A DNA stretch of 64,000 bases from Brachyspira alvinipulli ATCC 51933 (lineage in GTDB: Bacteria > Spirochaetota > Brachyspiria > Brachyspirales > Brachyspiraceae), in assembly GCF_000518245.1 (NCBI RefSeq), contig NZ_KI912402.1:426544-490543 (forward strand), read 5' to 3'. Shown one piece after another: positions 1 through 64,000 of the stretch (within the stretch, counting starts at the first letter, position 1; each line of letters opens with the position of its first letter). The notes below the pieces were generated by a model. That model was not told the origin of the DNA. It ran no database searches and worked only from the letters and a program-made list of their open reading frames with translations. A program made the translations under genes and the position numbers.

Positions 1-860
1 TGTCTATGGCGGTTATAAGTAAATATTATTTGATAATCTTCAACCCTTGCCGCAGTTGGTATTAATTTTTCAAGTGAAAGTTCTGAAATGCTTTGTGCCT
101 CTTCAATCCAAGCTAAAAATAAAAGGTCTGTAGATTTTAATGTGTCTGAAGCATCCGAAGAAGCCTCTTTTAATCCCATAAAAATTATGCGTACATTATT
201 ATGCTTTGAAAGTATTTCCTGCTTTGTGATATTAAAATAATTCTCTAAATGATAAAGTTTTATAATTCTTTCAAGAAGCGGTTTAACTGATGTTTCAATA
301 GATTTTTGAACCTCACGACCGCAAAGAAGTGAACCGTTTGTTTTTCTCTCAAGTGCTTTTAATATCACGTATCTTGCTACTTGTTCACTTTTTCCGCCCG
401 CTCTCCCGCCTTCGAGATGTACAAACTTTTTAGTAGGATCAATATTTTCTTTTCTGGCTAATTGGAAGAATAATTCTATATCATGCCTCAACAATTCTAA
501 TTTATAATCAAGTTCAGTAGCTCCGCCGGATTCTTCATTGTCTTTGTCAATTCCTATGCCGTGGCAATATTTAGCTAAAAAAATAAGACCTTGAACTGAT
601 TTATTTAGATATATTTTTTCAAAAAGCATTTTTTTTTGTTTTTCTTTTAATTTTGAATACCAGAAAGTGAGAGTTTCTTCAGTTATTTCTTTTCCTGCCT
701 CACTTTTTAATATTCGATGTACGCTTTGTCTTACCCAATTATTTTCTAAATAAAGCTGTTCAAAAGTAGGGTATTTAGAATGCTTTTTATTTACATACTC
801 TTTGAACTTTTCAATCATAAAAGGTATATGATATTTGTCCCTAGTCTTATTATTAGCCAT
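1..860 (-). CDS. Phage terminase large subunit (partial)
   Basis: Open frame running off the left edge; about 286 residues are visible from an ATG at 860. Terminases cut and pump phage DNA into proheads using an ATPase. A Walker A loop, EGGRAGGKS, lies near residue 150 and is followed by a helix as in PBSX-type terminases (Terminase_3 family). A Walker B-like LLFLAWIEEA with the catalytic acidic pair follows near residue 255. The roughly 130 residues before the ATPase contain a helix-turn-helix-like stretch (YPTFEQLYLENNWVRQSVHR), which suggests a small-subunit-like DNA-binding domain fused in front; that part is inference. The nuclease domain lies outside the window. It marks a prophage or phage-derived element extending leftwards. 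Confidence 0.85.
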   Translation of the reverse strand, partial: MANNKTRDKYHIPFMIEKFKEYVNKKHSKYPTFEQLYLENNWVRQSVHRILKSEAGKEITEETLTFWYSKLKEKQKKMLFEKIYLNKSVQGLIFLAKYCHGIGIDKDNEESGGATELDYKLELLRHDIELFFQLARKENIDPTKKFVHLEGGRAGGKSEQVARYVILKALERKTNGSLLCGREVQKSIETSVKPLLERIIKLYHLENYFNITKQEILSKHNNVRIIFMGLKEASSDASDTLKSTDLLFLAWIEEAQSISELSLEKLIPTAARVEDYQIIFTYNRHR

Positions 861-923
861 TTGTTTTATTATAAAATCAAAGAAGTAAAAAAGATTTATA
901 CAATAGTTTAATTAATTTTGAAT

Positions 924-953
924 AAGCCGACATCATTTTAATGACATCGGCTT
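924..953 (-). terminator. Hairpin between RHH gene and terminase
   Basis: Read as minus-strand RNA, 14 consecutive pairs form around a 2-nt loop, two of them G-U. As plus-strand RNA those two positions become A-C mismatches, so the structure is made by the leftward transcript. Only a weak T-rich tail follows. It sits between the RHH gene stop and the terminase start, so it could be a partial terminator or processing site. Confidence 0.5.
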
Positions 954-961
954 GTATATTT

Positions 962-1165
962 TTATTTTGTGCTGTTTATCTTATTTATTATTATTTGCTT
1001 TAAATATTGACTGATAGTTTGATTTTTATTTTCAGCAATATTTTCTAATTTATCATATAACTCATTTTCTAATCTTACATAAACTACTTTTGATATTGGT
1101 TTGGCTTTATTTTCAGGGGCTATTTTTTTACGTCCTGCCCCTTCCCTTGCTCCTTCTCTTGCCAC
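962..1165 (-). CDS. Small ribbon-helix-helix-like DNA-binding protein
   Basis: A 67-residue protein starting at a GTG (1165-1163) that has AAAGGA about ten bases upstream. The N-terminus is short and basic (AREGAREGAGRKK). The remainder, VVYVRLENELYDKLENIA followed by a second helix with SQYLKQII, fits a CopG/Arc ribbon-helix-helix fold: one strand and two helices. Such proteins usually dimerise and repress their own operon. It follows a 32-residue membrane peptide gene by 4 bases and precedes the terminase, so a role as a phage regulator is likely. Family assignment is by pattern only. Confidence 0.6.
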   Translation of the reverse strand: MAREGAREGAGRKKIAPENKAKPISKVVYVRLENELYDKLENIAENKNQTISQYLKQIIINKINSTK

Positions 1166-1169
1166 AATA

Positions 1170-1268
1170 TTATCCTTTAATTATAAAAGATATAGATAAA
1201 ATTATTACAGATAAAGATAATATAATAAAACTAGCAAATCTTATATTTTCAATTATTTTGTTATTCAT
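1170..1268 (-). CDS. 32-residue single-span membrane peptide
   Basis: Short frame starting at an ATG (1268-1266) with a perfect GGAGG seven bases upstream. The peptide begins MNNKIIENIR, then has one continuous hydrophobic segment of about 18 residues (FASFIILSLSVIILSISF) and ends IIKG. The stop is 4 bases before the GTG of the RHH gene, which suggests translational coupling. I recognise no family. It could be a phage membrane peptide (holin-like or superinfection-related) or a toxin-like peptide. The strong ribosome-binding site is the best evidence that it is translated. Confidence 0.5.
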   Translation of the reverse strand: MNNKIIENIRFASFIILSLSVIILSISFIIKG

Positions 1269-1271
1269 ATA

Positions 1272-1299
1272 TTGACCTCCATTTTATATATGTTATAAT
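1272..1299 (+). promoter_or_regulatory. Candidate promoter facing the phage peptides
   Basis: TTGACC (1272-1277), a 16-bp spacer and TATAAT (1294-1299) on the plus strand, against the direction of all genes here. The -35 overlaps the complement of the GGAGG of the 32-residue peptide gene, so part of the match could be chance. If active, transcription would start near 1306 and run antisense to the peptide at 1346-1423. Confidence 0.4.
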
Positions 1300-1345
1300 T
1301 TTTTACAGGGGCAGGATTGCCGTCCCACCCCGTTTTTTCTTTTAA

Positions 1346-1423
1346 TTACTGTTTAAGTAATGCTACTAAAGCAGTTATCAAACTTGTAATCGCTATGATT
1401 AATTCAGTTAGGGCTTTAATCAT
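1346..1423 (-). CDS. 25-residue hydrophobic peptide
   Basis: Short frame from an ATG (1423-1421) to TAA (1348-1346). The peptide starts MIKALTELIIAI and ends LVALLKQ; it is almost wholly hydrophobic with a Lys near each end and one Glu, like small membrane-active peptides. No good Shine-Dalgarno is visible (GGCAAG lies upstream but far). Its start codon and its codons 7-12 are the two arms of a perfect 15-bp inverted repeat, so its mRNA could fold to bury its own start. It is the first possible gene of the leftward phage cluster. It could also be a chance frame. Confidence 0.35.
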   Translation of the reverse strand: MIKALTELIIAITSLITALVALLKQ

Positions 1424-1434
1424 AGCGATTTTTT
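1388..1434 (+). repeat. Perfect 15-bp inverted repeat with T-run
   Basis: AATCGCTATGATTAA at 1388-1402 and its exact reverse complement at 1416-1430, separated by 13 bases, with a T-run beginning at the end of the right arm on the plus strand. It fits a plus-strand terminator, or a start-codon-sequestering stem for the minus-strand 25-residue peptide, or both. Confidence 0.7.
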
Positions 1435-1549
1435 CTTGCCGTTTTTTATATTAAAATTTAAATTCTTTTATTATCATATTAAATAAATATTTTTCTATTA
1501 TGTTTACTTTATTAAAAAATTATGGTTATTTATATAAATATTATGCATA

Positions 1550-1577
1550 TTGATTAAAATTTAAATATTAGTATAAT
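1550..1577 (+). promoter_or_regulatory. Promoter of the bat operon
   Basis: TTGATT (1550-1555), a 16-bp spacer and a consensus TATAAT (1572-1577), 37 bases before the chosen start of the first bat gene. It indicates that the bat genes here are transcribed independently of the prophage. Confidence 0.6.
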
Positions 1578-1613
1578 AAATTAGATATATTTTATAAAAT
1601 GATTGGGAATATA

Positions 1614-2633
1614 ATGTTTTTTGGTGATTTTAAATTTATAGTTTTATATATATTAATTCCTGTACTTATTGCCTTATTTGTTATGTCTAGAAAAAAAGTT
1701 CATAAGATATTGTCAATATTTACAAAAAATTCTAATTTCAAAAATGATAAGAATTACAAAAGAATATCAAATTTGAGAGTATTTTCTATTATATTTATGA
1801 TATTGGCAAGTGCTTGTTTAATATTTGCACTCATGCAGCCTAAATGGGGCATAATAGAACAAAAAATTAAAACAGATAATTATATGGTAACTATTGCCTT
1901 GGATTTGTCCAGATCTATGGATGCAGATGATGTATGGCCTTCAAGATTGGAAAGAGCAAAATTAGAAATAAAAAAATTTGTTGAAAACACTGACAATTTA
2001 TCTGTTGCTTTAGTAGGTTTTGCAGGAACTAGTTTTATAGCAAGTCCTTTCACTCAGGATATGGAAACTTTTAATTATATACTAAATAATTTGACTACAA
2101 AATCTGTTACATTGCAAGGTACAAGAATAGCTGATGCACTTGTAACTGCCAAGAACACTTTTAATGTTAATGCTGTAAGTAAAAAGTCAATAGTGCTGAT
2201 AACTGACGGTGAGGATCATGGCGGATATTTTGATGATGTTTTAAAAGAATTAAATAATATGAATGTGAGTGTATATACAATAGGTGTAGGGACTTTAGAA
2301 GGAGCAAGCATAAGCACTGATTTAGGAGTGAGAGAAAAAACTGTTGTTTCGAAAAGAGATGATAATACATTAAAAATGATAGCAGATTCTACACATGGAA
2401 AAAGTTATATTGCTGAAAATGTTTCATTGGAAAGCATATTTGATGATATGAAAAAAAATATGGACAGCGTATCTTCTGTAAGAAATAATAGAAGCTATAA
2501 AGAGAGATTTCAAATATTTCTTGCAGCTTCCGTTATACTCATAATGATTGCATGTATATTTAATATATTAACTCAAATAAGAGTAAAGACTTCTAGAGAA
2601 AAAATAATTAATAAAAAAGCGAAATCGTATTAA
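1614..2633 (+). CDS. BatA/BatB-type von Willebrand A membrane protein
   Basis: An inner-membrane protein with two N-terminal membrane segments (about residues 5-22 and 55-77), a von Willebrand A domain facing the periplasm and a C-terminal span near residue 310. The metal-ion-dependent adhesion site is complete: DLSRSMD, a Thr in LQGTRIADAL, and the Asp of ITDGED. Bat proteins are linked to aerotolerance or envelope stress in Bacteroides and Leptospira. An ATG at 1599 is in frame, but only the ATG at 1614 has an SD-like GGGA (1605-1608) at sensible spacing, so I use it. It is followed by batC, batD and batE. No MoxR or DUF58 gene precedes it; the next sequence upstream is prophage. Confidence 0.85.
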   Translation: MFFGDFKFIVLYILIPVLIALFVMSRKKVHKILSIFTKNSNFKNDKNYKRISNLRVFSIIFMILASACLIFALMQPKWGIIEQKIKTDNYMVTIALDLSRSMDADDVWPSRLERAKLEIKKFVENTDNLSVALVGFAGTSFIASPFTQDMETFNYILNNLTTKSVTLQGTRIADALVTAKNTFNVNAVSKKSIVLITDGEDHGGYFDDVLKELNNMNVSVYTIGVGTLEGASISTDLGVREKTVVSKRDDNTLKMIADSTHGKSYIAENVSLESIFDDMKKNMDSVSSVRNNRSYKERFQIFLAASVILIMIACIFNILTQIRVKTSREKIINKKAKSY

Positions 2634-2645
2634 TAGGAATCAAAA

Positions 2646-3500
2646 ATGAAAAAATATAAATTAATAATATTATTTTTTATAATTACATCTTTTAACATAT
2701 ATGCATTTTCATTTAATGAATTTACAGCAAAACTTGATGTAGACAGAGCAAATAGATTAATGAAAAAAGGTAATTATGATGGTGCCATAACTTTATATGA
2801 AAAGGCTTTAAGTAAAGTTCCTAATTCTCCTGAGATATTTTATAATATGGGTACAACAATGTCATCTATAGGAGATATTGAAAGTGCAGTACAATTATTT
2901 GATATGGCAAAAAAAAGTGTTACAGAAAATACAAGCAAAAAGACTAGAAGTGCTATTCATTATAATGCAGGTATAACAAAAATAGAAGGTCAGGATTATC
3001 AGGGTGCTATAGATGAATTAGTAGAGTCTTTAGTTAATACCCCAGATGATGAAAATGCAAAAAGAGCTTTAGAATATGCACAGAAAAAATTAGAAGAACA
3101 GAAAAAGAATCAGCAAAATAACAGCGGATTTAATAATCAGCAAAGCGAAGATAATCAAGACGGTCAAAGCGATAATAATGGAAATTCTGGTGAGAATAAT
3201 CAGAATAATAATGATAGTAATAATCAAAATCAGGACAATCAGAATCAGGATAATCAAAATCAAAATAATCAAGATAACCAAAATCAGGATAACCAAGATA
3301 ATCAGAATAACAATGGCAATAATGATAATCAGGATAATCAAAATAACAATAATCAAAATAATAATGACCAAAACAATAATGATAATGAAGACAGCAAATC
3401 AGATATTGACAGATTATTAGAATCTTTGAGGCAGTTTAGAAAAGATAAAGATAATGGAGATCAATATTACGGCGGAGGAAGAATTGATAAGGATTGGTAA
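2646..3500 (+). CDS. batC: BatC-like TPR protein with Asn/Gln/Asp-rich tail
   Basis: Signal peptide (residues 1-20, ending YAF), then tetratricopeptide repeats over about residues 28-140 (ANRLMKKGNYDGAITLYEKAL and similar), then a low-complexity tract of Asn, Gln and Asp over about residues 150-255. It ends in a short charged segment, LLESLRQFRKDKD. TPR domains hold protein partners, here presumably the other Bat proteins in the periplasm. AGGA lies eight bases before the ATG. The end overlaps batD by 17 bases when batD starts at its TTG. The symbol follows operon position and domain type. Confidence 0.75.
   Translation: MKKYKLIILFFIITSFNIYAFSFNEFTAKLDVDRANRLMKKGNYDGAITLYEKALSKVPNSPEIFYNMGTTMSSIGDIESAVQLFDMAKKSVTENTSKKTRSAIHYNAGITKIEGQDYQGAIDELVESLVNTPDDENAKRALEYAQKKLEEQKKNQQNNSGFNNQQSEDNQDGQSDNNGNSGENNQNNNDSNNQNQDNQNQDNQNQNNQDNQNQDNQDNQNNNGNNDNQDNQNNNNQNNNDQNNNDNEDSKSDIDRLLESLRQFRKDKDNGDQYYGGGRIDKDW
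3112..3390 (+). repeat. Degenerate repeat encoding the N/Q/D tract
   Basis: Imprecise repeats of AAT/CAG/GAT/AAC codons inside batC, with short units such as AATCAGGATAATCAA recurring. Long frames in other phases here are products of codon bias. All units are codon multiples, so slippage would change tract length without breaking the frame. Confidence 0.75.
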
Positions 3501-5196
3501 TATTTTAAAAAACTCTGTATTATTTGTATTATTTATGGCTTATAGTTCATTATTTGCACAAACAAGCATAACAGCAGAGTTTTCTGATAAAAGAATAGGC
3601 ATTGGAGAATTATTTACTTTATCTGTAACTATAAATAACAGTTCAGGCAGGGTAACAGTTCCAGATGTAGACGGCTTTGTGCTTAGGGGTACATCTCAAA
3701 GCAGAAATATGATGTATTCTTCAGGTACATTCAAGTCAATTCAAACATACAATTTTACATATATAGCAAATAAAGAAGGCGTATATAAAATAGATGATAT
3801 TAAAGTGAAAGTAAATAATAATACCTATGTTGCTAATCCTGTTGAAATAGAGGTTTTGAATTCACCCGTAAGGAGCAGAGAAAATAATAGTACTCCGGAT
3901 GGAAATAAATTTGAAGAGTTTATGGATTACGGAGAGGATATTTATGTTGATAATAATATAAATAAAAAAGAAGTATATTTATATGAACCTATATATATAG
4001 AGCAGAAAGCATATTCTCATATACCAATAAATGTTTTGGGATTTTCAAAGATACCAGTTAGAACAGATTTTATATCATACGCTGATTCATCCGAATATAA
4101 TTCATTTACAGAAATAATAGACGGCAAAAGGGTAAGTGTTGTGCCTTTAAAGAAAGAGGCATTGTATCCTGTAAAACCTGGACAAAAAGATATATTAACT
4201 ACTCCTTTTGTGTTTGAGAAAGAAGGTATGTTTTATGATAGGGTTGAATATGGAGAAGAAGATTTTACTATAAATGTATTGCCGCTTCCTGATAAAAAAG
4301 GATTTGAAAATTTTTCAGGAGCTGTAGGTGATTTTAATTTTGATGTGAAACTAAACAAAACTAATCTTGCTGTAGGAGAAGAACTTTTAATAACTATGGA
4401 AGTTGTTGGAGAAGGAAATACATCCATTATAAATATGCCTAATATTAATGATGATATAACAAATTATTTCTCTGTATACAAACCTAAAACTTATGAAACC
4501 AATTGGTTTGATGGAAATAAAATGATAGGAAAAAAAATAAAAGAGTATGTATTAGTTGCTAGAGATGAAGGGGATTCTATGATATCAAATATTGCTTTTT
4601 GTTATTTTTCACCTACTAATAAAAGCTATACTAATATTTATTCAAGTGCTTTTAATTTAACAGTATCAGGTATTAAGCAGAATTTTAATTCTTTTGTTAA
4701 TAATGATAATGAAAATATTAATGTTATACCTATAAAAAATACAATTATAAAAGAAGATAAAGAGTTTAAAGTATTTAATATTAATATAATTTATTTTTAC
4801 ATTATTATATTGGTAGCTGTATCTATAATAATATTTTATTCTAAAAAGATTGGAAATATAAAATTATTATTTAATAATGCTAATAAAAATAATGATTTTA
4901 ATATTGAAAATATAAAAAAATATTATGATGAAAATAATAGAAAAGAGTATTGCAAATCTATAGAAACTGCTTTAATCAAAAAAATAAAAGATAAATTTAA
5001 TATACATAATGATAATATTTTATTTAATAAATTGAATGATTATATGGATATTGAAAAAGTTAATGATATAAAGTATATAATAGATAAATGCAATCTTGAA
5101 TTATATTCTGGCACATCATATAGTAATGAAGATTATCATACAAAAGCTATTGAAATAATGAAATATATAGAAAACTTAAAAATTAAAAATAAATAA
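3484..5196 (+). CDS. batD: BatD oxygen-tolerance family protein
   Basis: Predicted exported protein of about 570 residues: signal peptide ending SSLFAQ, several beta-sandwich domains typical of BatD over residues 20-410, one membrane span near residue 440 (IIYFYIIILVAVSIIIFY) and a cytoplasmic helical tail. An ATG at 3454 is in frame but lies deep inside batC and lacks a ribosome site. The TTG at 3484 has GGAGG five bases upstream and begins IRIGNILKNS, a proper signal peptide, so I choose it. It overlaps batC by 17 bases, which suggests coupling. BatD acts with the VWA proteins in the periplasm; the exact biochemical role is unknown. Confidence 0.85.
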   Translation: MIRIGNILKNSVLFVLFMAYSSLFAQTSITAEFSDKRIGIGELFTLSVTINNSSGRVTVPDVDGFVLRGTSQSRNMMYSSGTFKSIQTYNFTYIANKEGVYKIDDIKVKVNNNTYVANPVEIEVLNSPVRSRENNSTPDGNKFEEFMDYGEDIYVDNNINKKEVYLYEPIYIEQKAYSHIPINVLGFSKIPVRTDFISYADSSEYNSFTEIIDGKRVSVVPLKKEALYPVKPGQKDILTTPFVFEKEGMFYDRVEYGEEDFTINVLPLPDKKGFENFSGAVGDFNFDVKLNKTNLAVGEELLITMEVVGEGNTSIINMPNINDDITNYFSVYKPKTYETNWFDGNKMIGKKIKEYVLVARDEGDSMISNIAFCYFSPTNKSYTNIYSSAFNLTVSGIKQNFNSFVNNDNENINVIPIKNTIIKEDKEFKVFNINIIYFYIIILVAVSIIIFYSKKIGNIKLLFNNANKNNDFNIENIKKYYDENNRKEYCKSIETALIKKIKDKFNIHNDNILFNKLNDYMDIEKVNDIKYIIDKCNLELYSGTSYSNEDYHTKAIEIMKYIENLKIKNK

Positions 5197-5217
5197 TTAA
5201 AGATGGAAATTGTATAA

Positions 5218-5892
5218 ATGAATATAAAAAAAATGATAATGATGTTTTTAATATTTCAGTCTTGTTTTTTATATTGTGCTGATTTAGATAAAGTAAATAA
5301 TTTATTTGAAAATGCCAATAAATTTTATAACGAAGGAAAATATTTAGAAGCTAATTATTTGTATAGAGATATTGTTTCATCAAATATAATTTCAAAAGAT
5401 TTATATTATAATTTGGCGTCTTCTTATGCTGCTATAGGAAGTAACGGATATGCTGTTCTTTATTACGAAAAAGCTTTGAATATTGCTCCTTTTGATAAAG
5501 AAATAAAAAATACAATAAACTCTATTACAGGAAATGATAATTATGATTCACAAATTATTGTGACTATGTATATATTACTAATATTATTTTTAATAAGTTT
5601 TACAGTATTTATTGTATTGTTTATAAAATCAAGAAAGCCTAATAAATTTTTATTGATATTGTTTATTATATTTTTAATACCCACTATTATAACTAATAAA
5701 CTAATAAAAGATGATTATGTTGTAACTATAGAAGAGGCAAATATTTATAATGGAAGCAGTACTAAATCTGATATAGTTTCTATAATACGTGAGGGAGAAA
5801 AATTAAGGGTATTAGAAGAATATACTAATTGGTATTATGTAAAAGGAAATTTTAAGGGTTGGATAAGTAAGAGTTCAGCAGAAAAGATATAA
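5218..5892 (+). CDS. batE: BatE-like TPR and SH3 protein
   Basis: 224 residues: an N-terminal hydrophobic signal (ending SCFLYCAD, possibly a lipobox-like site), TPR repeats over about residues 25-100 (NLASSYAAIGSNGYAVLYYEKAL), two membrane spans around residues 112-158, and a bacterial SH3 domain at the end (about 168-222, with NWYYVKGNFKGWI). This is the domain order of BatE in bat operons. It is the last of four tightly spaced genes and is followed by mnmA 16 bases on, so mnmA may be co-transcribed. The ribosome-binding site is weak (GATGGAAA). Confidence 0.75.
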   Translation: MNIKKMIMMFLIFQSCFLYCADLDKVNNLFENANKFYNEGKYLEANYLYRDIVSSNIISKDLYYNLASSYAAIGSNGYAVLYYEKALNIAPFDKEIKNTINSITGNDNYDSQIIVTMYILLILFLISFTVFIVLFIKSRKPNKFLLILFIIFLIPTIITNKLIKDDYVVTIEEANIYNGSSTKSDIVSIIREGEKLRVLEEYTNWYYVKGNFKGWISKSSAEKI

Positions 5893-5908
5893 GATATGGA
5901 GCGGATTT

Positions 5909-6967
5909 ATGTTAAAAATAGCAGTTGGAATGAGTGCTGGTGTTGATTCTACTACTACAGCAAAACTTTTAAAAGAACAAGGAAATGAAGTATTTGGTGT
6001 TACAATGCTTTTATGGAATGGAGATAATAGAGCACCTTTAAGCGGTTCTTGTTATGGTCCTTATCAAAATAAAGTTGTAGAAGATTGTAAAAAATATGCT
6101 GAGGCAATAGGAATTGATTATTATGCTTTTGATGTAAGCGAAATGTTTCAAAAAAAAGTCATAGATTATGTTACAGAGTCGTATAAGCGTGGGTTTACCC
6201 CTAATCCTTGTATTATGTGCAATAGTCAAATTAAATTTATGGCATTATTTGAAACTATAGAAAAACAAGGATTAGAATTTGACAAGTTTGCTACTGGTCA
6301 TTATGCTGGTGTTAAATATGATGAAGATTCTAAAAGATATATATTATTAAGAGGCAAAAACCGTATAAAGGATCAATCATATTTTTTATACAGACTTAAT
6401 CAAAATCAGCTTTCAAAAATAATGTTTCCTATGCATGAGAATACAAAAGAAGATACTAGAAAAATTGCAAGAGAATATAATTTGGAAGTTGCTGAAAAAA
6501 GCGAGAGTCAGGACTTTTTTGCTGGAGAGTATCACAGATTATTTGATGAAGATAAAGAAGGTGAAATAATACATATAGATACAAATGAAGTATTAGGTCA
6601 TCATAAAGGTATATGGCATTATACTATAGGGCAGAGAAAAGGTTTGGGTATAGCGTATAAAGAACCTTTATTTATAATATCATTGGATAGTGCAACTAAT
6701 ACAGTATATGTGGGCGGAAAGGATTATACTTTCATTAATGAAACAGTTATACATGATATTAATTGGATAGTAAATCCTATACAGAAAGAATTTGAGGCTT
6801 TGGTAAAAACAAGAAGTGCACATAAAGGTACTATGGCTAGAGTAATTCCTATAGATGAAAATACTATAAATATAAAATTTCTTGAACCTACCGGAATAAT
6901 TGCTAAAGGACAATCATGCGTTTGCTATAATGATGATATAACATTATGCGGCGGAATAGTTTATTAA
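5909..6967 (+). CDS. mnmA: MnmA-type tRNA 2-thiouridylase, variant
   Basis: 352 residues. MnmA activates U34 of Lys, Glu and Gln tRNAs with ATP and inserts sulfur. The PP-loop is present as GMSAGVDST (usually SGGVDSS), then ATGHY, KDQSYFLY and the C-terminal GQSCVCYNDD segment. The first catalytic Cys is kept as C104 in NPCIMCN, and here an extra Cys (C101) makes a CxxC. The second catalytic Cys (GIC motif, Cys199 in E. coli) is replaced: the matching stretch is ESQDFFAGE, with Phe at 203. This suggests a different sulfur-transfer chemistry, possibly an iron-sulfur form. GGAG sits at good spacing before the ATG. Follows batE closely. Confidence 0.85.
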   Translation: MLKIAVGMSAGVDSTTTAKLLKEQGNEVFGVTMLLWNGDNRAPLSGSCYGPYQNKVVEDCKKYAEAIGIDYYAFDVSEMFQKKVIDYVTESYKRGFTPNPCIMCNSQIKFMALFETIEKQGLEFDKFATGHYAGVKYDEDSKRYILLRGKNRIKDQSYFLYRLNQNQLSKIMFPMHENTKEDTRKIAREYNLEVAEKSESQDFFAGEYHRLFDEDKEGEIIHIDTNEVLGHHKGIWHYTIGQRKGLGIAYKEPLFIISLDSATNTVYVGGKDYTFINETVIHDINWIVNPIQKEFEALVKTRSAHKGTMARVIPIDENTINIKFLEPTGIIAKGQSCVCYNDDITLCGGIVY

Positions 6968-7033
6968 TTCTAAATATTTACATTATTACACATAAATTGT
7001 TTTATTATAGAAATATATTTTGAGGAACAAATA

Positions 7034-7846
7034 ATGAATAGATTATATATAATATTATTTAGTTTTATTTTGTTGGTATCATGCTCAAATCAAAAAATGA
7101 ATTGGGAAACTGATTTTGATAAAGCATTAGAAATGTCAAAATCAGAAAATAAACCAATAATGATAGATGTATATACTGATTGGTGCGGTGCATGTAAGGA
7201 AATGGAGAAAACAACATTTGTAAATAAAGATGTAATTAATAATTCTTCAAATTTTATAATGCTAAAATATAATCCTGAAAAGGTGAGTAATGGAAATGAT
7301 TTTTTGAATAAATACAGTATATTAGGTTTTCCTACAATGCTTTTTATGAATAGTGATGGATTTATTATAAGAAGAATAGTTGGTTATATTGAGAGTGATG
7401 AATTGATAAATGAAATGAACGGTATTAAAGAAAAAGAAGAGAATATCAAAAGGGTATTTAAAGACGATTCTATTAGTATAGAAAAATTAGATATATATTT
7501 AGACTCAGGATATGCTAAAGAAGCTTCCGAAACGTATGATACATTAGTATTGGAAAATAAAATACCAGAAGACAGCAGAGCAAAATATATGTCTAAAATA
7601 GCTCTTATGCTTTTGGATATTGAAGATAATGATAAAGCTATGAACTACTTTAATGAAATGATTGATAAATATACTAATTATAATGAAGTGTATATAGCAT
7701 ATTATTATAAAGGACTTGATATGATAGTAAATAATGGTCAGACAAATGAAGGGTTAAAATATATAGAAAGTTTTACTAATACAGTTCCTGACGAGCTGAA
7801 AGAGGCTTATACAAGTTTCATTGATTATTTCGGCAGTACTAATTAA
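7034..7846 (+). CDS. Thioredoxin-like lipoprotein (WCGAC)
   Basis: 270 residues. Lipoprotein signal with lipobox LVSC (Cys near residue 17). A thioredoxin-fold domain over about residues 25-130 has DVYTDWCGACKEM as the redox site and the cis-Pro in GFPTMLF. A helical, TPR-like C-terminal half follows (DIEDNDKAMNYFNEMIDKY). The protein should sit in the periplasm, reducing or isomerising protein thiols like the gamma domain of DsbD. GAGGAA lies before the ATG. The next gene is a clear paralogue with the same two-part layout. Confidence 0.85.
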   Translation: MNRLYIILFSFILLVSCSNQKMNWETDFDKALEMSKSENKPIMIDVYTDWCGACKEMEKTTFVNKDVINNSSNFIMLKYNPEKVSNGNDFLNKYSILGFPTMLFMNSDGFIIRRIVGYIESDELINEMNGIKEKEENIKRVFKDDSISIEKLDIYLDSGYAKEASETYDTLVLENKIPEDSRAKYMSKIALMLLDIEDNDKAMNYFNEMIDKYTNYNEVYIAYYYKGLDMIVNNGQTNEGLKYIESFTNTVPDELKEAYTSFIDYFGSTN

Positions 7847-7915
7847 ATTTTAGCTGTATTGTCTTTTGTTAGAAATATTTTATAATAAAAAATAATAAAT
7901 TAAGGAGATAGATAT

Positions 7916-8740
7916 ATGAATAAAAATATATTAACAATTTTAATAATTGTATTATCTATAATATCATGTAATAAAGTTGATGCTGAAATAAAATGGGAAA
8001 AAGATTTAGCTGCAGCAAAGAAAAAAGCCAAAGAGAAAAATTTACCAATAATGATAGATGTTTATACTGATTGGTGTACTTGGTGTAAAGAGTTAGATAA
8101 AAATACTTATTCTCATAAAGAAGTTATAGATATTGCTAAAAAAATGGTATCTGTAAAATTGAATCCTGAAACTTCTGAAGAGGGAGCAGAAATAGCACAG
8201 AGATATGGTGTTCAAGGGTTTCCTACAATACTTTTTATAAGTGCTGATGGTTTTGTATTAGAAAATGTAGGAGGATATGTTGAAGGTGAACAATTTGTTC
8301 CTTATATGAAAAATGCCATAGAAAAATTAGATAAAGTTAATTCTGTATTAGCAAATAAAGAACCTACTTTGGAAAAATTAGATTTATATTTAGAATCAGG
8401 TAATGAAACAGAATCTAAAAAAATATATGATGCTTTAATCGCTAAAAAAGCTATACCTGAAGACTCTATGGCTAAATATCTACTTGGATTTGGTTTGATA
8501 AAAGCACAGAAAAGAGATTATGATAATGCTAATAAATATTTTGATGATATAATAAAAGACTACCCTAATTCTGAAGAAGTTTATGTGGCTCATTATTATA
8601 AAGCAGTTATTATGACATTGTCAGGTGAAAAAGATGAGCCTAAAAAATATTTAGAAAAATTGATTGATGATCCTAAAGTACCGGATAATATGAAAGTTCA
8701 ATATGAGAGTTTATTATCATATATAAATGAAAATAATTAA
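7916..8740 (+). CDS. Thioredoxin-like lipoprotein (WCTWC)
   Basis: 274 residues, paralogue of the preceding gene. Lipobox IISC near residue 18, thioredoxin domain with DVYTDWCTWCKEL, cis-Pro in GFPTILF, and a helical repeat tail (RDYDNANKYFDDIIKDYP). The CxxC interior differs (TW against GA), which should change redox potential or partner. A strong AAGGAGAT precedes the ATG, better than that of its neighbour, so it may be made in larger amounts. A terminator follows at 8761. Confidence 0.85.
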   Translation: MNKNILTILIIVLSIISCNKVDAEIKWEKDLAAAKKKAKEKNLPIMIDVYTDWCTWCKELDKNTYSHKEVIDIAKKMVSVKLNPETSEEGAEIAQRYGVQGFPTILFISADGFVLENVGGYVEGEQFVPYMKNAIEKLDKVNSVLANKEPTLEKLDLYLESGNETESKKIYDALIAKKAIPEDSMAKYLLGFGLIKAQKRDYDNANKYFDDIIKDYPNSEEVYVAHYYKAVIMTLSGEKDEPKKYLEKLIDDPKVPDNMKVQYESLLSYINENN

Positions 8741-8760
8741 TTACTGTTAAATAAATTTTT

Positions 8761-8790
8761 AAGAGAGGTTTTATTAGCCTCTCTTTTTTT
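8761..8790 (+). terminator. Rho-independent terminator
   Basis: AAGAGAGG (8761-8768) pairs with CCTCTCTT (8778-8785), followed by a run of Ts. It ends the thioredoxin-like pair. Confidence 0.85.
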
Positions 8791-8870
8791 ATGTGATATA
8801 CTTTAAAAAATAATTTGTTATAATATAATAAGTTAATATGAAATTGTAGTTTATATGGATATGAAAAATT

Positions 8871-9869
8871 ATGGTTAGTATAATAATACCTGTTTATAAT
8901 GTTTCAAAATATTTGAGAGCTTGTTTGGATAGTGTAATTAATCAAACGTATAAAGATTTAGAGATAATATGCATTAATGATGGCTCTACTGATGATTCTC
9001 TTGAGATATTAAAAGAGTATGCTAATAAAGACAATAGAATAATAATAATAGATAAAAAAAATGCCGGAGTATCTGCTGCAAGAAATGACGGAATAGATAG
9101 AGCATCAGGAGAGTATTTATTTTGTATTGACAGCGATGATTATATAGATAATGATTTTATTGAAGTTTTTTATAACAATGCCCAAAAAAATAATAGTGAT
9201 TTAGTAGTATTAAGTACTTTTTGGAATTTGGATAAAAGAGTAAATAAAGATTATCATTCTGCACTTCCTACATGTTCAATGTTCATAAAAAAATCTATAT
9301 TAGATAGTCATAAATATTTAAGATATCCTTTAAATGTTCAGCCTGGAGAAGATGGTATATTTTCGCATGAACTTTTAATGTATACTGATAATGTCAGTTT
9401 TGAATATAATACAAATTATCATTATGTAAAAAGAGTAGGGCAGGATTCTCAAAGAGCTGTTAAAGAGCCTAAAATATTATTAACAGCTATACCTAAATGG
9501 TTTGAATTATTGGAAGAGTTTTACAGTAAATATAATTTTTGGGAAAGCAAGTCCTTATCATTTGCTAAATATATTGAAGGAGAAGCATTTTTAGCATTTA
9601 GAACAAAAAATTTTACTGTTGATGATGAGAGAAAAATTGTTGATATTATAAAAAATACTTTGAATAAAGCTGTAAAGAATATTAATAAAGAAGATTATAA
9701 TAAATACTTTTCAAAAGAGTTTATTGTTCTTATAGAATCTAATACAATAAAAGAATATTATAGTAAGATTAAATATAAATATAATTATATTAGATTTACG
9801 ATATTTAATAAAGATGTATCAATACGTTATAAAGAGAATAGATATAAATATTATAAAAATGATAAATGA
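8871..9869 (+). CDS. Family 2 glycosyltransferase
   Basis: 332 residues with a GT-A fold at the N-terminus: VSIIIPVYNVSKYLRACLDS, INDGSTDDS, the GVSAARNDGI motif and DSDD as the metal and nucleotide-sugar binding acidic motif near residue 94. The C-terminal 130 residues are lysine- and tyrosine-rich without membrane spans. It probably adds a sugar to lipooligosaccharide or another surface glycan from a nucleotide-sugar donor in the cytoplasm; the substrate cannot be read from the sequence. No strong ribosome site is visible before the ATG. It stands alone between a terminator and an outer-membrane protein gene. Confidence 0.85.
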   Translation: MVSIIIPVYNVSKYLRACLDSVINQTYKDLEIICINDGSTDDSLEILKEYANKDNRIIIIDKKNAGVSAARNDGIDRASGEYLFCIDSDDYIDNDFIEVFYNNAQKNNSDLVVLSTFWNLDKRVNKDYHSALPTCSMFIKKSILDSHKYLRYPLNVQPGEDGIFSHELLMYTDNVSFEYNTNYHYVKRVGQDSQRAVKEPKILLTAIPKWFELLEEFYSKYNFWESKSLSFAKYIEGEAFLAFRTKNFTVDDERKIVDIIKNTLNKAVKNINKEDYNKYFSKEFIVLIESNTIKEYYSKIKYKYNYIRFTIFNKDVSIRYKENRYKYYKNDK

Positions 9870-9984
9870 TAATATAAGAAATTATGAAAAATATTGTATT
9901 TATGCTGTTTTAAAAAGAATTATAAGTAGTTGAGTTTATTATATTCAGGTATAAAATATAGGCAATAGGTTTTGGAGATATAAT

Positions 9985-10653
9985 ATGTTTAAGTTATTAA
10001 AAATTATAGCATCATGCGTTTTGCTGATATTGGTACAATGTACTGCTTATTCTGAGCTTGGAGGTTTTGAACTAATAATAAATTCTCCAATAGGTGCAGG
10101 TATTACATTAGTTGAAAAAAATCCTGCGGTTTCCGGCAATCCTAAAGGAGGAGGTAATTTTCAAATAGGATTAGAGGCTGATATTGGATATATGTTTCAA
10201 ATAAGAAATGATATGGGAGTTAGTTTATTAGGTTCGTTAGGCTATCGCTACAGTGGTTTTAATTATTCAAAAAATAATGAATCCGAGATTTACAAAGCGT
10301 ATGTTAATGATTTATATTTAGGATTCTATCCAAAATTTAATATAAAAGGATTTTCTATAGGTATTAATATAGGAGCTAAGTTTACACTTCCTTCAAAATT
10401 ACATTACAAAAGAGATAATTATTCAAAAGAAATAACTTATATGGATAATCCTAGAACATATATAAGAGGTATTTTTAATTATTCAATATTTTTTAAGGAT
10501 AATATGGCTTTTAATGTTGGGTTTTACATAGGATACGACTGGGGATTTTCTTGGTCTGATACTTTGCCTGATATTAATGTTGTAAAAGGTGAAAGTTACG
10601 GTAATATTGATGTAGGCGTTCAAATAGGATATAGACTTGGACCTAAATTTTAA
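9985..10653 (+). CDS. Predicted outer-membrane beta-barrel protein
   Basis: 222 residues with a cleavable signal peptide (ending QCTAYSE). The mature part alternates polar and hydrophobic residues with many Gly, Tyr and aromatic strand ends (SLLGSLGYRYSGFNY, YLGFYPKFNI) and closes with VGVQIGYRLGPKF, an aromatic C-terminus as in outer-membrane barrels. I recognise no named family. TTGGAGATATAAT before the ATG gives a good start. It ends at a bidirectional terminator. Confidence 0.6.
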   Translation: MFKLLKIIASCVLLILVQCTAYSELGGFELIINSPIGAGITLVEKNPAVSGNPKGGGNFQIGLEADIGYMFQIRNDMGVSLLGSLGYRYSGFNYSKNNESEIYKAYVNDLYLGFYPKFNIKGFSIGINIGAKFTLPSKLHYKRDNYSKEITYMDNPRTYIRGIFNYSIFFKDNMAFNVGFYIGYDWGFSWSDTLPDINVVKGESYGNIDVGVQIGYRLGPKF

Positions 10654-10687
10654 AGGCATACACATATTATATATGCCTTTAAAATTT
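10645..10687. terminator. Bidirectional terminator
   Basis: A perfect 16-bp inverted repeat (10645-10660 and 10672-10687) with A/T-rich outer ends, between the convergent barrel gene and SAM hydrolase gene. It includes the last bases of the barrel gene. Confidence 0.8.
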
Positions 10688-10694
10688 ATAAAAA

Positions 10695-11597
10695 TTACTT
10701 TTTAGTGATTTCTATACTCCATTTTGGACCGCTGTAAACTTTATATTTTTCAGAAAAATTTCCCATATTAACAGCAATAGAAAAATTAAGCTCAGAATTA
10801 AAATAACCCATATTATCTCCTTCAGGAACATCTCCGAAAGTATTTACAAGTTTAATATCTCCATTCCATACTAAATTACCATCATTATATATTGATGCAT
10901 TTAAAATATCTCCGATTTGAACTCCATTATCAAGCATTAATTTACGAGGAAGCAATGTCCATACATTTCCATATTGAATATCCAGTATAGGAATATTAGC
11001 ATAGAATTTACCGTTTTCAAATCTTGCTTTTTCATAATCTATTTTTGTTATATTAGTACCTAAAGATTGTCCAACTTGTTTAAAACTAATTTGCTGAGAT
11101 GCTAATTTAGCAGCGGTATAAACATAAACATCTCTGCCATGAAAAGTATATGATTCATCAGAATTTTTTAATCTGTTTACAGCCTCATCAATTTCTCTTA
11201 CCTCTTCTATACCTAAACTTTCAGCAACAAAAGTTAATGCCCCATTATCAGGAGTTACAAAATAATAATTATTAGTGGTTTTCATTACAACAGATTTCCT
11301 ATCCGTACCAACTCCAGGATCTACAACATTGACAAATACAGTACCTTCAGGCCAATATCTAGCTGTTTGATCGAGTCTCAAAGCAGCTTCCCAAATATTG
11401 TATGCAGGTATTTCATGGGTAAGATCATAAATTTTTAAATCTTTATCTACACTTAAAGCCACTCCGTACATACTAGCAACAGCATTATCTTTTCTTCCGA
11501 AATCTGTTTGTATTGCTAATGCTGCTTTCTCTGTTCTAGTATCGCAAGATATTAGTATTGTATAAAATAACAATATGATTAACAATATTTTTTTCAT
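10695..11597 (-). CDS. SAM hydroxide adenosyltransferase family, predicted lipoprotein
   Basis: 300 residues of the family once called DUF62, related to fluorinase and chlorinase, which splits S-adenosylmethionine into adenosine and methionine using water. Family motifs are clear: QTDFGRKDNAVA, VNVVDPGVGTDRK, VTPDNGALTF and TFHGRDVYVYTAA. Unusually, it begins with a lipoprotein signal, KKILLIILLFYTILISC, so it should be anchored outside the cytoplasm, where SAM is not expected. It stands alone, facing away from a terminator that ends the fba unit. Confidence 0.85.
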   Translation of the reverse strand: MKKILLIILLFYTILISCDTRTEKAALAIQTDFGRKDNAVASMYGVALSVDKDLKIYDLTHEIPAYNIWEAALRLDQTARYWPEGTVFVNVVDPGVGTDRKSVVMKTTNNYYFVTPDNGALTFVAESLGIEEVREIDEAVNRLKNSDESYTFHGRDVYVYTAAKLASQQISFKQVGQSLGTNITKIDYEKARFENGKFYANIPILDIQYGNVWTLLPRKLMLDNGVQIGDILNASIYNDGNLVWNGDIKLVNTFGDVPEGDNMGYFNSELNFSIAVNMGNFSEKYKVYSGPKWSIEITKK

Positions 11598-11630
11598 TGG
11601 TATATCCTTAGTTTAAGCTGGTATGGTTGT

Positions 11631-11668
11631 AAAAAATTAAGGGCATAAGAATGAACTTATGCCCTTAA
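11631..11668 (-). terminator. Terminator of the fba unit
   Basis: A perfect 13-bp stem (11637-11649 and 11656-11668) with a 6-nt loop, followed on the minus strand by TTAATTTTTT. It lies 20 bases after the small basic protein gene. Confidence 0.85.
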
Positions 11669-11687
11669 GTATTGAGTTTTTAGTTAA

Positions 11688-11780
11688 TTATTTAGTTTTA
11701 GCATTTAGAGCTTCTTTTTGTCTTTTAATTCTTCTTAAAGCTCTTTTGCGTTTAACTACTTTTCTGTGCTGTTTTCCCAC
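11688..11780 (-). CDS. 30-residue very basic protein downstream of fba
   Basis: Short frame from a GTG (11780-11778) with a strong AAAGGAGA upstream, ending 20 bases before a strong terminator. The peptide starts MGKQHRKVVKRKRALRRI and ends LNAKTK; about 13 of 30 residues are Lys or Arg. It lies 21 bases after fba on the same strand and inside the same terminator, so it is almost surely transcribed with it. The composition is that of a tiny ribosome-associated or RNA-binding protein, but I cannot name a family. Confidence 0.7.
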   Translation of the reverse strand: MGKQHRKVVKRKRALRRIKRQKEALNAKTK

Positions 11781-11801
11781 ATTATCTCCTTTATGTTTTT
11801 A

Positions 11802-12764
11802 TTATATTTTATTATTAGAACCTAATACATTATTGATTTTATGCATGTATAATTTTTTCATCTCATCACGAGCAGGTCCTAAATATTTTCTAGGATCGAA
11901 TTCTTTAGGGTCATCATGGAATACTTTTCTAATGGCAGCAGTCATAGCAAGTCTTGAATCACTGTCAATGTTGATTTTACAAACTGCACTCTTAGAAGCT
12001 TCTCTTAATTGCTCTTCAGGAATACCTATAGCATCATCTAATTTTCCGCCGTTTTCATTGATCATTTTTACATACTCTTGAGGTACACTTGAAGAACCAT
12101 GAAGTACAATAGGGAATCCTGGAATTTTTTTCTCAATTTCTTTAAGTATATCCAATCTGATTTTAGGGTTTTGACCTGGTTTAAATTTATAAGCACCATG
12201 ACTAGTACCTATAGAAATAGCAAGTGAATCAACACCTGTTTTTTTAACAAAATCCTCTACTTCTTCAGGTCTAGTATAAGTATGACTTTCAGCAACAACA
12301 TCATCTTCTACACCAGCAAGTACTCCTAATTCTCCCTCAACTGTAACATCATATTTATGAGCATATTCAACAACGCTTTTAGTAATTTCTACGTTTTTAT
12401 CATAATCATAATGGCTTCCGTCTATCATAACAGAAGAAAAACCATATTCAATACAGCTTTTGCAAAGTTCTAAGCTGTCGCCATGGTCTAAGTGTAAAAC
12501 TATAGGAACATTAACTCCTAATTCTTTAGCATATTCAACAGCTCCTTGTGCCATATATCTTAATAAAGTTTGATTAGCATATTTTCTAGCACCTGAAGAT
12601 ACCTGAATTATAACAGGGCTTTTAGTTTCTACACATGCCTGTATTATAGCTTGAAGTTGTTCCATATTATTAAAGTTAAATGCAGGTATTGCATAACCGC
12701 CTGTAATAGCTTTTTTAAATAAATCTCTACTATTTACAAGTCCTAAATCTGAGAATTTAACCAT
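11802..12764 (-). CDS. fba: Class II fructose-1,6-bisphosphate aldolase
   Basis: 320 residues. It cleaves fructose-1,6-bisphosphate into glyceraldehyde-3-phosphate and dihydroxyacetone phosphate with a zinc ion. Visible motifs: PAFNFNNMEQ near the N-terminus, LHLDHGDSLE with the catalytic Asp and zinc His, GELG, GTSHGAYK with a second zinc His, VLHGSSSVP with the third, and CKINIDSDSRLA for phosphate binding. GGAG lies before the ATG. Transcribed leftwards with the 30-residue basic protein. A central glycolytic enzyme for a sugar-fermenting anaerobe. Confidence 0.95.
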   Translation of the reverse strand: MVKFSDLGLVNSRDLFKKAITGGYAIPAFNFNNMEQLQAIIQACVETKSPVIIQVSSGARKYANQTLLRYMAQGAVEYAKELGVNVPIVLHLDHGDSLELCKSCIEYGFSSVMIDGSHYDYDKNVEITKSVVEYAHKYDVTVEGELGVLAGVEDDVVAESHTYTRPEEVEDFVKKTGVDSLAISIGTSHGAYKFKPGQNPKIRLDILKEIEKKIPGFPIVLHGSSSVPQEYVKMINENGGKLDDAIGIPEEQLREASKSAVCKINIDSDSRLAMTAAIRKVFHDDPKEFDPRKYLGPARDEMKKLYMHKINNVLGSNNKI

Positions 12765-12809
12765 ATTTTACTCCTTAAATTCTTTTTTAGTTACAAAAAG
12801 TACGTATTA

Positions 12810-12838
12810 ATAATATAGTAAAAATAATAAATTTTCAA
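12810..12838 (-). promoter_or_regulatory. Possible fba promoter
   Basis: On the minus strand TTGAAA (12838-12833), a 17-bp spacer and TATTAT (12815-12810), about 45 bases before the fba start. The surrounding DNA is so AT-rich that the match is only suggestive. Confidence 0.35.
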
Positions 12839-12960
12839 TAAAAATAACTTTTTTTCTTTAATTATATATTATACTAAAAATTAAATTTTAAAGAAACTTT
12901 TTTTTCCATTTAACTATTTTAGTAATTAATTAATATTTTGATAATTGCTAGTTTTATATC

Positions 12961-12988
12961 TTGACTTTTATATTTATTCATTTATAAT
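12961..12988 (+). promoter_or_regulatory. Promoter of the membrane protein at 13028
   Basis: TTGACT (12961-12966), 16-bp spacer, TATAAT (12983-12988), 39 bases before the start codon. Confidence 0.65.
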
Positions 12989-13027
12989 CATTTCAATCTT
13001 ATTTACTATGATAGGGTATATTGGTTT

Positions 13028-14302
13028 ATGGAAGAAAACAGTATTAAAAATAATAATACAAACAATACAAATGAAAAAACAAACACAATAAATGATATAA
13101 ACAATAAAATAGGCAAAATATTAGAAAATAATTTAATAGCAAATTTGATTATTATTGCTATAGGTTTTATTGCATCATTAGCAATGACTATATATTCTTA
13201 TTTAGGTATTGTTAAATTAATTGATGGTATTTATTCTTCTAGTAATTTTAATAATTTTTTTATAGACATATTTTATTTTTACATATTTTATTTTTTCTGT
13301 TTTAGTTTGATATTAAATATTAATTCAAAGTTTAATTTAAGAAATATCATTATAATATTTTTATCTTTTTTATTTGTGATGATTATAAATTTAAGTAGTA
13401 GTTTTTTTACTGCAATTGCTTCTATTGATAATATTGAGCTATATTCACAGTTTTATAATATTAAATATGTATTTTCTGTAATCATATTTTTTATAATATT
13501 AGCTTTATCATATAATGGATTTCAAGTATTAAATTCTAAAACTATTTCAGAGTTTTTTACATTTTCTGCAGATATATTAATATTTGCAGGCTTGATAGCA
13601 GGCATAGTATCAACAGTATTTGGAATATTTGCAGCGATAGTTATATTTTTAATAAAAGATATTATCAGTAGCTTAGATGAAAAAATTATATTTAAATTAA
13701 TATTATTATCAATATCATTCTTAAGTTCAATATTTCCTTTTTTGGTATATATAGTTTATAAAAATATGAAAACTAATATTTCTATATATTTATCAAGAAT
13801 ATTAATGCCTTTTAGTTTATTATTTATATTTATACTTTTGATTCTTTTATTAATGCCTGATATAAGACCTTATGATAACAGAGCTACTTTTATACTTTAT
13901 AACATTATGCTTGCTATAATTGTATTAAACATGTTCTTTATAAGAATAGATTATAAATCAAGTATATTCACTAAAGCAGTATATTTAGTTCTTCCTATAA
14001 TAGCCATTATTTTTGATATATTAGTATTAACTTCTTCTTTGTACAGATTAATAGAATATGGTATAAGCCCAAATAAAATAACATTGATAGGTACAAATTT
14101 AGTTATGCTAGGTAATTTAATTTTTATAACATTTTTTAATATAAAGTCTATACTAATAATATTCAAAAAATCTGATAATATTCCAAATATAAAAGATATA
14201 ACTATAGGAGATACTAAATCAGTATTTTATATATATATTTATGGAGCTTGGGCTTTTATAGTATGTTTTATAATACCTGTACTTTATGCTTTATTTAATT
14301 GA
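13028..14302 (+). CDS. Multi-pass membrane protein of unknown function
   Basis: 424 residues. The first 35 are cytoplasmic and rich in Asn, Thr and Lys (NNNTNNTNEKTNTINDINNK); the rest holds about ten hydrophobic segments spaced through to the C-terminus (last one around residues 400-423). Loops are short, with few charged residues inside spans. I recognise no transporter signature. It has its own promoter and no close partner gene: 166 bases separate its stop from the next promoter. A transporter or a membrane stress protein are both possible; function is unassigned. Confidence 0.8.
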   Translation: MEENSIKNNNTNNTNEKTNTINDINNKIGKILENNLIANLIIIAIGFIASLAMTIYSYLGIVKLIDGIYSSSNFNNFFIDIFYFYIFYFFCFSLILNINSKFNLRNIIIIFLSFLFVMIINLSSSFFTAIASIDNIELYSQFYNIKYVFSVIIFFIILALSYNGFQVLNSKTISEFFTFSADILIFAGLIAGIVSTVFGIFAAIVIFLIKDIISSLDEKIIFKLILLSISFLSSIFPFLVYIVYKNMKTNISIYLSRILMPFSLLFIFILLILLLMPDIRPYDNRATFILYNIMLAIIVLNMFFIRIDYKSSIFTKAVYLVLPIIAIIFDILVLTSSLYRLIEYGISPNKITLIGTNLVMLGNLIFITFFNIKSILIIFKKSDNIPNIKDITIGDTKSVFYIYIYGAWAFIVCFIIPVLYALFN

Positions 14303-14468
14303 TTTTTTTAATATTTATTATCTGTATAATTTAATTTGATTATATGAATATTTATTTTGTATTTTTATAATTATTAAACATATATAACATTTATAAATAT
14401 ATTAGTATAAAATTAGTTTACATATTCTTAAAAAATGTAAATTCTATACAAATTTTATTTACAAAAAA

Positions 14469-14497
14469 TTGACAATATCAATTATATTTATTATACT
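14469..14497 (+). promoter_or_regulatory. Promoter of the ankyrin gene trio
   Basis: Consensus TTGACA (14469-14474), 17-bp spacer, TATACT (14492-14497), 34 bases before the ATG at 14532. The TTG that could pass as an upstream start codon for the first ankyrin gene is this -35 box. Confidence 0.75.
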
Positions 14498-14531
14498 TCT
14501 TATTAAAATGAATACTTTATTAGGAGTTTTT

Positions 14532-14966
14532 ATGAAATATAAGATATTGATATTGGCATTAATATTTTCAATAAATTTGTTTGCGAAAAGCGATATAGCT
14601 ATTATTGATGCTGCTGGAAGGGGTGATATAAATAAAGTAAGAACACTTATAAAAGAAGGAGCTAATATTAATCAGCAGGATAGGATAGGGGAGAATGCAT
14701 TAATAGAAGCTGCAGAAGGCGGACATATAGAGATTGTAAAATTACTTATAGAAAATAAAGTAAATTTAAATCTTAAAAGCAAATGGGGAAGAACTGCTTT
14801 GATGAGAGCTTCTTCAAAAGGCTATGCTAATATAGTAAAAGTTCTTGTAAATGCAGGAGCCGATTTAAATATAAAAGACAATAGAGGAAGAACAGCATTA
14901 ACTTATGCTAATCAAAGAGGACATAAATCTATAGTGCAGATTTTAAAAACTGCTGGAGCAAAATAA
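14532..14966 (+). CDS. Exported ankyrin-repeat protein 1
   Basis: Signal peptide KYKILILALIFSINLFA and then about four ankyrin repeats over residues 25-144 with the usual core (GENALIEAAEGGHIEIVKLL, GRTALMRASSKGYANIVKVL). I start at 14532, which has AGGAG nine bases upstream; the longer frame to 14469 begins on the promoter. Ankyrin repeats bind proteins; this one should act in the periplasm. First of three tandem paralogues that share spacing and an AKxxGAK ending. Confidence 0.9.
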   Translation: MKYKILILALIFSINLFAKSDIAIIDAAGRGDINKVRTLIKEGANINQQDRIGENALIEAAEGGHIEIVKLLIENKVNLNLKSKWGRTALMRASSKGYANIVKVLVNAGADLNIKDNRGRTALTYANQRGHKSIVQILKTAGAK

Positions 14967-14997
14967 AATTTATTTAAATATACAGGAGATACATTTT

Positions 14998-15438
14998 ATG
15001 AAAAAAATTATAGTCTTAATTTTTATGATGATTTTAAGTTTATCTTTATTCCCTCAGCAAAAAATGACTCCTTTAATGGAAGCTTTAGAAAATAAAGATA
15101 CTAAAAGAGCTATAGAATTAATAAATTCCGGAGTAGATCTTAATACAAGAGATAGAAGGGGAGAAACACCATTGATAGAAGCAGCAGAGGAAGGTTTGCC
15201 TGAAGTTGTAAAATTATTAATAAGCAAAAAAGTTAATTTGAATGATGTAAATAATAATAAGAGGACAGCTTTGATAAGGGCCGCAACTAGAGGATATGCT
15301 GATATAGTAAAATTATTAGTTGATGCTGGGGCTAATATTAATATAAAGGATAAATATGGTAAAACGGCATTAATTTATGCTAGTGAAAGAGGTCATAAAA
15401 ATATAGTTAAGATTTTAAAAGATGCAGGAGCAAAATAA
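14998..15438 (+). CDS. Exported ankyrin-repeat protein 2
   Basis: 146 residues: signal peptide KKIIVLIFMMILSLSLFPQ, then ankyrin repeats (GETPLIEAAEEGLPEVVKLL, KRTALIRAATRGYADIVKLL, GKTALIYASERGHKNIVKIL). It starts 31 bases after the first gene with CAGGAGAT upstream. It resembles the third gene more closely (both have MEALENKDTKRAIELINSG-like first repeats) than the first, so the last duplication was probably between genes 2 and 3. Confidence 0.9.
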   Translation: MKKIIVLIFMMILSLSLFPQQKMTPLMEALENKDTKRAIELINSGVDLNTRDRRGETPLIEAAEEGLPEVVKLLISKKVNLNDVNNNKRTALIRAATRGYADIVKLLVDAGANINIKDKYGKTALIYASERGHKNIVKILKDAGAK

Positions 15439-15466
15439 AAGATAATTTTTTAAGGAAATATATTTT

Positions 15467-15901
15467 ATGAAAAAGATTTTAATTTTATTAATGATTTTTA
15501 GTATAAGTTTATTATCACAGCAAAAAAGAACAGCTTTAATGGATGCTTTAGAAAAAAGAGATATAAAAAGAGCAATAGAGCTTATTAATTCTGGTGTTGA
15601 TATAAATACTAAAGATAGGATGGGAGAAACACCATTAATAGAGGCATCTGAAGAAGGACTTACAGAAGTTGTTCAGCTTTTAGTAGATAAAAAAGTAAAT
15701 TTAAATACAGGCAATGTTAGAAACAGAACAGCTTTGAGCAGAGCATCTCATAAAGGACATACAGAAATAGTACGCATATTAGTAAAAGCAGGTGCTGATG
15801 TCAATATAAAAGATAAATATGGTAAAACAGCTTTGACTTATGCTGTTCAAAGAGGTCATAAAGATATTATTGAAATACTTAAAAAAGCAGGTGCTAAATA
15901 A
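15467..15901 (+). CDS. Exported ankyrin-repeat protein 3
   Basis: 144 residues: a short signal peptide (KKILILLMIFSISLLSQ) and four ankyrin repeats ending EILKKAGAK. It begins 28 bases after gene 2 with AAGGAA upstream. Closest to gene 2 in sequence. The trio makes a small operon whose products may bind one envelope partner or several related ones. Confidence 0.9.
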   Translation: MKKILILLMIFSISLLSQQKRTALMDALEKRDIKRAIELINSGVDINTKDRMGETPLIEASEEGLTEVVQLLVDKKVNLNTGNVRNRTALSRASHKGHTEIVRILVKAGADVNIKDKYGKTALTYAVQRGHKDIIEILKKAGAK

Positions 15902-16031
15902 TTTTTACAAAAAAAATAAAAAAAATTATAAAAAAATATTAATTTTTTTATAATTTTACTATTTATAACATTGATAATAAAACATAATTATAATATAATT
16001 TTTTCAAAATTTTTATTTGGGGAAAATAATT

Positions 16032-16544
16032 ATGAAAAAAATATTGTCTTTGGTTATTGTTCTTATGGGAACAGTATTTGCAGTATCATGCAGCAATAGT
16101 GGCCAATCAACAGCTACTACTGATACAAATGCTGCAGACACTAATGTATCTATAGCACCAGCAGCTGGTACTATTATGGTTACAGATTTAGTAGGTAAAG
16201 AATATGCACTTACTAATATGTATGAAGGAAAAGAAGTTACTATAGCTTTTCCAGAAACTAATATGGTAGGCGGAAAATCAGCTGTTAATAACTATTTCAG
16301 CGAATTTTCATTAAATGGAGATAAAATAACATTTAATGCATTAGCTTCTACTAAAATGGCTGGTCCAGAAGAAGATATGGCAGTTGAAACAGAATATTTA
16401 CAAATATTAGGTGGTGCTGATACTATTTCTTTAGAGGGAGATGTATTAACTATAACTACAACTTCAGGTACAAATTTAATATTTGCTTATAAAGGTGTAG
16501 TTGAAGCTCCTGCTACTAATGAAACAGCTGCTACTAACAATTAA
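16032..16544 (+). CDS. META-domain lipoprotein
   Basis: Lipoprotein signal KKILSLVIVLMGTVFAVSC, then a Ser/Thr/Ala-rich linker, then a META (HslJ-like) domain over about residues 45-155: a VGKEYALTNMYEGKEVTIAF strand, GGKSAVNNYFSEFSLNGDKI, a TKMAGPEEDMAVETEYL helix and EGDVLTIT. META proteins are outer-membrane or periplasmic lipoproteins of uncertain role, HslJ being linked to novobiocin resistance. The start is the ATG at 16032 with GGGGA upstream; a TTG at 16017 in frame is less likely. A terminator follows. Confidence 0.8.
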   Translation: MKKILSLVIVLMGTVFAVSCSNSGQSTATTDTNAADTNVSIAPAAGTIMVTDLVGKEYALTNMYEGKEVTIAFPETNMVGGKSAVNNYFSEFSLNGDKITFNALASTKMAGPEEDMAVETEYLQILGGADTISLEGDVLTITTTSGTNLIFAYKGVVEAPATNETAATNN

Positions 16545-16570
16545 TATTAATTAAATTGTTGTACATTAAG

Positions 16571-16606
16571 ACAAGATAATAGATGTTTCTATTATCTTGT
16601 TTTTTT
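16571..16606 (+). terminator. Rho-independent terminator
   Basis: Perfect 12-bp stem (16571-16582 and 16589-16600), 6-nt loop, then six or more Ts. Confidence 0.9.
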
Positions 16607-16710
16607 ATTTGAGTATAATTTTTTTTACAACTATTGACTTTTATGTTCAGTAGTATAATATTATGGTATATTATTATCATATTATGTTTATAAAATAATT
16701 TGGAGTAATT

Positions 16711-17301
16711 ATGCAGTTAATTAAGTATATTTCAACATTATTATTAGGTTTAATTTTTATAATATCCTGTTCCGGTTCATCAATGCCTTTCAAAGAATAT
16801 AAAGATGCAACCGCATTGAGAGATAAAACAATCAAATATGAACTACAAAACTATTCTAAGGAACAATTTGATATAGCAGAAGCAAATTATTCTGAAGCTG
16901 CAATACTTATGGATGAGAATAAAGAGCCTGAAAAAGTAAAAGAATTGCTTACAACAGCATCAAATGCTTATCAAACAGTATTAAATGAAGGACTTCCTCA
17001 ATATGCTGAACTTTTAAAAGAAGAAACATCATTAGAAAGAGAGTATTCAAAAGAAATAAAAGCTTATATGGTAGACAAAGATAATTATGAATTTGCTGAA
17101 TTAAATTATTTAAATGCATTGTCTGCTTTAGGTACAAATAATTATGAAGAGGCAGTTAATTGTTTCTTAAATGTGAAAAAATATCATCATAAAGCATATT
17201 TTACAACTAAAAAAAGATATGATGAAAGCGCTAACGCTTTAAAAGAAGCTGATGCTAAAATAAAAGAATTGGAAGAATTAAAAAAATCATCTTCTAAATA
17301 A
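16711..17301 (+). CDS. Helical repeat lipoprotein
   Basis: 196 residues. Lipobox FIISC, Cys near residue 20, then an all-helical, charged protein with TPR-like pairs (AEANYSEAAILMDENKEPEKVKELL, and similar) and a coiled-coil-like end (ADAKIKELEELKKSS). No enzymatic motif is seen. It is followed 31 bases on by the LysM protein, which has similar helical repeats, so the two may form a peptidoglycan-associated scaffold. GGAG precedes the ATG. The specific role is unknown. Confidence 0.75.
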   Translation: MQLIKYISTLLLGLIFIISCSGSSMPFKEYKDATALRDKTIKYELQNYSKEQFDIAEANYSEAAILMDENKEPEKVKELLTTASNAYQTVLNEGLPQYAELLKEETSLEREYSKEIKAYMVDKDNYEFAELNYLNALSALGTNNYEEAVNCFLNVKKYHHKAYFTTKKRYDESANALKEADAKIKELEELKKSSSK

Positions 17302-17332
17302 ATTGATTCTATGAAAATTTGGAGCTTATAAA

Positions 17333-18604
17333 ATGAAAAAGGGTTTATTTTTATTTATTACTTTGTCTTTATCATGTTTTTTATATGGACAGGAAACTAA
17401 TAATATTTCTGAGACTGATGATTATAAATTAGCGCAAAAATATAGAGAAATGGCTATAGAAGCCCATGATGCTGGAGATTATGATAAAAGTATAGAATAT
17501 TCTAAATTGAGTAAAGAGTATTCTGATAAAATTATATCCGGATATGGTGTTTATCAATATGTATTAAATAGTCAAAAAAATGCTGAGAGAAGATTAAGTT
17601 TATTTAAAGGAATAGGCGGAGATACTAATGAATTGACATCAAATTTGTACACTTTATCAGTAAATGATATTAATTCTGCTAAAACTATGTTTAGTACAGC
17701 TACAAATGGAAATGATTATACAAATACAATGCTTGAATACAATAAATCCGCAGATAAATCTGAATTGGGATACAATATTTTATCAATAGATTCTAGAAGA
17801 GAATATTTAATTAAAGAATCTGTATTGACTAATGGAGATAATAATGATTTGAAGGTTACATCTTTAAGAGATGATGCTAAAAAATTACTTTCTAATGGAG
17901 ATTATACTAATTCTTTAACAAGTTCTAGAGATGCTGTTAGTATTCTTGATAAGTTAGAAGCTCCTTTAGCTTATGCAAAAGCTCAAAAAGCTGTTGATCA
18001 GGCTAAAAAAGATGGTGTTAATGAAAAAGACCCTAATCTTTATAATCAAATTTCTACATCATTAGCTTCTGCTTCTAAAAGTTTATCTGAAAATAATTAT
18101 TCTGATTCTTTAATGCACTCAAAAAATGTTCTTGATTTAGTTAATTTTATGGAAAATAATTCATTAGCTATGAACAATAATAATGGAAATACAGATAATA
18201 ATAACACAGATAATAATACTGAAAATGCTGAAAATAATACAGATAATGCTAATAACACAGATGATACTAATTATGTTTATGATGGCAATTTCCCTCAATA
18301 TTATGTTGTTCAATTAAGAGATACGCATACAGACTCATTATGGCTTATAGCTTCTTATGATTTCATATATGGTGATGGAAATTTTTGGACAAAAATATAT
18401 CAAGCTAATAAAGATCAAATAAAAGATCCTAATATTATAACAGATGGACAGATATTACTTATACCTAGTCTTAAAGGCGAAACTAGAGAAGGAACTTATG
18501 ATCCTAACAAAAAATATGATAATATCAACAATATAACAGCAAAAGATGATGTAAAAAAAGATAATGCAAAAGATGAAAATACAGCATCTGATAAAGCTAA
18601 ATAA
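17333..18604 (+). CDS. Exported LysM-domain protein
   Basis: 423 residues: signal peptide (ending FLYGQ), helical repeats over residues 30-275, a linker of Asn, Asp and Thr (about 278-310), then a LysM module (about 320-375) with QYYVVQLRDTHTDSLWLIA, an IYQANKDQIKDPN core and DGQILLIPS. LysM binds the GlcNAc units of peptidoglycan, so the protein probably sits on the cell wall. The tail is Lys/Asp-rich. GGAG precedes the ATG. It forms a pair with the upstream helical lipoprotein. Confidence 0.85.
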   Translation: MKKGLFLFITLSLSCFLYGQETNNISETDDYKLAQKYREMAIEAHDAGDYDKSIEYSKLSKEYSDKIISGYGVYQYVLNSQKNAERRLSLFKGIGGDTNELTSNLYTLSVNDINSAKTMFSTATNGNDYTNTMLEYNKSADKSELGYNILSIDSRREYLIKESVLTNGDNNDLKVTSLRDDAKKLLSNGDYTNSLTSSRDAVSILDKLEAPLAYAKAQKAVDQAKKDGVNEKDPNLYNQISTSLASASKSLSENNYSDSLMHSKNVLDLVNFMENNSLAMNNNNGNTDNNNTDNNTENAENNTDNANNTDDTNYVYDGNFPQYYVVQLRDTHTDSLWLIASYDFIYGDGNFWTKIYQANKDQIKDPNIITDGQILLIPSLKGETREGTYDPNKKYDNINNITAKDDVKKDNAKDENTASDKAK

Positions 18605-18708
18605 TTATTATTAAAAAAAATTATAAATAAATTTAATAAAAACAATTACGAATATATAATTTATATGGTTATATTATAAAAAATAATTAAGAGGTGGTAT
18701 ATTATTAA

Positions 18709-19284
18709 ATGTTAAAAAAGGGAAAAATAATTTTAATAGCTGCTGTAACAATAGTTGTATTCGCTACAGTATTGATAGCACAAAAACCTAAGGCTTCTAA
18801 AGAGCATTTGTTTATTGAAACAGATTATGGTACTATAGAAATAGCTTTCTTTCCAGAAAAAGCACCAAAACATGTTGAAGCAATTAAAAAGTTAGCTAAT
18901 CAAGGTTTCTATAACGGAACTCGTTTTCATAGAGTTATACCTGGATTCATGATTCAGGGAGGAGATCCTGAGAGTAAAAAACCTAACAGAGCTTTACATG
19001 GAACAGGCGGTCCTGGTTTTGTTATTCCTGCTGAGTTTAATGATGTTTCTCATAAAAGAGGTATATGTTCTATGGCTAGAGGTGCAAGCATAAACAGTGC
19101 CGGTTCACAGTTTTTTATTTGTGTAGCTGACTCCACTTTTTTAGATGGTCAGTATACAGTTTGGGGAGAGGTTGTTAATGGAATGGATGTTGCTGATAAA
19201 ATAGTAGCATTAAAAAGAGATGCTAATGATAATCCTTTAGAACCTGCTAAAATGAACAGAGTTTATGTAAAAACAGTTAATTAA
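18709..19284 (+). CDS. Exported cyclophilin-type peptidyl-prolyl isomerase
   Basis: 191 residues. An N-terminal hydrophobic segment (IILIAAVTIVVFATVLIA) works as a signal or anchor, followed by a complete cyclophilin domain: FHRVIPGFMIQGGDP with the catalytic Arg, HGTGGPGF, MARGASINSAGSQFFI and FLDGQYTVWGEV. It catalyses proline isomerisation during folding of exported proteins. The next gene is a near copy without the leader, so one isomerase serves the periplasm and the other the cytoplasm. Confidence 0.95.
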   Translation: MLKKGKIILIAAVTIVVFATVLIAQKPKASKEHLFIETDYGTIEIAFFPEKAPKHVEAIKKLANQGFYNGTRFHRVIPGFMIQGGDPESKKPNRALHGTGGPGFVIPAEFNDVSHKRGICSMARGASINSAGSQFFICVADSTFLDGQYTVWGEVVNGMDVADKIVALKRDANDNPLEPAKMNRVYVKTVN

Positions 19285-19304
19285 TTTTATAAGGATTGGA
19301 TATA

Positions 19305-19796
19305 ATGAAAGAACATTTATTTATTGAAACAGATTATGGTACTATTGAAATAGAATTCTATCCTGATAAAGCACCAAAGCATGTTGAAGCTATAAAAAAA
19401 CTTGCTAATGAAGGCTTTTATGATGGTGTTAGATTTCATAGAGTAATACCTAGATTCATGATTCAGGGTGGGGACCCTATTAGTAAAGATGCTACTAAAA
19501 GGCATTTACATGGAACAGGCGGTCCTGACTTCAATATTCCTGCTGAATTTAATGATGTTCCTCATAAAAGAGGTATATGTTCTATGGCTAGAAGTCAGCA
19601 TCCGGATAGTGCTGGTTCTCAGTTTTTTATCTGTGTGGCAGATGCCCCTCATTTAGATGGTGAATATACTGTTTGGGGTAATGTAGTTAATGGAATGGAT
19701 GTTGCTGATAAAATAGTATCCTTGAAAAGAGACCATAATGATAATCCTATGGAAAATTCTACAATGAATAAAGTATATGTAAAAGAAGTAGAATAA
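19305..19796 (+). CDS. Cytoplasmic cyclophilin-type peptidyl-prolyl isomerase
   Basis: 163 residues, a paralogue of the previous gene without the leader. Motifs: FHRVIPRFMIQGGDP, HGTGGPDF, MARSQHPDSAGSQFFI, HLDGEYTVWGNV. I start at the ATG at 19305, which has AAGGA nine bases upstream, not the TTG nine bases earlier. It begins 20 bases after the exported copy. Terminates at the inverted repeat shared with pnp. Confidence 0.95.
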   Translation: MKEHLFIETDYGTIEIEFYPDKAPKHVEAIKKLANEGFYDGVRFHRVIPRFMIQGGDPISKDATKRHLHGTGGPDFNIPAEFNDVPHKRGICSMARSQHPDSAGSQFFICVADAPHLDGEYTVWGNVVNGMDVADKIVSLKRDHNDNPMENSTMNKVYVKEVE

Positions 19797-19812
19797 TTAA
19801 TATAAAAAAAGC

Positions 19813-19850
19813 AAATAAAAACGAGTCTTATAAAAGACTCGTTTTTATTT
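19813..19850. terminator. Bidirectional terminator between cyclophilin and pnp genes
   Basis: A perfect 17-bp inverted repeat (19813-19829 and 19834-19850) with a 4-nt loop and A-rich/T-rich outer arms, between convergent genes. Confidence 0.9.
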
Positions 19851-19870
19851 TATAAAATATTAATTATTAT

Positions 19871-22012
19871 TTAATATCTTTTCTTTCTGTCATGTCTTTT
19901 TTCTTTTTTATTATATTCTTCTTCAACATAATCAGCAGGTTTTTCGAGTAATGCTTTTCTACTTAGTGAATATTTTCCGCCTTTAACATCTATGATTTTT
20001 ACTTTAACTTCATCTCCTATTTTCAAAACTTCTTCCACATTCATAACATGTTTATAAGCAAGTTCTGATATATGGCAAAGTCCTTCTATTCCAGGTAAAA
20101 ACTCAATGAAGGCTCCGAAATCTTTAATATCTTTAACTACTCCGTCATAAATCTCTCCAACCTCAGGGTCTTTAACATAAGAGTTTATAAGTTTTATAGT
20201 TTTATCTAATGTAGGAGTATCAGGAGCAAATATATTTACAATACCGCTATCTTGTATTTCAACATCACTTCCTGTTTCTTCTATAATAGCCTTAATATTT
20301 TTTCCTCCAGGACCAATTAGTATTCTAATTTTTTCTGGATTTACATCCATAGTTTTATATTTAGGAGCAAATTCTGAAACTTCACCAGCATTTGATATTG
20401 TAGAATCTATTATATCAAGTATAAAATATCTTGCTTTTTTAGCCTGTTCTAATGCTTCTTTTAATATTTGAGTAGATATACCAGTAAGTTTAATATCAAG
20501 CTGGAAAGCGGTAATACCTTTACGAGTTCCTGCAACTTTAAAATCCATATCTCCCAAATGATCTTCAACCCCTTGTATATCTGTAAGTATTTTATATCCA
20601 TCTTTATATGTGGCAAGTCCCATAGCAATACCAGCAACACTTGCATTAAGAGGAACACCTGCAGAAAGTAAAGACATAGTAGAAGCACAAATTGTTGCCA
20701 TTGATGATGAACCATTACTTTCTAATATTTCAGCTACAACTCTTATAGTATAAGGGAATTTTTCTTTAGAAGGAAGTACAGCATTGAAAGAACGTTCTGC
20801 CAAATTACCATGTCCTATTTCTCTTCTTCCAGGGGCACCATAGCGTCCTACTTCACCTACGGAAAAAGGAGGGAAATTATAATGAAGCATGAATGTTTTA
20901 TTTTCTTTGCCGTATATATCATCCATTAATTGAGCATCTTTTTCGCTTCCTAAAGTAACTATAGATAAACATTGAGTTTGACCTCTTGTGAAAAGACCTG
21001 AACCGTGTACTCTAGGTATTAAATTAATCATTGTACTTATAGGCCTTATTTCATCTAAAGCTCTTCCGTCTGGACGCATTTCTTTTTCTACTATAGCTTC
21101 TCTAACTATTTCTTCCTCTATAGAATGACATATACCTTTAACTTGTGCTATTAGTTTTTCATCTTCTACTTTAGTTTTTATATATTCTTCTATCTCATTG
21201 AAAGCATTGTCCATACTTTCATTTCTTTTAGTTTTATCAGGGTTATAGTTGGCATTTGATATTTTTTCTTTACCATACTCTGTAACCATATCAACTAATT
21301 CTTTATCATATTCAAATAATTCTTGTTCTATTTTTTGAGTACCGCAAAGAGAAGCCATTTCATTTTGCATATCTATATATTTCTGCATTTCTTTATGGGC
21401 AAGTTCTATAGCACCTATAAATACTTCTTCTGAAACCTCTCTAGCTTCACCTTCTATCATTAAAATAGCATCTTTACTTCCTGCCACAATAATATCTAAA
21501 TCGCTGGACATAAGCTCGCTGTTTCTAGGATTTATTATATATTCTCCATTTTTATATCCAATTCTAACAGCTGCAACTGGACCGCTGAAAGGTATCCAAG
21601 ATATAGTAAGTGCAGCACTTGAAGCTATTAAAGCTAAAGCATCTGTAGGCATGTCGGCATCAACTGAAAGAACAGTTGGTATTATTTGAACCTCATTTCT
21701 GAAACCTTCTGGAAATAAAGGCCTTAGAGGTCTGTCTATTATACGTGATATAAGAATTTCTTTATCCCTAGGTTTAGCTTCTCTTTTAAAGAAACCTCCT
21801 GGAATTTTTCCTCCAGCATAATATTTTTCATTATAATTAACTGTTAGAGGAAAAAAATCTGATTCTAAATTAGGCTCTTTGGCAGCAACTACAGTAGCAA
21901 GTATTGTAGTGTTTCCAAGTCTTAAAGTAACAGAGCCATGTGCTTGCTTAGCTAGAAGTCCAGTCTCTAATATTAATTCCTCTCCGCAAAAGACACTCTT
22001 AACTGTGACCAT
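19871..22012 (-). CDS. pnp: Polynucleotide phosphorylase
   Basis: 713 residues. Degrades RNA from the 3' end by phosphorolysis. Two RNase PH domains (about 10-140 and 310-540) separated by a helical domain; RPLRPLFPEGF and GRREIGHGNLAERS in the two halves. Then a KH domain with IRILIGPGGKNIKAIIEETG and an S1 domain with GEIYDGVVKDIKDFGAFIEF. The C-terminal tail is basic. It follows rpsO, as in many bacteria, with a small hairpin between the two that may set their relative amounts. Confidence 0.97.
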   Translation of the reverse strand: MVTVKSVFCGEELILETGLLAKQAHGSVTLRLGNTTILATVVAAKEPNLESDFFPLTVNYNEKYYAGGKIPGGFFKREAKPRDKEILISRIIDRPLRPLFPEGFRNEVQIIPTVLSVDADMPTDALALIASSAALTISWIPFSGPVAAVRIGYKNGEYIINPRNSELMSSDLDIIVAGSKDAILMIEGEAREVSEEVFIGAIELAHKEMQKYIDMQNEMASLCGTQKIEQELFEYDKELVDMVTEYGKEKISNANYNPDKTKRNESMDNAFNEIEEYIKTKVEDEKLIAQVKGICHSIEEEIVREAIVEKEMRPDGRALDEIRPISTMINLIPRVHGSGLFTRGQTQCLSIVTLGSEKDAQLMDDIYGKENKTFMLHYNFPPFSVGEVGRYGAPGRREIGHGNLAERSFNAVLPSKEKFPYTIRVVAEILESNGSSSMATICASTMSLLSAGVPLNASVAGIAMGLATYKDGYKILTDIQGVEDHLGDMDFKVAGTRKGITAFQLDIKLTGISTQILKEALEQAKKARYFILDIIDSTISNAGEVSEFAPKYKTMDVNPEKIRILIGPGGKNIKAIIEETGSDVEIQDSGIVNIFAPDTPTLDKTIKLINSYVKDPEVGEIYDGVVKDIKDFGAFIEFLPGIEGLCHISELAYKHVMNVEEVLKIGDEVKVKIIDVKGGKYSLSRKALLEKPADYVEEEYNKKEKRHDRKKRY

Positions 22013-22032
22013 ATTATACTCCTTTATAGCCG

Positions 22033-22056
22033 AAAAAAATATACCAAGAAAGGTAT
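22033..22056 (-). terminator. Hairpin between rpsO and pnp
   Basis: On the minus strand AATACC pairs with GGTAT around a 6-nt loop and is followed by ATTTTTTT. This is a weak terminator or attenuator, or a processing site, in the 72-bp rpsO-pnp gap. Confidence 0.5.
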
Positions 22057-22084
22057 TAAATTTTATAGCTTGTCACTTTTACTA

Positions 22085-22354
22085 TTATTTTCTTAATTTT
22101 AATTTCTGTATAAGATTTTTATAAGCTTCTATATCAGTTTTTCTTAAATAGTTAAGAAGTTTTCTTCTTTTAGCGACCATTTTTAAAAGTCCCATTCTAG
22201 AATGATTATCCTTAGTATGAGTTTGAAAATGACCTTTCAAATAAGTTATGCGATTAGTTAAAAGTGCTACTTGTACTTCTGTAGAACCTGTATCCTTCTC
22301 ATTTTTACCAAACTCTTTGATTATTTTTGCTTTTTCGTCTGCTGTGATAGACAT
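22085..22354 (-). CDS. rpsO: 30S ribosomal protein S15
   Basis: 89 residues, full family length. Motifs: [38 protein letters not shown] and [13 protein letters not shown]15 binds the central domain of 16S rRNA early in 30S assembly. The start has AAAAGGAGAA upstream and lies inside the end of ribF, overlapping it by 34 bases in another frame, so the two are translationally linked. Confidence 0.98.
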
Positions 22355-23256
22355 TTTTTTGTTCTCCTTTTGAAATATTTTCTTATCTTTTTTTCATCAT
22401 TTTCTAATAATTTTTTTACTTCATCTATAGAATTAACTTTTATATTATCTCTTATGTATTTTAATAATATAACAGTTATTTTTTTACCATATATCATTTT
22501 CGAAAAATCTAATATATGACTTTCTACTCTAAGCTCTTTATTAATATTACTTATTCCAATAAAAGTAAGAGCTTCATAATTTTTATCCCCATTACCTATT
22601 CTAACAGTTGAGCTATAAACTCCCATTTTAGGAATAAATATATTTTTAGGAAGCTCTAAATTAGCTGTAGGATATCCTATTTTTCTTCCTAAAGCATTTC
22701 CATGAACCACCAATCCGCTCATAGAATATTCTCTTCCAAGCATTCTATTTACATCTGACATATTTCCATTTGAAAGACATTCTCTTATATTAGAGCTTGA
22801 TACTTTATCTCCTTTATAATTAAGAAATTTTATAAAGCTTACTCCTATACCACACTCTTTGGAATATCTTTTTATAAAATCTCTATCTCCGATTCTATCT
22901 TTACCAAAAGCAAAATCAACACCAACTGCAATATGCTTCATACGATAATATTCTATTAATTTATTAAAGAACTCTTTAGCTTCCATTGTATAAAATTCTG
23001 GTAAAAAGTCAATAACAATTATATAGTTAATACCTAATGATTTTATAAAAGAATTATTTTCTTCTGTATTATATATTGATATATTTTTTTTCTTTATTAC
23101 TATTGCTATAGAAATTAAATTATTTTTTTTTGCGTAATCTACGGTATATTTTATAAGTTTTTGATGTCCCCTATGAACACTATCAAATTTACCTATTGTT
23201 ATAATACTATCTTTTTTTAAATCTATTTTGCAAAAATCATTGATAATCTGATTCAT
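22321..23256 (-). CDS. ribF: Bifunctional riboflavin kinase/FMN adenylyltransferase
   Basis: 311 residues. It makes FMN and then FAD from riboflavin. The N-terminal nucleotidyltransferase has [16 protein letters not shown] (usually GxFDGVHxGH; Ser here in place of Gly) and [12 protein letters not shown]; the C-terminal kinase has [18 protein letters not shown] and [11 protein letters not shown]. The C-terminus, rich in Lys and Arg, overlaps the rpsO start. It is the fourth gene of a leftward run from the Rieske gene. Confidence 0.93.
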
Positions 23257-23292
23257 TTTAGTATTTTATTTCATATCCTTAATTGTTATTTA

Positions 23293-24300
23293 TTATATTT
23301 CTTTTTTAATTCTTTTGTCATTATTAAATATTTTTTTCAAAATCAATGATATTATTATAATGATTATTGATGATATAAATAAAGACAATGACATATTCCA
23401 GAAAGTAATTTTACGAATTATTATTTCTAATAAATTATAATGCTCTATTAATATAGCAAGCACTAGTTTTATTACACCATATAATACAAAAGCATTTAAT
23501 ATATTATGATATTTATATTGTTTTGAAAATAAAGATAATCCAAGCATATAGAAACTAAATAATAAAAATATAAAATTAATAAACAATATAGGTACACTGT
23601 ATATAGGTATATCTGTTGTAGTTAGTACTTTTAATAAAGTTGATATTATTGGAAATACTTCAAAACCAAATATTACATCTGTTGTGAAACTAAATAAATA
23701 TTTTGATATAGATTTTCTTTCAAAAACAACAGACGATTTCTTACTAGTTAGAGTACCATATAATTCTGTTACTTCATGCAAAGCTATTTCTTTATCAGTA
23801 AAGTATATATAATCTGCAAAATAGACTTTACCATTAGCAGCAGGATCTATAAATAAAGCATTTTTATACGTATTATCTAATAATTTATATCCTACTCTTA
23901 TTATGTGATTATCAATTTTTGAAAAATATTTTCCATTATCATCTATAAATGATGAACTTTTATCCGTTAATTCATTTCTTAAATAATCAATATTTTTATT
24001 AAAAACAATCATATATGCAGGATATAATGTTACAAAAGCAGCTAATACTATTATTGTTAATATAATTGAAAAATTACCAACAAATTTATTCAATGCTCCT
24101 GTAAATATCATAGTAGATACAGCAGAAACTATTACAATAGCAAAAAAGTAATGTTCCATTAAACTTTTAATAGAATCAAAAGTTAAATTACTGTATATAT
24201 TATTAGTGTCTAATACTTTAAGGAAGTATATAAAGAAATATAATACAAAAAATACTATAAAAAATATTGCTAATGTTATTAAGTTTTTTACAATTTTCAT
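23293..24300 (-). CDS. Membrane protein of unknown function
   Basis: 335 residues with three N-terminal spans (about 8-28, 50-72 and 75-98), a soluble section of roughly 120 residues (NIDYLRNELTDKSS onwards, with YFADYIYFTDKEIALHEVTEL) and three or four C-terminal spans. The alternation of N-terminal spans, a periplasmic domain and C-terminal spans recalls LptF/LptG-type permease subunits, but I see no diagnostic motif. It lies between STAS and ribF genes with gaps of 49 and 36 bases. Function unassigned. Confidence 0.75.
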   Translation of the reverse strand: MKIVKNLITLAIFFIVFFVLYFFIYFLKVLDTNNIYSNLTFDSIKSLMEHYFFAIVIVSAVSTMIFTGALNKFVGNFSIILTIIVLAAFVTLYPAYMIVFNKNIDYLRNELTDKSSSFIDDNGKYFSKIDNHIIRVGYKLLDNTYKNALFIDPAANGKVYFADYIYFTDKEIALHEVTELYGTLTSKKSSVVFERKSISKYLFSFTTDVIFGFEVFPIISTLLKVLTTTDIPIYSVPILFINFIFLLFSFYMLGLSLFSKQYKYHNILNAFVLYGVIKLVLAILIEHYNLLEIIIRKITFWNMSLSLFISSIIIIIISLILKKIFNNDKRIKKEI

Positions 24301-24349
24301 GTTTATATATTATATCTATAAGAATAAAAATTCAAGTATAAAAATAAAA

Positions 24350-24763
24350 TTAAGCTGATTTAATATCGGTTAATATACCAAAATTGTATAATGCATCGTT
24401 AATATCTTGAAAAGAATCTATAAAACTGGATAGTTCCATAAGATTATAGTCGCTTTTTACAACACCATACATATTAGATAATACTATGTTGCCTTTATTT
24501 TGGGATAACTCTTTCTTTAATTGAATAAAGTATTCCCATATTTCTTTTTCTATAAACATGCATTTTGATAAGTCTAATATGATATTGTTTATATTTTTTA
24601 TGGTAAATTCAGAAAATAACTCTTTTAATTCAGGTAAATTTTCATCATATATATTATTTTGTAATGATAATACAATAACAGAATTATCTTTTAGAAAATA
24701 ACTAATTTCAAATGATTTACTTGCCATATTTAGTACTTTAACAAATTTTTCGTTTTTAGTCAA
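24350..24763 (-). CDS. STAS-domain protein (anti-sigma antagonist-like)
   Basis: 137 residues. The pattern SVIVLSLQNNIYDENLPELKELF, then NIILDLSKCMFIEKEIWEYFI and GNIVLSNM, is that of a STAS fold as in SpoIIAA/RsbV. The residue normally phosphorylated (Ser in D-x-S-x-x-x-x-D/S) would fall in LDLSKCMFIEKE. There is no anti-sigma kinase next to it. It starts 17 bases after the Rieske gene. Probably a switch protein; partner unknown. Confidence 0.65.
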   Translation of the reverse strand: MTKNEKFVKVLNMASKSFEISYFLKDNSVIVLSLQNNIYDENLPELKELFSEFTIKNINNIILDLSKCMFIEKEIWEYFIQLKKELSQNKGNIVLSNMYGVVKSDYNLMELSSFIDSFQDINDALYNFGILTDIKSA

Positions 24764-24780
24764 TAAATTTAATAAATAAA

Positions 24781-25764
24781 TTAGTTTTTATTGTTAGATT
24801 TTTTAAATTTATCTCTTGTACTTCTGTATACAATTATAGACATATCTCCTGCTATTAATTTTTCTTCCGGAATGCCTAAATATGATTCTTTGCTTGATTG
24901 AGTTTTTACTACATTCTTATCTTGTTTTAATACAATATCAGAATATTTTTTTCCAATAAGATTTACTATAGATTTTATAAAAGGAATATTTACTATTTTT
25001 TGATAGAATCTCATATATACAACTGTATTTTCATCATCAACAGGAGCGAATACCCCAAATATTCTCATTTTTTCAAATATGTAATTTTGCCAAGTGTTTG
25101 GGAAATAAAAATATAAAAAATATTTAAAATCTTCTTTTTTCATTTCGGATGAACTTAATGCTTTTTGTCCGTTATCAATAACATTATTAACATAAAATTT
25201 TATAATATCATCTTCTAATTCTACTAAAGGACCATTAACAATAGTTTTGTTTCCTCTTCCTATAGTGTTATAATGTACAAAAGACACATGCACAACATCA
25301 AGCTGATTTTCTATGCATCTTGTATAATGATTATTCCATTCGTCTCTTATAGTAGAGTAGGAAAATTTTTTATCTTTTAAATCATCAGGAAACATTATTT
25401 TATCATTTATTTTATCTTTATCACCATACCAAAACCAAATAAATCCATACAAATCTTTTACTTCATATCCTTCAACAAAAAATCTTTCATCAACTGCAGT
25501 ATTTTTTCCATTAGCTGGTATCATTACAGTTTTTCCGTTTTTATCAAATTGAAATCCATGAAATGGGCATGCTACATTGTTTCCGCATATTTTTCCATGA
25601 GATAATGAAGCTCCTCTATGACAGCATTTATCATCTATACAGCATATATTATTATTTGAATCTCTCCAAAATACTAAATTCTTATTCAATCTTTTAGCAA
25701 AAAGAGGCTTGTTTTGTTTTACTTCTTTTGAATCTAATACGGCATACCACATATTATATATCAT
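24781..25764 (-). CDS. Rieske non-heme iron oxygenase
   Basis: 327 residues. The Rieske 2Fe-2S site is complete: CCHRGASLSHGKICG and ACPFHGFQFD supply Cys-His and Cys-His. The mononuclear iron site follows as NQLDVVHVSFVHYN, giving Asp-x2-His-x4-His. The layout is that of vanillate O-demethylase or pheophorbide a oxygenase-type enzymes, which need molecular oxygen and a reductase; no reductase gene is adjacent. GAGGG lies eight bases before the ATG. It is the first gene of the leftward run to pnp. Its substrate cannot be inferred. Confidence 0.88.
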   Translation of the reverse strand: MIYNMWYAVLDSKEVKQNKPLFAKRLNKNLVFWRDSNNNICCIDDKCCHRGASLSHGKICGNNVACPFHGFQFDKNGKTVMIPANGKNTAVDERFFVEGYEVKDLYGFIWFWYGDKDKINDKIMFPDDLKDKKFSYSTIRDEWNNHYTRCIENQLDVVHVSFVHYNTIGRGNKTIVNGPLVELEDDIIKFYVNNVIDNGQKALSSSEMKKEDFKYFLYFYFPNTWQNYIFEKMRIFGVFAPVDDENTVVYMRFYQKIVNIPFIKSIVNLIGKKYSDIVLKQDKNVVKTQSSKESYLGIPEEKLIAGDMSIIVYRSTRDKFKKSNNKN

Positions 25765-25925
25765 AGATTTACCCTCAAGTTTTTATATACTATTAATTAT
25801 ATCTTTTTATTTTTATAAATAAACATTTTATAAGATGATTTTTTTTATAAAAATTAAATACTAAAAAAGACAAATATATAATTTTAAAATTATAATATTT
25901 TTTTTATTATCAATTTTTAATATGC

Positions 25926-25953
25926 TTGTTATTAATATTTTTTAATATATAAT
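25926..25953 (+). promoter_or_regulatory. Promoter of ychF
   Basis: TTGTTA (25926-25931), 16-bp spacer, TATAAT (25948-25953), 39 bases before the ychF ATG. Confidence 0.5.
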
Positions 25954-25992
25954 GTTTCTAAATAAAATAATTTAAGTTAAGGAAATAGAAAT

Positions 25993-27093
25993 ATGGCTTT
26001 ATCTATAGGAATAGTAGGACTTCCGAATGTAGGAAAATCAACACTTTTTAATGCACTAACCAATGCTCATGCTGAGGCAGCTAATTATCCATTTTGTACT
26101 ATAGATAAAAATGAAGCTACTGCTATAATAAAAGATGAAAGAGTTGATAAATTAGCCGCACTTTTTAAATCAAAAAAGAAAGTTTATAATACAACAACAT
26201 TTGTAGATATTGCTGGACTTGTTAAAGGGGCTTCAAAAGGGGAGGGTTTAGGTAATAAATTCCTTTCTCATATTAGAGAAGTTAATGCAGTTTTACATGT
26301 GGTAAGAGTATTTGAAGATGGAAATATTACTCATATTGGAGAAGTTGATCCTTTAAGAGATTTAGATATTATATTAACAGAGCTTATGCTTGCAGATATT
26401 GATACTATTAATGCTAGAATGGAAAGACAAAAAAAGGTTGCTAAAGGCGGAAAAGGAAAGGCTGCTGAAGAAGAGGTAGCATTGCTTGAAAAAATACTTC
26501 CTGAATTAAATAATTTTAAACCTGTATTTAGTCTTGATTTAACAGATACAGAGAAAGAAATATTAAAACCATTATTTTTATTAACTGCCAAAAGTATGAT
26601 GATAGGTGCTAATTTATCAGAAAATGAGCTCGCTAATCCTGAAAAAAATTCTAATTATGTAACATTGCAAAATTATGCAAAGGAAAGAAATATTGAATTA
26701 ATACCTTTCAGTGCTAAAATAGAAGCAGATTTGCAGGATTTAGATGAAGAAGAGAGATTAAGTTATTTAGAAGATTTGGGAGTTAAAGAGTCTGGAGTTG
26801 CAAGACTTACAAAAGCAGGACACAGATTATTAAAATTATTAACATTTTTAACTTCTGGTGAAGATGAAACTAGAGCTTGGACTGTAAGAGAAGGTGCTTA
26901 TGCTCCGGAGGCTGCTGGTGTTATACACAGTGATTTTGAAAGAGGTTTTATCAGTGCTGAAGTTATAAACTGTGATAAACTTTTAGAGCTTGGAAGTTTT
27001 GTTAAGGCTAAAGAGGCTGGGGCTATAAGACTTGAGGGTAAGCAATATCTTATGCAGGAAGGCGATGTTGTAACATTTAGATTTAATGTGTAA
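25993..27093 (+). CDS. ychF: Ribosome-associated ATPase YchF
   Basis: 366 residues, family length. P-loop GLPNVGKSTLFNAL, switch motif DIAGLVKGASKGEGLG, and NLSENE in place of the usual NKxD, the change that makes YchF prefer ATP. A coiled-coil arm (about 130-160) and a C-terminal TGS domain (TSGEDETRAWTVREG to the end) are present. It binds ribosomes and affects translation and stress responses. AAGGAAAT precedes the ATG. Confidence 0.97.
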   Translation: MALSIGIVGLPNVGKSTLFNALTNAHAEAANYPFCTIDKNEATAIIKDERVDKLAALFKSKKKVYNTTTFVDIAGLVKGASKGEGLGNKFLSHIREVNAVLHVVRVFEDGNITHIGEVDPLRDLDIILTELMLADIDTINARMERQKKVAKGGKGKAAEEEVALLEKILPELNNFKPVFSLDLTDTEKEILKPLFLLTAKSMMIGANLSENELANPEKNSNYVTLQNYAKERNIELIPFSAKIEADLQDLDEEERLSYLEDLGVKESGVARLTKAGHRLLKLLTFLTSGEDETRAWTVREGAYAPEAAGVIHSDFERGFISAEVINCDKLLELGSFVKAKEAGAIRLEGKQYLMQEGDVVTFRFNV

Positions 27094-27153
27094 TTAACAT
27101 ACTATATATTATGATTGATAAAAAATAAAAAACACTGATTAGAAAACTAAATT

Positions 27154-28404
27154 ATGAAGATTAATTTTGAAATTAAATATGTAAAGCTTTTCATGCTATC
27201 AGCTTGTATAGGAGCTTCAGTAGGCTTTATAATTTCTCTGTATAGAATAATGCTTTATAAATTAAGCGTTAATGTATTTTATATATCTAATTTCATATTT
27301 GACAGATGGTATTATCCTGTACTTCTTTTTATTTTTCTTATAATTGCAGGATGCACTATAGGATATATATTAAGGTACTATCCGCAGATAAGAGGAGCCG
27401 GAGTACCTCAAATAAAATATTATATATCTCTTCATGAACCTAAAGATATCATATTAGAAATATTATTTAAATTATTTGGCAGTATGATATCATTTGCAAG
27501 CGGTATTTCTTTAGGAAGGGCAGGTCCTTCTATGCATGTTGGTACACTTGTAGGACTTTTTTTCCATAAATATTTTTCAAAGTTAGCAAAATATAGAAGA
27601 TATTTACTTGTTTCTGGTGCTTGTGCCGGAATGACAGCTACTTTCAGTGCTCCATTTACTGGCATTGCTTTTTCTTTCGAGGAACTTGGAGAAAATAAAA
27701 ATCATATAGTTTTTGTATGTATAGTTTTTTCTTCTATAGCTTCAATACTTGTAGTAGAGCATCTTGTAGGGCAGGCTTTCATACTTAATTTTAATTTACC
27801 AAAAATATTAGAGGTTAGACATTATATTTCACTTCTTCCTTTTGGTATAATATGCGGAATGCTGGCTTCTCTTCTAAATTATCTTATGAATCTATTTTCT
27901 AAAATGTATCAGAATATAGAAAATGATGTACTTAGACCTGTACCTGCTTTCCTAATGGCTGGTTTTATGATAATGTTTTTCCCTTATGTACTTGGAAGCG
28001 GTGATTTGCTTATAGGAAGTATAGTTAAAGATAAATTTTCTGTTTCTATGCTTTTTATTCTTATATTTGTTAAATTATTTTATACTTCAGTATGTGCAAC
28101 ATCAGGAGCCGTAGGAGGAGTATTTTTCCCTACATTTATATTAGGTGCTTCAATAGGTTCTTTATATGACATATTCCTTATAACATATTTTCCAGATTAT
28201 GCAGTATATGGAGATTTATTTATACTTTTGGGTATAACTTCTCTTATGTCTGGAATTACTAGAACTCCTATAATGGTATGTATATTGATACTTGAGATAT
28301 CCAACTCTATTTCCAATTTCTCGGCACTTGTTATTGTGGCTATAATATCATATATGGTTGCTAAGGTATTGGGAGTAACTTCTATATACGATCATAATGA
28401 TTAA
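27154..28404 (+). CDS. CLC-family chloride channel or transporter lacking the gating Glu
   Basis: 416 residues, about ten or more membrane helices of a CLC protein. Selectivity motifs are altered but recognisable: IRGAGVPQIK (for GSGIP), SLGRAGPSMHVG (for GREGP) and ATSGAVGGVFFPTF. The glutamate of GREGP gates chloride and carries protons in CLC antiporters; here it is Ala123. The inner proton glutamate of AFSFEELGE is kept. Loss of the external Glu would make the protein a passive channel or a slippage-prone transporter. It follows ychF by 60 bases. Confidence 0.92.
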   Translation: MKINFEIKYVKLFMLSACIGASVGFIISLYRIMLYKLSVNVFYISNFIFDRWYYPVLLFIFLIIAGCTIGYILRYYPQIRGAGVPQIKYYISLHEPKDIILEILFKLFGSMISFASGISLGRAGPSMHVGTLVGLFFHKYFSKLAKYRRYLLVSGACAGMTATFSAPFTGIAFSFEELGENKNHIVFVCIVFSSIASILVVEHLVGQAFILNFNLPKILEVRHYISLLPFGIICGMLASLLNYLMNLFSKMYQNIENDVLRPVPAFLMAGFMIMFFPYVLGSGDLLIGSIVKDKFSVSMLFILIFVKLFYTSVCATSGAVGGVFFPTFILGASIGSLYDIFLITYFPDYAVYGDLFILLGITSLMSGITRTPIMVCILILEISNSISNFSALVIVAIISYMVAKVLGVTSIYDHND

Positions 28405-28423
28405 TAAGTGATTTTTATATATT

Positions 28424-29509
28424 ATGGAACTTTATCAAGAATTATTTAATGATTATTTAAAAGAATATTATAAGACTCTTGAAGAATTATTAAATTGTTT
28501 AGAAAATAATGATAAAGAAAAATTTCAAATAAATATTGAACCATTTATATATAAAGAAGATAATGAGTCAGAATATACAAAAGATAAAAATTATAATGAA
28601 AGATTAAAATTAATTTTATCTATACTTTATCATAAAAATAGAAACGAATTAATGAATAAAAAAGAATTTGAAGATTTACTTGTTTTTCTGTTTGAAGAAG
28701 AAATAAAAGACAGACAAACTAATTCTTATCAGGGTATAGGTACTTCTTTAGAAATTATGAGTTTTTTATTTGTTAAACTTTATAATGATGATATAGAAAA
28801 ATTGCTTTCTAGATATAAAGATTTATTTGATAAAGCAAAAAATGCAAACTTTGATTGTAATTGCGGTTATGGTATTGATGATTATAATTATTATAATGAA
28901 AGATTAGATGAACTAAGTATAGATGCTGTAATATCATACTCTATAGATATTTATGAATTAAAATTATTTTCAAAACTTGTTGATATATGGAAGGGTACAG
29001 TAAAAGAATGGGATAAAAAGAATTTAGATAAATTAAAATATTATGCGTCATTTATAGAAGATAAAGAATCTTTACTGGAAACTAATAATAAACTTTTTGA
29101 AATGGCTGTTAAAGAAAATGCAAGTAATTGGGATATAGTTTCTGCTTTAAATAGTTATCTTAAATCTTTAATTGATAATAATAAATATGATTATGCTTGG
29201 CAATTAATATCAAAATATATGTACAATATAAAAAATATTCAAGATGATAAATTTTATAATATTAATTTAGGCAGATATATAATAGAAAGAGCAGCTGATA
29301 TAATGCTTAATATTAATAATGAAAAATTAGAAAAAGAAATATGGTATTTTATAAGTGAGCCTTTTATATATAAACATTCTTCTTTTTATTTGAAATTATA
29401 TGAAAAAGTATTATTATGCTGCGATATTGTAAGAGATAAAAAATTAAAAAATAAAATATCAGAAGAGTATCAAAAAGAATTGAAAAAGATTAAAGATATA
29501 CTAAAATGA
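28424..29509 (+). CDS. Helical protein of unknown function
   Basis: 361 residues, acidic and lysine-rich, with no signal peptide or membrane span. Almost entirely helical by pattern, with tandem paired helices that could be a TPR-like or HEAT-like solenoid (for example NNNKYDYAWQLISKYMYNI). It contains a short CNCGYG. I recognise no family. It lies 19 bases after the CLC gene and ends at a terminator shared with the alanine symporter. Confidence 0.75.
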   Translation: MELYQELFNDYLKEYYKTLEELLNCLENNDKEKFQINIEPFIYKEDNESEYTKDKNYNERLKLILSILYHKNRNELMNKKEFEDLLVFLFEEEIKDRQTNSYQGIGTSLEIMSFLFVKLYNDDIEKLLSRYKDLFDKAKNANFDCNCGYGIDDYNYYNERLDELSIDAVISYSIDIYELKLFSKLVDIWKGTVKEWDKKNLDKLKYYASFIEDKESLLETNNKLFEMAVKENASNWDIVSALNSYLKSLIDNNKYDYAWQLISKYMYNIKNIQDDKFYNINLGRYIIERAADIMLNINNEKLEKEIWYFISEPFIYKHSSFYLKLYEKVLLCCDIVRDKKLKNKISEEYQKELKKIKDILK

Positions 29510-29515
29510 TAAAAA

Positions 29516-29561
29516 AATAATACCCATTTCATAATATGTAAATTACAAAATAGGTATTATT
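29516..29561. terminator. Terminator between convergent genes
   Basis: A 14-bp inverted repeat with one mismatch (29516-29529 and 29548-29561). Confidence 0.65.
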
Positions 29562-29572
29562 AATAATTTAAA

Positions 29573-30937
29573 TTATTCTATTTCAATAGATTTAGGATCT
29601 ATTATATATTTTTTTGTTAAAGTTATGACTATAGGTGAAAGTAATAATATTGCTATTAAATTTGGTATTGCCATAAGTCCGTTAAAAGTATCTGCTATAG
29701 ACCATACAATTTTTAAATCTATGCTAGAACCGATTACAATGGCTATTATAAATATTAATTTGTATGACATTATAACTATCTTACTTCTTTTTGTTATGTA
29801 TCCTAAACAGCTTTCTCCATAGTATGACCATCCTATTATAGTAGAGAATGCAAATAAAACGCTGGCTAAAGTAAGTATAACCTCTCCTTTATAACCTAAT
29901 GCACTTTTAAAAGCTAAAGAAGTAAGTACAGCACCATCAGCATTTGTATTACCATATATATTAGATGATAGTATTATAAGTCCAGTTAATATACATATTA
30001 TTAAAGTATTAAACACTTCAAATATTCCCCACATACCTTGTTCTACAGGGTTATTACTATTGCTTGCAGCATGTACTATAGGAGCAGTACCAATACCGGC
30101 TTCATTTGAGAATACTCCTCTTGCTATACCATATCTCATAGCAAGTACTATAACATATCCAGATATTCCAGCACCTGCAGACTTTAATGAAAATGCATTT
30201 GATATTATTAAATTTATAGCATTTGGTATGTTTTTAGCATTTATTATTAATACAATTATTGATGTAATAAAATAAAATAATGCCATAAAAGGAACAATTT
30301 TTTCTGATATGCTTGATACCCTTTTTATTCCTCCTATAATAACTATAGCAACTATTACAGCAACTATAATTCCGGAAACAATATTAGGTATTTTAAAAGT
30401 CTCATTTAATAGATTTGCTATGGAATTTGATTGGGTCATATTTCCTGCACCAAATGTAGCAATTGAGGCAAAAATAGAAAATATTATAGCTAGCCATTTT
30501 TGTTTAATTCCCTTTTCTATATAGTACATAGGGCCGCCGTAATGTACACCTTTATTATCTTTTTCTCTGAAATATACAGCTAATACAACTTCTGAAAATT
30601 TAGTAATCATACCGAAAAATGCCGAGACTAACATCCAAAATAAAGATCCTGGTCCGCCCGCAACAATAGCTGTGGCTATACCGGCTATGCTTCCTATTCC
30701 TATAGTACTTGCTAAAGATGTACTAACAGCTTGAAATGGGGTTACATTATGGTCTATATTTTTATCTTTAGCATGAAGACTTCCATATGTAGATTTCATC
30801 CAAAGATTAATTTTTGTTATTTGAAACAATCTAGTTCGTATGCTCATATATATTCCAGTACCTACAAGAAGTACTAACATATATGGTCCCCATACAAAAC
30901 TATTTACTATATTATTTATCTTTTCTATTTCGAGCAT
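29573..30937 (-). CDS. Sodium:alanine symporter (AGCS family)
   Basis: 454 residues with about ten membrane helices. Signature segments: VTPFQAVSTSLASTIGIGSIAGIATAI, GPGSLFWML, GGPMYYIEKG, ARGVFSNEAGIGTAPI and GWSYYGE. AGCS proteins import alanine or glycine with sodium. Directly upstream on the same strand is alanine dehydrogenase, so the pair would take up alanine and deaminate it. A hairpin at 31028-31063 separates the two genes. Confidence 0.95.
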   Translation of the reverse strand: MLEIEKINNIVNSFVWGPYMLVLLVGTGIYMSIRTRLFQITKINLWMKSTYGSLHAKDKNIDHNVTPFQAVSTSLASTIGIGSIAGIATAIVAGGPGSLFWMLVSAFFGMITKFSEVVLAVYFREKDNKGVHYGGPMYYIEKGIKQKWLAIIFSIFASIATFGAGNMTQSNSIANLLNETFKIPNIVSGIIVAVIVAIVIIGGIKRVSSISEKIVPFMALFYFITSIIVLIINAKNIPNAINLIISNAFSLKSAGAGISGYVIVLAMRYGIARGVFSNEAGIGTAPIVHAASNSNNPVEQGMWGIFEVFNTLIICILTGLIILSSNIYGNTNADGAVLTSLAFKSALGYKGEVILTLASVLFAFSTIIGWSYYGESCLGYITKRSKIVIMSYKLIFIIAIVIGSSIDLKIVWSIADTFNGLMAIPNLIAILLLSPIVITLTKKYIIDPKSIEIE

Positions 30938-31027
30938 AATTATCTCCTAAGGAATTTATTAATAATAGAGAATAAAGAATTATTCTATATGTTTAAAATG
31001 TTAAAATATAATTTTCTTATTTAATGA

Positions 31028-31063
31028 AATACCGCTATAAAATATGTATTTTATAGCGGTATT
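31028..31063 (-). terminator. Hairpin between ald and the alanine symporter
   Basis: A perfect 17-bp inverted repeat (31028-31044 and 31047-31063) with only 2 nt between the arms. It follows ald by 36 bases and could end or attenuate its transcript before the symporter. Confidence 0.75.
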
Positions 31064-31099
31064 ATAATTTTAGATTATATAATTTATACTAAAATTAAA

Positions 31100-32212
31100 T
31101 TAGCATCCTAAAGCAACTTTTGGATCAGTGTATTCAATACCAAATGCATCAGCAACACCTTTGAATGTACATTTACCATTATAAGTGTTAAGACCAGTAA
31201 GCATAGTATTATTAGTTTTACAAATTTCTTCTAAACCTTTATCAGCTAGCATTACACCATAATGAGTAGTAGCATTAGTAAGAGCAATAGTAGAAGTTCT
31301 AGCAACTGCACCAGGCATATTAGCAACACAGTAATGTACTATACCTTCTTCAATATAGATAGGATCATCATGGGTTGTAGCATGAGAAGTTTCAAAACAT
31401 CCGCCTTGGTCAATAGCAACATCGACGATAACAGCACCTTTTTTCATAATTTTTAAATGTTCTCTTCTTAGAAGTTTAGGAGTTTTTGCTCCAGGTATTA
31501 AAACACTTCCGATAACAACATCTGCAGTCCTGTATAGTTCCTCTAATTTAGCAGGAGCACTGAAGTATGTGTTGATTCTCATATTAAATACATGGTCAAT
31601 ATACTCTAATCTTTTTAGATTAACATCAGTAATTGATACATTAGCACCCATACCCATAGCCATTTGTGCAGCATTAAATCCTACAACACCAGCACCAAGT
31701 ATAACAACATTAGCTTTTTGTACACCAGGTACACCACCTAATAATATACCTTGACCGCCGAATTTTTTCTCTGTATATTTAGCAGCTTGCTGAATAGATA
31801 ATCTTCCAGCTATACCGCTCATAGGAGCAAGACATGGTAATTGATTCATTTCATCTTTCATAGTTTCATAAGCTATAGATTTTATCTTTTTCTTCAATAA
31901 CATATCTGTTAAAGGCTTATCAGCAGCTAAGTGTAAATAAGTATATAGGATTTGACCTTCTCTGAAACATTCATATTCTTCTTCAATAGGTTCTTTTACT
32001 TTAATAATCATATCAGCTTCAAATACTCTTTTTTTATCAGCTATTTCTGCACCAACTTTTTTGTATTCATCATCACTGAAACCAGAACCTTCTCCAGCAC
32101 CTTTTTCCATGATTACTTTATGACCTTTTGCAATATAATCAGCAGCATTTGCTGGTGTTAAACCTACACGGTATTCTTGGTTTTTGATTTCTTTTGGACA
32201 TCCTATAAGCAT
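31100..32212 (-). CDS. ald: Alanine dehydrogenase
   Basis: 370 residues, family length. It converts L-alanine, NAD+ and water to pyruvate, ammonia and NADH. N-terminal IGCPKEIKNQEYRVGLTP, MIIKVKEP with the catalytic Lys, LYTYLHLAADK with the catalytic His, and the NAD-binding VILGAGVVGFNAAQMAMGMG. C-terminal TATTHYGVM-like segment. It feeds pyruvate to fermentation. The promoter carries an 8-bp inverted repeat over the -10. Confidence 0.97.
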   Translation of the reverse strand: MLIGCPKEIKNQEYRVGLTPANAADYIAKGHKVIMEKGAGEGSGFSDDEYKKVGAEIADKKRVFEADMIIKVKEPIEEEYECFREGQILYTYLHLAADKPLTDMLLKKKIKSIAYETMKDEMNQLPCLAPMSGIAGRLSIQQAAKYTEKKFGGQGILLGGVPGVQKANVVILGAGVVGFNAAQMAMGMGANVSITDVNLKRLEYIDHVFNMRINTYFSAPAKLEELYRTADVVIGSVLIPGAKTPKLLRREHLKIMKKGAVIVDVAIDQGGCFETSHATTHDDPIYIEEGIVHYCVANMPGAVARTSTIALTNATTHYGVMLADKGLEEICKTNNTMLTGLNTYNGKCTFKGVADAFGIEYTDPKVALGC

Positions 32213-32271
32213 AAAAAAAACTCCTTAAAATAAAAATTACTATATATAGATGTATATTATTTAGAACATAA

Positions 32272-32296
32272 AACTATATATGCATTCAATATAGTT
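32272..32296. promoter_or_regulatory. Operator-like inverted repeat over the ald -10
   Basis: AACTATAT (32272-32279) and ATATAGTT (32289-32296), perfect 8-bp arms with a 9-nt spacer, overlapping the -10 of the minus-strand ald promoter. A repressor site is a reasonable guess. Confidence 0.4.
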
Positions 32297-32316
32297 GTTT
32301 TATTTGCATTTGTCAA
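32288..32316 (-). promoter_or_regulatory. Promoter of ald
   Basis: Minus-strand TTGACA (32316-32311), 17-bp spacer, TATATT (32293-32288). It sits in the 323-bp gap between ald and the hydrogenase gene, which holds only regulatory sites and no gene I can see. Confidence 0.75.
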
Positions 32317-32436
32317 GAAATAATATTTATTTTTATTTCTATTTTTTTGTTTTTAATATTTTTTTTAATTATTAATCAAACATTTAATATGAATACTATA
32401 TACAATAAAATTTTGTATAATATACGAATATTATAC

Positions 32437-32464
32437 TTGAAAAAAATATTTTTTATTTTATAAT
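32437..32464 (+). promoter_or_regulatory. Promoter of the hydrogenase gene
   Basis: TTGAAA (32437-32442), 16-bp spacer, TATAAT (32459-32464). Start codon 71 bases further on. Confidence 0.55.
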
Positions 32465-32474
32465 GTTTTATCGT

Positions 32475-32497
32475 ATAAATACCATAAAAGTATTTAT
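32475..32497. promoter_or_regulatory. Inverted repeat downstream of the hydrogenase promoter
   Basis: ATAAATAC (32475-32482) and GTATTTAT (32490-32497), perfect 8-bp arms with a 7-nt spacer, at about +4 to +26 of the predicted transcript. Could be a repressor site, for example a redox regulator. Confidence 0.4.
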
Positions 32498-32535
32498 TGT
32501 TTAAATTACATCACTTAATTTTTAGGAGTATAAAA

Positions 32536-34008
32536 GTGAATATTAATAATAATGCCTCACAGTTAAAAAAAGAAATTTTGGTTCAAATTACTTTAATGTT
32601 TATTGAGGATAGATTAATAGAAGATATAGACAAGTTGCCTATAGATATTATACCAAGAGACAGTAAATCAATAAGATGCTGTATTTATCATGACAGAGAA
32701 ATAATAAAGAATAGAATTATGGCAAGGCTTGGCATAAGTGTTGAAGGTAAAGAGGATAGCGGTATTCCTTTATCTCAATATGCTAAATTGGCATTGGAGA
32801 GAGAAAAACCAACTTGGCCTATGCTCACAGTACTTGATGAAGCATGTAATGCTTGTGTAAAAGCTAACTTTATGGTTACGAATGCTTGTCAGGCTTGCTT
32901 GGCAAGACCGTGTATGATGAACTGTCCTAAAAATGCAATAACTATTTTGGATGAAAAAAGAGCATATATAGACAGCAGTAAATGTATTAACTGCGGATTA
33001 TGTTTGAAAAATTGTCCTTATCATGCGATTATTTATATACCAGTTCCATGTGAAGAGTCATGTCCGGTAGGAGCTATTAATAAAAATGAACAGGGTAAAG
33101 AAGTTATAGATTATCATAAATGTATATTCTGCGGAAACTGTATGAGAGAATGTCCTTTTAGTGCTATGATGGATAAAGGACAGCTTATAGATGTACTTAA
33201 GCATTTAAAAAATGATAAAAAAGTTAATGTTATGTATGCACCTGCAATAGCTTCTCAATTTAATGCTAAACCGGGTCAATTAAAAAGTGCTTTGTTAAAG
33301 ATAGGATTTAATAAAGTATGGGAAGTAGCTTTAGGAGCTGATGTTACTTCTGATAAAGAGGCAGAAGAATTTGAAGAGAGAATGGAAAGAGGGGATAAAT
33401 TAATGACTACATCATGCTGTCCTGCTTATGTTAAAGCTGTTAGAAAACATGTTCCTGAATTAATTCCTTGTGTATCAGAGACTAGAACACCTATGCATTA
33501 TACAGCTGAAATGATGCATGCTGAAGATCCTGATGCTATTAATGTATTTATAGGACCTTGTCTTGCTAAGAGAAGAGAGAGTATAGATGATGATTTGGTA
33601 GATTATTGCTTATCTATGGAAGAACTTGATGCATTATTTATTGCTACTGGTACAGAAGTTTCTAAAGAGCCTGATTTAGATTTAGGAGCTATACCAACTG
33701 CTTCCGGAAGAAAATATGCCATGAGCGGAGGAGTATCTGAAGCTGTTAAAATAAGATTAAAACATCCTGAAAAATTAAAGGCTGCTATTATTAATGGTCT
33801 TGATAAAGAAGGTATGAAGCAGTTAAAAGGTTATGGAAAAGTTCAATCTGGAGAAACTCCTGTTACTGATGACACTCCTAATCTTATTGAGGTTATGGCT
33901 TGTAATGGCGGATGCGTAGGAGGTCCTTGTGTTGTGAAAAATCCTAAAGCTGCTGCTGTTCAATTACAAAGATATGCTTCTACTGGTTCAGAATTAAAAA
34001 AAGAATAA
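32536..34008 (+). CDS. Monomeric [FeFe]-hydrogenase, group-B-like
   Basis: 490 residues. Ferredoxin-like Cys clusters lie at about residues 105-210 (CQACLARPCMMNCP, CINCGLCLKNCP, CIFCGNCMRECP), then the H-cluster domain. Its three motifs read TSCCPAY (near 290), GPCLAKRRE (near 340) and EVMACNGGCVGGPC (near 454), which differ from group A (TSCCPGW, MPCxxKxxE) and match group B style. It would oxidise or make hydrogen with ferredoxin; the role of group B enzymes is not settled. I start at the GTG at 32536 with AGGAG upstream, not the in-frame TTG at 32497. Confidence 0.9.
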   Translation: MNINNNASQLKKEILVQITLMFIEDRLIEDIDKLPIDIIPRDSKSIRCCIYHDREIIKNRIMARLGISVEGKEDSGIPLSQYAKLALEREKPTWPMLTVLDEACNACVKANFMVTNACQACLARPCMMNCPKNAITILDEKRAYIDSSKCINCGLCLKNCPYHAIIYIPVPCEESCPVGAINKNEQGKEVIDYHKCIFCGNCMRECPFSAMMDKGQLIDVLKHLKNDKKVNVMYAPAIASQFNAKPGQLKSALLKIGFNKVWEVALGADVTSDKEAEEFEERMERGDKLMTTSCCPAYVKAVRKHVPELIPCVSETRTPMHYTAEMMHAEDPDAINVFIGPCLAKRRESIDDDLVDYCLSMEELDALFIATGTEVSKEPDLDLGAIPTASGRKYAMSGGVSEAVKIRLKHPEKLKAAIINGLDKEGMKQLKGYGKVQSGETPVTDDTPNLIEVMACNGGCVGGPCVVKNPKAAAVQLQRYASTGSELKKE

Positions 34009-34023
34009 TAAAATATTATTAAG

Positions 34024-34057
34024 CAAAAGACAAGAGTATATTAAATCTTGTCTTTTG
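34024..34057. terminator. Bidirectional terminator overlapping the ankyrin gene end
   Basis: Perfect 11-bp stem (34024-34034 and 34047-34057), T-rich on the plus side. The right arm encodes the last residues of the convergent ankyrin gene. Confidence 0.8.
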
Positions 34058-34730
34058 TTTTATATTCAATATCATTAGTATTTTCATCAATTAATAATTT
34101 TTCTATATTGTTTAATTTTCTTTCTTTAGCATAATATAAAGCATCATATCCTTTATTATCTTTTATACTTTTGTCTGCACCATATCGCAGTAATAATTTT
34201 ACTATTTCTACATAATTAATAGTATCCTTTCCAAATATTGCAACTTCTAATAAAGCTGTTCTTGATAAATTATCTATATGATTTACTTCTATATCCGTAT
34301 TCTCAAGTAAAAATTTTGTAGTTTCCCAATGTCCTTTTTCACATGCAAGCATCAAAGCATTAGCTCCATATATATTAAATGTATTTTTAACATCAGTATT
34401 TATATGCATAGTTTTTAATATATTTATGTAGCCTTTTTCACATGCATATAGAAATGGGGAATTGAATTTGTTATCCTGTATATTAATATTTGCATTATTA
34501 TCAATTAGTAGTTTAGCTATTTTCATATCATTTTTATACATTGCTATCATTAAGGCTGTTCTTTTCATATCATCTTGTATATTTACATTTATTCCCATTT
34601 TTATATACTCTTCTACTAAATTAATATTACCACTATGTACAGCTGAAAAAAAAGCTCCTTTGATATCAGCAGATAGTAATGTATTTGATATTATTAAAGT
34701 TAAAATTATAAATTTATATAATGTTTTCAT
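34041..34730 (-). CDS. Exported ankyrin-repeat protein 4
   Basis: 229 residues. Signal peptide (ending NTLLSADI) and about five ankyrin repeats (KRTALMIAMYKNDMKIAKLL, NALMLACEKGHWETTKFLL, GYDALYYAKERKLNNIEKLL). Longer and more divergent than the trio at 14532-15901. It is monocistronic and convergent with the hydrogenase gene. Presumably a periplasmic protein-binding module. Confidence 0.88.
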   Translation of the reverse strand: MKTLYKFIILTLIISNTLLSADIKGAFFSAVHSGNINLVEEYIKMGINVNIQDDMKRTALMIAMYKNDMKIAKLLIDNNANINIQDNKFNSPFLYACEKGYINILKTMHINTDVKNTFNIYGANALMLACEKGHWETTKFLLENTDIEVNHIDNLSRTALLEVAIFGKDTINYVEIVKLLLRYGADKSIKDNKGYDALYYAKERKLNNIEKLLIDENTNDIEYKTKDKI

Positions 34731-34930
34731 AATTAAGCCTTAATTTGATATAACTATAGAAGTTAATAATAACATATTTTTATTTTTTTACATACATGAA
34801 TATAATTTTAATTTTACTCAATGTATTAATATACAGTTTTAAATTAGTGTTTTTATTATATTTTTAATAATGGAATTAAAAAAACATCCGAATAATTATC
34901 TAAAGAATTAATGGTTATTAGGAATTTATT

Positions 34931-36352
34931 GTGCGTTATATAGGTTTTTTTATAGCGTTTATTTTATATTTTACAGCTAGCTTAAATGCTGATGTTTACA
35001 ATGTATTTTCAAACACAAATAATATTTATTATAGTACTTTAAATAGTGTCACAAATAGTTTTATATTGGATAATGCTTCTGATACTAAAGAGTCTATATC
35101 TGATATATCTTCATTGTTTGAAAGATCTGTATTATTAGATGCATCGTATCATCATGGTGTTACTAAAAGCAGCGACATAAAATACATAGATGGAGCTAAT
35201 GGAGGTACTGCAGTACTTCTTCCAAATATAGAATCATTTATAAAGATGGAACATTATGAAAAACAATTAAATGATGTTATGAGTAGTTTTACTATAGAGT
35301 TTTATTTGAATCCTTATAAAATAAGAATGAACTCTCAGGTTTTATCTAAAATGGCTATATATAATGATAATGGAGTAACAAAATATTCAGGTATAAGAGC
35401 TAATATTATAAATGGCAGATTAGTTTGGCAATTTAATAATTTATTTATATATAATGGAGAATATACAAATATTACTTTATCAGATGGAGAATATTTGAAA
35501 GAAAATGAATGGAGACATCATAGTATAAGTTTTGATGCATCTACTGGAAAATTAGTAAAATATATAGATGGCCTTGAAGAGCAGGTTATATATTTGACAA
35601 GTACAGGTGATAGAACAGGTTCTCCTTATTATGTGGATTTTTCTCACATGTCTTTAGATCCTCTTTATTTGGGTCAGGGTTTTATAGGAGGTATAGATTC
35701 ATTTCATTTCACTCCTAATTATAAACAGAGTTTTAATTTATATAAATATTTACCAAATGGGGAGATAATAAGTAAAGTTATAGATTTTGGAAATGTAAAT
35801 ACATTTATTGATTCTATAAATTATATCGGTAGTTTTACTAATGGTTCATATATAGATATTTATTATAGAACTTCTGATTACTATTTTGCTCCAGATGATA
35901 ATAATATAACTTGGCAATTATTAGATGATAATAATGTATTTGCTACTGTTAATAGAGCTAGATATATACAAATAAGAGCTGTATTAAAAAGTAATATTGA
36001 TAGAAATATTACACCAATATTAAATAATATTGATATAGTTTATCATAATGGCAGATTACCTCTAGTTCCGATAAATTTAACTGCTGCACCAGCAAATAAT
36101 AATTCCATTATATTAAGATGGGAGGGTTCACATGAAAATGTTTCAGGGTATAAGATATACTATGGAACTAAATCAGGAGTTTATAACAATGCTGAACATA
36201 CTCCTATAGTAGTTGGAAATCAAACAGAATATTTATTAGAAGGATTAAATCCTGAAGAAGTTTATTATTTCAGAGTTACAGCTATAGGCGGTGAAGGCGG
36301 AAATATAGAAAGTGGTTTTTCTGAAGAAGTTTATGCTAGACCAGTTCATTAA
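34931..36352 (+). CDS. Exported LamG-like and fibronectin type III protein
   Basis: 473 residues from a GTG with AGGAA upstream. Signal peptide ending ASLNAD, then a concanavalin A-like/LamG domain over about residues 70-260 (FTIEFYLNPYKIRMNSQVLSK, ENEWRHHSISFDASTGKLVKYIDG, YLGQGFIGGIDSFHF), a second beta domain, and a fibronectin type III domain over about 378-470 (NLTAAPANNNSIILRWEG, YYFRVTAIG). Such proteins usually bind glycans or proteins at the surface. The next gene is a TPR protein 20 bases on. Confidence 0.8.
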   Translation: MRYIGFFIAFILYFTASLNADVYNVFSNTNNIYYSTLNSVTNSFILDNASDTKESISDISSLFERSVLLDASYHHGVTKSSDIKYIDGANGGTAVLLPNIESFIKMEHYEKQLNDVMSSFTIEFYLNPYKIRMNSQVLSKMAIYNDNGVTKYSGIRANIINGRLVWQFNNLFIYNGEYTNITLSDGEYLKENEWRHHSISFDASTGKLVKYIDGLEEQVIYLTSTGDRTGSPYYVDFSHMSLDPLYLGQGFIGGIDSFHFTPNYKQSFNLYKYLPNGEIISKVIDFGNVNTFIDSINYIGSFTNGSYIDIYYRTSDYYFAPDDNNITWQLLDDNNVFATVNRARYIQIRAVLKSNIDRNITPILNNIDIVYHNGRLPLVPINLTAAPANNNSIILRWEGSHENVSGYKIYYGTKSGVYNNAEHTPIVVGNQTEYLLEGLNPEEVYYFRVTAIGGEGGNIESGFSEEVYARPVH

Positions 36353-36372
36353 AATAAAAAGGAGTATTTAAC

Positions 36373-37239
36373 GTGTCTACTACTAATACTAAAGCAATGA
36401 AATTAAGCAATCTTGCGGAAGAATTATTGAAAAAAGGAGTAAATGAGGAAGCCGTTGAAGCTTTAAAAAGAAGTATGAGACTTAGTTCCGGTGATGATAT
36501 GAAATCATACTTACAGGTTGCCGTTTCTTTATTTGAAAGTGGTAATTATGAACATGCAAAAATATTTTTAAATACTTTTTTAGAGTATTGGATGGCTGCA
36601 GAGGCATATTTTCTTTTGGGTGCTATTGCTAAAAAAGAATATAGATTAGAGGAAGCATTTGAGCTTTATAGAAAAGGTATTACTTTATATACATCTTCTA
36701 ATTTGAATCCTTATTATGAATTTTTATCCTTATGTACTTTACTTAAGGAAGAAGATAAAGGGTTAGAAGCAGCTAAAAATGTTCTTAAAATTAATAATAA
36801 AGATAGGGTTGCTTTAGTTTATATGGCTAATTACTTCTTTAGAAATGAACTTTATAAAGAGGCTATGAATTTTTATAAAATTTTAGTAGATAATAATTTG
36901 GCTGACCATAATGATTATCATTATTATGGGGTTTGTTTGCATGAAATTAAGGATTATAAGAGAGCAGAAAATATGTATTTACAAGCCTTAGCTATGTATC
37001 CAGCAGATACTCCTGAAATTTTGGCTCTTAAAAATCTTAGAAGTAAAAGTTTAAGAGATAATTATCTAAATTTAGAAGAATGTAAAGCTAAATATACTAA
37101 AAAAATAAAAGAAAATCCAGAATCAAGTGATTACTTCCATCTTGGAAATATTGAATTTATTAATGAAAATTATGAAAAAGCAGCAGAATTGTATTCTAAA
37201 GCTAAAGAAGTTTATGAAGAAAAAGTTTATGTATCATAA
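36373..37239 (+). CDS. Cytoplasmic TPR-repeat protein
   Basis: 288 residues from a GTG with AAGGAG eight bases upstream. No signal peptide. Tetratricopeptide repeats fill the chain (NYEHAKIFLNTFLEYW, YRLEEAFELYRKGITLY, YKEAMNFYKILVDN, YKRAENMYLQALAMYP, NYEKAAELYSKAKEVY). It begins 20 bases after the LamG gene and is probably co-transcribed. A scaffold role is likely; no partner can be named. Confidence 0.85.
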   Translation: MSTTNTKAMKLSNLAEELLKKGVNEEAVEALKRSMRLSSGDDMKSYLQVAVSLFESGNYEHAKIFLNTFLEYWMAAEAYFLLGAIAKKEYRLEEAFELYRKGITLYTSSNLNPYYEFLSLCTLLKEEDKGLEAAKNVLKINNKDRVALVYMANYFFRNELYKEAMNFYKILVDNNLADHNDYHYYGVCLHEIKDYKRAENMYLQALAMYPADTPEILALKNLRSKSLRDNYLNLEECKAKYTKKIKENPESSDYFHLGNIEFINENYEKAAELYSKAKEVYEEKVYVS

Positions 37240-37266
37240 TTTATAAAATAATATTGATAATAAACT

Positions 37267-38289
37267 TTAATGTACTATAACTCTATTTCTTCCTAAATGT
37301 TTTGCTTCATACATTGCAGAATCAGCATTTTTTATAGTTACGGCTATAGGCTGCTTTGATGAGCCTTTGTGTTCGGCAATGCCTACGCTTACTGTTATAT
37401 TAATGATAGTAGATTCATAATTAAATATTTTCTTTTCAATAGTTTTTCTTATTCTTTCACCAAGTATTAACGCTTGTTCTTTTTTGGTATTTGGGCATAT
37501 AACTATAAATTCTTCTCCTCCATAACGTATTGCCACATCACTTTTTCTAAGCATGTTAATATTATTGGAGTTATTGCTCAATAATTTTCCAATTTCATGA
37601 AGTACAATATTTCCGCAGTCATGCCCATATATGTCATTGATATCTTTGAAATGATCCAAATCCATAAATATAATTGATATACTATATTTATATCTTCTAG
37701 CTCTTTCTACCTCTTCTTCTATTATTTTATTAAAATATCTTACATTAAATAATCCTGTTAATGGATCTATTGTAGATTGAGCATGTAAAGTATCTATCTT
37801 TTTCATTAACTTTTTTATTACTTTATCTTTTTGAATAGAGGATTTTTTTTCTATCTCATTAACAGAATAATCCATGTTTCGTACTTTTGTTTTAATAACA
37901 TTTTCAAATAAATCATATATGCTTAAAATACCTATTGGATAATTATCAGCATTAATTACAACAATATAATATATTTTATTTTCTTTCATTATTTCAAAAG
38001 TAATAAGAGCATCATCTTCAGGATGAACAAGTATTGGGTTTTTATTCATAAAATTTGAAATTTCTTTGTTCAATACATCCTGATTTTTTTTACTAGACAT
38101 TTTGCTTAGGATATTAATTAACAATTCATCATAATTAACTACACCAATTATTTTATCAGAATCATTTGTTACTGCCAATATTTTGCTGGATTTTTTGCAT
38201 ATAATGGGAATTAACTCTGATATAGTTGAATTTTTTTTCACTATATTTATACGATTTTCCATTATTGATTTGATAATGCTTTTGTACAT
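37267..38289 (-). CDS. CBS-pair diguanylate cyclase
   Basis: 340 residues: two CBS domains (about 5-65 and 75-135, with KIIGVVNYDELL and YPIGILSIYDLF), a linker helix and a GGDEF domain (about 170-338). DPLTGLFNVRYF, MDLDHFKDINDIYGHDCGN and the active site RYGGEEF are all present. The inhibitory I-site RKSD sits five residues before GGEEF. The enzyme would make cyclic di-GMP, with CBS domains sensing an adenine nucleotide. It should link energy state to motility or surface behaviour. Single gene. Confidence 0.93.
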   Translation of the reverse strand: MYKSIIKSIMENRINIVKKNSTISELIPIICKKSSKILAVTNDSDKIIGVVNYDELLINILSKMSSKKNQDVLNKEISNFMNKNPILVHPEDDALITFEIMKENKIYYIVVINADNYPIGILSIYDLFENVIKTKVRNMDYSVNEIEKKSSIQKDKVIKKLMKKIDTLHAQSTIDPLTGLFNVRYFNKIIEEEVERARRYKYSISIIFMDLDHFKDINDIYGHDCGNIVLHEIGKLLSNNSNNINMLRKSDVAIRYGGEEFIVICPNTKKEQALILGERIRKTIEKKIFNYESTIINITVSVGIAEHKGSSKQPIAVTIKNADSAMYEAKHLGRNRVIVH

Positions 38290-38510
38290 TTATAAACCCT
38301 AACCATATTAGTCCGCTGTATTACGAGTTTAACATATATATTCTTTTTTTTCAATATTATTTTAATTGTTGTTAATGCTATTAATTGAATTTCCTAATGT
38401 GAATTTATATACTGTAAATTAAAATTATAAAAATAGTAGTTCAATAATCTTGATTTTTTTATTTTATAAAGTATCATATTACAGTCATTATTATATTGTT
38501 TGAGATTTTA

Positions 38511-39404
38511 ATGAAAAAATTAAATGTTTTTATCATAGTTTTATCATTTTTTTTATATTATAATACTATTTTTGCAGACGTAAATACACTTTTTAATATA
38601 GATATATATGATAGAAATATACCAGTTAATACAAATACAGGTGTTTATAGTAATGAACTTTTTATAGAACAAACTGTTTTGGGAGGATTCAACTATATAA
38701 AATTTAATTTAGAAACCAAATTATACTATAGACTTTATATGTATAAAATGACAGATAATAATTTATTTAAAAATACAAAAGCAGATTTTGGTATAGAAAA
38801 TAATTTTTCTCTGTCTTCTGATATGGTAGGCATATTTGCTGATATTAAACCTTTGTCATTTTTAGGGATTAGAGTAAGTGCTTATTTAGATTTTATGTTT
38901 AATGCCATGAATTTTGGCTATGCTGGTTTTGATAATAATAATAATATTGATTACTCTTTTAATACTTTATTTGCAATGCAAAAAGGCAATGCATTTGGAT
39001 TTTTGATTAATGTTTCGCCTTATTTTGTTTTTAAATTTAATCATTTTGTATTAATAGATAATTTTACCATGACTTATATTAATGTTGGGGATAAAAACTA
39101 TTATTATGATCCTAGAACCGCAATATTGCATAAAAAAAGCGAATTTGAATTAATTAATGATTTTTATTTGCTGGGTAATATAAATCCGTTTTATATAGGC
39201 GGATATTATGGTTTAACATATCTTGTTAATTCAAAACATCTTTCGCATAAATTTGGTATAGCTGGTATTATTAATTTTAATTTTTTAAAAGACACTTTGC
39301 TGCTTAATATAGGGGCTACTGCAGGATTGCATGTAGGACTTCCTAATTATAATAATACAACTTTTATAGAGCTTAAATTATCTTTAGCCTATAAAATATT
39401 ATAG
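38511..39404 (+). CDS. Predicted outer-membrane beta-barrel protein
   Basis: About 297 residues. Signal peptide MKKLNVFIIVLSFFLYYNTIFA, then alternating strands rich in Tyr, Phe and Asn (FNLETKLYYRLYMYKM, LLNIGATAGLHVGLPNY, FIELKLSLAYKIL) with an aromatic-rich C-terminus. I start at the ATG at 38511, since the in-frame TTG at 38496 would add five residues before the signal. It precedes ftsW by 24 bases and may share its transcript. No named family. Confidence 0.6.
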   Translation: MKKLNVFIIVLSFFLYYNTIFADVNTLFNIDIYDRNIPVNTNTGVYSNELFIEQTVLGGFNYIKFNLETKLYYRLYMYKMTDNNLFKNTKADFGIENNFSLSSDMVGIFADIKPLSFLGIRVSAYLDFMFNAMNFGYAGFDNNNNIDYSFNTLFAMQKGNAFGFLINVSPYFVFKFNHFVLIDNFTMTYINVGDKNYYYDPRTAILHKKSEFELINDFYLLGNINPFYIGGYYGLTYLVNSKHLSHKFGIAGIINFNFLKDTLLLNIGATAGLHVGLPNYNNTTFIELKLSLAYKIL

Positions 39405-39428
39405 AAATAATTAAAAGAGTTTTTATAT

Positions 39429-40523
39429 ATGGTAAGAAGAAAATTAATTCCAGATAGATATTTGTTAATCATATATGTAGCTTTATTAATAGCAGGATTA
39501 GTTGCTATATATGGAGCACAAACTATACATGAACCTAATGGGAGTTATTTTAATAATCATGTAAAATTATTATCTATTATGATAGCAGGCACTATTATAT
39601 TACTTATAGTACCGGACTTTTTTGAAATTATAGATAAGATGGTTCCTTTATTGTTGTTAGTAACACTTATTTTATTGGCATGGGTTTATTTTTTTGGTAT
39701 TACAGTTGCAGGAAGTCTTGCAAAAAGATGGCTTCTTATAGCTCCTGGAATTACTATACAGCCCTCAGAAATAGCAAAAATAACATTTTCAATATATTTA
39801 GCTAGTGTATTAAGTAAAAAAGGTGAGAAATTATTTGATATAAAAAAAGGGTTGGCACCTCCGTTTGCTGTTTTATGTGCAATTTCAGGATTAATATTAA
39901 TAGAACCGGACTCAGGAACGGCACTTTTATTTGCTATGGTTGGTTTTTCCATATTTTTTTATGGTGGTATACCTTTTAGATCATTGCTTCTTTCAGCATT
40001 GTTTTTAATGGTGGTTTTTGCTTTATTTATTTTTAATGTTCCATATATGAGAAGCAGAGTTCATTCTTATCTTGATCCTCATAGTCAATCAGAAGAGGAT
40101 ATTTATCAAATAAGAAGGGCTAAGTTAGCATTTAATTATGGAGGAATAACTGGTATTCCTGATGAAGAAATAAGAGATGTAAGTACTCATTTACCAGCCG
40201 CTTTAACTGATTTTATATATGCATCTGTATCTCAAAGGTATGGTTTAATAGGTAATATTATAATATTGTTATTATTTCTTTCTTTTACTATCAGAGGTTT
40301 TATAATATCATCGCGGACAAATGATTTATTTTTGAAGAATCTTTCATTTGCAATTACAATGTTTATTAGTGTGCAGGCATATCTGAATATAATGGTTGCT
40401 ACACTTATGATTCCAACTACAGGTATGCCTCTTCCAATAATTAGTTATGGAAGAAATGCTTTAGTTATTAACATGATTATGATTGCTATATTATTAAAAA
40501 TAACTCAAAGGAGAGAACAATGA
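39429..40523 (+). CDS. ftsW: SEDS-family cell-division protein FtsW
   Basis: 364 residues with about ten membrane helices. FtsW polymerises lipid II into glycan strands at the septum with a partner penicillin-binding protein. The catalytic Asp is kept in ALTDFIYA. The nearby GEE of the usual TDFIFAxxGEE is SQR, and the usual ISYGGSS near the end is ISYGRNA. FtsW is favoured over RodA because murG overlaps it by 4 bases (ATGA) and murC follows. Confidence 0.85.
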   Translation: MVRRKLIPDRYLLIIYVALLIAGLVAIYGAQTIHEPNGSYFNNHVKLLSIMIAGTIILLIVPDFFEIIDKMVPLLLLVTLILLAWVYFFGITVAGSLAKRWLLIAPGITIQPSEIAKITFSIYLASVLSKKGEKLFDIKKGLAPPFAVLCAISGLILIEPDSGTALLFAMVGFSIFFYGGIPFRSLLLSALFLMVVFALFIFNVPYMRSRVHSYLDPHSQSEEDIYQIRRAKLAFNYGGITGIPDEEIRDVSTHLPAALTDFIYASVSQRYGLIGNIIILLLFLSFTIRGFIISSRTNDLFLKNLSFAITMFISVQAYLNIMVATLMIPTTGMPLPIISYGRNALVINMIMIAILLKITQRREQ

Positions 40524-41590
40524 ATATAATTTTATGCGGAGGAGGAACAGCTGGACATATTACCCCTGCAGTTTCAATATATGATTATGTAAAAAAACAA
40601 GGTCATAACCCTAGATTAGTAGTTGCAGCTAAAGATTATAATCTTATTCCTCATAATTATGATTTTAATACTATTAATATTAACCCTCCTGGAAATATGT
40701 TAAAGAATATATTGTTTTTATTGAAATTTATACCATCTCTGCTTAAAGCTGGTAGAATACTTGATAAACATAAACCAGATTGTGTAATAGGAATGGGAGG
40801 ATTTGTATCATTACCAATGCTGCAAATGGCGAAATGGAAAAATATACCAATATTTTTATGCGAACAAAATTCCATACCTGGAAAAGTTAATAAAATATTT
40901 TATAAGCATGCTAGAAATACATATTTAACTTTCTCTAAAACATTAGAGTTTATGCCTAATGGAAAAGTATTTGGAAATCCTGTAAGAGAAGAGTTTTTCA
41001 TTGTAAATAGAGAAGGTGCAAGAACCGTTATGAAATTAGGTAATGATGATAAATTATTAGTTGTTATGGGCGGTTCTCAAGGTGCTTTAAAATTGAATGA
41101 ATTATTTTTTGAATGTATTAAAAATATAAAAGATAAGGTTCAAAATTTACATATAATATGGCTTGCAGGTCCTAAATGGGGAACTGAGATGATAGAAAGA
41201 GTTAACAAGGCAAAATTTGATAATGTAACAGTTCATAGTTATTATAAAGATATGTCTACATTACTTCATGCGGCTGATTTTGTTATATCAAGAGCTGGAA
41301 GCAGTTCTATTAGTGAGATATTAGCTGTTAATGTACCATCACTTTTGGTACCATTTCCTTATGCAACTGATAATCATCAATATTTTAATGCTTTGGATTT
41401 ATTAAATAAAGATATGGCCTATTTAATAGAGGAATCTGATTTGACTGTAGAAAAATTAGAGAATGTTATAATTAACAATTTGAATAATAATGAAAGATTA
41501 ATGGCTATGAGAGAAAATATAAAAAATAGTTGGTCTTCCAGAGCTGTTTCTATGATAGTTGATGATATAATGAGCACTTTAAATAAATAA
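40520..41590 (+). CDS. murG: UDP-GlcNAc:lipid I GlcNAc transferase MurG
   Basis: 356 residues. It adds GlcNAc to lipid I on the inner membrane face, giving lipid II. Motifs: GGGTAGHITPAV, GMGGFVSLP, EQNSIPGKVNK, VMGGSQGALKLNE, SRAGSSSISEI and PFPYATDNHQYFNA. It overlaps ftsW by 4 bases. SD-like AGGAGAG lies in the ftsW end. Confidence 0.97.
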   Translation: MNIILCGGGTAGHITPAVSIYDYVKKQGHNPRLVVAAKDYNLIPHNYDFNTININPPGNMLKNILFLLKFIPSLLKAGRILDKHKPDCVIGMGGFVSLPMLQMAKWKNIPIFLCEQNSIPGKVNKIFYKHARNTYLTFSKTLEFMPNGKVFGNPVREEFFIVNREGARTVMKLGNDDKLLVVMGGSQGALKLNELFFECIKNIKDKVQNLHIIWLAGPKWGTEMIERVNKAKFDNVTVHSYYKDMSTLLHAADFVISRAGSSSISEILAVNVPSLLVPFPYATDNHQYFNALDLLNKDMAYLIEESDLTVEKLENVIINNLNNNERLMAMRENIKNSWSSRAVSMIVDDIMSTLNK

Positions 41591-41629
41591 TAATTTGGTT
41601 GATATTTAAATAAAAAATTAGGAAAGTGA

Positions 41630-43018
41630 ATGTTTACAAGAAGAAAAGAGAAGATACATTTTATAGGAATCGGCGGAATAGGTATGAGTGCTATAGCAAG
41701 CGTATTAAATGCTATAGGTTTTACTATAACTGGTAGTGATTTAGCTAAAACAGCTAAAACTGAATCTTTGGAAGCTTCTGGAATAAAAGTTTATTATGGA
41801 CATAAAGCAGATAACATTGAGGATGATATAACAGCTGTTGTAACATCTTCTGCTATAAGCCCCACTAATGAAGAGATACTTACAGCTAAAGCTAAAAAGA
41901 TAACTGTGATATCTAGAGGTGAAATGCTTGCCGAACTTATGCGTTTGAGGTATGGTATAGCAATATCTGGTTCTCATGGAAAAACTACAACAACTTCCTT
42001 AATTACTCAAATTATGATGTATGCAGGACTTAATCCGGTATGTATTATTGGGGGAAATCATTTTAATTTAAAAAGCAATGCAGCATGTAATGATTTAAAA
42101 AGCGAATATATGGTATGCGAAGCAGATGAAAGCGATGGAAGTTTTTTAAGGCTTTCTCCTGTAATTAATGTTGTTACTAATATTGATAATGATCATTTGG
42201 ATTATTACGGAAATGTTGAAGCTTTGAGAGTTGCTTTTTTAGAATTTATTAATAAAGTTCCTTTTTACGGATGTTCTTTTTTATGTTTTGAAGACGATGT
42301 TGTAAAGGATTTATCTAAAAGTACAAATAAAAAATATTATTCTTACGGATTTTCACATGAGCATGATTTTTATGTTGATAAGAATTCTATTAGAGTAGAA
42401 GCTCCTATAACATATTTTAATGCTTATCATAATGGAGATATTCTTGGAGAGTTTAATATTCCATTGATAGGTATGCATAATGTATTGAATTCATTAGCTT
42501 CTATTGGGGTTGCTTTTCATTTAGGTATAGATATTGAAAGCATAAAAGAAGGGTTAAAAACATTTGAAGGTGTAGGAAGGAGATTAAATAAACTTTATGA
42601 TAAGGAGATTATGTTGTTTGATGATTATGCTCATCATCCAACAGAAATTAAGGCTACATTATCATCAGTAAGGGGGGCTTATCCTAATAGGCGTATTATA
42701 GCAGTATTTCAGCCGCATAGATACACTAGAACAGAATTATTGCTGAATGATTTTGAATATGCTTTTAATGATGTTGATAATGTTATTATTACGGATATAT
42801 ATGCTGCAGGCGAGGCTCCTATACAGGGAATAAGCGGTGAGACTATATGTGATATAGTAAGAAGACAGAATAAAAATGTAAAATATGTAAAAAATATAGA
42901 AGATGTATTGTCTGTATTAAATGATATGAAAAAAGATGGAGATATAATATTAACTTTGGGGGCTGGCAATATAGTAAGGATTAGTAATGAGTATGCAAAA
43001 CAATTATCAAGCAGTTGA
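41630..43018 (+). CDS. murC: UDP-N-acetylmuramate:L-alanine ligase
   Basis: 462 residues. It adds L-Ala to UDP-MurNAc with ATP. GIGGIGMSAIASVL at the N-terminus, GSHGKTTTT as ATP loop, CEADESDGSFL, NIDNDHLDYYGN, and DDYAHHPTEI. The start has AGGAAAG upstream. The 3' end overlaps the MurB-like gene by 32 bases. Confidence 0.97.
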   Translation: MFTRRKEKIHFIGIGGIGMSAIASVLNAIGFTITGSDLAKTAKTESLEASGIKVYYGHKADNIEDDITAVVTSSAISPTNEEILTAKAKKITVISRGEMLAELMRLRYGIAISGSHGKTTTTSLITQIMMYAGLNPVCIIGGNHFNLKSNAACNDLKSEYMVCEADESDGSFLRLSPVINVVTNIDNDHLDYYGNVEALRVAFLEFINKVPFYGCSFLCFEDDVVKDLSKSTNKKYYSYGFSHEHDFYVDKNSIRVEAPITYFNAYHNGDILGEFNIPLIGMHNVLNSLASIGVAFHLGIDIESIKEGLKTFEGVGRRLNKLYDKEIMLFDDYAHHPTEIKATLSSVRGAYPNRRIIAVFQPHRYTRTELLLNDFEYAFNDVDNVIITDIYAAGEAPIQGISGETICDIVRRQNKNVKYVKNIEDVLSVLNDMKKDGDIILTLGAGNIVRISNEYAKQLSSS

Positions 43019-43922
43019 GAAATTTCTCAATGATAATAATATAGAATATTATGTTAATCACCCTTTTAATAAATTCAGCAGTTTCAGTGTAGGCGGAAAT
43101 GTTGATTTGTTTATAATAGTAAAAGAAATAAAATCTTTTTTAGAATTGGTTTCTTTTTTATATAATAATAATATAGACTATTTTGTTATGAGAGATGCTA
43201 ACAGAGTTTTGGTATCAGATGAGGGGTATCGCGGCATTATGATATCTCTAGAGGGTGAATTTGAAAATTTCGAGTTTTTAGACAATGGAATTCTAAAAGC
43301 CAATGCTTCTGCTATTTTAGAAAGATTATCACATGAAGCTAGAATAAGAAATTTATCCGGATTAGAATTTCTAGCATTAGTTAATAGTAGGGTAGGGTCT
43401 GCCATTTATGAAAAATTGGAATCATTCGGTATGTCATTAATGAATATAGTAAAGAATGTTACAATTATAGATAAAAAGACTGCAAAGGTAAAAGAAATCA
43501 GTGCCGATGAATATGTATCTATGAATGAAGAGGATAAAAATAATATTGTCATATTATCTATTATATTTAAATTGGAAAATGATAATCCTGAGAGTATTGA
43601 CAATAGAATAGATTGGTACAGATATATAAGAGGTTCTGTTGCACCTATGGAGGCAAATATAGGTCCTGTATTTGAAGATTTTGGAGATGTAAAGGCTTAT
43701 GAGATGGTGGAGCGTGTAGGAGGACTTGATATGAAATACGGTGCTATGATATGGCATAAAAGGTTCCCAAATTATATTATCAACAATTGTATTAACAGCA
43801 ATGAAGATAATAATGAGTTATGCAGAGCCATTGATGTTATAAATCTTATAGAAGATACAAGAAAAAAAATAGAACAGCATTATGATATAAACCCTAAAAT
43901 AAATATAACTTTATTAGTATAA
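42987..43922 (+). CDS. MurB-like protein with eroded catalytic motifs
   Basis: 311 residues aligning by pattern with MurB, the FAD-dependent reductase making UDP-MurNAc. FSSFSVGGNVDLFI, VSDEGYRGI and LSGLEFLALVNSRVG match the FAD-binding half. Yet the pyrophosphate loop G-x-G-S-N-L is RDANRV, GIPGTVGGA is LVNSRVGSA, YRxS is not found, and the catalytic Ser of GSVFKNP is replaced (GPVFEDF, residues 226-232). The last motif survives in part as IWHKRFPNYIINN. Length and frame are intact, so it is not a recent pseudogene. It may be a pseudoenzyme or a very divergent MurB. Confidence 0.75.
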   Translation: MSMQNNYQAVEKFLNDNNIEYYVNHPFNKFSSFSVGGNVDLFIIVKEIKSFLELVSFLYNNNIDYFVMRDANRVLVSDEGYRGIMISLEGEFENFEFLDNGILKANASAILERLSHEARIRNLSGLEFLALVNSRVGSAIYEKLESFGMSLMNIVKNVTIIDKKTAKVKEISADEYVSMNEEDKNNIVILSIIFKLENDNPESIDNRIDWYRYIRGSVAPMEANIGPVFEDFGDVKAYEMVERVGGLDMKYGAMIWHKRFPNYIINNCINSNEDNNELCRAIDVINLIEDTRKKIEQHYDINPKINITLLV

Positions 43923-43941
43923 ATTCATAATTCATATATTT

Positions 43942-43978
43942 TTATTAAGGTTCTTTATCTAGTAAAGAACCTTAATAA
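43942..43978. terminator. Bidirectional terminator
   Basis: Perfect 16-bp stem (43942-43957 and 43963-43978) with a 5-nt loop between the cell-wall cluster and the convergent C-S lyase gene. Confidence 0.9.
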
Positions 43979-44008
43979 TTTAATATATTAAAATAGTTAT
44001 GTTTTATA

Positions 44009-45208
44009 TCATTTATATTTTTTATTTTTTAGATTATTAATAACTTGTTGTGTAAAAAACTCAACATATTTAGTATCAGTTGCTATGTTAAGACGTATAA
44101 ATCCTTTAGAATTCTCTCCGAACCATTCTCCAAAATCAACAGCTATACGGCAATCTGTTTGTATAAACTCTTTAACACGGTTTACATCAACAACTTTTCT
44201 CAAATCAAAAAATGGTAAGTAGGTTCCTTCCAAAGGAGATATTATTATATCCGGAACATTTTGATTTAATTGTGTTTTAATATATTCAAAATTATATTTA
44301 ATAACATTGAGCAATCCTTCAAGCCAATATTCTCCATGTCTGTAAGCTGCTTCTGCTGCTATCAGTCCTAATAAATTAAAATCTGCTCTATGAGCTGCTG
44401 AGGCAAATTTTTTATATTTTTTTCTAAGTTCTTCATTTGGTATAAAAACATGGGAATTTAAAAGCGAAGCCATATTAAAAGTTTTAGAAGGAGCTGTAAA
44501 AACTATCAGTCTGTCAATATATTTATCTTTGTTTTTTATAGAAAGTGCTGAAATAAAAGGTCTTATCCCTAAATTGATGTCCTGATGTATTTCATCTGAA
44601 ATTATGTAAACATTATGTCTTTTGCAAATTTCAAATACATTTTCTATTTCATCATTAGTCCAAACTCTTCCTACTGGATTATGAGGATTGCAGAATATTA
44701 TTAATTTGACATTATTTTCTTTTATAGTATTTTCTAATTTGTCATAGTCTATTGTAAAAATACCATTATCATTTTTTAATTCGCAAGTTACAAGATTTCT
44801 GTTATTATCTTTTACTGCACTATGAAAAGGATAATATACAGGATTTAATATTAGTATATTGTCATTAACTTCTGTAAAAACTTGAACAGCCCAATAGAAA
44901 CCAGTTACAACACCTGGAGAAAAAGACATCCATTCTCTTTCCAAATCTATATTGTATCTCTTTTTTTGCCAAGCAGAAAAAGCATCAAAGTAGCTATCCC
45001 ATATATGAGTGTATCCGAATACTCCATGATCAACTCTTTTATGTAGTGCCTCTATAACTTCATCTGGCACTCTAAACTCCATATCCGCTACCCACATAGG
45101 GGTTAAATTAGCCTCGGCAAATCTTGGATCTGATTCAATATCCCATTTTACAGAATTAGTATTTTTTCTTGATACAGCATATTTGCTTATAAAATCTTTT
45201 ACTTCCAT
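44009..45208 (-). CDS. PatB/MalY-type PLP-dependent C-S lyase
   Basis: 399 residues of the class I/II aminotransferase fold. The start VKWDIESDPRFAEANLTPMW with VADMEF is the MalY/PatB signature. NPHNPVGRVW, SDEIHQDI and TAPSKTFNMA, whose Lys binds PLP, are present. Members split cystathionine or cysteine to pyruvate, ammonia and a thiol or sulfide. The next upstream gene on the same strand is a neurotransmitter:sodium symporter-type transporter, so the pair may import and cleave a sulfur amino acid. Confidence 0.93.
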   Translation of the reverse strand: MEVKDFISKYAVSRKNTNSVKWDIESDPRFAEANLTPMWVADMEFRVPDEVIEALHKRVDHGVFGYTHIWDSYFDAFSAWQKKRYNIDLEREWMSFSPGVVTGFYWAVQVFTEVNDNILILNPVYYPFHSAVKDNNRNLVTCELKNDNGIFTIDYDKLENTIKENNVKLIIFCNPHNPVGRVWTNDEIENVFEICKRHNVYIISDEIHQDINLGIRPFISALSIKNKDKYIDRLIVFTAPSKTFNMASLLNSHVFIPNEELRKKYKKFASAAHRADFNLLGLIAAEAAYRHGEYWLEGLLNVIKYNFEYIKTQLNQNVPDIIISPLEGTYLPFFDLRKVVDVNRVKEFIQTDCRIAVDFGEWFGENSKGFIRLNIATDTKYVEFFTQQVINNLKNKKYK

Positions 45209-45254
45209 TTTTATGTCCTTTTTTATTTGTAATGATTGGTATATATAATATATC

Positions 45255-46640
45255 TTATTTTAAGAAAAATCTAGCTATATATTCATAAAGAAATATTGCT
45301 AAAACTATAAAAGGTAGTATATAGCTTATATAAAACCTTAATTGTACAGGAAACTTTATCCCGTCACCTGTATTAGCCTCTTTTATAAAATTATCAAATC
45401 CCCATCCGAAATCTCTTGTACAGAAGAATAATGTTACCAAAGCACCTAATGGAAGTATGTTATTACTTACTATAAAATCAAGTAAATCCATGATAACTGT
45501 ACCTTCTCCTAATGGTGCTATAAAAGACAAAACATTAAAACCTAATGTTGTAGGTAGGCTGAATATGAATAATAATATAAATAGTATTATGGAAGTTTTT
45601 TTTCTTGTAATTTTGAATCTGTCCATAATAAAAGAATATATATTTTCTAAAACACCTATTACAGTAGTAAGTGCCGCCATTGCCAAAAATAAGAAGAATA
45701 AAGCCCCCCATAATCTTCCTAAAGGCATAGAATTAAATATATTAGGCAAAGTTACAAATGCAAGTCCTGCTCCTTCACCAGGATTAACATTAAAAGCAAA
45801 ACATGCCGGAAATACTACAAGTCCTGCAAATAAAGCAACCAATGTATCTAATGCTATTATTATTAATGCTTCACCTGTGAGAGATTGTTTTTTATCTATA
45901 TAACTGCCAAATATAGCCATTCCTCCTTGTCCTACACTTAAAGAGAAAAAAGCCTGACCTATTGCCGCATAAAATATTGCTATGAACCCTGTAATACCAT
46001 TGCCGAATAATTTATTTAAATCAGGTACTAAATAGAATTTTAATCCTTCTATAGCACCTTTCAATGTTAAAGCTCTTATTATTAAAAGAATTAACAAACC
46101 AAATAATGAAAGCATCATAAATTTGCTTGCTCTTTCTACACCTTGTTCCAATCCTGCAGAGCAAATCAGTATGCCTAGAAGAAGGCTTATACCCATCCAT
46201 AAAGTTAATGTAGCTCCGTTTCCTAATACTCCATTAAAAAAATTACCTACTTCAGCGGCATTGAGTCCTGAAAATTTACCTGTTATCATGAAATAAAAAT
46301 ATGATAAACACCATCCGCATATAGTAGTATAAAAAAGCATAAGTATTACATTTCCAAGTATTTGAACATATCCTATTTTATGCCAATGATGTCCTTCTTT
46401 TTCTAATTTTTTAAAAGATGTTGCTATATCATGTCTTCCTGCTCTTCCTACAGCAAATTCCATTACCATTGGAGCGACACCTAAAATAATTATTGATATA
46501 ATATATAATACAACAAAAGCACCGCCTCCATATTGTCCGGTTATATAAGGAAATCTCCAAACATTTCCCATTCCAACAGCACAGCCTGCTGATACCAATA
46601 TAAATCCAAATCTGCTTCCTAATTTTTCTCTCTCTTTCAT
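45255..46640 (-). CDS. Neurotransmitter:sodium symporter family transporter
   Basis: 461 residues with about eleven membrane helices. The sodium and substrate site motif SAGCAVGMGNVWRFPYITGQYGGGAF is clear (TM1), as are FYTTICGW (TM3), AAIGQAFFSLSVGQGGM (TM6) and ALTTVIGVLEN (TM8). Bacterial members carry amino acids with sodium (for example tryptophan, tyrosine, leucine). It lies 46 bases upstream of the C-S lyase gene and is probably transcribed with it. Confidence 0.95.
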   Translation of the reverse strand: MKEREKLGSRFGFILVSAGCAVGMGNVWRFPYITGQYGGGAFVVLYIISIIILGVAPMVMEFAVGRAGRHDIATSFKKLEKEGHHWHKIGYVQILGNVILMLFYTTICGWCLSYFYFMITGKFSGLNAAEVGNFFNGVLGNGATLTLWMGISLLLGILICSAGLEQGVERASKFMMLSLFGLLILLIIRALTLKGAIEGLKFYLVPDLNKLFGNGITGFIAIFYAAIGQAFFSLSVGQGGMAIFGSYIDKKQSLTGEALIIIALDTLVALFAGLVVFPACFAFNVNPGEGAGLAFVTLPNIFNSMPLGRLWGALFFLFLAMAALTTVIGVLENIYSFIMDRFKITRKKTSIILFILLFIFSLPTTLGFNVLSFIAPLGEGTVIMDLLDFIVSNNILPLGALVTLFFCTRDFGWGFDNFIKEANTGDGIKFPVQLRFYISYILPFIVLAIFLYEYIARFFLK

Positions 46641-46761
46641 TATTATATACTCCGAATAGTTATAAACAACTTTTGAATTATACTATATATTGTAAATTAT
46701 TAAAACTTACAATTACAAAAATAAAAAAATTATTTTATATATGATTTTATTTTGAATATAA

Positions 46762-47355
46762 TTATTTAGAATCTGAAGAATATATTTTTTTTAGCCTTAT
46801 TTCATCATAGAAAGATATTCTGTAGGAGTAAAGTTTAATTACCTTATCCAAGCTATCTAAATCAGGCTTAACATATAATGATACACTTACCAAATCTGAA
46901 GACCACCAAATAGTATATTCTTCAAATGTTTTTTTATAGTAAGTAAAATATTTAATATCTGTTTTAGTGATACTGCCGTATTTAAAAGTTAATTTTTCTT
47001 TTATATCATCTATTACAGCAAGTGTGGCAGGATCATAAAATGAAGGATTTTTGTAAATATCACCTATATGATTGCAAATTTCTATTCTATAAAGTTCATT
47101 GTTGTAAAAATATAAATAATATGCTAATTTTTCTTTATCATTTTTATATATATTAAGTATAGTATTATTTTTTACTTGAAATGATGCGGAAAAATCAGCA
47201 TATAAATCTAAATTATAATTAGTAATTTTATTATCTGCTTCTTCAATACTCATCCCGAACTTTAAATTTTTATATCCGTCTAAATCAAAAAGCTCAGGTA
47301 GTTGAGCAAATATTGTGTTAAAACTTATTAATAAAATTATTAAAATATATTTCAT
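46762..47355 (-). CDS. Exported protein of unknown function
   Basis: 197 residues. Signal peptide KYILIILLISFNTIFAQ, then LFDLDGYKNLKFGMS, which resembles the start of small exported proteins that control an outer domain by a charged helix. No cysteine motif or enzyme signature. Overlaps the LOG gene by one base (TAATG), so translation is coupled. The remaining residues have alternating strands and helices (KLTFKYGSITKTDIKYFTYY). Function unknown. Confidence 0.75.
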   Translation of the reverse strand: MKYILIILLISFNTIFAQLPELFDLDGYKNLKFGMSIEEADNKITNYNLDLYADFSASFQVKNNTILNIYKNDKEKLAYYLYFYNNELYRIEICNHIGDIYKNPSFYDPATLAVIDDIKEKLTFKYGSITKTDIKYFTYYKKTFEEYTIWWSSDLVSVSLYVKPDLDSLDKVIKLYSYRISFYDEIRLKKIYSSDSK

Positions 47356-48011
47356 TATTTTTTATAAAAATTATTTATGATATCTAATGCTTCCTGAGGA
47401 GTTTTAACATATTGTATTAAATCTAAATCCTCTTTATCTATATATTGTTCTTTAATCATATCTTTTTTCATCCAGCTTATAAGATCATTATAATAATCAT
47501 AATTCATTACAAGCATTGGAATATTTTGTAAAACCTTAGTTTGTATTAGGGTAAGAGTTTCAAACATTTCATCCATTGTTCCAAAACCGCCTGGAAATAT
47601 TATAATAGCTTTGGCGTATTTTAGGAACATAACCTTTCTAGCAAAGAAGTACCTAAATTTTATTTCTTCTTTGACATAAGGATTTGTTTTTTGTTCAAAA
47701 GGTAATTCTATACATAATCCAATCGAACCTGCATCAGCATCAAAAGCACCTTTATTTCCAGCTTCCATAATACCAGGGCCGCCTCCTGTTATTATATCAT
47801 ATTTATTCTCACCTAATAATTTTGCAGTTTCATAAGCTAATTTATAATGAGGATGATCTGGTGAAGTTCTTGCACTACCAAACATAGTAACAGCATTTTT
47901 GTAGTGAGACATAGTTTCAAATCCTTCTACAAATTCGCCCATTATTCTAAATATACGCCAGGATTCATTCGGCATATCAGAATTTTGCAATTCATAAGTT
48001 TCTCTTCTCAT
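47355..48011 (-). CDS. LOG-family (TIGR00730) phosphoribohydrolase
   Basis: 218 residues. The two family motifs are clear: GGGPGIMEAGNKGAF and PGGFGTMDEMFETLTL. LOG proteins hydrolyse cytokinin nucleotides or other nucleoside monophosphates to the base and ribose phosphate; many bacterial ones are annotated as lysine decarboxylases, wrongly. Neighbours are two YbjQ genes upstream and an exported protein downstream, all leftward. Confidence 0.92.
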   Translation of the reverse strand: MRRETYELQNSDMPNESWRIFRIMGEFVEGFETMSHYKNAVTMFGSARTSPDHPHYKLAYETAKLLGENKYDIITGGGPGIMEAGNKGAFDADAGSIGLCIELPFEQKTNPYVKEEIKFRYFFARKVMFLKYAKAIIIFPGGFGTMDEMFETLTLIQTKVLQNIPMLVMNYDYYNDLISWMKKDMIKEQYIDKEDLDLIQYVKTPQEALDIINNFYKK

Positions 48012-48029
48012 TAACTATATCCTTTTATA

Positions 48030-48350
48030 TTATTTTATAATTACAGCAGTACCATAAGCAATAACTTCAGTAGTTCCTTCCATTACAGATGATGATGAAT
48101 AATGTATTCCTATAATAGCATTAGCACCTAATTTTTTGGCTTCTTCAATCATTCTTTTGGTTGCTGTTTCTCTGGCTTCATTTATCATTTCTGTATAGCC
48201 TTCAACTTCTCCGCCTACTATGTTTTTTAATCCTGCAAGCAAGTCTTTTCCTATATGTTTAGCCTGAGCAATATTTCCTTTAACTAATCCTAATAATTCA
48301 TAATTATAACTGCTTGGTAAATAATCTGTTGTGTATAGTTTTATATCCAT
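48030..48350 (-). CDS. YbjQ/UPF0145 family protein, copy B
   Basis: 106 residues. IDxxL-type core: LVKGNIAQAKHIGKDLLAG, VGGEVEGYTEMINEARETA and GANAIIGIHYSSSSV. The family forms pentameric rings and may bind metals; the role is unclear. It has an almost identical neighbour 12 bases upstream. AGGAG-like sequence lies before the ATG (GGAGATTTAA). Confidence 0.9.
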   Translation of the reverse strand: MDIKLYTTDYLPSSYNYELLGLVKGNIAQAKHIGKDLLAGLKNIVGGEVEGYTEMINEARETATKRMIEEAKKLGANAIIGIHYSSSSVMEGTTEVIAYGTAVIIK

Positions 48351-48362
48351 TTAAATCTCCAG

Positions 48363-48689
48363 TTATTTTAATATAACAGCTGTGCCATAAGCAACAACTT
48401 CTACTGTACCAGGTAATACAGAGGATGATGAATAATTTATACCTATAATAGCATTAGCACCTAATTTTTTAGCTTCTTCAATCATTCTTTTAGTCGCTAT
48501 TTCTCTAGCTTCATTAAGCATTTCTGTATAGCTTTCAACCTCACCGCCTACTATGTTTTTTAACCCTGCAAGTAAATCTTTTCCAACATGTTTAGCTAAA
48601 GATACATTTCCTTTAACTAATTCCAATGGTTCATAATTATAATTGCTTGGTAAATAACTTACTGTAAACATTTTGATATCTGAACTCAT
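48363..48689 (-). CDS. YbjQ/UPF0145 family protein, copy A
   Basis: 108 residues, very close to copy B (NIVGGEVESYTEMLNEARE, LGANAIIGINYSSSSV, VVAYGTAVILK). First gene of the leftward run. The close match and 12-base gap indicate a tandem duplication kept in frame, possibly to make a mixed ring. Confidence 0.9.
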   Translation of the reverse strand: MSSDIKMFTVSYLPSNYNYEPLELVKGNVSLAKHVGKDLLAGLKNIVGGEVESYTEMLNEAREIATKRMIEEAKKLGANAIIGINYSSSSVLPGTVEVVAYGTAVILK

Positions 48690-48850
48690 GTCATTTCCTT
48701 TTTATAATTTAAAATATTATGTTAATTAGTTTTTCGGAAATTAATCTATATCTTTAATCCTTTTTTATTTAATAAAAAATATGAGTATGCTATTTAAATT
48801 TGATGAAAATAATATAATATATTAACAAATATAATTATAGGATATTAATT

Positions 48851-49453
48851 ATGGGAAAAGTTAAAAGCATTTTTACAATGGCAACTTTGCATCTTATTAA
48901 AGTTTTACTAGATTTTTCTTCAAAGGTATTGCCTGTTTTTATAATAGCAATAACTTTATTAAAATTAGCTAAAGTATTTGAGTTAGATTGGAGATTAATT
49001 ATTGCTGTATTAGTATTAGAAGTGATACTTATAATAATTACAATAGTATTTTATTCTCTATTTTTCAAAAAAGATAATACTTCAAGTCAGTCTAGTAATG
49101 AAAATACAAATGTAGTAGAAAAACCAAAAAAATTACCAGTATTAAATATAGCAGCAGTTTTCTTTATATTTTTAGGTATTATATTTATAATATTGAAATT
49201 GTTTAAAGCTGTAACATGGAGCTGGGTTTGGGTATTATCCCCATTATGGCTTTCAACAGCATTAACTATATCTATACTTATTATATGTATAATAGTGTCT
49301 ATTATTTCTGCTATATCAAAGAAAAATAAACAAAAAAGTATTGATGCTGAGGCAGGTAATAGTGCAGAAAGTAGTAATATAGAAAATACTTCTGATAATG
49401 TAGAAAAAACTAGTACTGATGAAACAGAAACAAAGACAGAAGATAATAATTAA
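48851..49453 (+). CDS. Membrane protein of unknown function
   Basis: 200 residues with four hydrophobic segments (about 22-42, 48-70, 95-115 and 125-150) and a polar tail rich in Ser, Thr, Glu and Asn (NSAESSNIENTSDNVEKT). A second Asn/Ser-rich loop sits between spans two and three. AGGA precedes the ATG. Followed 32 bases on by a calcium/sodium antiporter gene. No family recognised. Confidence 0.7.
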   Translation: MGKVKSIFTMATLHLIKVLLDFSSKVLPVFIIAITLLKLAKVFELDWRLIIAVLVLEVILIIITIVFYSLFFKKDNTSSQSSNENTNVVEKPKKLPVLNIAAVFFIFLGIIFIILKLFKAVTWSWVWVLSPLWLSTALTISILIICIIVSIISAISKKNKQKSIDAEAGNSAESSNIENTSDNVEKTSTDETETKTEDNN

Positions 49454-49485
49454 TTTAAATATATAATAATAGCAGAGGAATCAAA

Positions 49486-50490
49486 ATGGATAATATATTG
49501 TTGAATATAGTTTTTACAGCAGCTGGAATATTATTGCTGTATCTTGGCGGAACTTATATTGTAGATGGAAGTGTAATGGTTGCCAATAAGCTTAAAATAC
49601 CTCCAATAGTTATAGGATTAACAGTTGTTGCTATGGGTACATCTATGCCTGAGCTTTTTGTAAGTTTATTTGGTGCTCTTAGGGGAGAAAGTGCTATTGC
49701 AGTTGGTAATGTTATAGGCAGTAATATTTTTAATATAGTATTTGTACTTGGAATTTCTGCTTTATTTATGAATATGTGTGCCGGTAAAAAATCTTATTAT
49801 GTATCAATGCTTTCAATGTTTATTATGTATATTGCTTTATGTATAATGCTTTTCAATATGAATACTAAAACATTAAGCGGAGATAAAATTTCAGTAATAG
49901 AGGGTGCTATACTTTTAATATTGTTATGTATATATGTTTATTATTTATATAATGTAATATCAAAAGATAAAGATGAAATGGCTTCTTTTGAGAAGGAAGT
50001 AGCATCATCTACAAAAACTCATTCTATAGCTAGAGCCATATTTAAAATAATAGTTGCAATATTAGCATTAGCTTTTGGTTCTGATATTTTTATTAAAGGT
50101 GTTACTGGAATATTTAGAAATTTCCTAAGCGAACATATAATAGGATTTATAGTAGTTGCTGTAGGTACAAGCATACCTGAACTTGTTACTAGTGTTATAG
50201 CAGCTATTAAAAAAGAATCTGATATATCTATAGGTAATATAGTGGGAAGCAACATATTTAATGTGGGCGGTGTGCTCGGAGTATCATCAATAGCTTCATT
50301 CAAATTTGGAGGCATACTTCTTAATCCTGAGCAGAATTATTTAATAGATTTTCTTATGATGGTATTTGCTGGGATATTATTGTTACTATTTACTTTGAAA
50401 GGCAAGAGTTTAGGAAAATTAAAAGGAAGTTTCTTTTTGGTAATTTATGTAGCCTATGTTATATATTTATTAAAAACTACTTCTGTTTAA
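49486..50490 (+). CDS. Calcium/sodium antiporter (CaCA, YrbG-like)
   Basis: 334 residues, two inverted halves of five membrane helices. The two alpha-repeats read VVAMGTSMPELFVSLFGA with AVGNVIGSNIFNI and VVAVGTSIPELVTSVIAA with SIGNIVGSNIFNV, with both ion-binding Glu residues. It exchanges cytoplasmic calcium for sodium or protons. It ends 9 bases before a terminator. Confidence 0.96.
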   Translation: MDNILLNIVFTAAGILLLYLGGTYIVDGSVMVANKLKIPPIVIGLTVVAMGTSMPELFVSLFGALRGESAIAVGNVIGSNIFNIVFVLGISALFMNMCAGKKSYYVSMLSMFIMYIALCIMLFNMNTKTLSGDKISVIEGAILLILLCIYVYYLYNVISKDKDEMASFEKEVASSTKTHSIARAIFKIIVAILALAFGSDIFIKGVTGIFRNFLSEHIIGFIVVAVGTSIPELVTSVIAAIKKESDISIGNIVGSNIFNVGGVLGVSSIASFKFGGILLNPEQNYLIDFLMMVFAGILLLLFTLKGKSLGKLKGSFFLVIYVAYVIYLLKTTSV

Positions 50491-50499
50491 TAAAAAGAG

Positions 50500-50526
50500 G
50501 GCATGGGACTGAGAGTATCCCATGCC
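50500..50526. terminator. Bidirectional terminator
   Basis: GGCATGGGA (50500-50508) and TCCCATGCC (50518-50526), G+C-rich 9-bp stem between the antiporter and the convergent cupin gene. Confidence 0.8.
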
Positions 50527-50547
50527 AAATTATGAATTTATTTAGGG

Positions 50548-50904
50548 TTATTCGGATTTCACTTGTAATACTAATACTTTAAATGCTTCTATAGATTTTA
50601 AAGAATGCACAGCATTAGCCGGTATCAATATGGATTCTTCTCTTGAAACTTCAAATTTATCATTGTCAATTGTTATTTCTGCTTTCCCTTCTATAACAGT
50701 AACCAAAACATCTCCTGTACTTGTGTGAGGAGATATTTCAGATCCTTTATCAACAGATATTATTTTTATTCCAAGACTTTTTCTATCAACTAATGTCAAT
50801 GCTGATATAGAATTATTTTTGATTTCCAATAAATTATTTAATGATACAACTTTTTTATAATTAATATTATTGATAAAATTTTCCATCAATTTCCTCAATA
50901 TCAT
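50548..50904 (-). CDS. Cupin-domain protein 1
   Basis: 118 residues, one cupin barrel. EISPHTSTGDVLVTVIEGKAEITID and ILIPANAVHSLKSIE keep the two cupin motifs, with metal ligands His and Glu in part. The N-terminus (NINYKKVVSLNNLLEIKN) matches that of cupin 2 (KNIEPKKVFKLQDLVDYKE), so they are paralogues. Probably a small metal-binding or sensor protein working with the ferredoxin gene upstream. Confidence 0.85.
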   Translation of the reverse strand: MILRKLMENFINNINYKKVVSLNNLLEIKNNSISALTLVDRKSLGIKIISVDKGSEISPHTSTGDVLVTVIEGKAEITIDNDKFEVSREESILIPANAVHSLKSIEAFKVLVLQVKSE

Positions 50905-50935
50905 TATTTTGTTAGTATTATCTAATATAATTAAA

Positions 50936-50958
50936 TAAAAATCCGTTGCTATAGCAAC
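50936..50958 (-). terminator. Terminator after cupin 2
   Basis: GTTGC TATA GCAAC (50945-50958) followed on the minus strand by GGATTTTTATTT. A short stem, so a moderate terminator. Confidence 0.6.
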
Positions 50959-50983
50959 AAAATATGATTTTTATAAATAAAAT

Positions 50984-51331
50984 TTATTTTAATTCATCTC
51001 TTACTTGTATAATCAAAATTTTAGTTTTTTCTATACCTTTTAGTAAAGGTTCGCTTTTAGATGGTATTAGAAGAGCATCCCCAACTGATAGTATATATTT
51101 ATTATCATCATTAAGTGTAATTTCTGCCTTACCTTCTAATAAATAAGACAATGAATCTCCTCCTATTGGATGTTTAGGCACAGTTACATTGCAGTCTATA
51201 ACCATAATTTTCATTATTAGACTTTTTCTTTGTACTATAGAAAATGCATCTATTCCATTTTCTTTATAATCTACTAAGTCCTGAAGTTTAAAAACTTTTT
51301 TAGGTTCTATATTTTTTATAAATTCACACAT
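50984..51331 (-). CDS. Cupin-domain protein 2
   Basis: 115 residues, paralogue of cupin 1. TVPKHPIGGDSLSYLLEGKAEITL and LLIPSKSEPLLKGIE form the cupin motifs; the His of the second motif (VHS in cupin 1) is replaced by EPL, so metal binding may be lost. AGGAGT precedes the ATG. A 12-bp palindrome, TAACAATTGTTA, lies about 35 bases upstream. Confidence 0.85.
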   Translation of the reverse strand: MCEFIKNIEPKKVFKLQDLVDYKENGIDAFSIVQRKSLIMKIMVIDCNVTVPKHPIGGDSLSYLLEGKAEITLNDDNKYILSVGDALLIPSKSEPLLKGIEKTKILIIQVRDELK

Positions 51332-51366
51332 ATTTTTACTCCTTTAATTTATTTGTTATAATATCT

Positions 51367-51378
51367 TAACAATTGTTA
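51367..51378. promoter_or_regulatory. Operator-like palindrome upstream of cupin 2
   Basis: Perfect 12-bp palindrome TAACAATTGTTA in the 170-bp gap between cupin 2 and the ferredoxin gene. The gap otherwise looks like plain AT-rich DNA. Confidence 0.4.
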
Positions 51379-51501
51379 GATTATATAAATATAAAACCAA
51401 AATAAAAAACAAAAAATAAAAAATAAGTTTTTAATTTTTGTTTTTTATTAAATTTACATAATTTATTATTGAAAAATTATATAATAATAGGTTATGAATA
51501 A

Positions 51502-52311
51502 TTACATTATATTACCGTCTATAGAAATAATATATTCTTTTATTATTATATTCTTATTTGCAATTTCAAGTGCCTTCTGTACTATCATTTCAACTCCTCC
51601 GCAGCAAGGAACTTCCATTCTTACTATAGATATAGAGTGAATATTTTTATTTATAAATATATTGGCTAATTTTTCTATGTATCCATTTATATCCATATCT
51701 AGTTTAGGACAAAACATTATAAGTATTTTATCTTTTAAAAATCTTGAATGAAAATTAGGATAAGAAAAAGGAACACAGTCAGCAGCTATTAATAAATCGG
51801 CATTATCAAAATAATTGGCGTTAGGGTTTATTAATTTTAGCTGTATAGGCCAGTTTCTTAATTCTGAATTTATTTGTATGTTATTATTTTCTCCTCTAAA
51901 TTGATTTCTCATATCTTTATGCATGCTTCCTGGACATCCGCAATGTTTATGTTCTTCCATATTTGGAACCTCCATATTATTATCTTTTAAATACTTCACA
52001 GCTTCATTAAAGAGTTTATCTTCTCCATGATCTTTTAAATGTTTTAAATGAGCTTTTATAACATTTTTTCCGCCTTTGACAATATTTTCCATAACTTTGC
52101 TTTCATTATATTCTTCAGCTTCTCTTTCTTCTATTTTCATAGCATTTTCAGGACAAGCCTTTATACAAGCACCAAGTCCGTCGCAAAATAAATCACTTAT
52201 AAGTCTTGCTTTACCATCTATTATCTGCAATGCCCCTTCTGGACAATCTGGTATACATACGCCGCATCCTGTACATTTATCTTCATCTATTTTTATTATT
52301 CTTCTTTTCAT
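51502..52311 (-). CDS. Ferredoxin-domain iron-sulfur protein
   Basis: 269 residues. N-terminal two-cluster ferredoxin: CTGCGVCIPDCPEGAL and FCDGLGACIKACPENAM (the CDGLGAC form found in related proteins). A helical linker follows, then HKHCGCPGS, then a C-terminal domain with ADLLIAADCVPF, MFCPKLD and VEVPCCGG-like VRMEVPCCGGVEM. The extra Cys suggest further metal or cofactor sites. Probably an electron carrier or cluster-bearing regulator; common in anaerobes. Two cupin genes lie downstream on the same strand. Confidence 0.85.
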   Translation of the reverse strand: MKRRIIKIDEDKCTGCGVCIPDCPEGALQIIDGKARLISDLFCDGLGACIKACPENAMKIEEREAEEYNESKVMENIVKGGKNVIKAHLKHLKDHGEDKLFNEAVKYLKDNNMEVPNMEEHKHCGCPGSMHKDMRNQFRGENNNIQINSELRNWPIQLKLINPNANYFDNADLLIAADCVPFSYPNFHSRFLKDKILIMFCPKLDMDINGYIEKLANIFINKNIHSISIVRMEVPCCGGVEMIVQKALEIANKNIIIKEYIISIDGNIM

Positions 52312-52329
52312 TAATTCTCCTTACAATCA

Positions 52330-52344
52330 TTGATATTTTATCAA
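52330..52344. promoter_or_regulatory. Inverted repeat upstream of the ferredoxin gene
   Basis: TTGATA-TTT-TATCAA, 6-bp perfect arms with a 3-nt spacer, about 19 bases before the start of the ferredoxin gene (minus strand). Possible operator. Confidence 0.3.
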
Positions 52345-52482
52345 AATAATAATATATTAAATCATAAAAATCTATTGCCTCAGCAACATTGAAATTTTCT
52401 ATGTTTTCTAGTTAGATTAAAAAAATTATATAATGATGCTGTTAAAATTAAATTGTTATGATATAATTTAACAGGGTTTTTT

Positions 52483-52941
52483 ATGAATAAAAAGTTAAAA
52501 GATAGAAATGAATTAAATATTATATTAGAAGATTACAGAAAAAATAATAAGAAAATAGTATTTACAAACGGATGTTTTGATATACTTCATCGCGGTCATG
52601 TAGAGTATTTGCAAAAAGCAAGAGAACTTGGAGATTTGCTTGTACTAGGATTAAATAGTGATTCTTCTGTAAAAAGATTAAAAGGGGAGAGCAGACCTAT
52701 AAATAATGAAAATGACAGGGCTATTGTACTGGCGGCTTTGGAATGCATTACTTATATATCTATATTTGATGAAGACACTCCTCTTGAATTAATAAAGATA
52801 GTTAAGCCCGATATTTTAGTTAAGGGCGGTGATTATAAGATAGAAGATGTGGTTGGAAGAGAGTACTCTAAAGAAACAGTATTAATTGATTTTGTCAATG
52901 GGTATTCTACTACTAATATAATAAAAAAGATAAATAATTAA
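52483..52941 (+). CDS. rfaE2: D-glycero-beta-D-manno-heptose 1-phosphate adenylyltransferase
   Basis: 152 residues: only the nucleotidyltransferase half of Hld[19 protein letters not shown] (the HxGH motif) and [17 protein letters not shown] are diagnostic. It makes ADP-heptose from heptose-1-phosphate for lipooligosaccharide core. The next gene, hldD, acts one step later. The kinase half must lie elsewhere. Confidence 0.93.
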
Positions 52942-52957
52942 AATTTAGGAGTTTTAT

Positions 52958-53914
52958 ATGATTATTGTAACTGGAGGAGCTGGATTTATAGGTTCTAATA
53001 TAGTTAGAGGATTAAATAATTTAGGTATAGATGATATATTAATAGTTGATAATTTAAAAAACGCTTCTAAACATAAAAATTTAAATAGAATTAATTTTAA
53101 AGATTATATAGATAAAGAAGATTTTAATTTAGATTATTTAACTTCATTTGTAAATAATAATAAAGTTGAGGCAATATTTCATCAAGGTGCTTGTTCTGAT
53201 ACTATGGAAACAGACGGTAAATATATGATGAGAAATAATTATGAATATACAAAAAATATTCTTCATGTTTGTTTGGATAAAAAAATAAGATTTTTATACG
53301 CTTCAAGTGCATCTGTATATGGAAACGGAGAAAATGGTTTTGAGGAAAATGAAAAAAATGAGTATCCTCTTAATGTGTATGCTTTTTCTAAATATCAATT
53401 TGACAGATATGTTAATAAATTATTCAAAGAAAATAAGATTAACAGTCAGGTTGTAGGACTTAGATATTTTAATGTATATGGGCCGCAGGAGAATCATAAA
53501 GGAAGAATGGCATCTGTTGCTTTCCATTTATTTAATCAGATAAAGGCTGGTGAAAAAATGAAAATATTTGAAGGAAGTGAAAATTTCCTTAGAGATTTCA
53601 TACATATTGATGATGTTGTATCTGTTAATAATTTCTTTTTTGAGAATGAAAATAAATCTGGTATATTTAACTGCGGTACTGGAAAAGCTGAAAGTTTTGT
53701 TGAGATAGCTAAGGCTTTGAAAGAGGTTTATGCTTCTGCTGAGATAGAGTATATAGAGTTTCCGGATGCTTTAAAAGGAAAATATCAAAAATTTACACAG
53801 GCTAATTTGAAAAAATTAAAAAATGCTGGTTATAATAAAGATTTTATGAATGTTAATACTGGAGTAAAAAAATACGCTGAAGTTTTAGAAAAAAGTGGCG
53901 GATATTTAATGTAA
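52958..53914 (+). CDS. hldD: ADP-glyceromanno-heptose 6-epimerase
   Basis: 318 residues. Rossmann motif VTGGAGFIGSNIVRGLN, Ser-Ser-Ala-Ser-Val-Tyr site ASSASVYGNG, and the catalytic Tyr/Lys in YAFSKYQFDRYV. It epimerises ADP-D-glycero-heptose to the L form used in the core. LRYFNVYGPQENHKGRMASV and FLRDFIHIDDVV are family landmarks. AGGAG lies before the ATG, 16 bases after rfaE2. Confidence 0.97.
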   Translation: MIIVTGGAGFIGSNIVRGLNNLGIDDILIVDNLKNASKHKNLNRINFKDYIDKEDFNLDYLTSFVNNNKVEAIFHQGACSDTMETDGKYMMRNNYEYTKNILHVCLDKKIRFLYASSASVYGNGENGFEENEKNEYPLNVYAFSKYQFDRYVNKLFKENKINSQVVGLRYFNVYGPQENHKGRMASVAFHLFNQIKAGEKMKIFEGSENFLRDFIHIDDVVSVNNFFFENENKSGIFNCGTGKAESFVEIAKALKEVYASAEIEYIEFPDALKGKYQKFTQANLKKLKNAGYNKDFMNVNTGVKKYAEVLEKSGGYLM

Positions 53915-53924
53915 ATAAAGATAA

Positions 53925-53973
53925 AAAATAATATACATACTTTATAATTTATTCCATGTATGTATATTATTTT
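53925..53973. terminator. Bidirectional terminator between hldD and DUF3592-like gene
   Basis: Perfect 16-bp inverted repeat (53925-53940 and 53958-53973), overlapping the 3' end of the convergent gene. Confidence 0.75.
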
Positions 53974-54394
53974 GTTTTAATTTTACAGCCCATATTAATA
54001 TTATTGAACCTAATACAAAAAAGAATATGGAAAGAAATATTTTAGATTTATTTTGTAATTCTGTTATTTCATTATTTATTTTATCATAATATATTTCTTT
54101 TCTTGTATTTTTATTGGTCATGCTTATTATTCCGTTATATATATTGGTGGTACTGTATTTATTATTATCTATTTCAAAGCTGTAAATTACATAGCTTATA
54201 TCTCTTTTCTTTATTCCATACTGATAATATGTGATATCATCAATATTTGCTGTTATTTTAATAATATTACCTTTTTTATAGTCTATAGTTTTTTTTATGT
54301 TTAAATACATTATTAAAACAGACATAATTAAAAACATAAAAGCTGTAAAAAATAGTATAACTTTGTATTTAAGAAATTTATATTTATTATTCAT
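53942..54394 (-). CDS. Small membrane protein, DUF3592-like
   Basis: 150 residues: a membrane span near 12-32, a periplasmic beta-rich part (IITANIDDITYYQYG-like, YVIYSFEIDNNKYSTTNIYNG) and a second span near 120-138. The two-span form with a central strand domain resembles DUF3592 proteins. Single gene facing hldD. Function unknown. Confidence 0.6.
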   Translation of the reverse strand: MNNKYKFLKYKVILFFTAFMFLIMSVLIMYLNIKKTIDYKKGNIIKITANIDDITYYQYGIKKRDISYVIYSFEIDNNKYSTTNIYNGIISMTNKNTRKEIYYDKINNEITELQNKSKIFLSIFFFVLGSIILIWAVKLKQNNIHTWNKL

Positions 54395-54509
54395 AATTTT
54401 ATTTTATATTATATTAATTTATTATCAATAATTACAAAAAATATTTTACTTATATTACAAAAAATGGATTATATATTATATAGGGTAAAATATTTATAAG
54501 GAATTTTAT

Positions 54510-54956
54510 ATGAGAGTACAGTCATTATTTTTATTATTTTTTCTATTATCTGCATTATCAGTTTATGCTCAAGATGCAGAAGAGTCCAAAAGACTTTATG
54601 AATTAATAAATATGGAGAGGCAAAAAGCAGGTCTATATGAATACAAGACAGATGAAAATATTGAGAAAGCAGCTGCCACAAGGGCAGAGGAAATTTCTAA
54701 AGTTTTTGATTCGGTTAGACCAGATGGAAGTGAAATTTATACGGTTTATGCAGAAAATGGTATAAAAGTTGCGTATTATGGAGAATCTATAAGAACCGGT
54801 TATGAAACAGCAAGTGCTATGTTGAATGCTATGCTTAAAGATCCTGATGATTCTTCTTCTATATTGGATATAGATTATACCCATATTGGAGTTGGAATAT
54901 ATAAAAATGCTAAAAATACATATTGGGCTATAATATATTGCTCATTAGCAGAGTAA
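54510..54956 (+). CDS. Exported CAP/SCP-domain protein
   Basis: 148 residues: signal peptide ending SVYAQ, then a CAP domain: LYELINMERQKAGL, EKAAATRAEEISKVFDSVRPDG, AYYGESIRTGYETASAML and DIDYTHIGVGIYK. The YWAIIYC end matches the last strand. Bacterial CAP proteins bind lipids or glycans or act at the envelope. AGGA precedes the ATG. A small lipoprotein gene follows 21 bases on. Confidence 0.85.
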   Translation: MRVQSLFLLFFLLSALSVYAQDAEESKRLYELINMERQKAGLYEYKTDENIEKAAATRAEEISKVFDSVRPDGSEIYTVYAENGIKVAYYGESIRTGYETASAMLNAMLKDPDDSSSILDIDYTHIGVGIYKNAKNTYWAIIYCSLAE

Positions 54957-54977
54957 TATATTTGAGGACTGGAATTA

Positions 54978-55166
54978 ATGAAAAAGTTTATATTTATTTT
55001 TTGTATTATTTCTTCTTTTATTTTCATATCATGTGATGATGATAATGTTGAAGATAGAATCGACAAAGCAACTGACAAAATAGAAAAATCAATGGAAAGA
55101 GCTGAAGAAAAAATGGAAAAAGCAAGCGAACAGGCTGAAGAGAAAATAGATAATTTATTTGATTGA
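54978..55166 (+). CDS. Small coiled-coil lipoprotein
   Basis: 62 residues. Lipobox FIFISC near residue 19, then DDDNVEDRIDKATDKIEKSM and on to EEKIDNLFD, a single charged amphipathic helix with heptad-like spacing. It recalls Lpp-like small lipoproteins by form only. GAGGA precedes the ATG. It may tether the envelope or plug into the upstream CAP protein; both are guesses. Confidence 0.75.
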   Translation: MKKFIFIFCIISSFIFISCDDDNVEDRIDKATDKIEKSMERAEEKMEKASEQAEEKIDNLFD

Positions 55167-55168
55167 TA

Positions 55169-56149
55169 TTATATCTTATTTTTTAATATATTGCTAAATT
55201 CTCTATAGAACATATTAAATAAAGAATTTTCATTTGCTTCTGTATTCCATTGATTATGCCAATGATACGCATAGCATCCTGTAAAAAACTCTTTATAAGA
55301 TGTAATATTTCCATTATAATTTGTAAAGAAATCATTAGGTGATGTTACAGGATAATCATATCTATTTTTATCTGTTATATTCCAAAGAGGATCAAAAAAA
55401 GCACATGGGAACACCATTAAATTTTTTAGCTGCACATTAGAAAAATTGAATATTATCCATGGTAAAACAGTTTGCTCTTTTTCTATTATTTGAACAGTTT
55501 CTTCTATCATATTTTTATCATTGATATATAATATAGCAGTATTAGCATAAGATTGTTTTTCCCATTGGTAACAAAAACTATTATCCAATATATCCGAAAA
55601 ATCCCTTAAAAACATTACATCTAAATCAAAGTATACTATACCATTATATTTATTTTCTACTAAATACTTATATGGTATTAATAATCTAAAAGCATCTGCT
55701 CTTGCTGGTAATTTTTTCTTTTGATTAAATATATAATCAAATTGTTCAAAACATGTATTTTTTATTTCTAATTTAGGGTTATATGTTTTTATTTCAATAA
55801 GATTTTCCAATTCATTAATATATTTATTATTTAAATTTTCTTTTGTTGTTTTACTATCAATCCATAAATATATTTTAGGATTTTTTTGTGTACATAGTAA
55901 TGACTTTATTGAAAGTACATGTTTTTCATTTATTTTTCCATACCAATATGAATGGTATGATATATTTGTGTTAATATTTTCTTTTTTATTATTTTCTAAA
56001 TTATTTTTTAGGTATTCTATAGCATATTCATTGTCTGTATATAGTTTTGAATCATCAAGATGTTTAAAATTTGTATATTTTTCTCCAGATATAGGCATAT
56101 CAGGGAATTTGACTTTTTTAAAATTAAAAAATATCATATATTCCCCCAT
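55169..56149 (-). CDS. DXD-motif glycosyltransferase (sugar-binding region family)
   Basis: 326 residues. It fits the PF04488-type GT32 pattern: IYLWIDSKTTKENLN early, then RADAFRLLIPYKYLV and GIVYFDLDVMFLRDF, whose Asp-Leu-Asp binds metal and sugar nucleotide. W- and Y-rich ending AYHWHNQWN. It would transfer a hexose or HexNAc to a surface glycan. The gene begins 77 bases from a GCGAT microsatellite, and a palindrome lies just upstream of the start. Confidence 0.8.
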   Translation of the reverse strand: MGEYMIFFNFKKVKFPDMPISGEKYTNFKHLDDSKLYTDNEYAIEYLKNNLENNKKENINTNISYHSYWYGKINEKHVLSIKSLLCTQKNPKIYLWIDSKTTKENLNNKYINELENLIEIKTYNPKLEIKNTCFEQFDYIFNQKKKLPARADAFRLLIPYKYLVENKYNGIVYFDLDVMFLRDFSDILDNSFCYQWEKQSYANTAILYINDKNMIEETVQIIEKEQTVLPWIIFNFSNVQLKNLMVFPCAFFDPLWNITDKNRYDYPVTSPNDFFTNYNGNITSYKEFFTGCYAYHWHNQWNTEANENSLFNMFYREFSNILKNKI

Positions 56150-56167
56150 AGAATATACAATTTAACA

Positions 56168-56185
56168 TTTATCAAGGTTGATAAA
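56168..56185. promoter_or_regulatory. Palindrome upstream of the glycosyltransferase
   Basis: TTTATCAA-GG-TTGATAAA, perfect 8-bp arms with a 2-nt centre, 19 bases before the minus-strand start codon. Its position fits a repressor operator. Confidence 0.45.
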
Positions 56186-56226
56186 AATTGTTTACATAAT
56201 AAAAAAATTATTTTACGGTAATATTT

Positions 56227-56293
56227 GCGATGCGATGCGATGCGATGCGATGCGATGCGATGCGATGCGATGCGATGCGATGCGATGCGATGC
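56227..56293. repeat. GCGAT pentanucleotide microsatellite, 13.4 copies
   Basis: Thirteen perfect GCGAT units and two more bases, 67 bp of 60% G+C in a roughly 27% background. It lies in the 316-bp gap between the divergent glycosyltransferase start (56149) and the nrdA end (56466), 77 bp upstream of the former. Tracts like this vary in copy number by slippage. Outside a gene, the effect would be on promoter spacing or RNA structure. Confidence 0.97.
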
Positions 56294-56400
56294 ATATTTT
56301 ACTCCGTTGTTATTTTTTTATATAAAAACATCATATTATAATTTGAACTTAAAGTCAACTTAAAATTGTTTTATTAATTATATTTTTGTAGTTTTAAAAT

Positions 56401-56434
56401 AAAAGGCTTAAGTTTACAATTAACTCAAGCCTTT
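56401..56434 (-). terminator. Terminator of the nrd operon
   Basis: AAAAGGCTT pairs with AAGCCTTTT, with a second 4-bp stem past a bulge, followed on the minus strand by TTTTATTTT. It is 31 bases after the nrdA stop. Confidence 0.75.
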
Positions 56435-56465
56435 TTATTTTTTATTAAATACTAATTGTTTTTTA

Positions 56466-58787
56466 TCATGTACAAGATTCGCAAACTTCTTCTAGTTCAA
56501 AATTAGATTTAGGGGTTTTCATATAGTATAATGTTTTAAGTCCTAAATCCATGGCATATTGAATATCTTCCCAAAGCTCTTTAGCAGAATCCGGCTTAAC
56601 ATAATATAAATTTAATGACTGAGACTGATCTATATATCTTTGTCTTACAGCAGCAAGTTCTATTATTGTTTTTGCAGGTATAGCCCAGCATCTTTCATAA
56701 TATTGTCTGTTTTTCTTTATATTAGGTACTAAACTAGGAAGCGTTTGTATTCCTTCTTCTACGAAAAATAAATCCACAATAGGTTCTATGCTTTCTGTAG
56801 CAGATACACTTTTTCCTGATGTAGCTGTAGGAGCTATAGCACCATGGAATGAAAAACGAACTCCGCTTGTTTTTATTTCTTCTGCTAGTTTATCCCATTT
56901 TTCTTTATCAAGTTTTACATCAAGTTTATTATTCTTATTTTTATTTAATAATGATATATGAAAAGGAGTTAATCCTTCTTTCCATTTTGACTCATTAAAT
57001 GTTTTATAAGGCCCTCTCTCTTTTGAAAGTATATTAGAAGCTTCATATATATGATAATATAAATCATCAAAAATTTGATTTGTAAATTCTAAAGCCTCTT
57101 TATCTGTATATTTCAATTTATTAAAAGCAAGAAGATTTGCATAATTAATAACTCCTATTCCTATGGGCCTATTCTTTTTATTAGCAATTTCACCTTCTTT
57201 TACGGGATAAAATTGTGTATCTATTATATTATCGCATCCTCTTAAAAGCGTATAACAGAATGATTTTTTCTTTTCTGGTGTGAAACCTACCCATGACATT
57301 AGATTAACTGATACTAAATTACATATTCCAATTTCACCGCTTTTTTTTCTTTGTATAATTTCATATTCGCCGTCTTCATTTATAACATATTTTTCTTTTA
57401 TAAGTTTTGAAGGATAGGAAGGTATAACTATTTCCTGACAAAGATTTGAAGCTCCTACAAATTTATTAACCATATTCTGTTCATTTATATTATCAACAAA
57501 TGTTAAATATAAATTTCCTGTTTCCTGCCTTACTTTTAATATTTGAAATAATAAATCTTTAGCCCTTATTTTCTTTTTTCTTATAGAAGATTTACTTTCA
57601 TAATACATATAAGCAACATTAAATTTTTCACCATATTCTTCATTAAGGAGAGGTGTTTCCTTAGGATCAAATAAAGTTATGTATCCATCTTTATTTACAC
57701 GTTCTCTAAATATATTGCTTATTCTAATAGAGTAAACTAATTTTCTAGCTCTGGTATCTTCAGTTCCTCCTGCATCTTTTAGCATAATCAAATCAAGTAC
57801 ATCCAAATGCCACCAAGGAAAAGTAATAACACATGCACCTTTTCTAACTCCTCCTTGATTGAATGATGATATAGTTTGTTCTACTCTTTTTATGAATGGT
57901 ATAGGTCCGTCAGAACGTCCTCTGTTAGTTTGTATTGTAGAGCCAGAAGCACGTATATATGAAGCATCATAAGCTATTCCTCCAGAAAATTTAGAATATA
58001 ATGCCATATTGCTGTCTGTTTGATTCAAGCTCCAAGTATCATCATCAGGGGTATTTAATATACAGCTTGCAAGCTGAGCCTTTACTGTCATACTGTTAGC
58101 TATTCTAGGTGTTGCAAAAGTAACTTCATGTTTTGATAGCATATCATAAGTTCTTTTTATATATTTTAATCTCTCATTTTTGCTTATTTCTAATTTGTCT
58201 TTATTATTTCCTTTATAATAATCATCATAAAATGAGAACATAGCAGCTACCATATATGTTATTTGAGGAAGCTCTAGTTTTTTATTTCCTATGTTTTTAC
58301 AGTATTTTTTATAGAATATTGCAAGTCCCTTATATGTAAAAAGCAAATCTCTGTCAGGTTCTATCATAGAATTTATTTTATCTAGTTCTTTATCTGTAAA
58401 TAATTTTATTATATCCTTGTCGTATATTTTATATTTTATTCCTTTTTTCAAGAAATTTTTTATATGCGGATATGAACCTATTTTTTTAAGTCCGCATGTT
58501 TCTTTATATATCTTCATTAAATAAAGTTTTTCTGCTATAGTATCATAAATAGGGTATAAAGGACTTATCATATTAACAGCGGTATTTATGAGCTCATCAT
58601 ATAATACTTCTATTTTCATTTTATCATTAATTTTTATATTTAATCCTTCCAGAATTTGATTGGTGAATGCTTCTTTACCTTCTGTAGCCCAATTTATAAC
58701 CTTTCTCAGTTTTTCCTCATTGTACGGCTCTTCTCTTCCATCTCTTTTTATTATAATATGCTTTTTACCTTTTCCAAATTCTATCAT
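56466..58787 (-). CDS. nrdA: Ribonucleotide reductase alpha subunit, class I
   Basis: 773 residues. ATP-cone domain at 10-95 (IIKRDGREEPYNEEKLRKVI). Catalytic residues: LASCIL (first Cys), GASNLCQEI (Asn-x-Cys-x-Glu) and GEIGICNL (second Cys), and a CESC pair at the extreme C-terminus for re-reduction. Motif YYERCWAIPAKTIIELAA near the end. It reduces ribonucleoside diphosphates to deoxy forms with NrdB; transcribed after nrdB, gap 15 bases. Confidence 0.96.
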   Translation of the reverse strand: MIEFGKGKKHIIIKRDGREEPYNEEKLRKVINWATEGKEAFTNQILEGLNIKINDKMKIEVLYDELINTAVNMISPLYPIYDTIAEKLYLMKIYKETCGLKKIGSYPHIKNFLKKGIKYKIYDKDIIKLFTDKELDKINSMIEPDRDLLFTYKGLAIFYKKYCKNIGNKKLELPQITYMVAAMFSFYDDYYKGNNKDKLEISKNERLKYIKRTYDMLSKHEVTFATPRIANSMTVKAQLASCILNTPDDDTWSLNQTDSNMALYSKFSGGIAYDASYIRASGSTIQTNRGRSDGPIPFIKRVEQTISSFNQGGVRKGACVITFPWWHLDVLDLIMLKDAGGTEDTRARKLVYSIRISNIFRERVNKDGYITLFDPKETPLLNEEYGEKFNVAYMYYESKSSIRKKKIRAKDLLFQILKVRQETGNLYLTFVDNINEQNMVNKFVGASNLCQEIVIPSYPSKLIKEKYVINEDGEYEIIQRKKSGEIGICNLVSVNLMSWVGFTPEKKKSFCYTLLRGCDNIIDTQFYPVKEGEIANKKNRPIGIGVINYANLLAFNKLKYTDKEALEFTNQIFDDLYYHIYEASNILSKERGPYKTFNESKWKEGLTPFHISLLNKNKNNKLDVKLDKEKWDKLAEEIKTSGVRFSFHGAIAPTATSGKSVSATESIEPIVDLFFVEEGIQTLPSLVPNIKKNRQYYERCWAIPAKTIIELAAVRQRYIDQSQSLNLYYVKPDSAKELWEDIQYAMDLGLKTLYYMKTPKSNFELEEVCESCT

Positions 58788-58802
58788 AATTTACCCCAGT
58801 TA

Positions 58803-59876
58803 TTATAAATCGTTCTTTAATGCACCTTTTTGATAAGATGTATTAGTAGTTTCCTGTAAGGCTGCATTTTGTTTGTTTATATCTCTATAGCTGTTAAACC
58901 AATCTATTATATCAGATTTCTTTTCAGATAAATATTCAGTTTCAACTCCTATCTCTTTTAATCTCACTCCAGCCCAATATTTTATAAAATGTTCGCTTAC
59001 AGAGGAGTTGATACCTAATACTTCTTTATCATCAAATAGATATTTAGCCCATTTTATCTCTTCATTTACAGTAAATTCTGTCATTGCTTTAGCCATATCA
59101 TTAAACCAACCATTTTTAAATAGGTGAGAAAAACCTTGATTATCCTCTTTTCTAAGAATAGTCATTACATTTTTACCAGTAGGTACATGAACATTTAATT
59201 CATCATGTGCTATCAATTTAATAGTTTTTGTAAATCCGGCTATAGCATTATCATAACTGTTATTTATTGTAAAAGTTACAAGAAATGAAAATGGAAATTT
59301 TATACCTTCAAGCAAATATATTCCAACTAATAATTTTAAGATAGCTTGTTTTTTCTCATCTAATGAAGCATTTGACCCTTCAAGATTGCATAATTCATCA
59401 ACATTTCCAAACAGTTCAACTTCTTTCTCCATTCTATGTTTTACGAACTCATCATTATAAACCAAATCTAATGTATCAGTTGCTTCATGTCCGAATACCT
59501 CAGAAAGTCCGTAAGAGTAGCTTTCAGCATGTATATTTTCCTCTATTGCTATTCTGGCATAAAGAATAGACCATATAGAACTAGTTACAATTCTATTTAA
59601 TATTGATGAAAATCCGCTTGTAACCCCGCTGTCCATTAATGTTTGATATGCTATGTTTAATTTAAAAGCCCTTTGAGCATCTTCCGGAAGTGAAGAAAAT
59701 CTAGTTTTATCAGATTTGTAATCAACTTCTTTAGAAAACCATGTATTTCCTTCACTTGCTTCTTTTAATTTTCTAGCTATTTCATGACTTACAGAGTCTA
59801 TTCTTATATAGTGACCGAAATCTCCAAAAAATATTCTTTCATTTTCTGGTTTTTTATCTATATCAATTACTTTCAT
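58803..59876 (-). CDS. nrdB: Ribonucleotide reductase beta subunit
   Basis: 357 residues. It houses the diiron-tyrosyl radical. Ligand motifs: QTLMDS (Asp), EENIHAESY (Glu-x2-His and the radical Tyr), LLEGIKFPF (Glu), and LIAHDELNVH for the last Glu and His. In the usual DExxH, Glu and His are three apart; here Glu226 and His230 are four apart. GGAG precedes the ATG. A near-consensus promoter with TTGACA lies 74 bases upstream. Confidence 0.93.
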   Translation of the reverse strand: MKVIDIDKKPENERIFFGDFGHYIRIDSVSHEIARKLKEASEGNTWFSKEVDYKSDKTRFSSLPEDAQRAFKLNIAYQTLMDSGVTSGFSSILNRIVTSSIWSILYARIAIEENIHAESYSYGLSEVFGHEATDTLDLVYNDEFVKHRMEKEVELFGNVDELCNLEGSNASLDEKKQAILKLLVGIYLLEGIKFPFSFLVTFTINNSYDNAIAGFTKTIKLIAHDELNVHVPTGKNVMTILRKEDNQGFSHLFKNGWFNDMAKAMTEFTVNEEIKWAKYLFDDKEVLGINSSVSEHFIKYWAGVRLKEIGVETEYLSEKKSDIIDWFNSYRDINKQNAALQETTNTSYQKGALKNDL

Positions 59877-59921
59877 TTATATCTCCTATGTATTTTTATG
59901 TATTTTAGAATTTAATTAGTT

Positions 59922-59950
59922 ATTCTAATTTTATTTTTTATATTTGTCAA
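59922..59950 (-). promoter_or_regulatory. Promoter of nrdBA
   Basis: Minus-strand TTGACA (59950-59945), 17-bp spacer, TAGAAT (59927-59922). TTAGAAT/ATTCTAA (59906-59912 and 59922-59928) form an inverted repeat across the -10 and start, a possible operator. I do not see a clear NrdR box. Confidence 0.7.
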
Positions 59951-60033
59951 GGAATTTTATTTATTGTAAATATAATCAATATTTTTGTTATAAAACATTT
60001 TGTACTTATTTTTTAATATTGTTGAAGTTATTA

Positions 60034-60061
60034 TTGACATAGCTTAATACCGTGATAAAAT
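60034..60061 (+). promoter_or_regulatory. Promoter of pepD
   Basis: TTGACA (60034-60039), 16-bp spacer, TAAAAT (60056-60061), 57 bases before the chosen pepD start. Confidence 0.65.
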
Positions 60062-60117
60062 ATATGGATTAAAAAATTATGTATTTATTAAATGCTGAAT
60101 ATTTAAAGGGGTTTTGT

Positions 60118-61557
60118 ATGAGTTTAGATAGTTTAAAAAGTCTTGATTCAAAAGAGGTTTTTAGATGGTTTGCTGAGATAAGTAAGATTCCAAGAGAATC
60201 AGCCCATGAAAAAGAAATTAGCGATTTTTTAGTAAACTTTGCAAAAGATAGAAATTTAGAAGTTTATCAGGATAAAGAAAATAATGTAATTATAAAGAAA
60301 AAAGCTTTTTCAGGATATGAAAATTTAGAACCTGTTATAATACAGGGACATATGGATATGGTTTGTGAAAAAACAAAAGAATCAAATCATGATTTTAGAA
60401 AAGATCCTATAGAATTAATACTTGAGGGAGATATTTTAAGAGCTAATAATACGACTTTAGGTGCTGATGATGGTATTGCGGTTGCTTTTGCTCTTGCTTT
60501 GCTTGATTCTAACGATATACCTCATCCGGCATTGGAAGTTTTAATAACAACGGCAGAAGAAACTAGTATGCATGGGGCATTTTATGTTACTTCTGAGCAT
60601 TTACAAGGAAAGACTCTTATAAATATAGATGCTGAGGAAGAGGGAGTATTCTTTGTCAGCTGTGCAGGCGGTATTAATACAATAATCGATTTTGATATTG
60701 TTAGAGAATCGAATAGTAATGATGCTTTAAAAATAGAAATTTCCGGACTTAAAGGCGGACATTCCGGTATGGAAATTCATAATCAAAGAGCTAATGCTAT
60801 TAAGATTTTATCTAGGATTTTGTATTCTGTAAAAAATGATATTAATATTCACTCTATATCCGGCGGTTCTAAACGTAATGCTATAGCAAAGAATTCTGAG
60901 GCTATAATAACTTCCAACAATATAGATAAAGTGAAATCCAGCATAGAAGAGATTTCTAAAAATATAAAAAATGAATATAAAATAGAAGATCCTGATATGA
61001 AAATATCAATTTCTAAATGTGATAATATTAAAGAATGCTTTACTAAAGAGTTAACAAATAATGTTATAGATTTTCTTATGCTTACACCGGATGGAGTTCT
61101 TTATATGAGCAGGGATATTGAAGGTTTAGTACAAACAAGTGCCAATAATGGTGTATTAAAAGAGGAAAATGGAAAGTTAAATTTAGTTATATCAATAAGA
61201 AGCTGTGTTGAAAGTTCATCTATGGAAATTGTAGCGAGAGTGGAGGATATAGCATTGAGAACAAATGCCCATTTTAAGGCGTCAAGTGGATATCCTGCTT
61301 GGCAGTATGATCCTAATTCAAAGATAAAAGATGTAGCTGCTGAAGTATACAAAAAAGTTACAGGTAAAGATGCTGAAATGAAAGCTATACATGCAGGTTT
61401 GGAATGCGGCATATTAAAGAAACCTCTTCCAAATGTTGATATGATAAGTATGGGACCTAATATTTATGATGTACATACTCCTAAAGAACATTTAAGCATA
61501 TCTTCTGTTGATAGAATGTGGAAGTTTTTAAAAGAGCTTATTATTAATATAAAATAA
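60118..61557 (+). CDS. pepD: Aminoacyl-histidine dipeptidase (M20)
   Basis: 479 residues. It splits dipeptides such as Xaa-His with two zinc ions. VIIQGHMDMVCEK (first zinc His), TLGADDGIAVAFALALLD (bridging Asp), TTAEETSMHGA (Glu pair), NIDAEEEGVFFVSCAGG, and LECGILKKP with AIHAG. I start at 60118, which has AAAGGGG upstream; the ATG at 60079 would add 13 residues without a site. It is the first of four rightward genes. Confidence 0.95.
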   Translation: MSLDSLKSLDSKEVFRWFAEISKIPRESAHEKEISDFLVNFAKDRNLEVYQDKENNVIIKKKAFSGYENLEPVIIQGHMDMVCEKTKESNHDFRKDPIELILEGDILRANNTTLGADDGIAVAFALALLDSNDIPHPALEVLITTAEETSMHGAFYVTSEHLQGKTLINIDAEEEGVFFVSCAGGINTIIDFDIVRESNSNDALKIEISGLKGGHSGMEIHNQRANAIKILSRILYSVKNDINIHSISGGSKRNAIAKNSEAIITSNNIDKVKSSIEEISKNIKNEYKIEDPDMKISISKCDNIKECFTKELTNNVIDFLMLTPDGVLYMSRDIEGLVQTSANNGVLKEENGKLNLVISIRSCVESSSMEIVARVEDIALRTNAHFKASSGYPAWQYDPNSKIKDVAAEVYKKVTGKDAEMKAIHAGLECGILKKPLPNVDMISMGPNIYDVHTPKEHLSISSVDRMWKFLKELIINIK

Positions 61558-61661
61558 TTTCATAATAAGTTTTTTAAATTATTATAAATAAAGAATACTA
61601 TTGAAAAATTATTGATATTAGTATATTATATTTATACTATAATATTTAAGGATATAATAAA

Positions 61662-61985
61662 ATGACAACAGACAGAGAAGAATTAGAAGCACTTTTATAT
61701 CAAACTAGATTAAGAATAGATGAAAATCAAAAAGATGAAGTTTTAGACAGATTAAATAAAGATTTAAAGTTCATAGAAGAATTATTTGAAGTTAATGTTG
61801 ATAATATTGCCCCTTTATATCATGTTATTGACTTACCTGAATATTTGAGAGAAGATGTTGCAGGAGAGACATTAAATAATGAGGTAATAATGGATCTATG
61901 CCGCAGCGGTGAATATGGTTATATAGTAGTTCCAGCCGTACCAGCAGCTTTAGAAAACAGCGAACATCAGGCTAAAAAATCTTAA
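61662..61985 (+). CDS. gatC: Glu-tRNA(Gln) amidotransferase subunit C
   Basis: 107 residues. The helix DEVLDRLNKDLKFIEELFEVNVDNIAPLYH and the following LREDVAGETLNNEV and YIVVPAVPAALE are the GatC pattern. GatC holds GatA and GatB together to amidate Glu-tRNA(Gln). gatA and gatB are not in the window. AAGGAT precedes the ATG. It is separated from lepB by 35 bases. Confidence 0.85.
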   Translation: MTTDREELEALLYQTRLRIDENQKDEVLDRLNKDLKFIEELFEVNVDNIAPLYHVIDLPEYLREDVAGETLNNEVIMDLCRSGEYGYIVVPAVPAALENSEHQAKKS

Positions 61986-62020
61986 ATTATATAAAAAATA
62001 CAGAGGTCATCAATTAATAG

Positions 62021-62752
62021 ATGAATTATTCTTATGATAAAGAAGAAATAAAAAAAGAAAAAAGGAATACCATCAAGGCTATTTTAAAACCTTTTATCTT
62101 TATATATTATAGGAGCAATAGTCTTCTGTACAGAGCTGTTGCCAGATTTATATTAGGTTTTATATTAGCTTTTATTATTTTTGGTATTGTTACTTTATTC
62201 GTAAGGTTTGATAGAATGAAAAGTTCAACGATGATGAATACTATTGAACCTAATGAGATATTGATTACTTCAAAATTTAAGTATGCAGTTGCATTAAGAC
62301 CTTTTGTATCACAGCTTACGGGTAAAACATTTATATTTTCAAGGCCTAAAAGAGGTGATATTGTATTTATGGTAGACCCTAGAACTGAAAGAGAATTTTT
62401 TTTGAAGAGATTTGCTTCATATTTTGTATATTTTGTAACTTTTGGAAATGTAAATATATCAAAAACCAGATATTTAATAAAACGGGTTATAGGGCTTCCA
62501 AATGAAACTATAGAAATTAGAGATAAAGCTGTATATATTAATGGAGAGATATTAAATGAACCTTGGGCCAATATAGGAAGTGATAATAGAATATTAGATA
62601 AAGAAGTTTCATCAAGAGATAATTTCGGTCCTTATATTATAGGTTATAATGAATATTTTGTTTTATCTGATAACAGAGATTATGGTTATGATAGCAGAGA
62701 TTTTGGTAATGTTCATTTTTCATTAATAGACGGAAAAGTCATTTCTAAATAA
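62021..62752 (+). CDS. lepB: Signal peptidase I, Thr in place of the catalytic Ser
   Basis: 243 residues. One membrane span (about 41-63), then the S26 boxes: KSSTMMNTIEPNEILI, where the catalytic Ser directly before Met is Thr70 (codon ACG at 62228); LIKRVIGLPNETIEI, with the general-base Lys; and LSDNRDYGYDSRDFG. The Lys, fold boxes and length are intact. Signal peptidase removes leader peptides from secreted proteins. A Ser three or two residues earlier is nearby but out of the usual place. It may be an inactive or unusual paralogue; another lepB would be needed if so. Confidence 0.88.
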   Translation: MNYSYDKEEIKKEKRNTIKAILKPFIFIYYRSNSLLYRAVARFILGFILAFIIFGIVTLFVRFDRMKSSTMMNTIEPNEILITSKFKYAVALRPFVSQLTGKTFIFSRPKRGDIVFMVDPRTEREFFLKRFASYFVYFVTFGNVNISKTRYLIKRVIGLPNETIEIRDKAVYINGEILNEPWANIGSDNRILDKEVSSRDNFGPYIIGYNEYFVLSDNRDYGYDSRDFGNVHFSLIDGKVISK

Positions 62753-62769
62753 TATTATTAAACTGCTAT

Positions 62770-64000
62770 ATGAAATTAAATTATACTCATACTTTATGTG
62801 CAAGCTATATAGGATATATTAATCAGTCAATAATCAATATATTTCCACCTCTTATTTTTATAATGTTTCAAAAAGATTTTAATATATCATTAACCCAAAT
62901 AGGATTGCTTGCATCTTTTAACTTTGCTGTACAGATAATTGTAGATTTATTAGCAATAAAATTTATAGATAAAATAGGATACAGAATTCCTATAGTTGCA
63001 GCACATATATTTTCTGCTTTAGGATTATTTTTACTTGGGATATTACCTTTTTATATAGAGCCTTATTTGGGTATACTTATATGCTTCTTTATTAATGCTG
63101 TAAGCGGAGGATTAATAGAAGTTTTGGTAAGTCCTATAGTAGAAGCACTTCCAGATAAACAAAAAACTAAAGCTATGAATATACTTCATTCATTTTATTG
63201 TTGGGGTTCAATGCTTGTGGTTATAGCTTCAACATTATATTTTAATATATTCGGTATTGAAAATTGGAAATATATGTCAATGATTTGGGCTATTATACCA
63301 TTTGCTAATATATTTCTTTTTGCTAATGTACCGCTTAATCTTTTGAAAACTCATGAAGATAATATGAAAAGTGATAATACAGTTTCTATTAGAAAATTAT
63401 TATCTGTGAAAATAGTTTTAGTATTTGTTGTACTTATGATATGTGCCGGTGCTAGCGAACAATCTATTGCTCAATGGGTATCATTATTTGCAGAAGTTGG
63501 TCTTAATGTTAATAAAACAGTTGGTGATATATTTGGTGCTTGTATGTTTGCATTCTGTATGGGTATAGTAAGACTTATTTATGGGATGAAATCTGAAAGT
63601 ATCAATATAGAAAAAGCATTGATAATATCATCTTTATTTTGTGTTTTTGGTTATATTCTAACAGTATTTAGTACATATCCTTTTTTATCTTTAATAGGAT
63701 GCGGGATATCAGGTTTATCAGTTGCTATAATGTGGCCTTCTGTATTTAGCCTTGCAGCAAAGACTTATAATAAAGGCGGTACAGCTATGTTTGCTATGCT
63801 TGCTTTGGCAGGAGATATAGGATGCTCTATTGGTCCTGGTATAGTAGGTATTGTTTCAAATAACAATCTTATAATTGAAAAATTTAGTAATATTATACTA
63901 AATAATAATAATATTCAGTTATCAATTAAGGTAGGTCTTTTCTTTTCAATATTTTTTCCTATACTTATGTTCATAACTTTATTTTTATTCAAAAAAATAA
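62770..64000 (+). CDS. MFS transporter (partial)
   Basis: About 410 residues visible, running off the right edge. ATG at 62770. Twelve-helix pattern of the major facilitator superfamily: FNISLTQIGLLASFNFAVQI, KFIDKIGYRIPIVAA as the loop 2-3 motif, AMNILHSFYCWGSMLVV, and VSIRKLLSVK as the central loop. The family that resembles fucose or sugar permeases (HSFYCWG) is possible. Substrate unknown. It follows lepB by 17 bases. Confidence 0.85.
   Translation, partial: MKLNYTHTLCASYIGYINQSIINIFPPLIFIMFQKDFNISLTQIGLLASFNFAVQIIVDLLAIKFIDKIGYRIPIVAAHIFSALGLFLLGILPFYIEPYLGILICFFINAVSGGLIEVLVSPIVEALPDKQKTKAMNILHSFYCWGSMLVVIASTLYFNIFGIENWKYMSMIWAIIPFANIFLFANVPLNLLKTHEDNMKSDNTVSIRKLLSVKIVLVFVVLMICAGASEQSIAQWVSLFAEVGLNVNKTVGDIFGACMFAFCMGIVRLIYGMKSESINIEKALIISSLFCVFGYILTVFSTYPFLSLIGCGISGLSVAIMWPSVFSLAAKTYNKGGTAMFAMLALAGDIGCSIGPGIVGIVSNNNLIIEKFSNIILNNNNIQLSIKVGLFFSIFFPILMFITLFLFKKI

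Follow-up and report, generated by a model that had tools for sequence, protein, structure and literature searches.

A pentanucleotide repeat as a probable reading-frame switch in a leader ORF ahead of a glycosyltransferase-like gene of Brachyspira alvinipulli

What can a run of identical pentanucleotides do a short distance ahead of a glycosyltransferase-like gene? The question is raised by the window, a stretch of 64,000 nucleotides from the genome of Brachyspira alvinipulli ATCC 51933, which carries 13 perfect ATCGC units on the minus strand (GCGAT on the plus strand) at 56227-56291. The tandem-repeat call covers 56226-56293, with 13.6 copies and 100% matches. The distance from the end of the array to the gene is 77 bp for the ORF start at 56149 and 89 bp for the likelier start at 56137, and a preliminary description had given the thirteen units and, for the ORF start at 56149, the 77 bp correctly. 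It overlooked that the array sits within an ORF. A chance origin of the array is excluded because the unit occurs in at least four copies in 19 of the 26 Brachyspira genomes, and the control with the reversed unit gives zero in all 26. The seven genomes in which no ATCGC array of at least four units is present are G001, G006, G010, G012, G013, G019, and G023. The DNA fold around the array region is unremarkable (z 0.57).

Read along the minus strand, the locus begins with a promoter-like site, TTGACT-17-TATGAT (56358-56330), identified by a consensus scan and matched by like sites in relatives. It is followed by a Shine-Dalgarno sequence GGAG (56302-56305), located 6 nt 5′ of the start codon and conserved in the related leader L205, and then by the ATG at 56295, a single C, (ATCGC)13, a spacer, and the glycosyltransferase gene. 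Because promoter, GGAG site, and ATG stand 5′ of the array, the array is part of a leader ORF, in which it starts 4 nt from the beginning. In three-phase translation, this ORF (56134-56295, minus strand) encodes 53 aa at n = 13, the predicted ON state, and reads M-(HRIAS)n-...KYYRKIIFLLCKQFLSTLINVKLYILWGNI-stop. Five is not a multiple of three, and the frame therefore shifts whenever a unit is added or removed. With n = 13 it remains open through the spacer, and its stop codon TGA (56136-56134) overlaps the ATG of the glycosyltransferase (56137-56135) in the sequence ATGA (56137-56134). One extra unit brings a stop 19 nt beyond the array and two extra units bring one 14 nt beyond it, these early stops of both OFF phases lying at 56208-56226 on the minus strand; the single phase n = 1 mod 3 stays open to the glycosyltransferase start. 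At the window locus, a promoter and start signals precede a short leader ORF, which contains a frame-breaking SSR by which leader length is set according to n mod 3. Judged from the sequence, the repeat is very probably a reading-frame switch in a leader ORF that governs the expression of the glycosyltransferase. For the window spacer taken alone, which is short, the open frame could arise by chance (P 0.25), and the case for a frame switch therefore rests on the family.

The preliminary description had offered a different mechanism, in which copy number would alter promoter spacing or the geometry of a bound regulator and a palindrome near the gene start would be the operator, as in nadA/NadR of Neisseria. 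The precedent is real, and both array and palindrome do lie 5′ of the gene; we nevertheless consider this mechanism very improbable. The best-scoring promoter lies upstream of the array, and the consensus scan found none reaching 9 of 12 on the same strand between array and gene. Moreover, the array keeps its position with respect to promoter and ATG even where the genes are unrelated, and of the three phases one remains open as far as the gene. The order of promoter, start codon, array, and gene is kept across the genus, from which it follows that the array is transcribed and that it is probably translated as well. The palindrome itself, TTTATCAAGGTTGATAAA, is present as described at 56168-56185, with arms TTTATCAA-GG-TTGATAAA, and folds as a small RNA hairpin. 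A genome search returned it as the sole perfect copy in the 3.42-Mb genome. Its uniqueness, together with its location in a transcribed, open-frame spacer, makes a shared operator unlikely. What survives of the earlier proposal is phase variation of a glycan-type gene through changes in copy number, which is likely and well supported by the sequence, whereas promoter geometry and operator find no support.

The family on which the frame-switch reading depends was assembled by fetching 36 further array entries from the source genome and 18 other Brachyspira genomes. Two of the entries, L186 and L187, probably represent a single locus, seen at two contig ends that overlap. Each array lies 3-34 nt past a start codon, in the sense of the following gene, with L180 and L197 truncated by a contig end. 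For each further array one phase opens a long frame and the remaining two usually stop within 25 nt. Grouping by leader similarity yielded 17 families, 16 of them with a scored gene, and the expected family counts were obtained from dinucleotide shuffles. In 14 of the 16 families, at most 35 nt separate the end of the open phase from the start of the next gene, against 2.8 expected (P about 4e-15); in 12 of the 16, both other frames also stop within 25 nt, against 0.8 expected (P 1e-16). The position of the open-phase stop tracks the distance to the gene start (rho 0.71 with all loci and 0.69 with families as units), and at four loci (L182, L195, L211, and L213) the leader reads in frame into the gene. 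Leader promoters score on average 10.7 of 12, versus 7.9 for stretches drawn at random from these loci, and a site of the type TTGAC(A/T)-16/17-TATAAT is found upstream of nearly all related leader ORFs. Several leaders have no ribosome site and carry their ATG 7-10 nt past the -10 element, an arrangement suggesting leaderless mRNA. It could be argued that the array is a neutral microsatellite that leaves expression unaffected, and one orthologue without an array would agree with this; given placement and frame structure that are non-random across 16 leader families and a count of zero for the reversed unit, neutrality is hardly credible.

The genes that follow these leaders are diverse and include lipoprotein-like proteins, a GT61 protein, an MBOAT protein, a chemotaxis receptor, a BspA-type repeat protein, a TM2 protein, a creatininase, and a glycine-reductase subunit. 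The leader before the subunit of glycine/sarcosine/betaine reductase (L198, genome G015, n = 24) thus precedes a metabolic rather than a surface gene, and its open phase ends 76 nt short.

It may be asked whether the leader peptide is itself the product of interest, that is, a functional small (HRIAS)n protein, itself phase-variable, with the glycosyltransferase as an incidental neighbor. Its good start and ribosome signals and the recurrence of the repeat peptide would suit such a role. Within families, however, pN/pS of the open frame is 0.7-1.0 where measurable, and the other frames give similar values. The open frame has fewer stop codons, in part by construction, as it was chosen for openness. 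Peptide tails differ among families, and the open frame ends at whichever gene comes next, with start-stop overlaps. Since the open frame shows no amino-acid constraint, a function in determining how far the ribosome reaches fits the data, and a functional peptide is disfavored to the point of being quite improbable.

A mechanism for the frame switch at the window locus can be outlined in conditional terms. The number of units would change by slipped-strand replication. In the ON phase, the ribosome translating the leader would melt a hairpin over the glycosyltransferase start and re-initiate there through ATGA coupling; halting at the overlapping TGA, it would sit on the start-region hairpin. 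In the OFF phases, it would halt about 70 nt short, the hairpin would stay closed and little enzyme would be made, and the untranslated leader may additionally be terminated early. The predicted outcome is an on/off expression of the glycosyltransferase which is random and reversible. The hairpin in question (56133-56161, minus strand) has 12 bp and a 5-nt loop and is predicted to hold the AUG and part of the GGGGG of the glycosyltransferase; it folds with -9.1 kcal/mol (z -3.56), and its sequence is identical in L205.

A start-masking hairpin was also considered as a general rule and was discarded, since it is strong solely in the window family, namely, in the window leader and L205. The other loci must for this reason use another actuator. 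In other Brachyspira leaders, weak terminator-like hairpins exceed the shuffles (7 of 16 versus 2.0 expected), and the actuator may accordingly differ from locus to locus. The same enrichment favors a version of the frame switch in which the effect comes from termination of the uncovered leader, by Rho or at a weak hairpin, and not from unmasking of the start codon. As this is a sub-version of the frame-switch explanation, the confidence placed in the two overlaps. It gains from the strong terminators that several Lachnospiraceae and rumen Bacteroidales have after the ATCGC array, and from the streptococcal pil1 locus, which operates by termination. At the window locus, no terminator-like site was found in the spacer, and the ATGA overlap and the start-masking hairpin suit translation better. 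Termination as the actuator is therefore a possibility to be taken seriously, albeit a rather unlikely one.

The gene under the proposed control is a putative DXD glycosyltransferase of 322 aa, GT32-like, at 55169-56137 on the minus strand. The ORF list places its start at 56149; 56137 is likelier because GGGGG stands upstream of it. The DXD motif lies inside YFDLDVMFL and is conserved among orthologues. The Pfam family PF04488 (Gly_transf_sug) gives a sub-threshold match of 20.4 bits against a cut-off of 23, and the NCBIfam search also returned a sub-threshold match only. Comparison of the protein with the sequences of solved structures gave nothing useful, and a structure model built from 3 sequences (mean pLDDT 36) was too poor to use. 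With its DXD motif and weak Pfam match, the product looks like a glycosyltransferase, as the preliminary description had named it; for the surface glycan named there as its target, we can only infer such a role. Orthologues occur in 3 other genomes, namely, G020 (98%), B. hampsonii G005 (75%), and G015, where the gene is broken. The B. hampsonii orthologue lacks an array upstream, and the gene therefore does not require the switch.

The window locus and its sole array-bearing orthologue, in G020 (97% identity), both have n = 13, so that no length difference is seen at this particular locus. Differences in copy number between close relatives are seen at L031 and L208 (n = 22 versus 11, flank identity 98%) and at L211 and L206 (n = 16 versus 14, with identical flanks of 107 nt). 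L211 also differs from L213 (n = 16 versus 4, at 99.4%), where a value of 4, in metagenome assemblies, may stem from collapse of the graph. Copy numbers of such arrays were not trusted, since an assembly graph with k=21 could shrink an array to just these 20 nt. The ON phase is found in 6 of 37 entries, below one third. L031 (G000:C1:274000-282000, minus strand) is the second ATCGC leader array of the source genome; it is one unit short of the open phase, and the next gene encodes a protein of 304 aa that has no Pfam hit and carries a methyltransferase-like motif, DVGSG. Two other repeated features belong to the window, a tandem pair of ORFs of about 107 aa at 48030-48689 (333-bp units, 85% identity) and a long-period tandem repeat of 463 bp at 14817-15901, whose unit reads as ankyrin-repeat-like.

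Outside Brachyspira, several Lachnospiraceae and rumen Bacteroidales have ATCGC in the early part of short ORFs that precede strong intrinsic terminators; in one phase, a stop codon falls close to the base of the terminator, at least for L068, L043, and the majority of the Bacteroidales loci. No terminator was detected at L073 and L113, and the one called at L111 is weak. In five loci of Lachnospiraceae and a Eubacterium (L068, L082, L043, L039, and L070), the array lies in a short ORF followed by an intrinsic terminator and often by a gene with a signal peptide; from their sequences, these look like phase-variable attenuators. The rumen Bacteroidales have several MKIN-type short ORFs per genome, with 4-7 ATCGC units before strong terminators (L222-L224, L232, L233, L241, L242, L249, L250, and L253), n = 4 being again a value that may reflect assembly collapse. 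Sampling within lineages gave an array in 6 of 18 genomes of the G030 family (control zero) and in 1 of 299 of the L068 family; as this one is the seed alone, the array is sporadic there. In the phylum sample, 18 of 247 genomes have the array, 17 of the 18 being Brachyspira. Three arrays on viral contigs stand in unrelated contexts. L106 (Ignavibacteriae, plus strand, n = 10) has its array close to the beginning of an open frame of 4.8 kb and is similar to a classical contingency locus of the in-gene kind, while the contig end following the array in L094 reads as Illumina adapter (agatcggaagagcacacgtctgaactccagt) and is an assembly artefact.

ATCGC leader ORFs might represent a general plug-in switch, with frame-controlled translational coupling in Brachyspira and intrinsic terminators combined with ATCGC in gut Lachnospiraceae and rumen Bacteroidales (possibly also Treponema), brought about by lateral spread or by repeated choice of the same unit. 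We advance this idea tentatively. If true, many Brachyspira genes for lipoproteins, glycosyltransferases, and other products would be governed via one repeat unit. The leader-peptide version known so far comprises two pilus loci of one streptococcus, whereas about 36 loci are predicted here, with an on/off state that can be predicted from n mod 3 and is directly testable. They would help to explain surface variation in intestinal spirochaetes. The set also suggests that surveys confined to SSRs in annotated genes or promoters miss the leader-ORF class.

Among known systems, translational phase variation by SSRs within genes is exemplified by CTCTT in opa of Neisseria and CAAT in lic1A of Haemophilus. 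The window locus shares with them slippage in a coding SSR that shifts the frame and leaves one phase in three ON, and differs in that its SSR belongs to another ORF, which lies upstream and ends at the start of the regulated gene. SSRs that act on promoter spacing are found at nadA, with NadR, and at fetA. As in these, the SSR lies upstream of a surface-related gene, but in the window the promoter comes first and the SSR follows within an ORF. Searches for the letters of the repeat or of the peptide returned chance matches only, and SSR phase variation in Brachyspira was described nowhere in the literature searched, which was mostly without subscription papers and is hence weak evidence of novelty. 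Leader peptides, attenuation, and Brachyspira are all absent from a 2025 review of phase variation (PMC11868660). The switching logic has a proven precedent in the pil1 and pil3 loci of Streptococcus gallolyticus, in which a terminator is controlled by (GCAGA)n lying within a leader ORF (Danne et al. 2014, PMC3894217). Gain or loss of units at pil1 alters the frame and the leader length, and ribosomes that reach the hairpin turn on the surface gene (PMC3894217). Common to pil1 and the window is the succession of promoter, ribosome site, and the ATG of a short leader ORF, followed by a pentanucleotide array within that ORF. The units are GCAGA and ATCGC, respectively; the long leader of pil1 overlaps an intrinsic terminator, whereas the window has none and shows instead a stop-start overlap and a start-masking hairpin; and two of three phases are ON in pil1, against one in the window. 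Unlike pil1, the present system belongs to a spirochaete host, with many loci across the genus and some leaders that are apparently leaderless. The missing intrinsic terminator is the reason why the window locus is not filed as a member of the pil1 type, although it would work alike.
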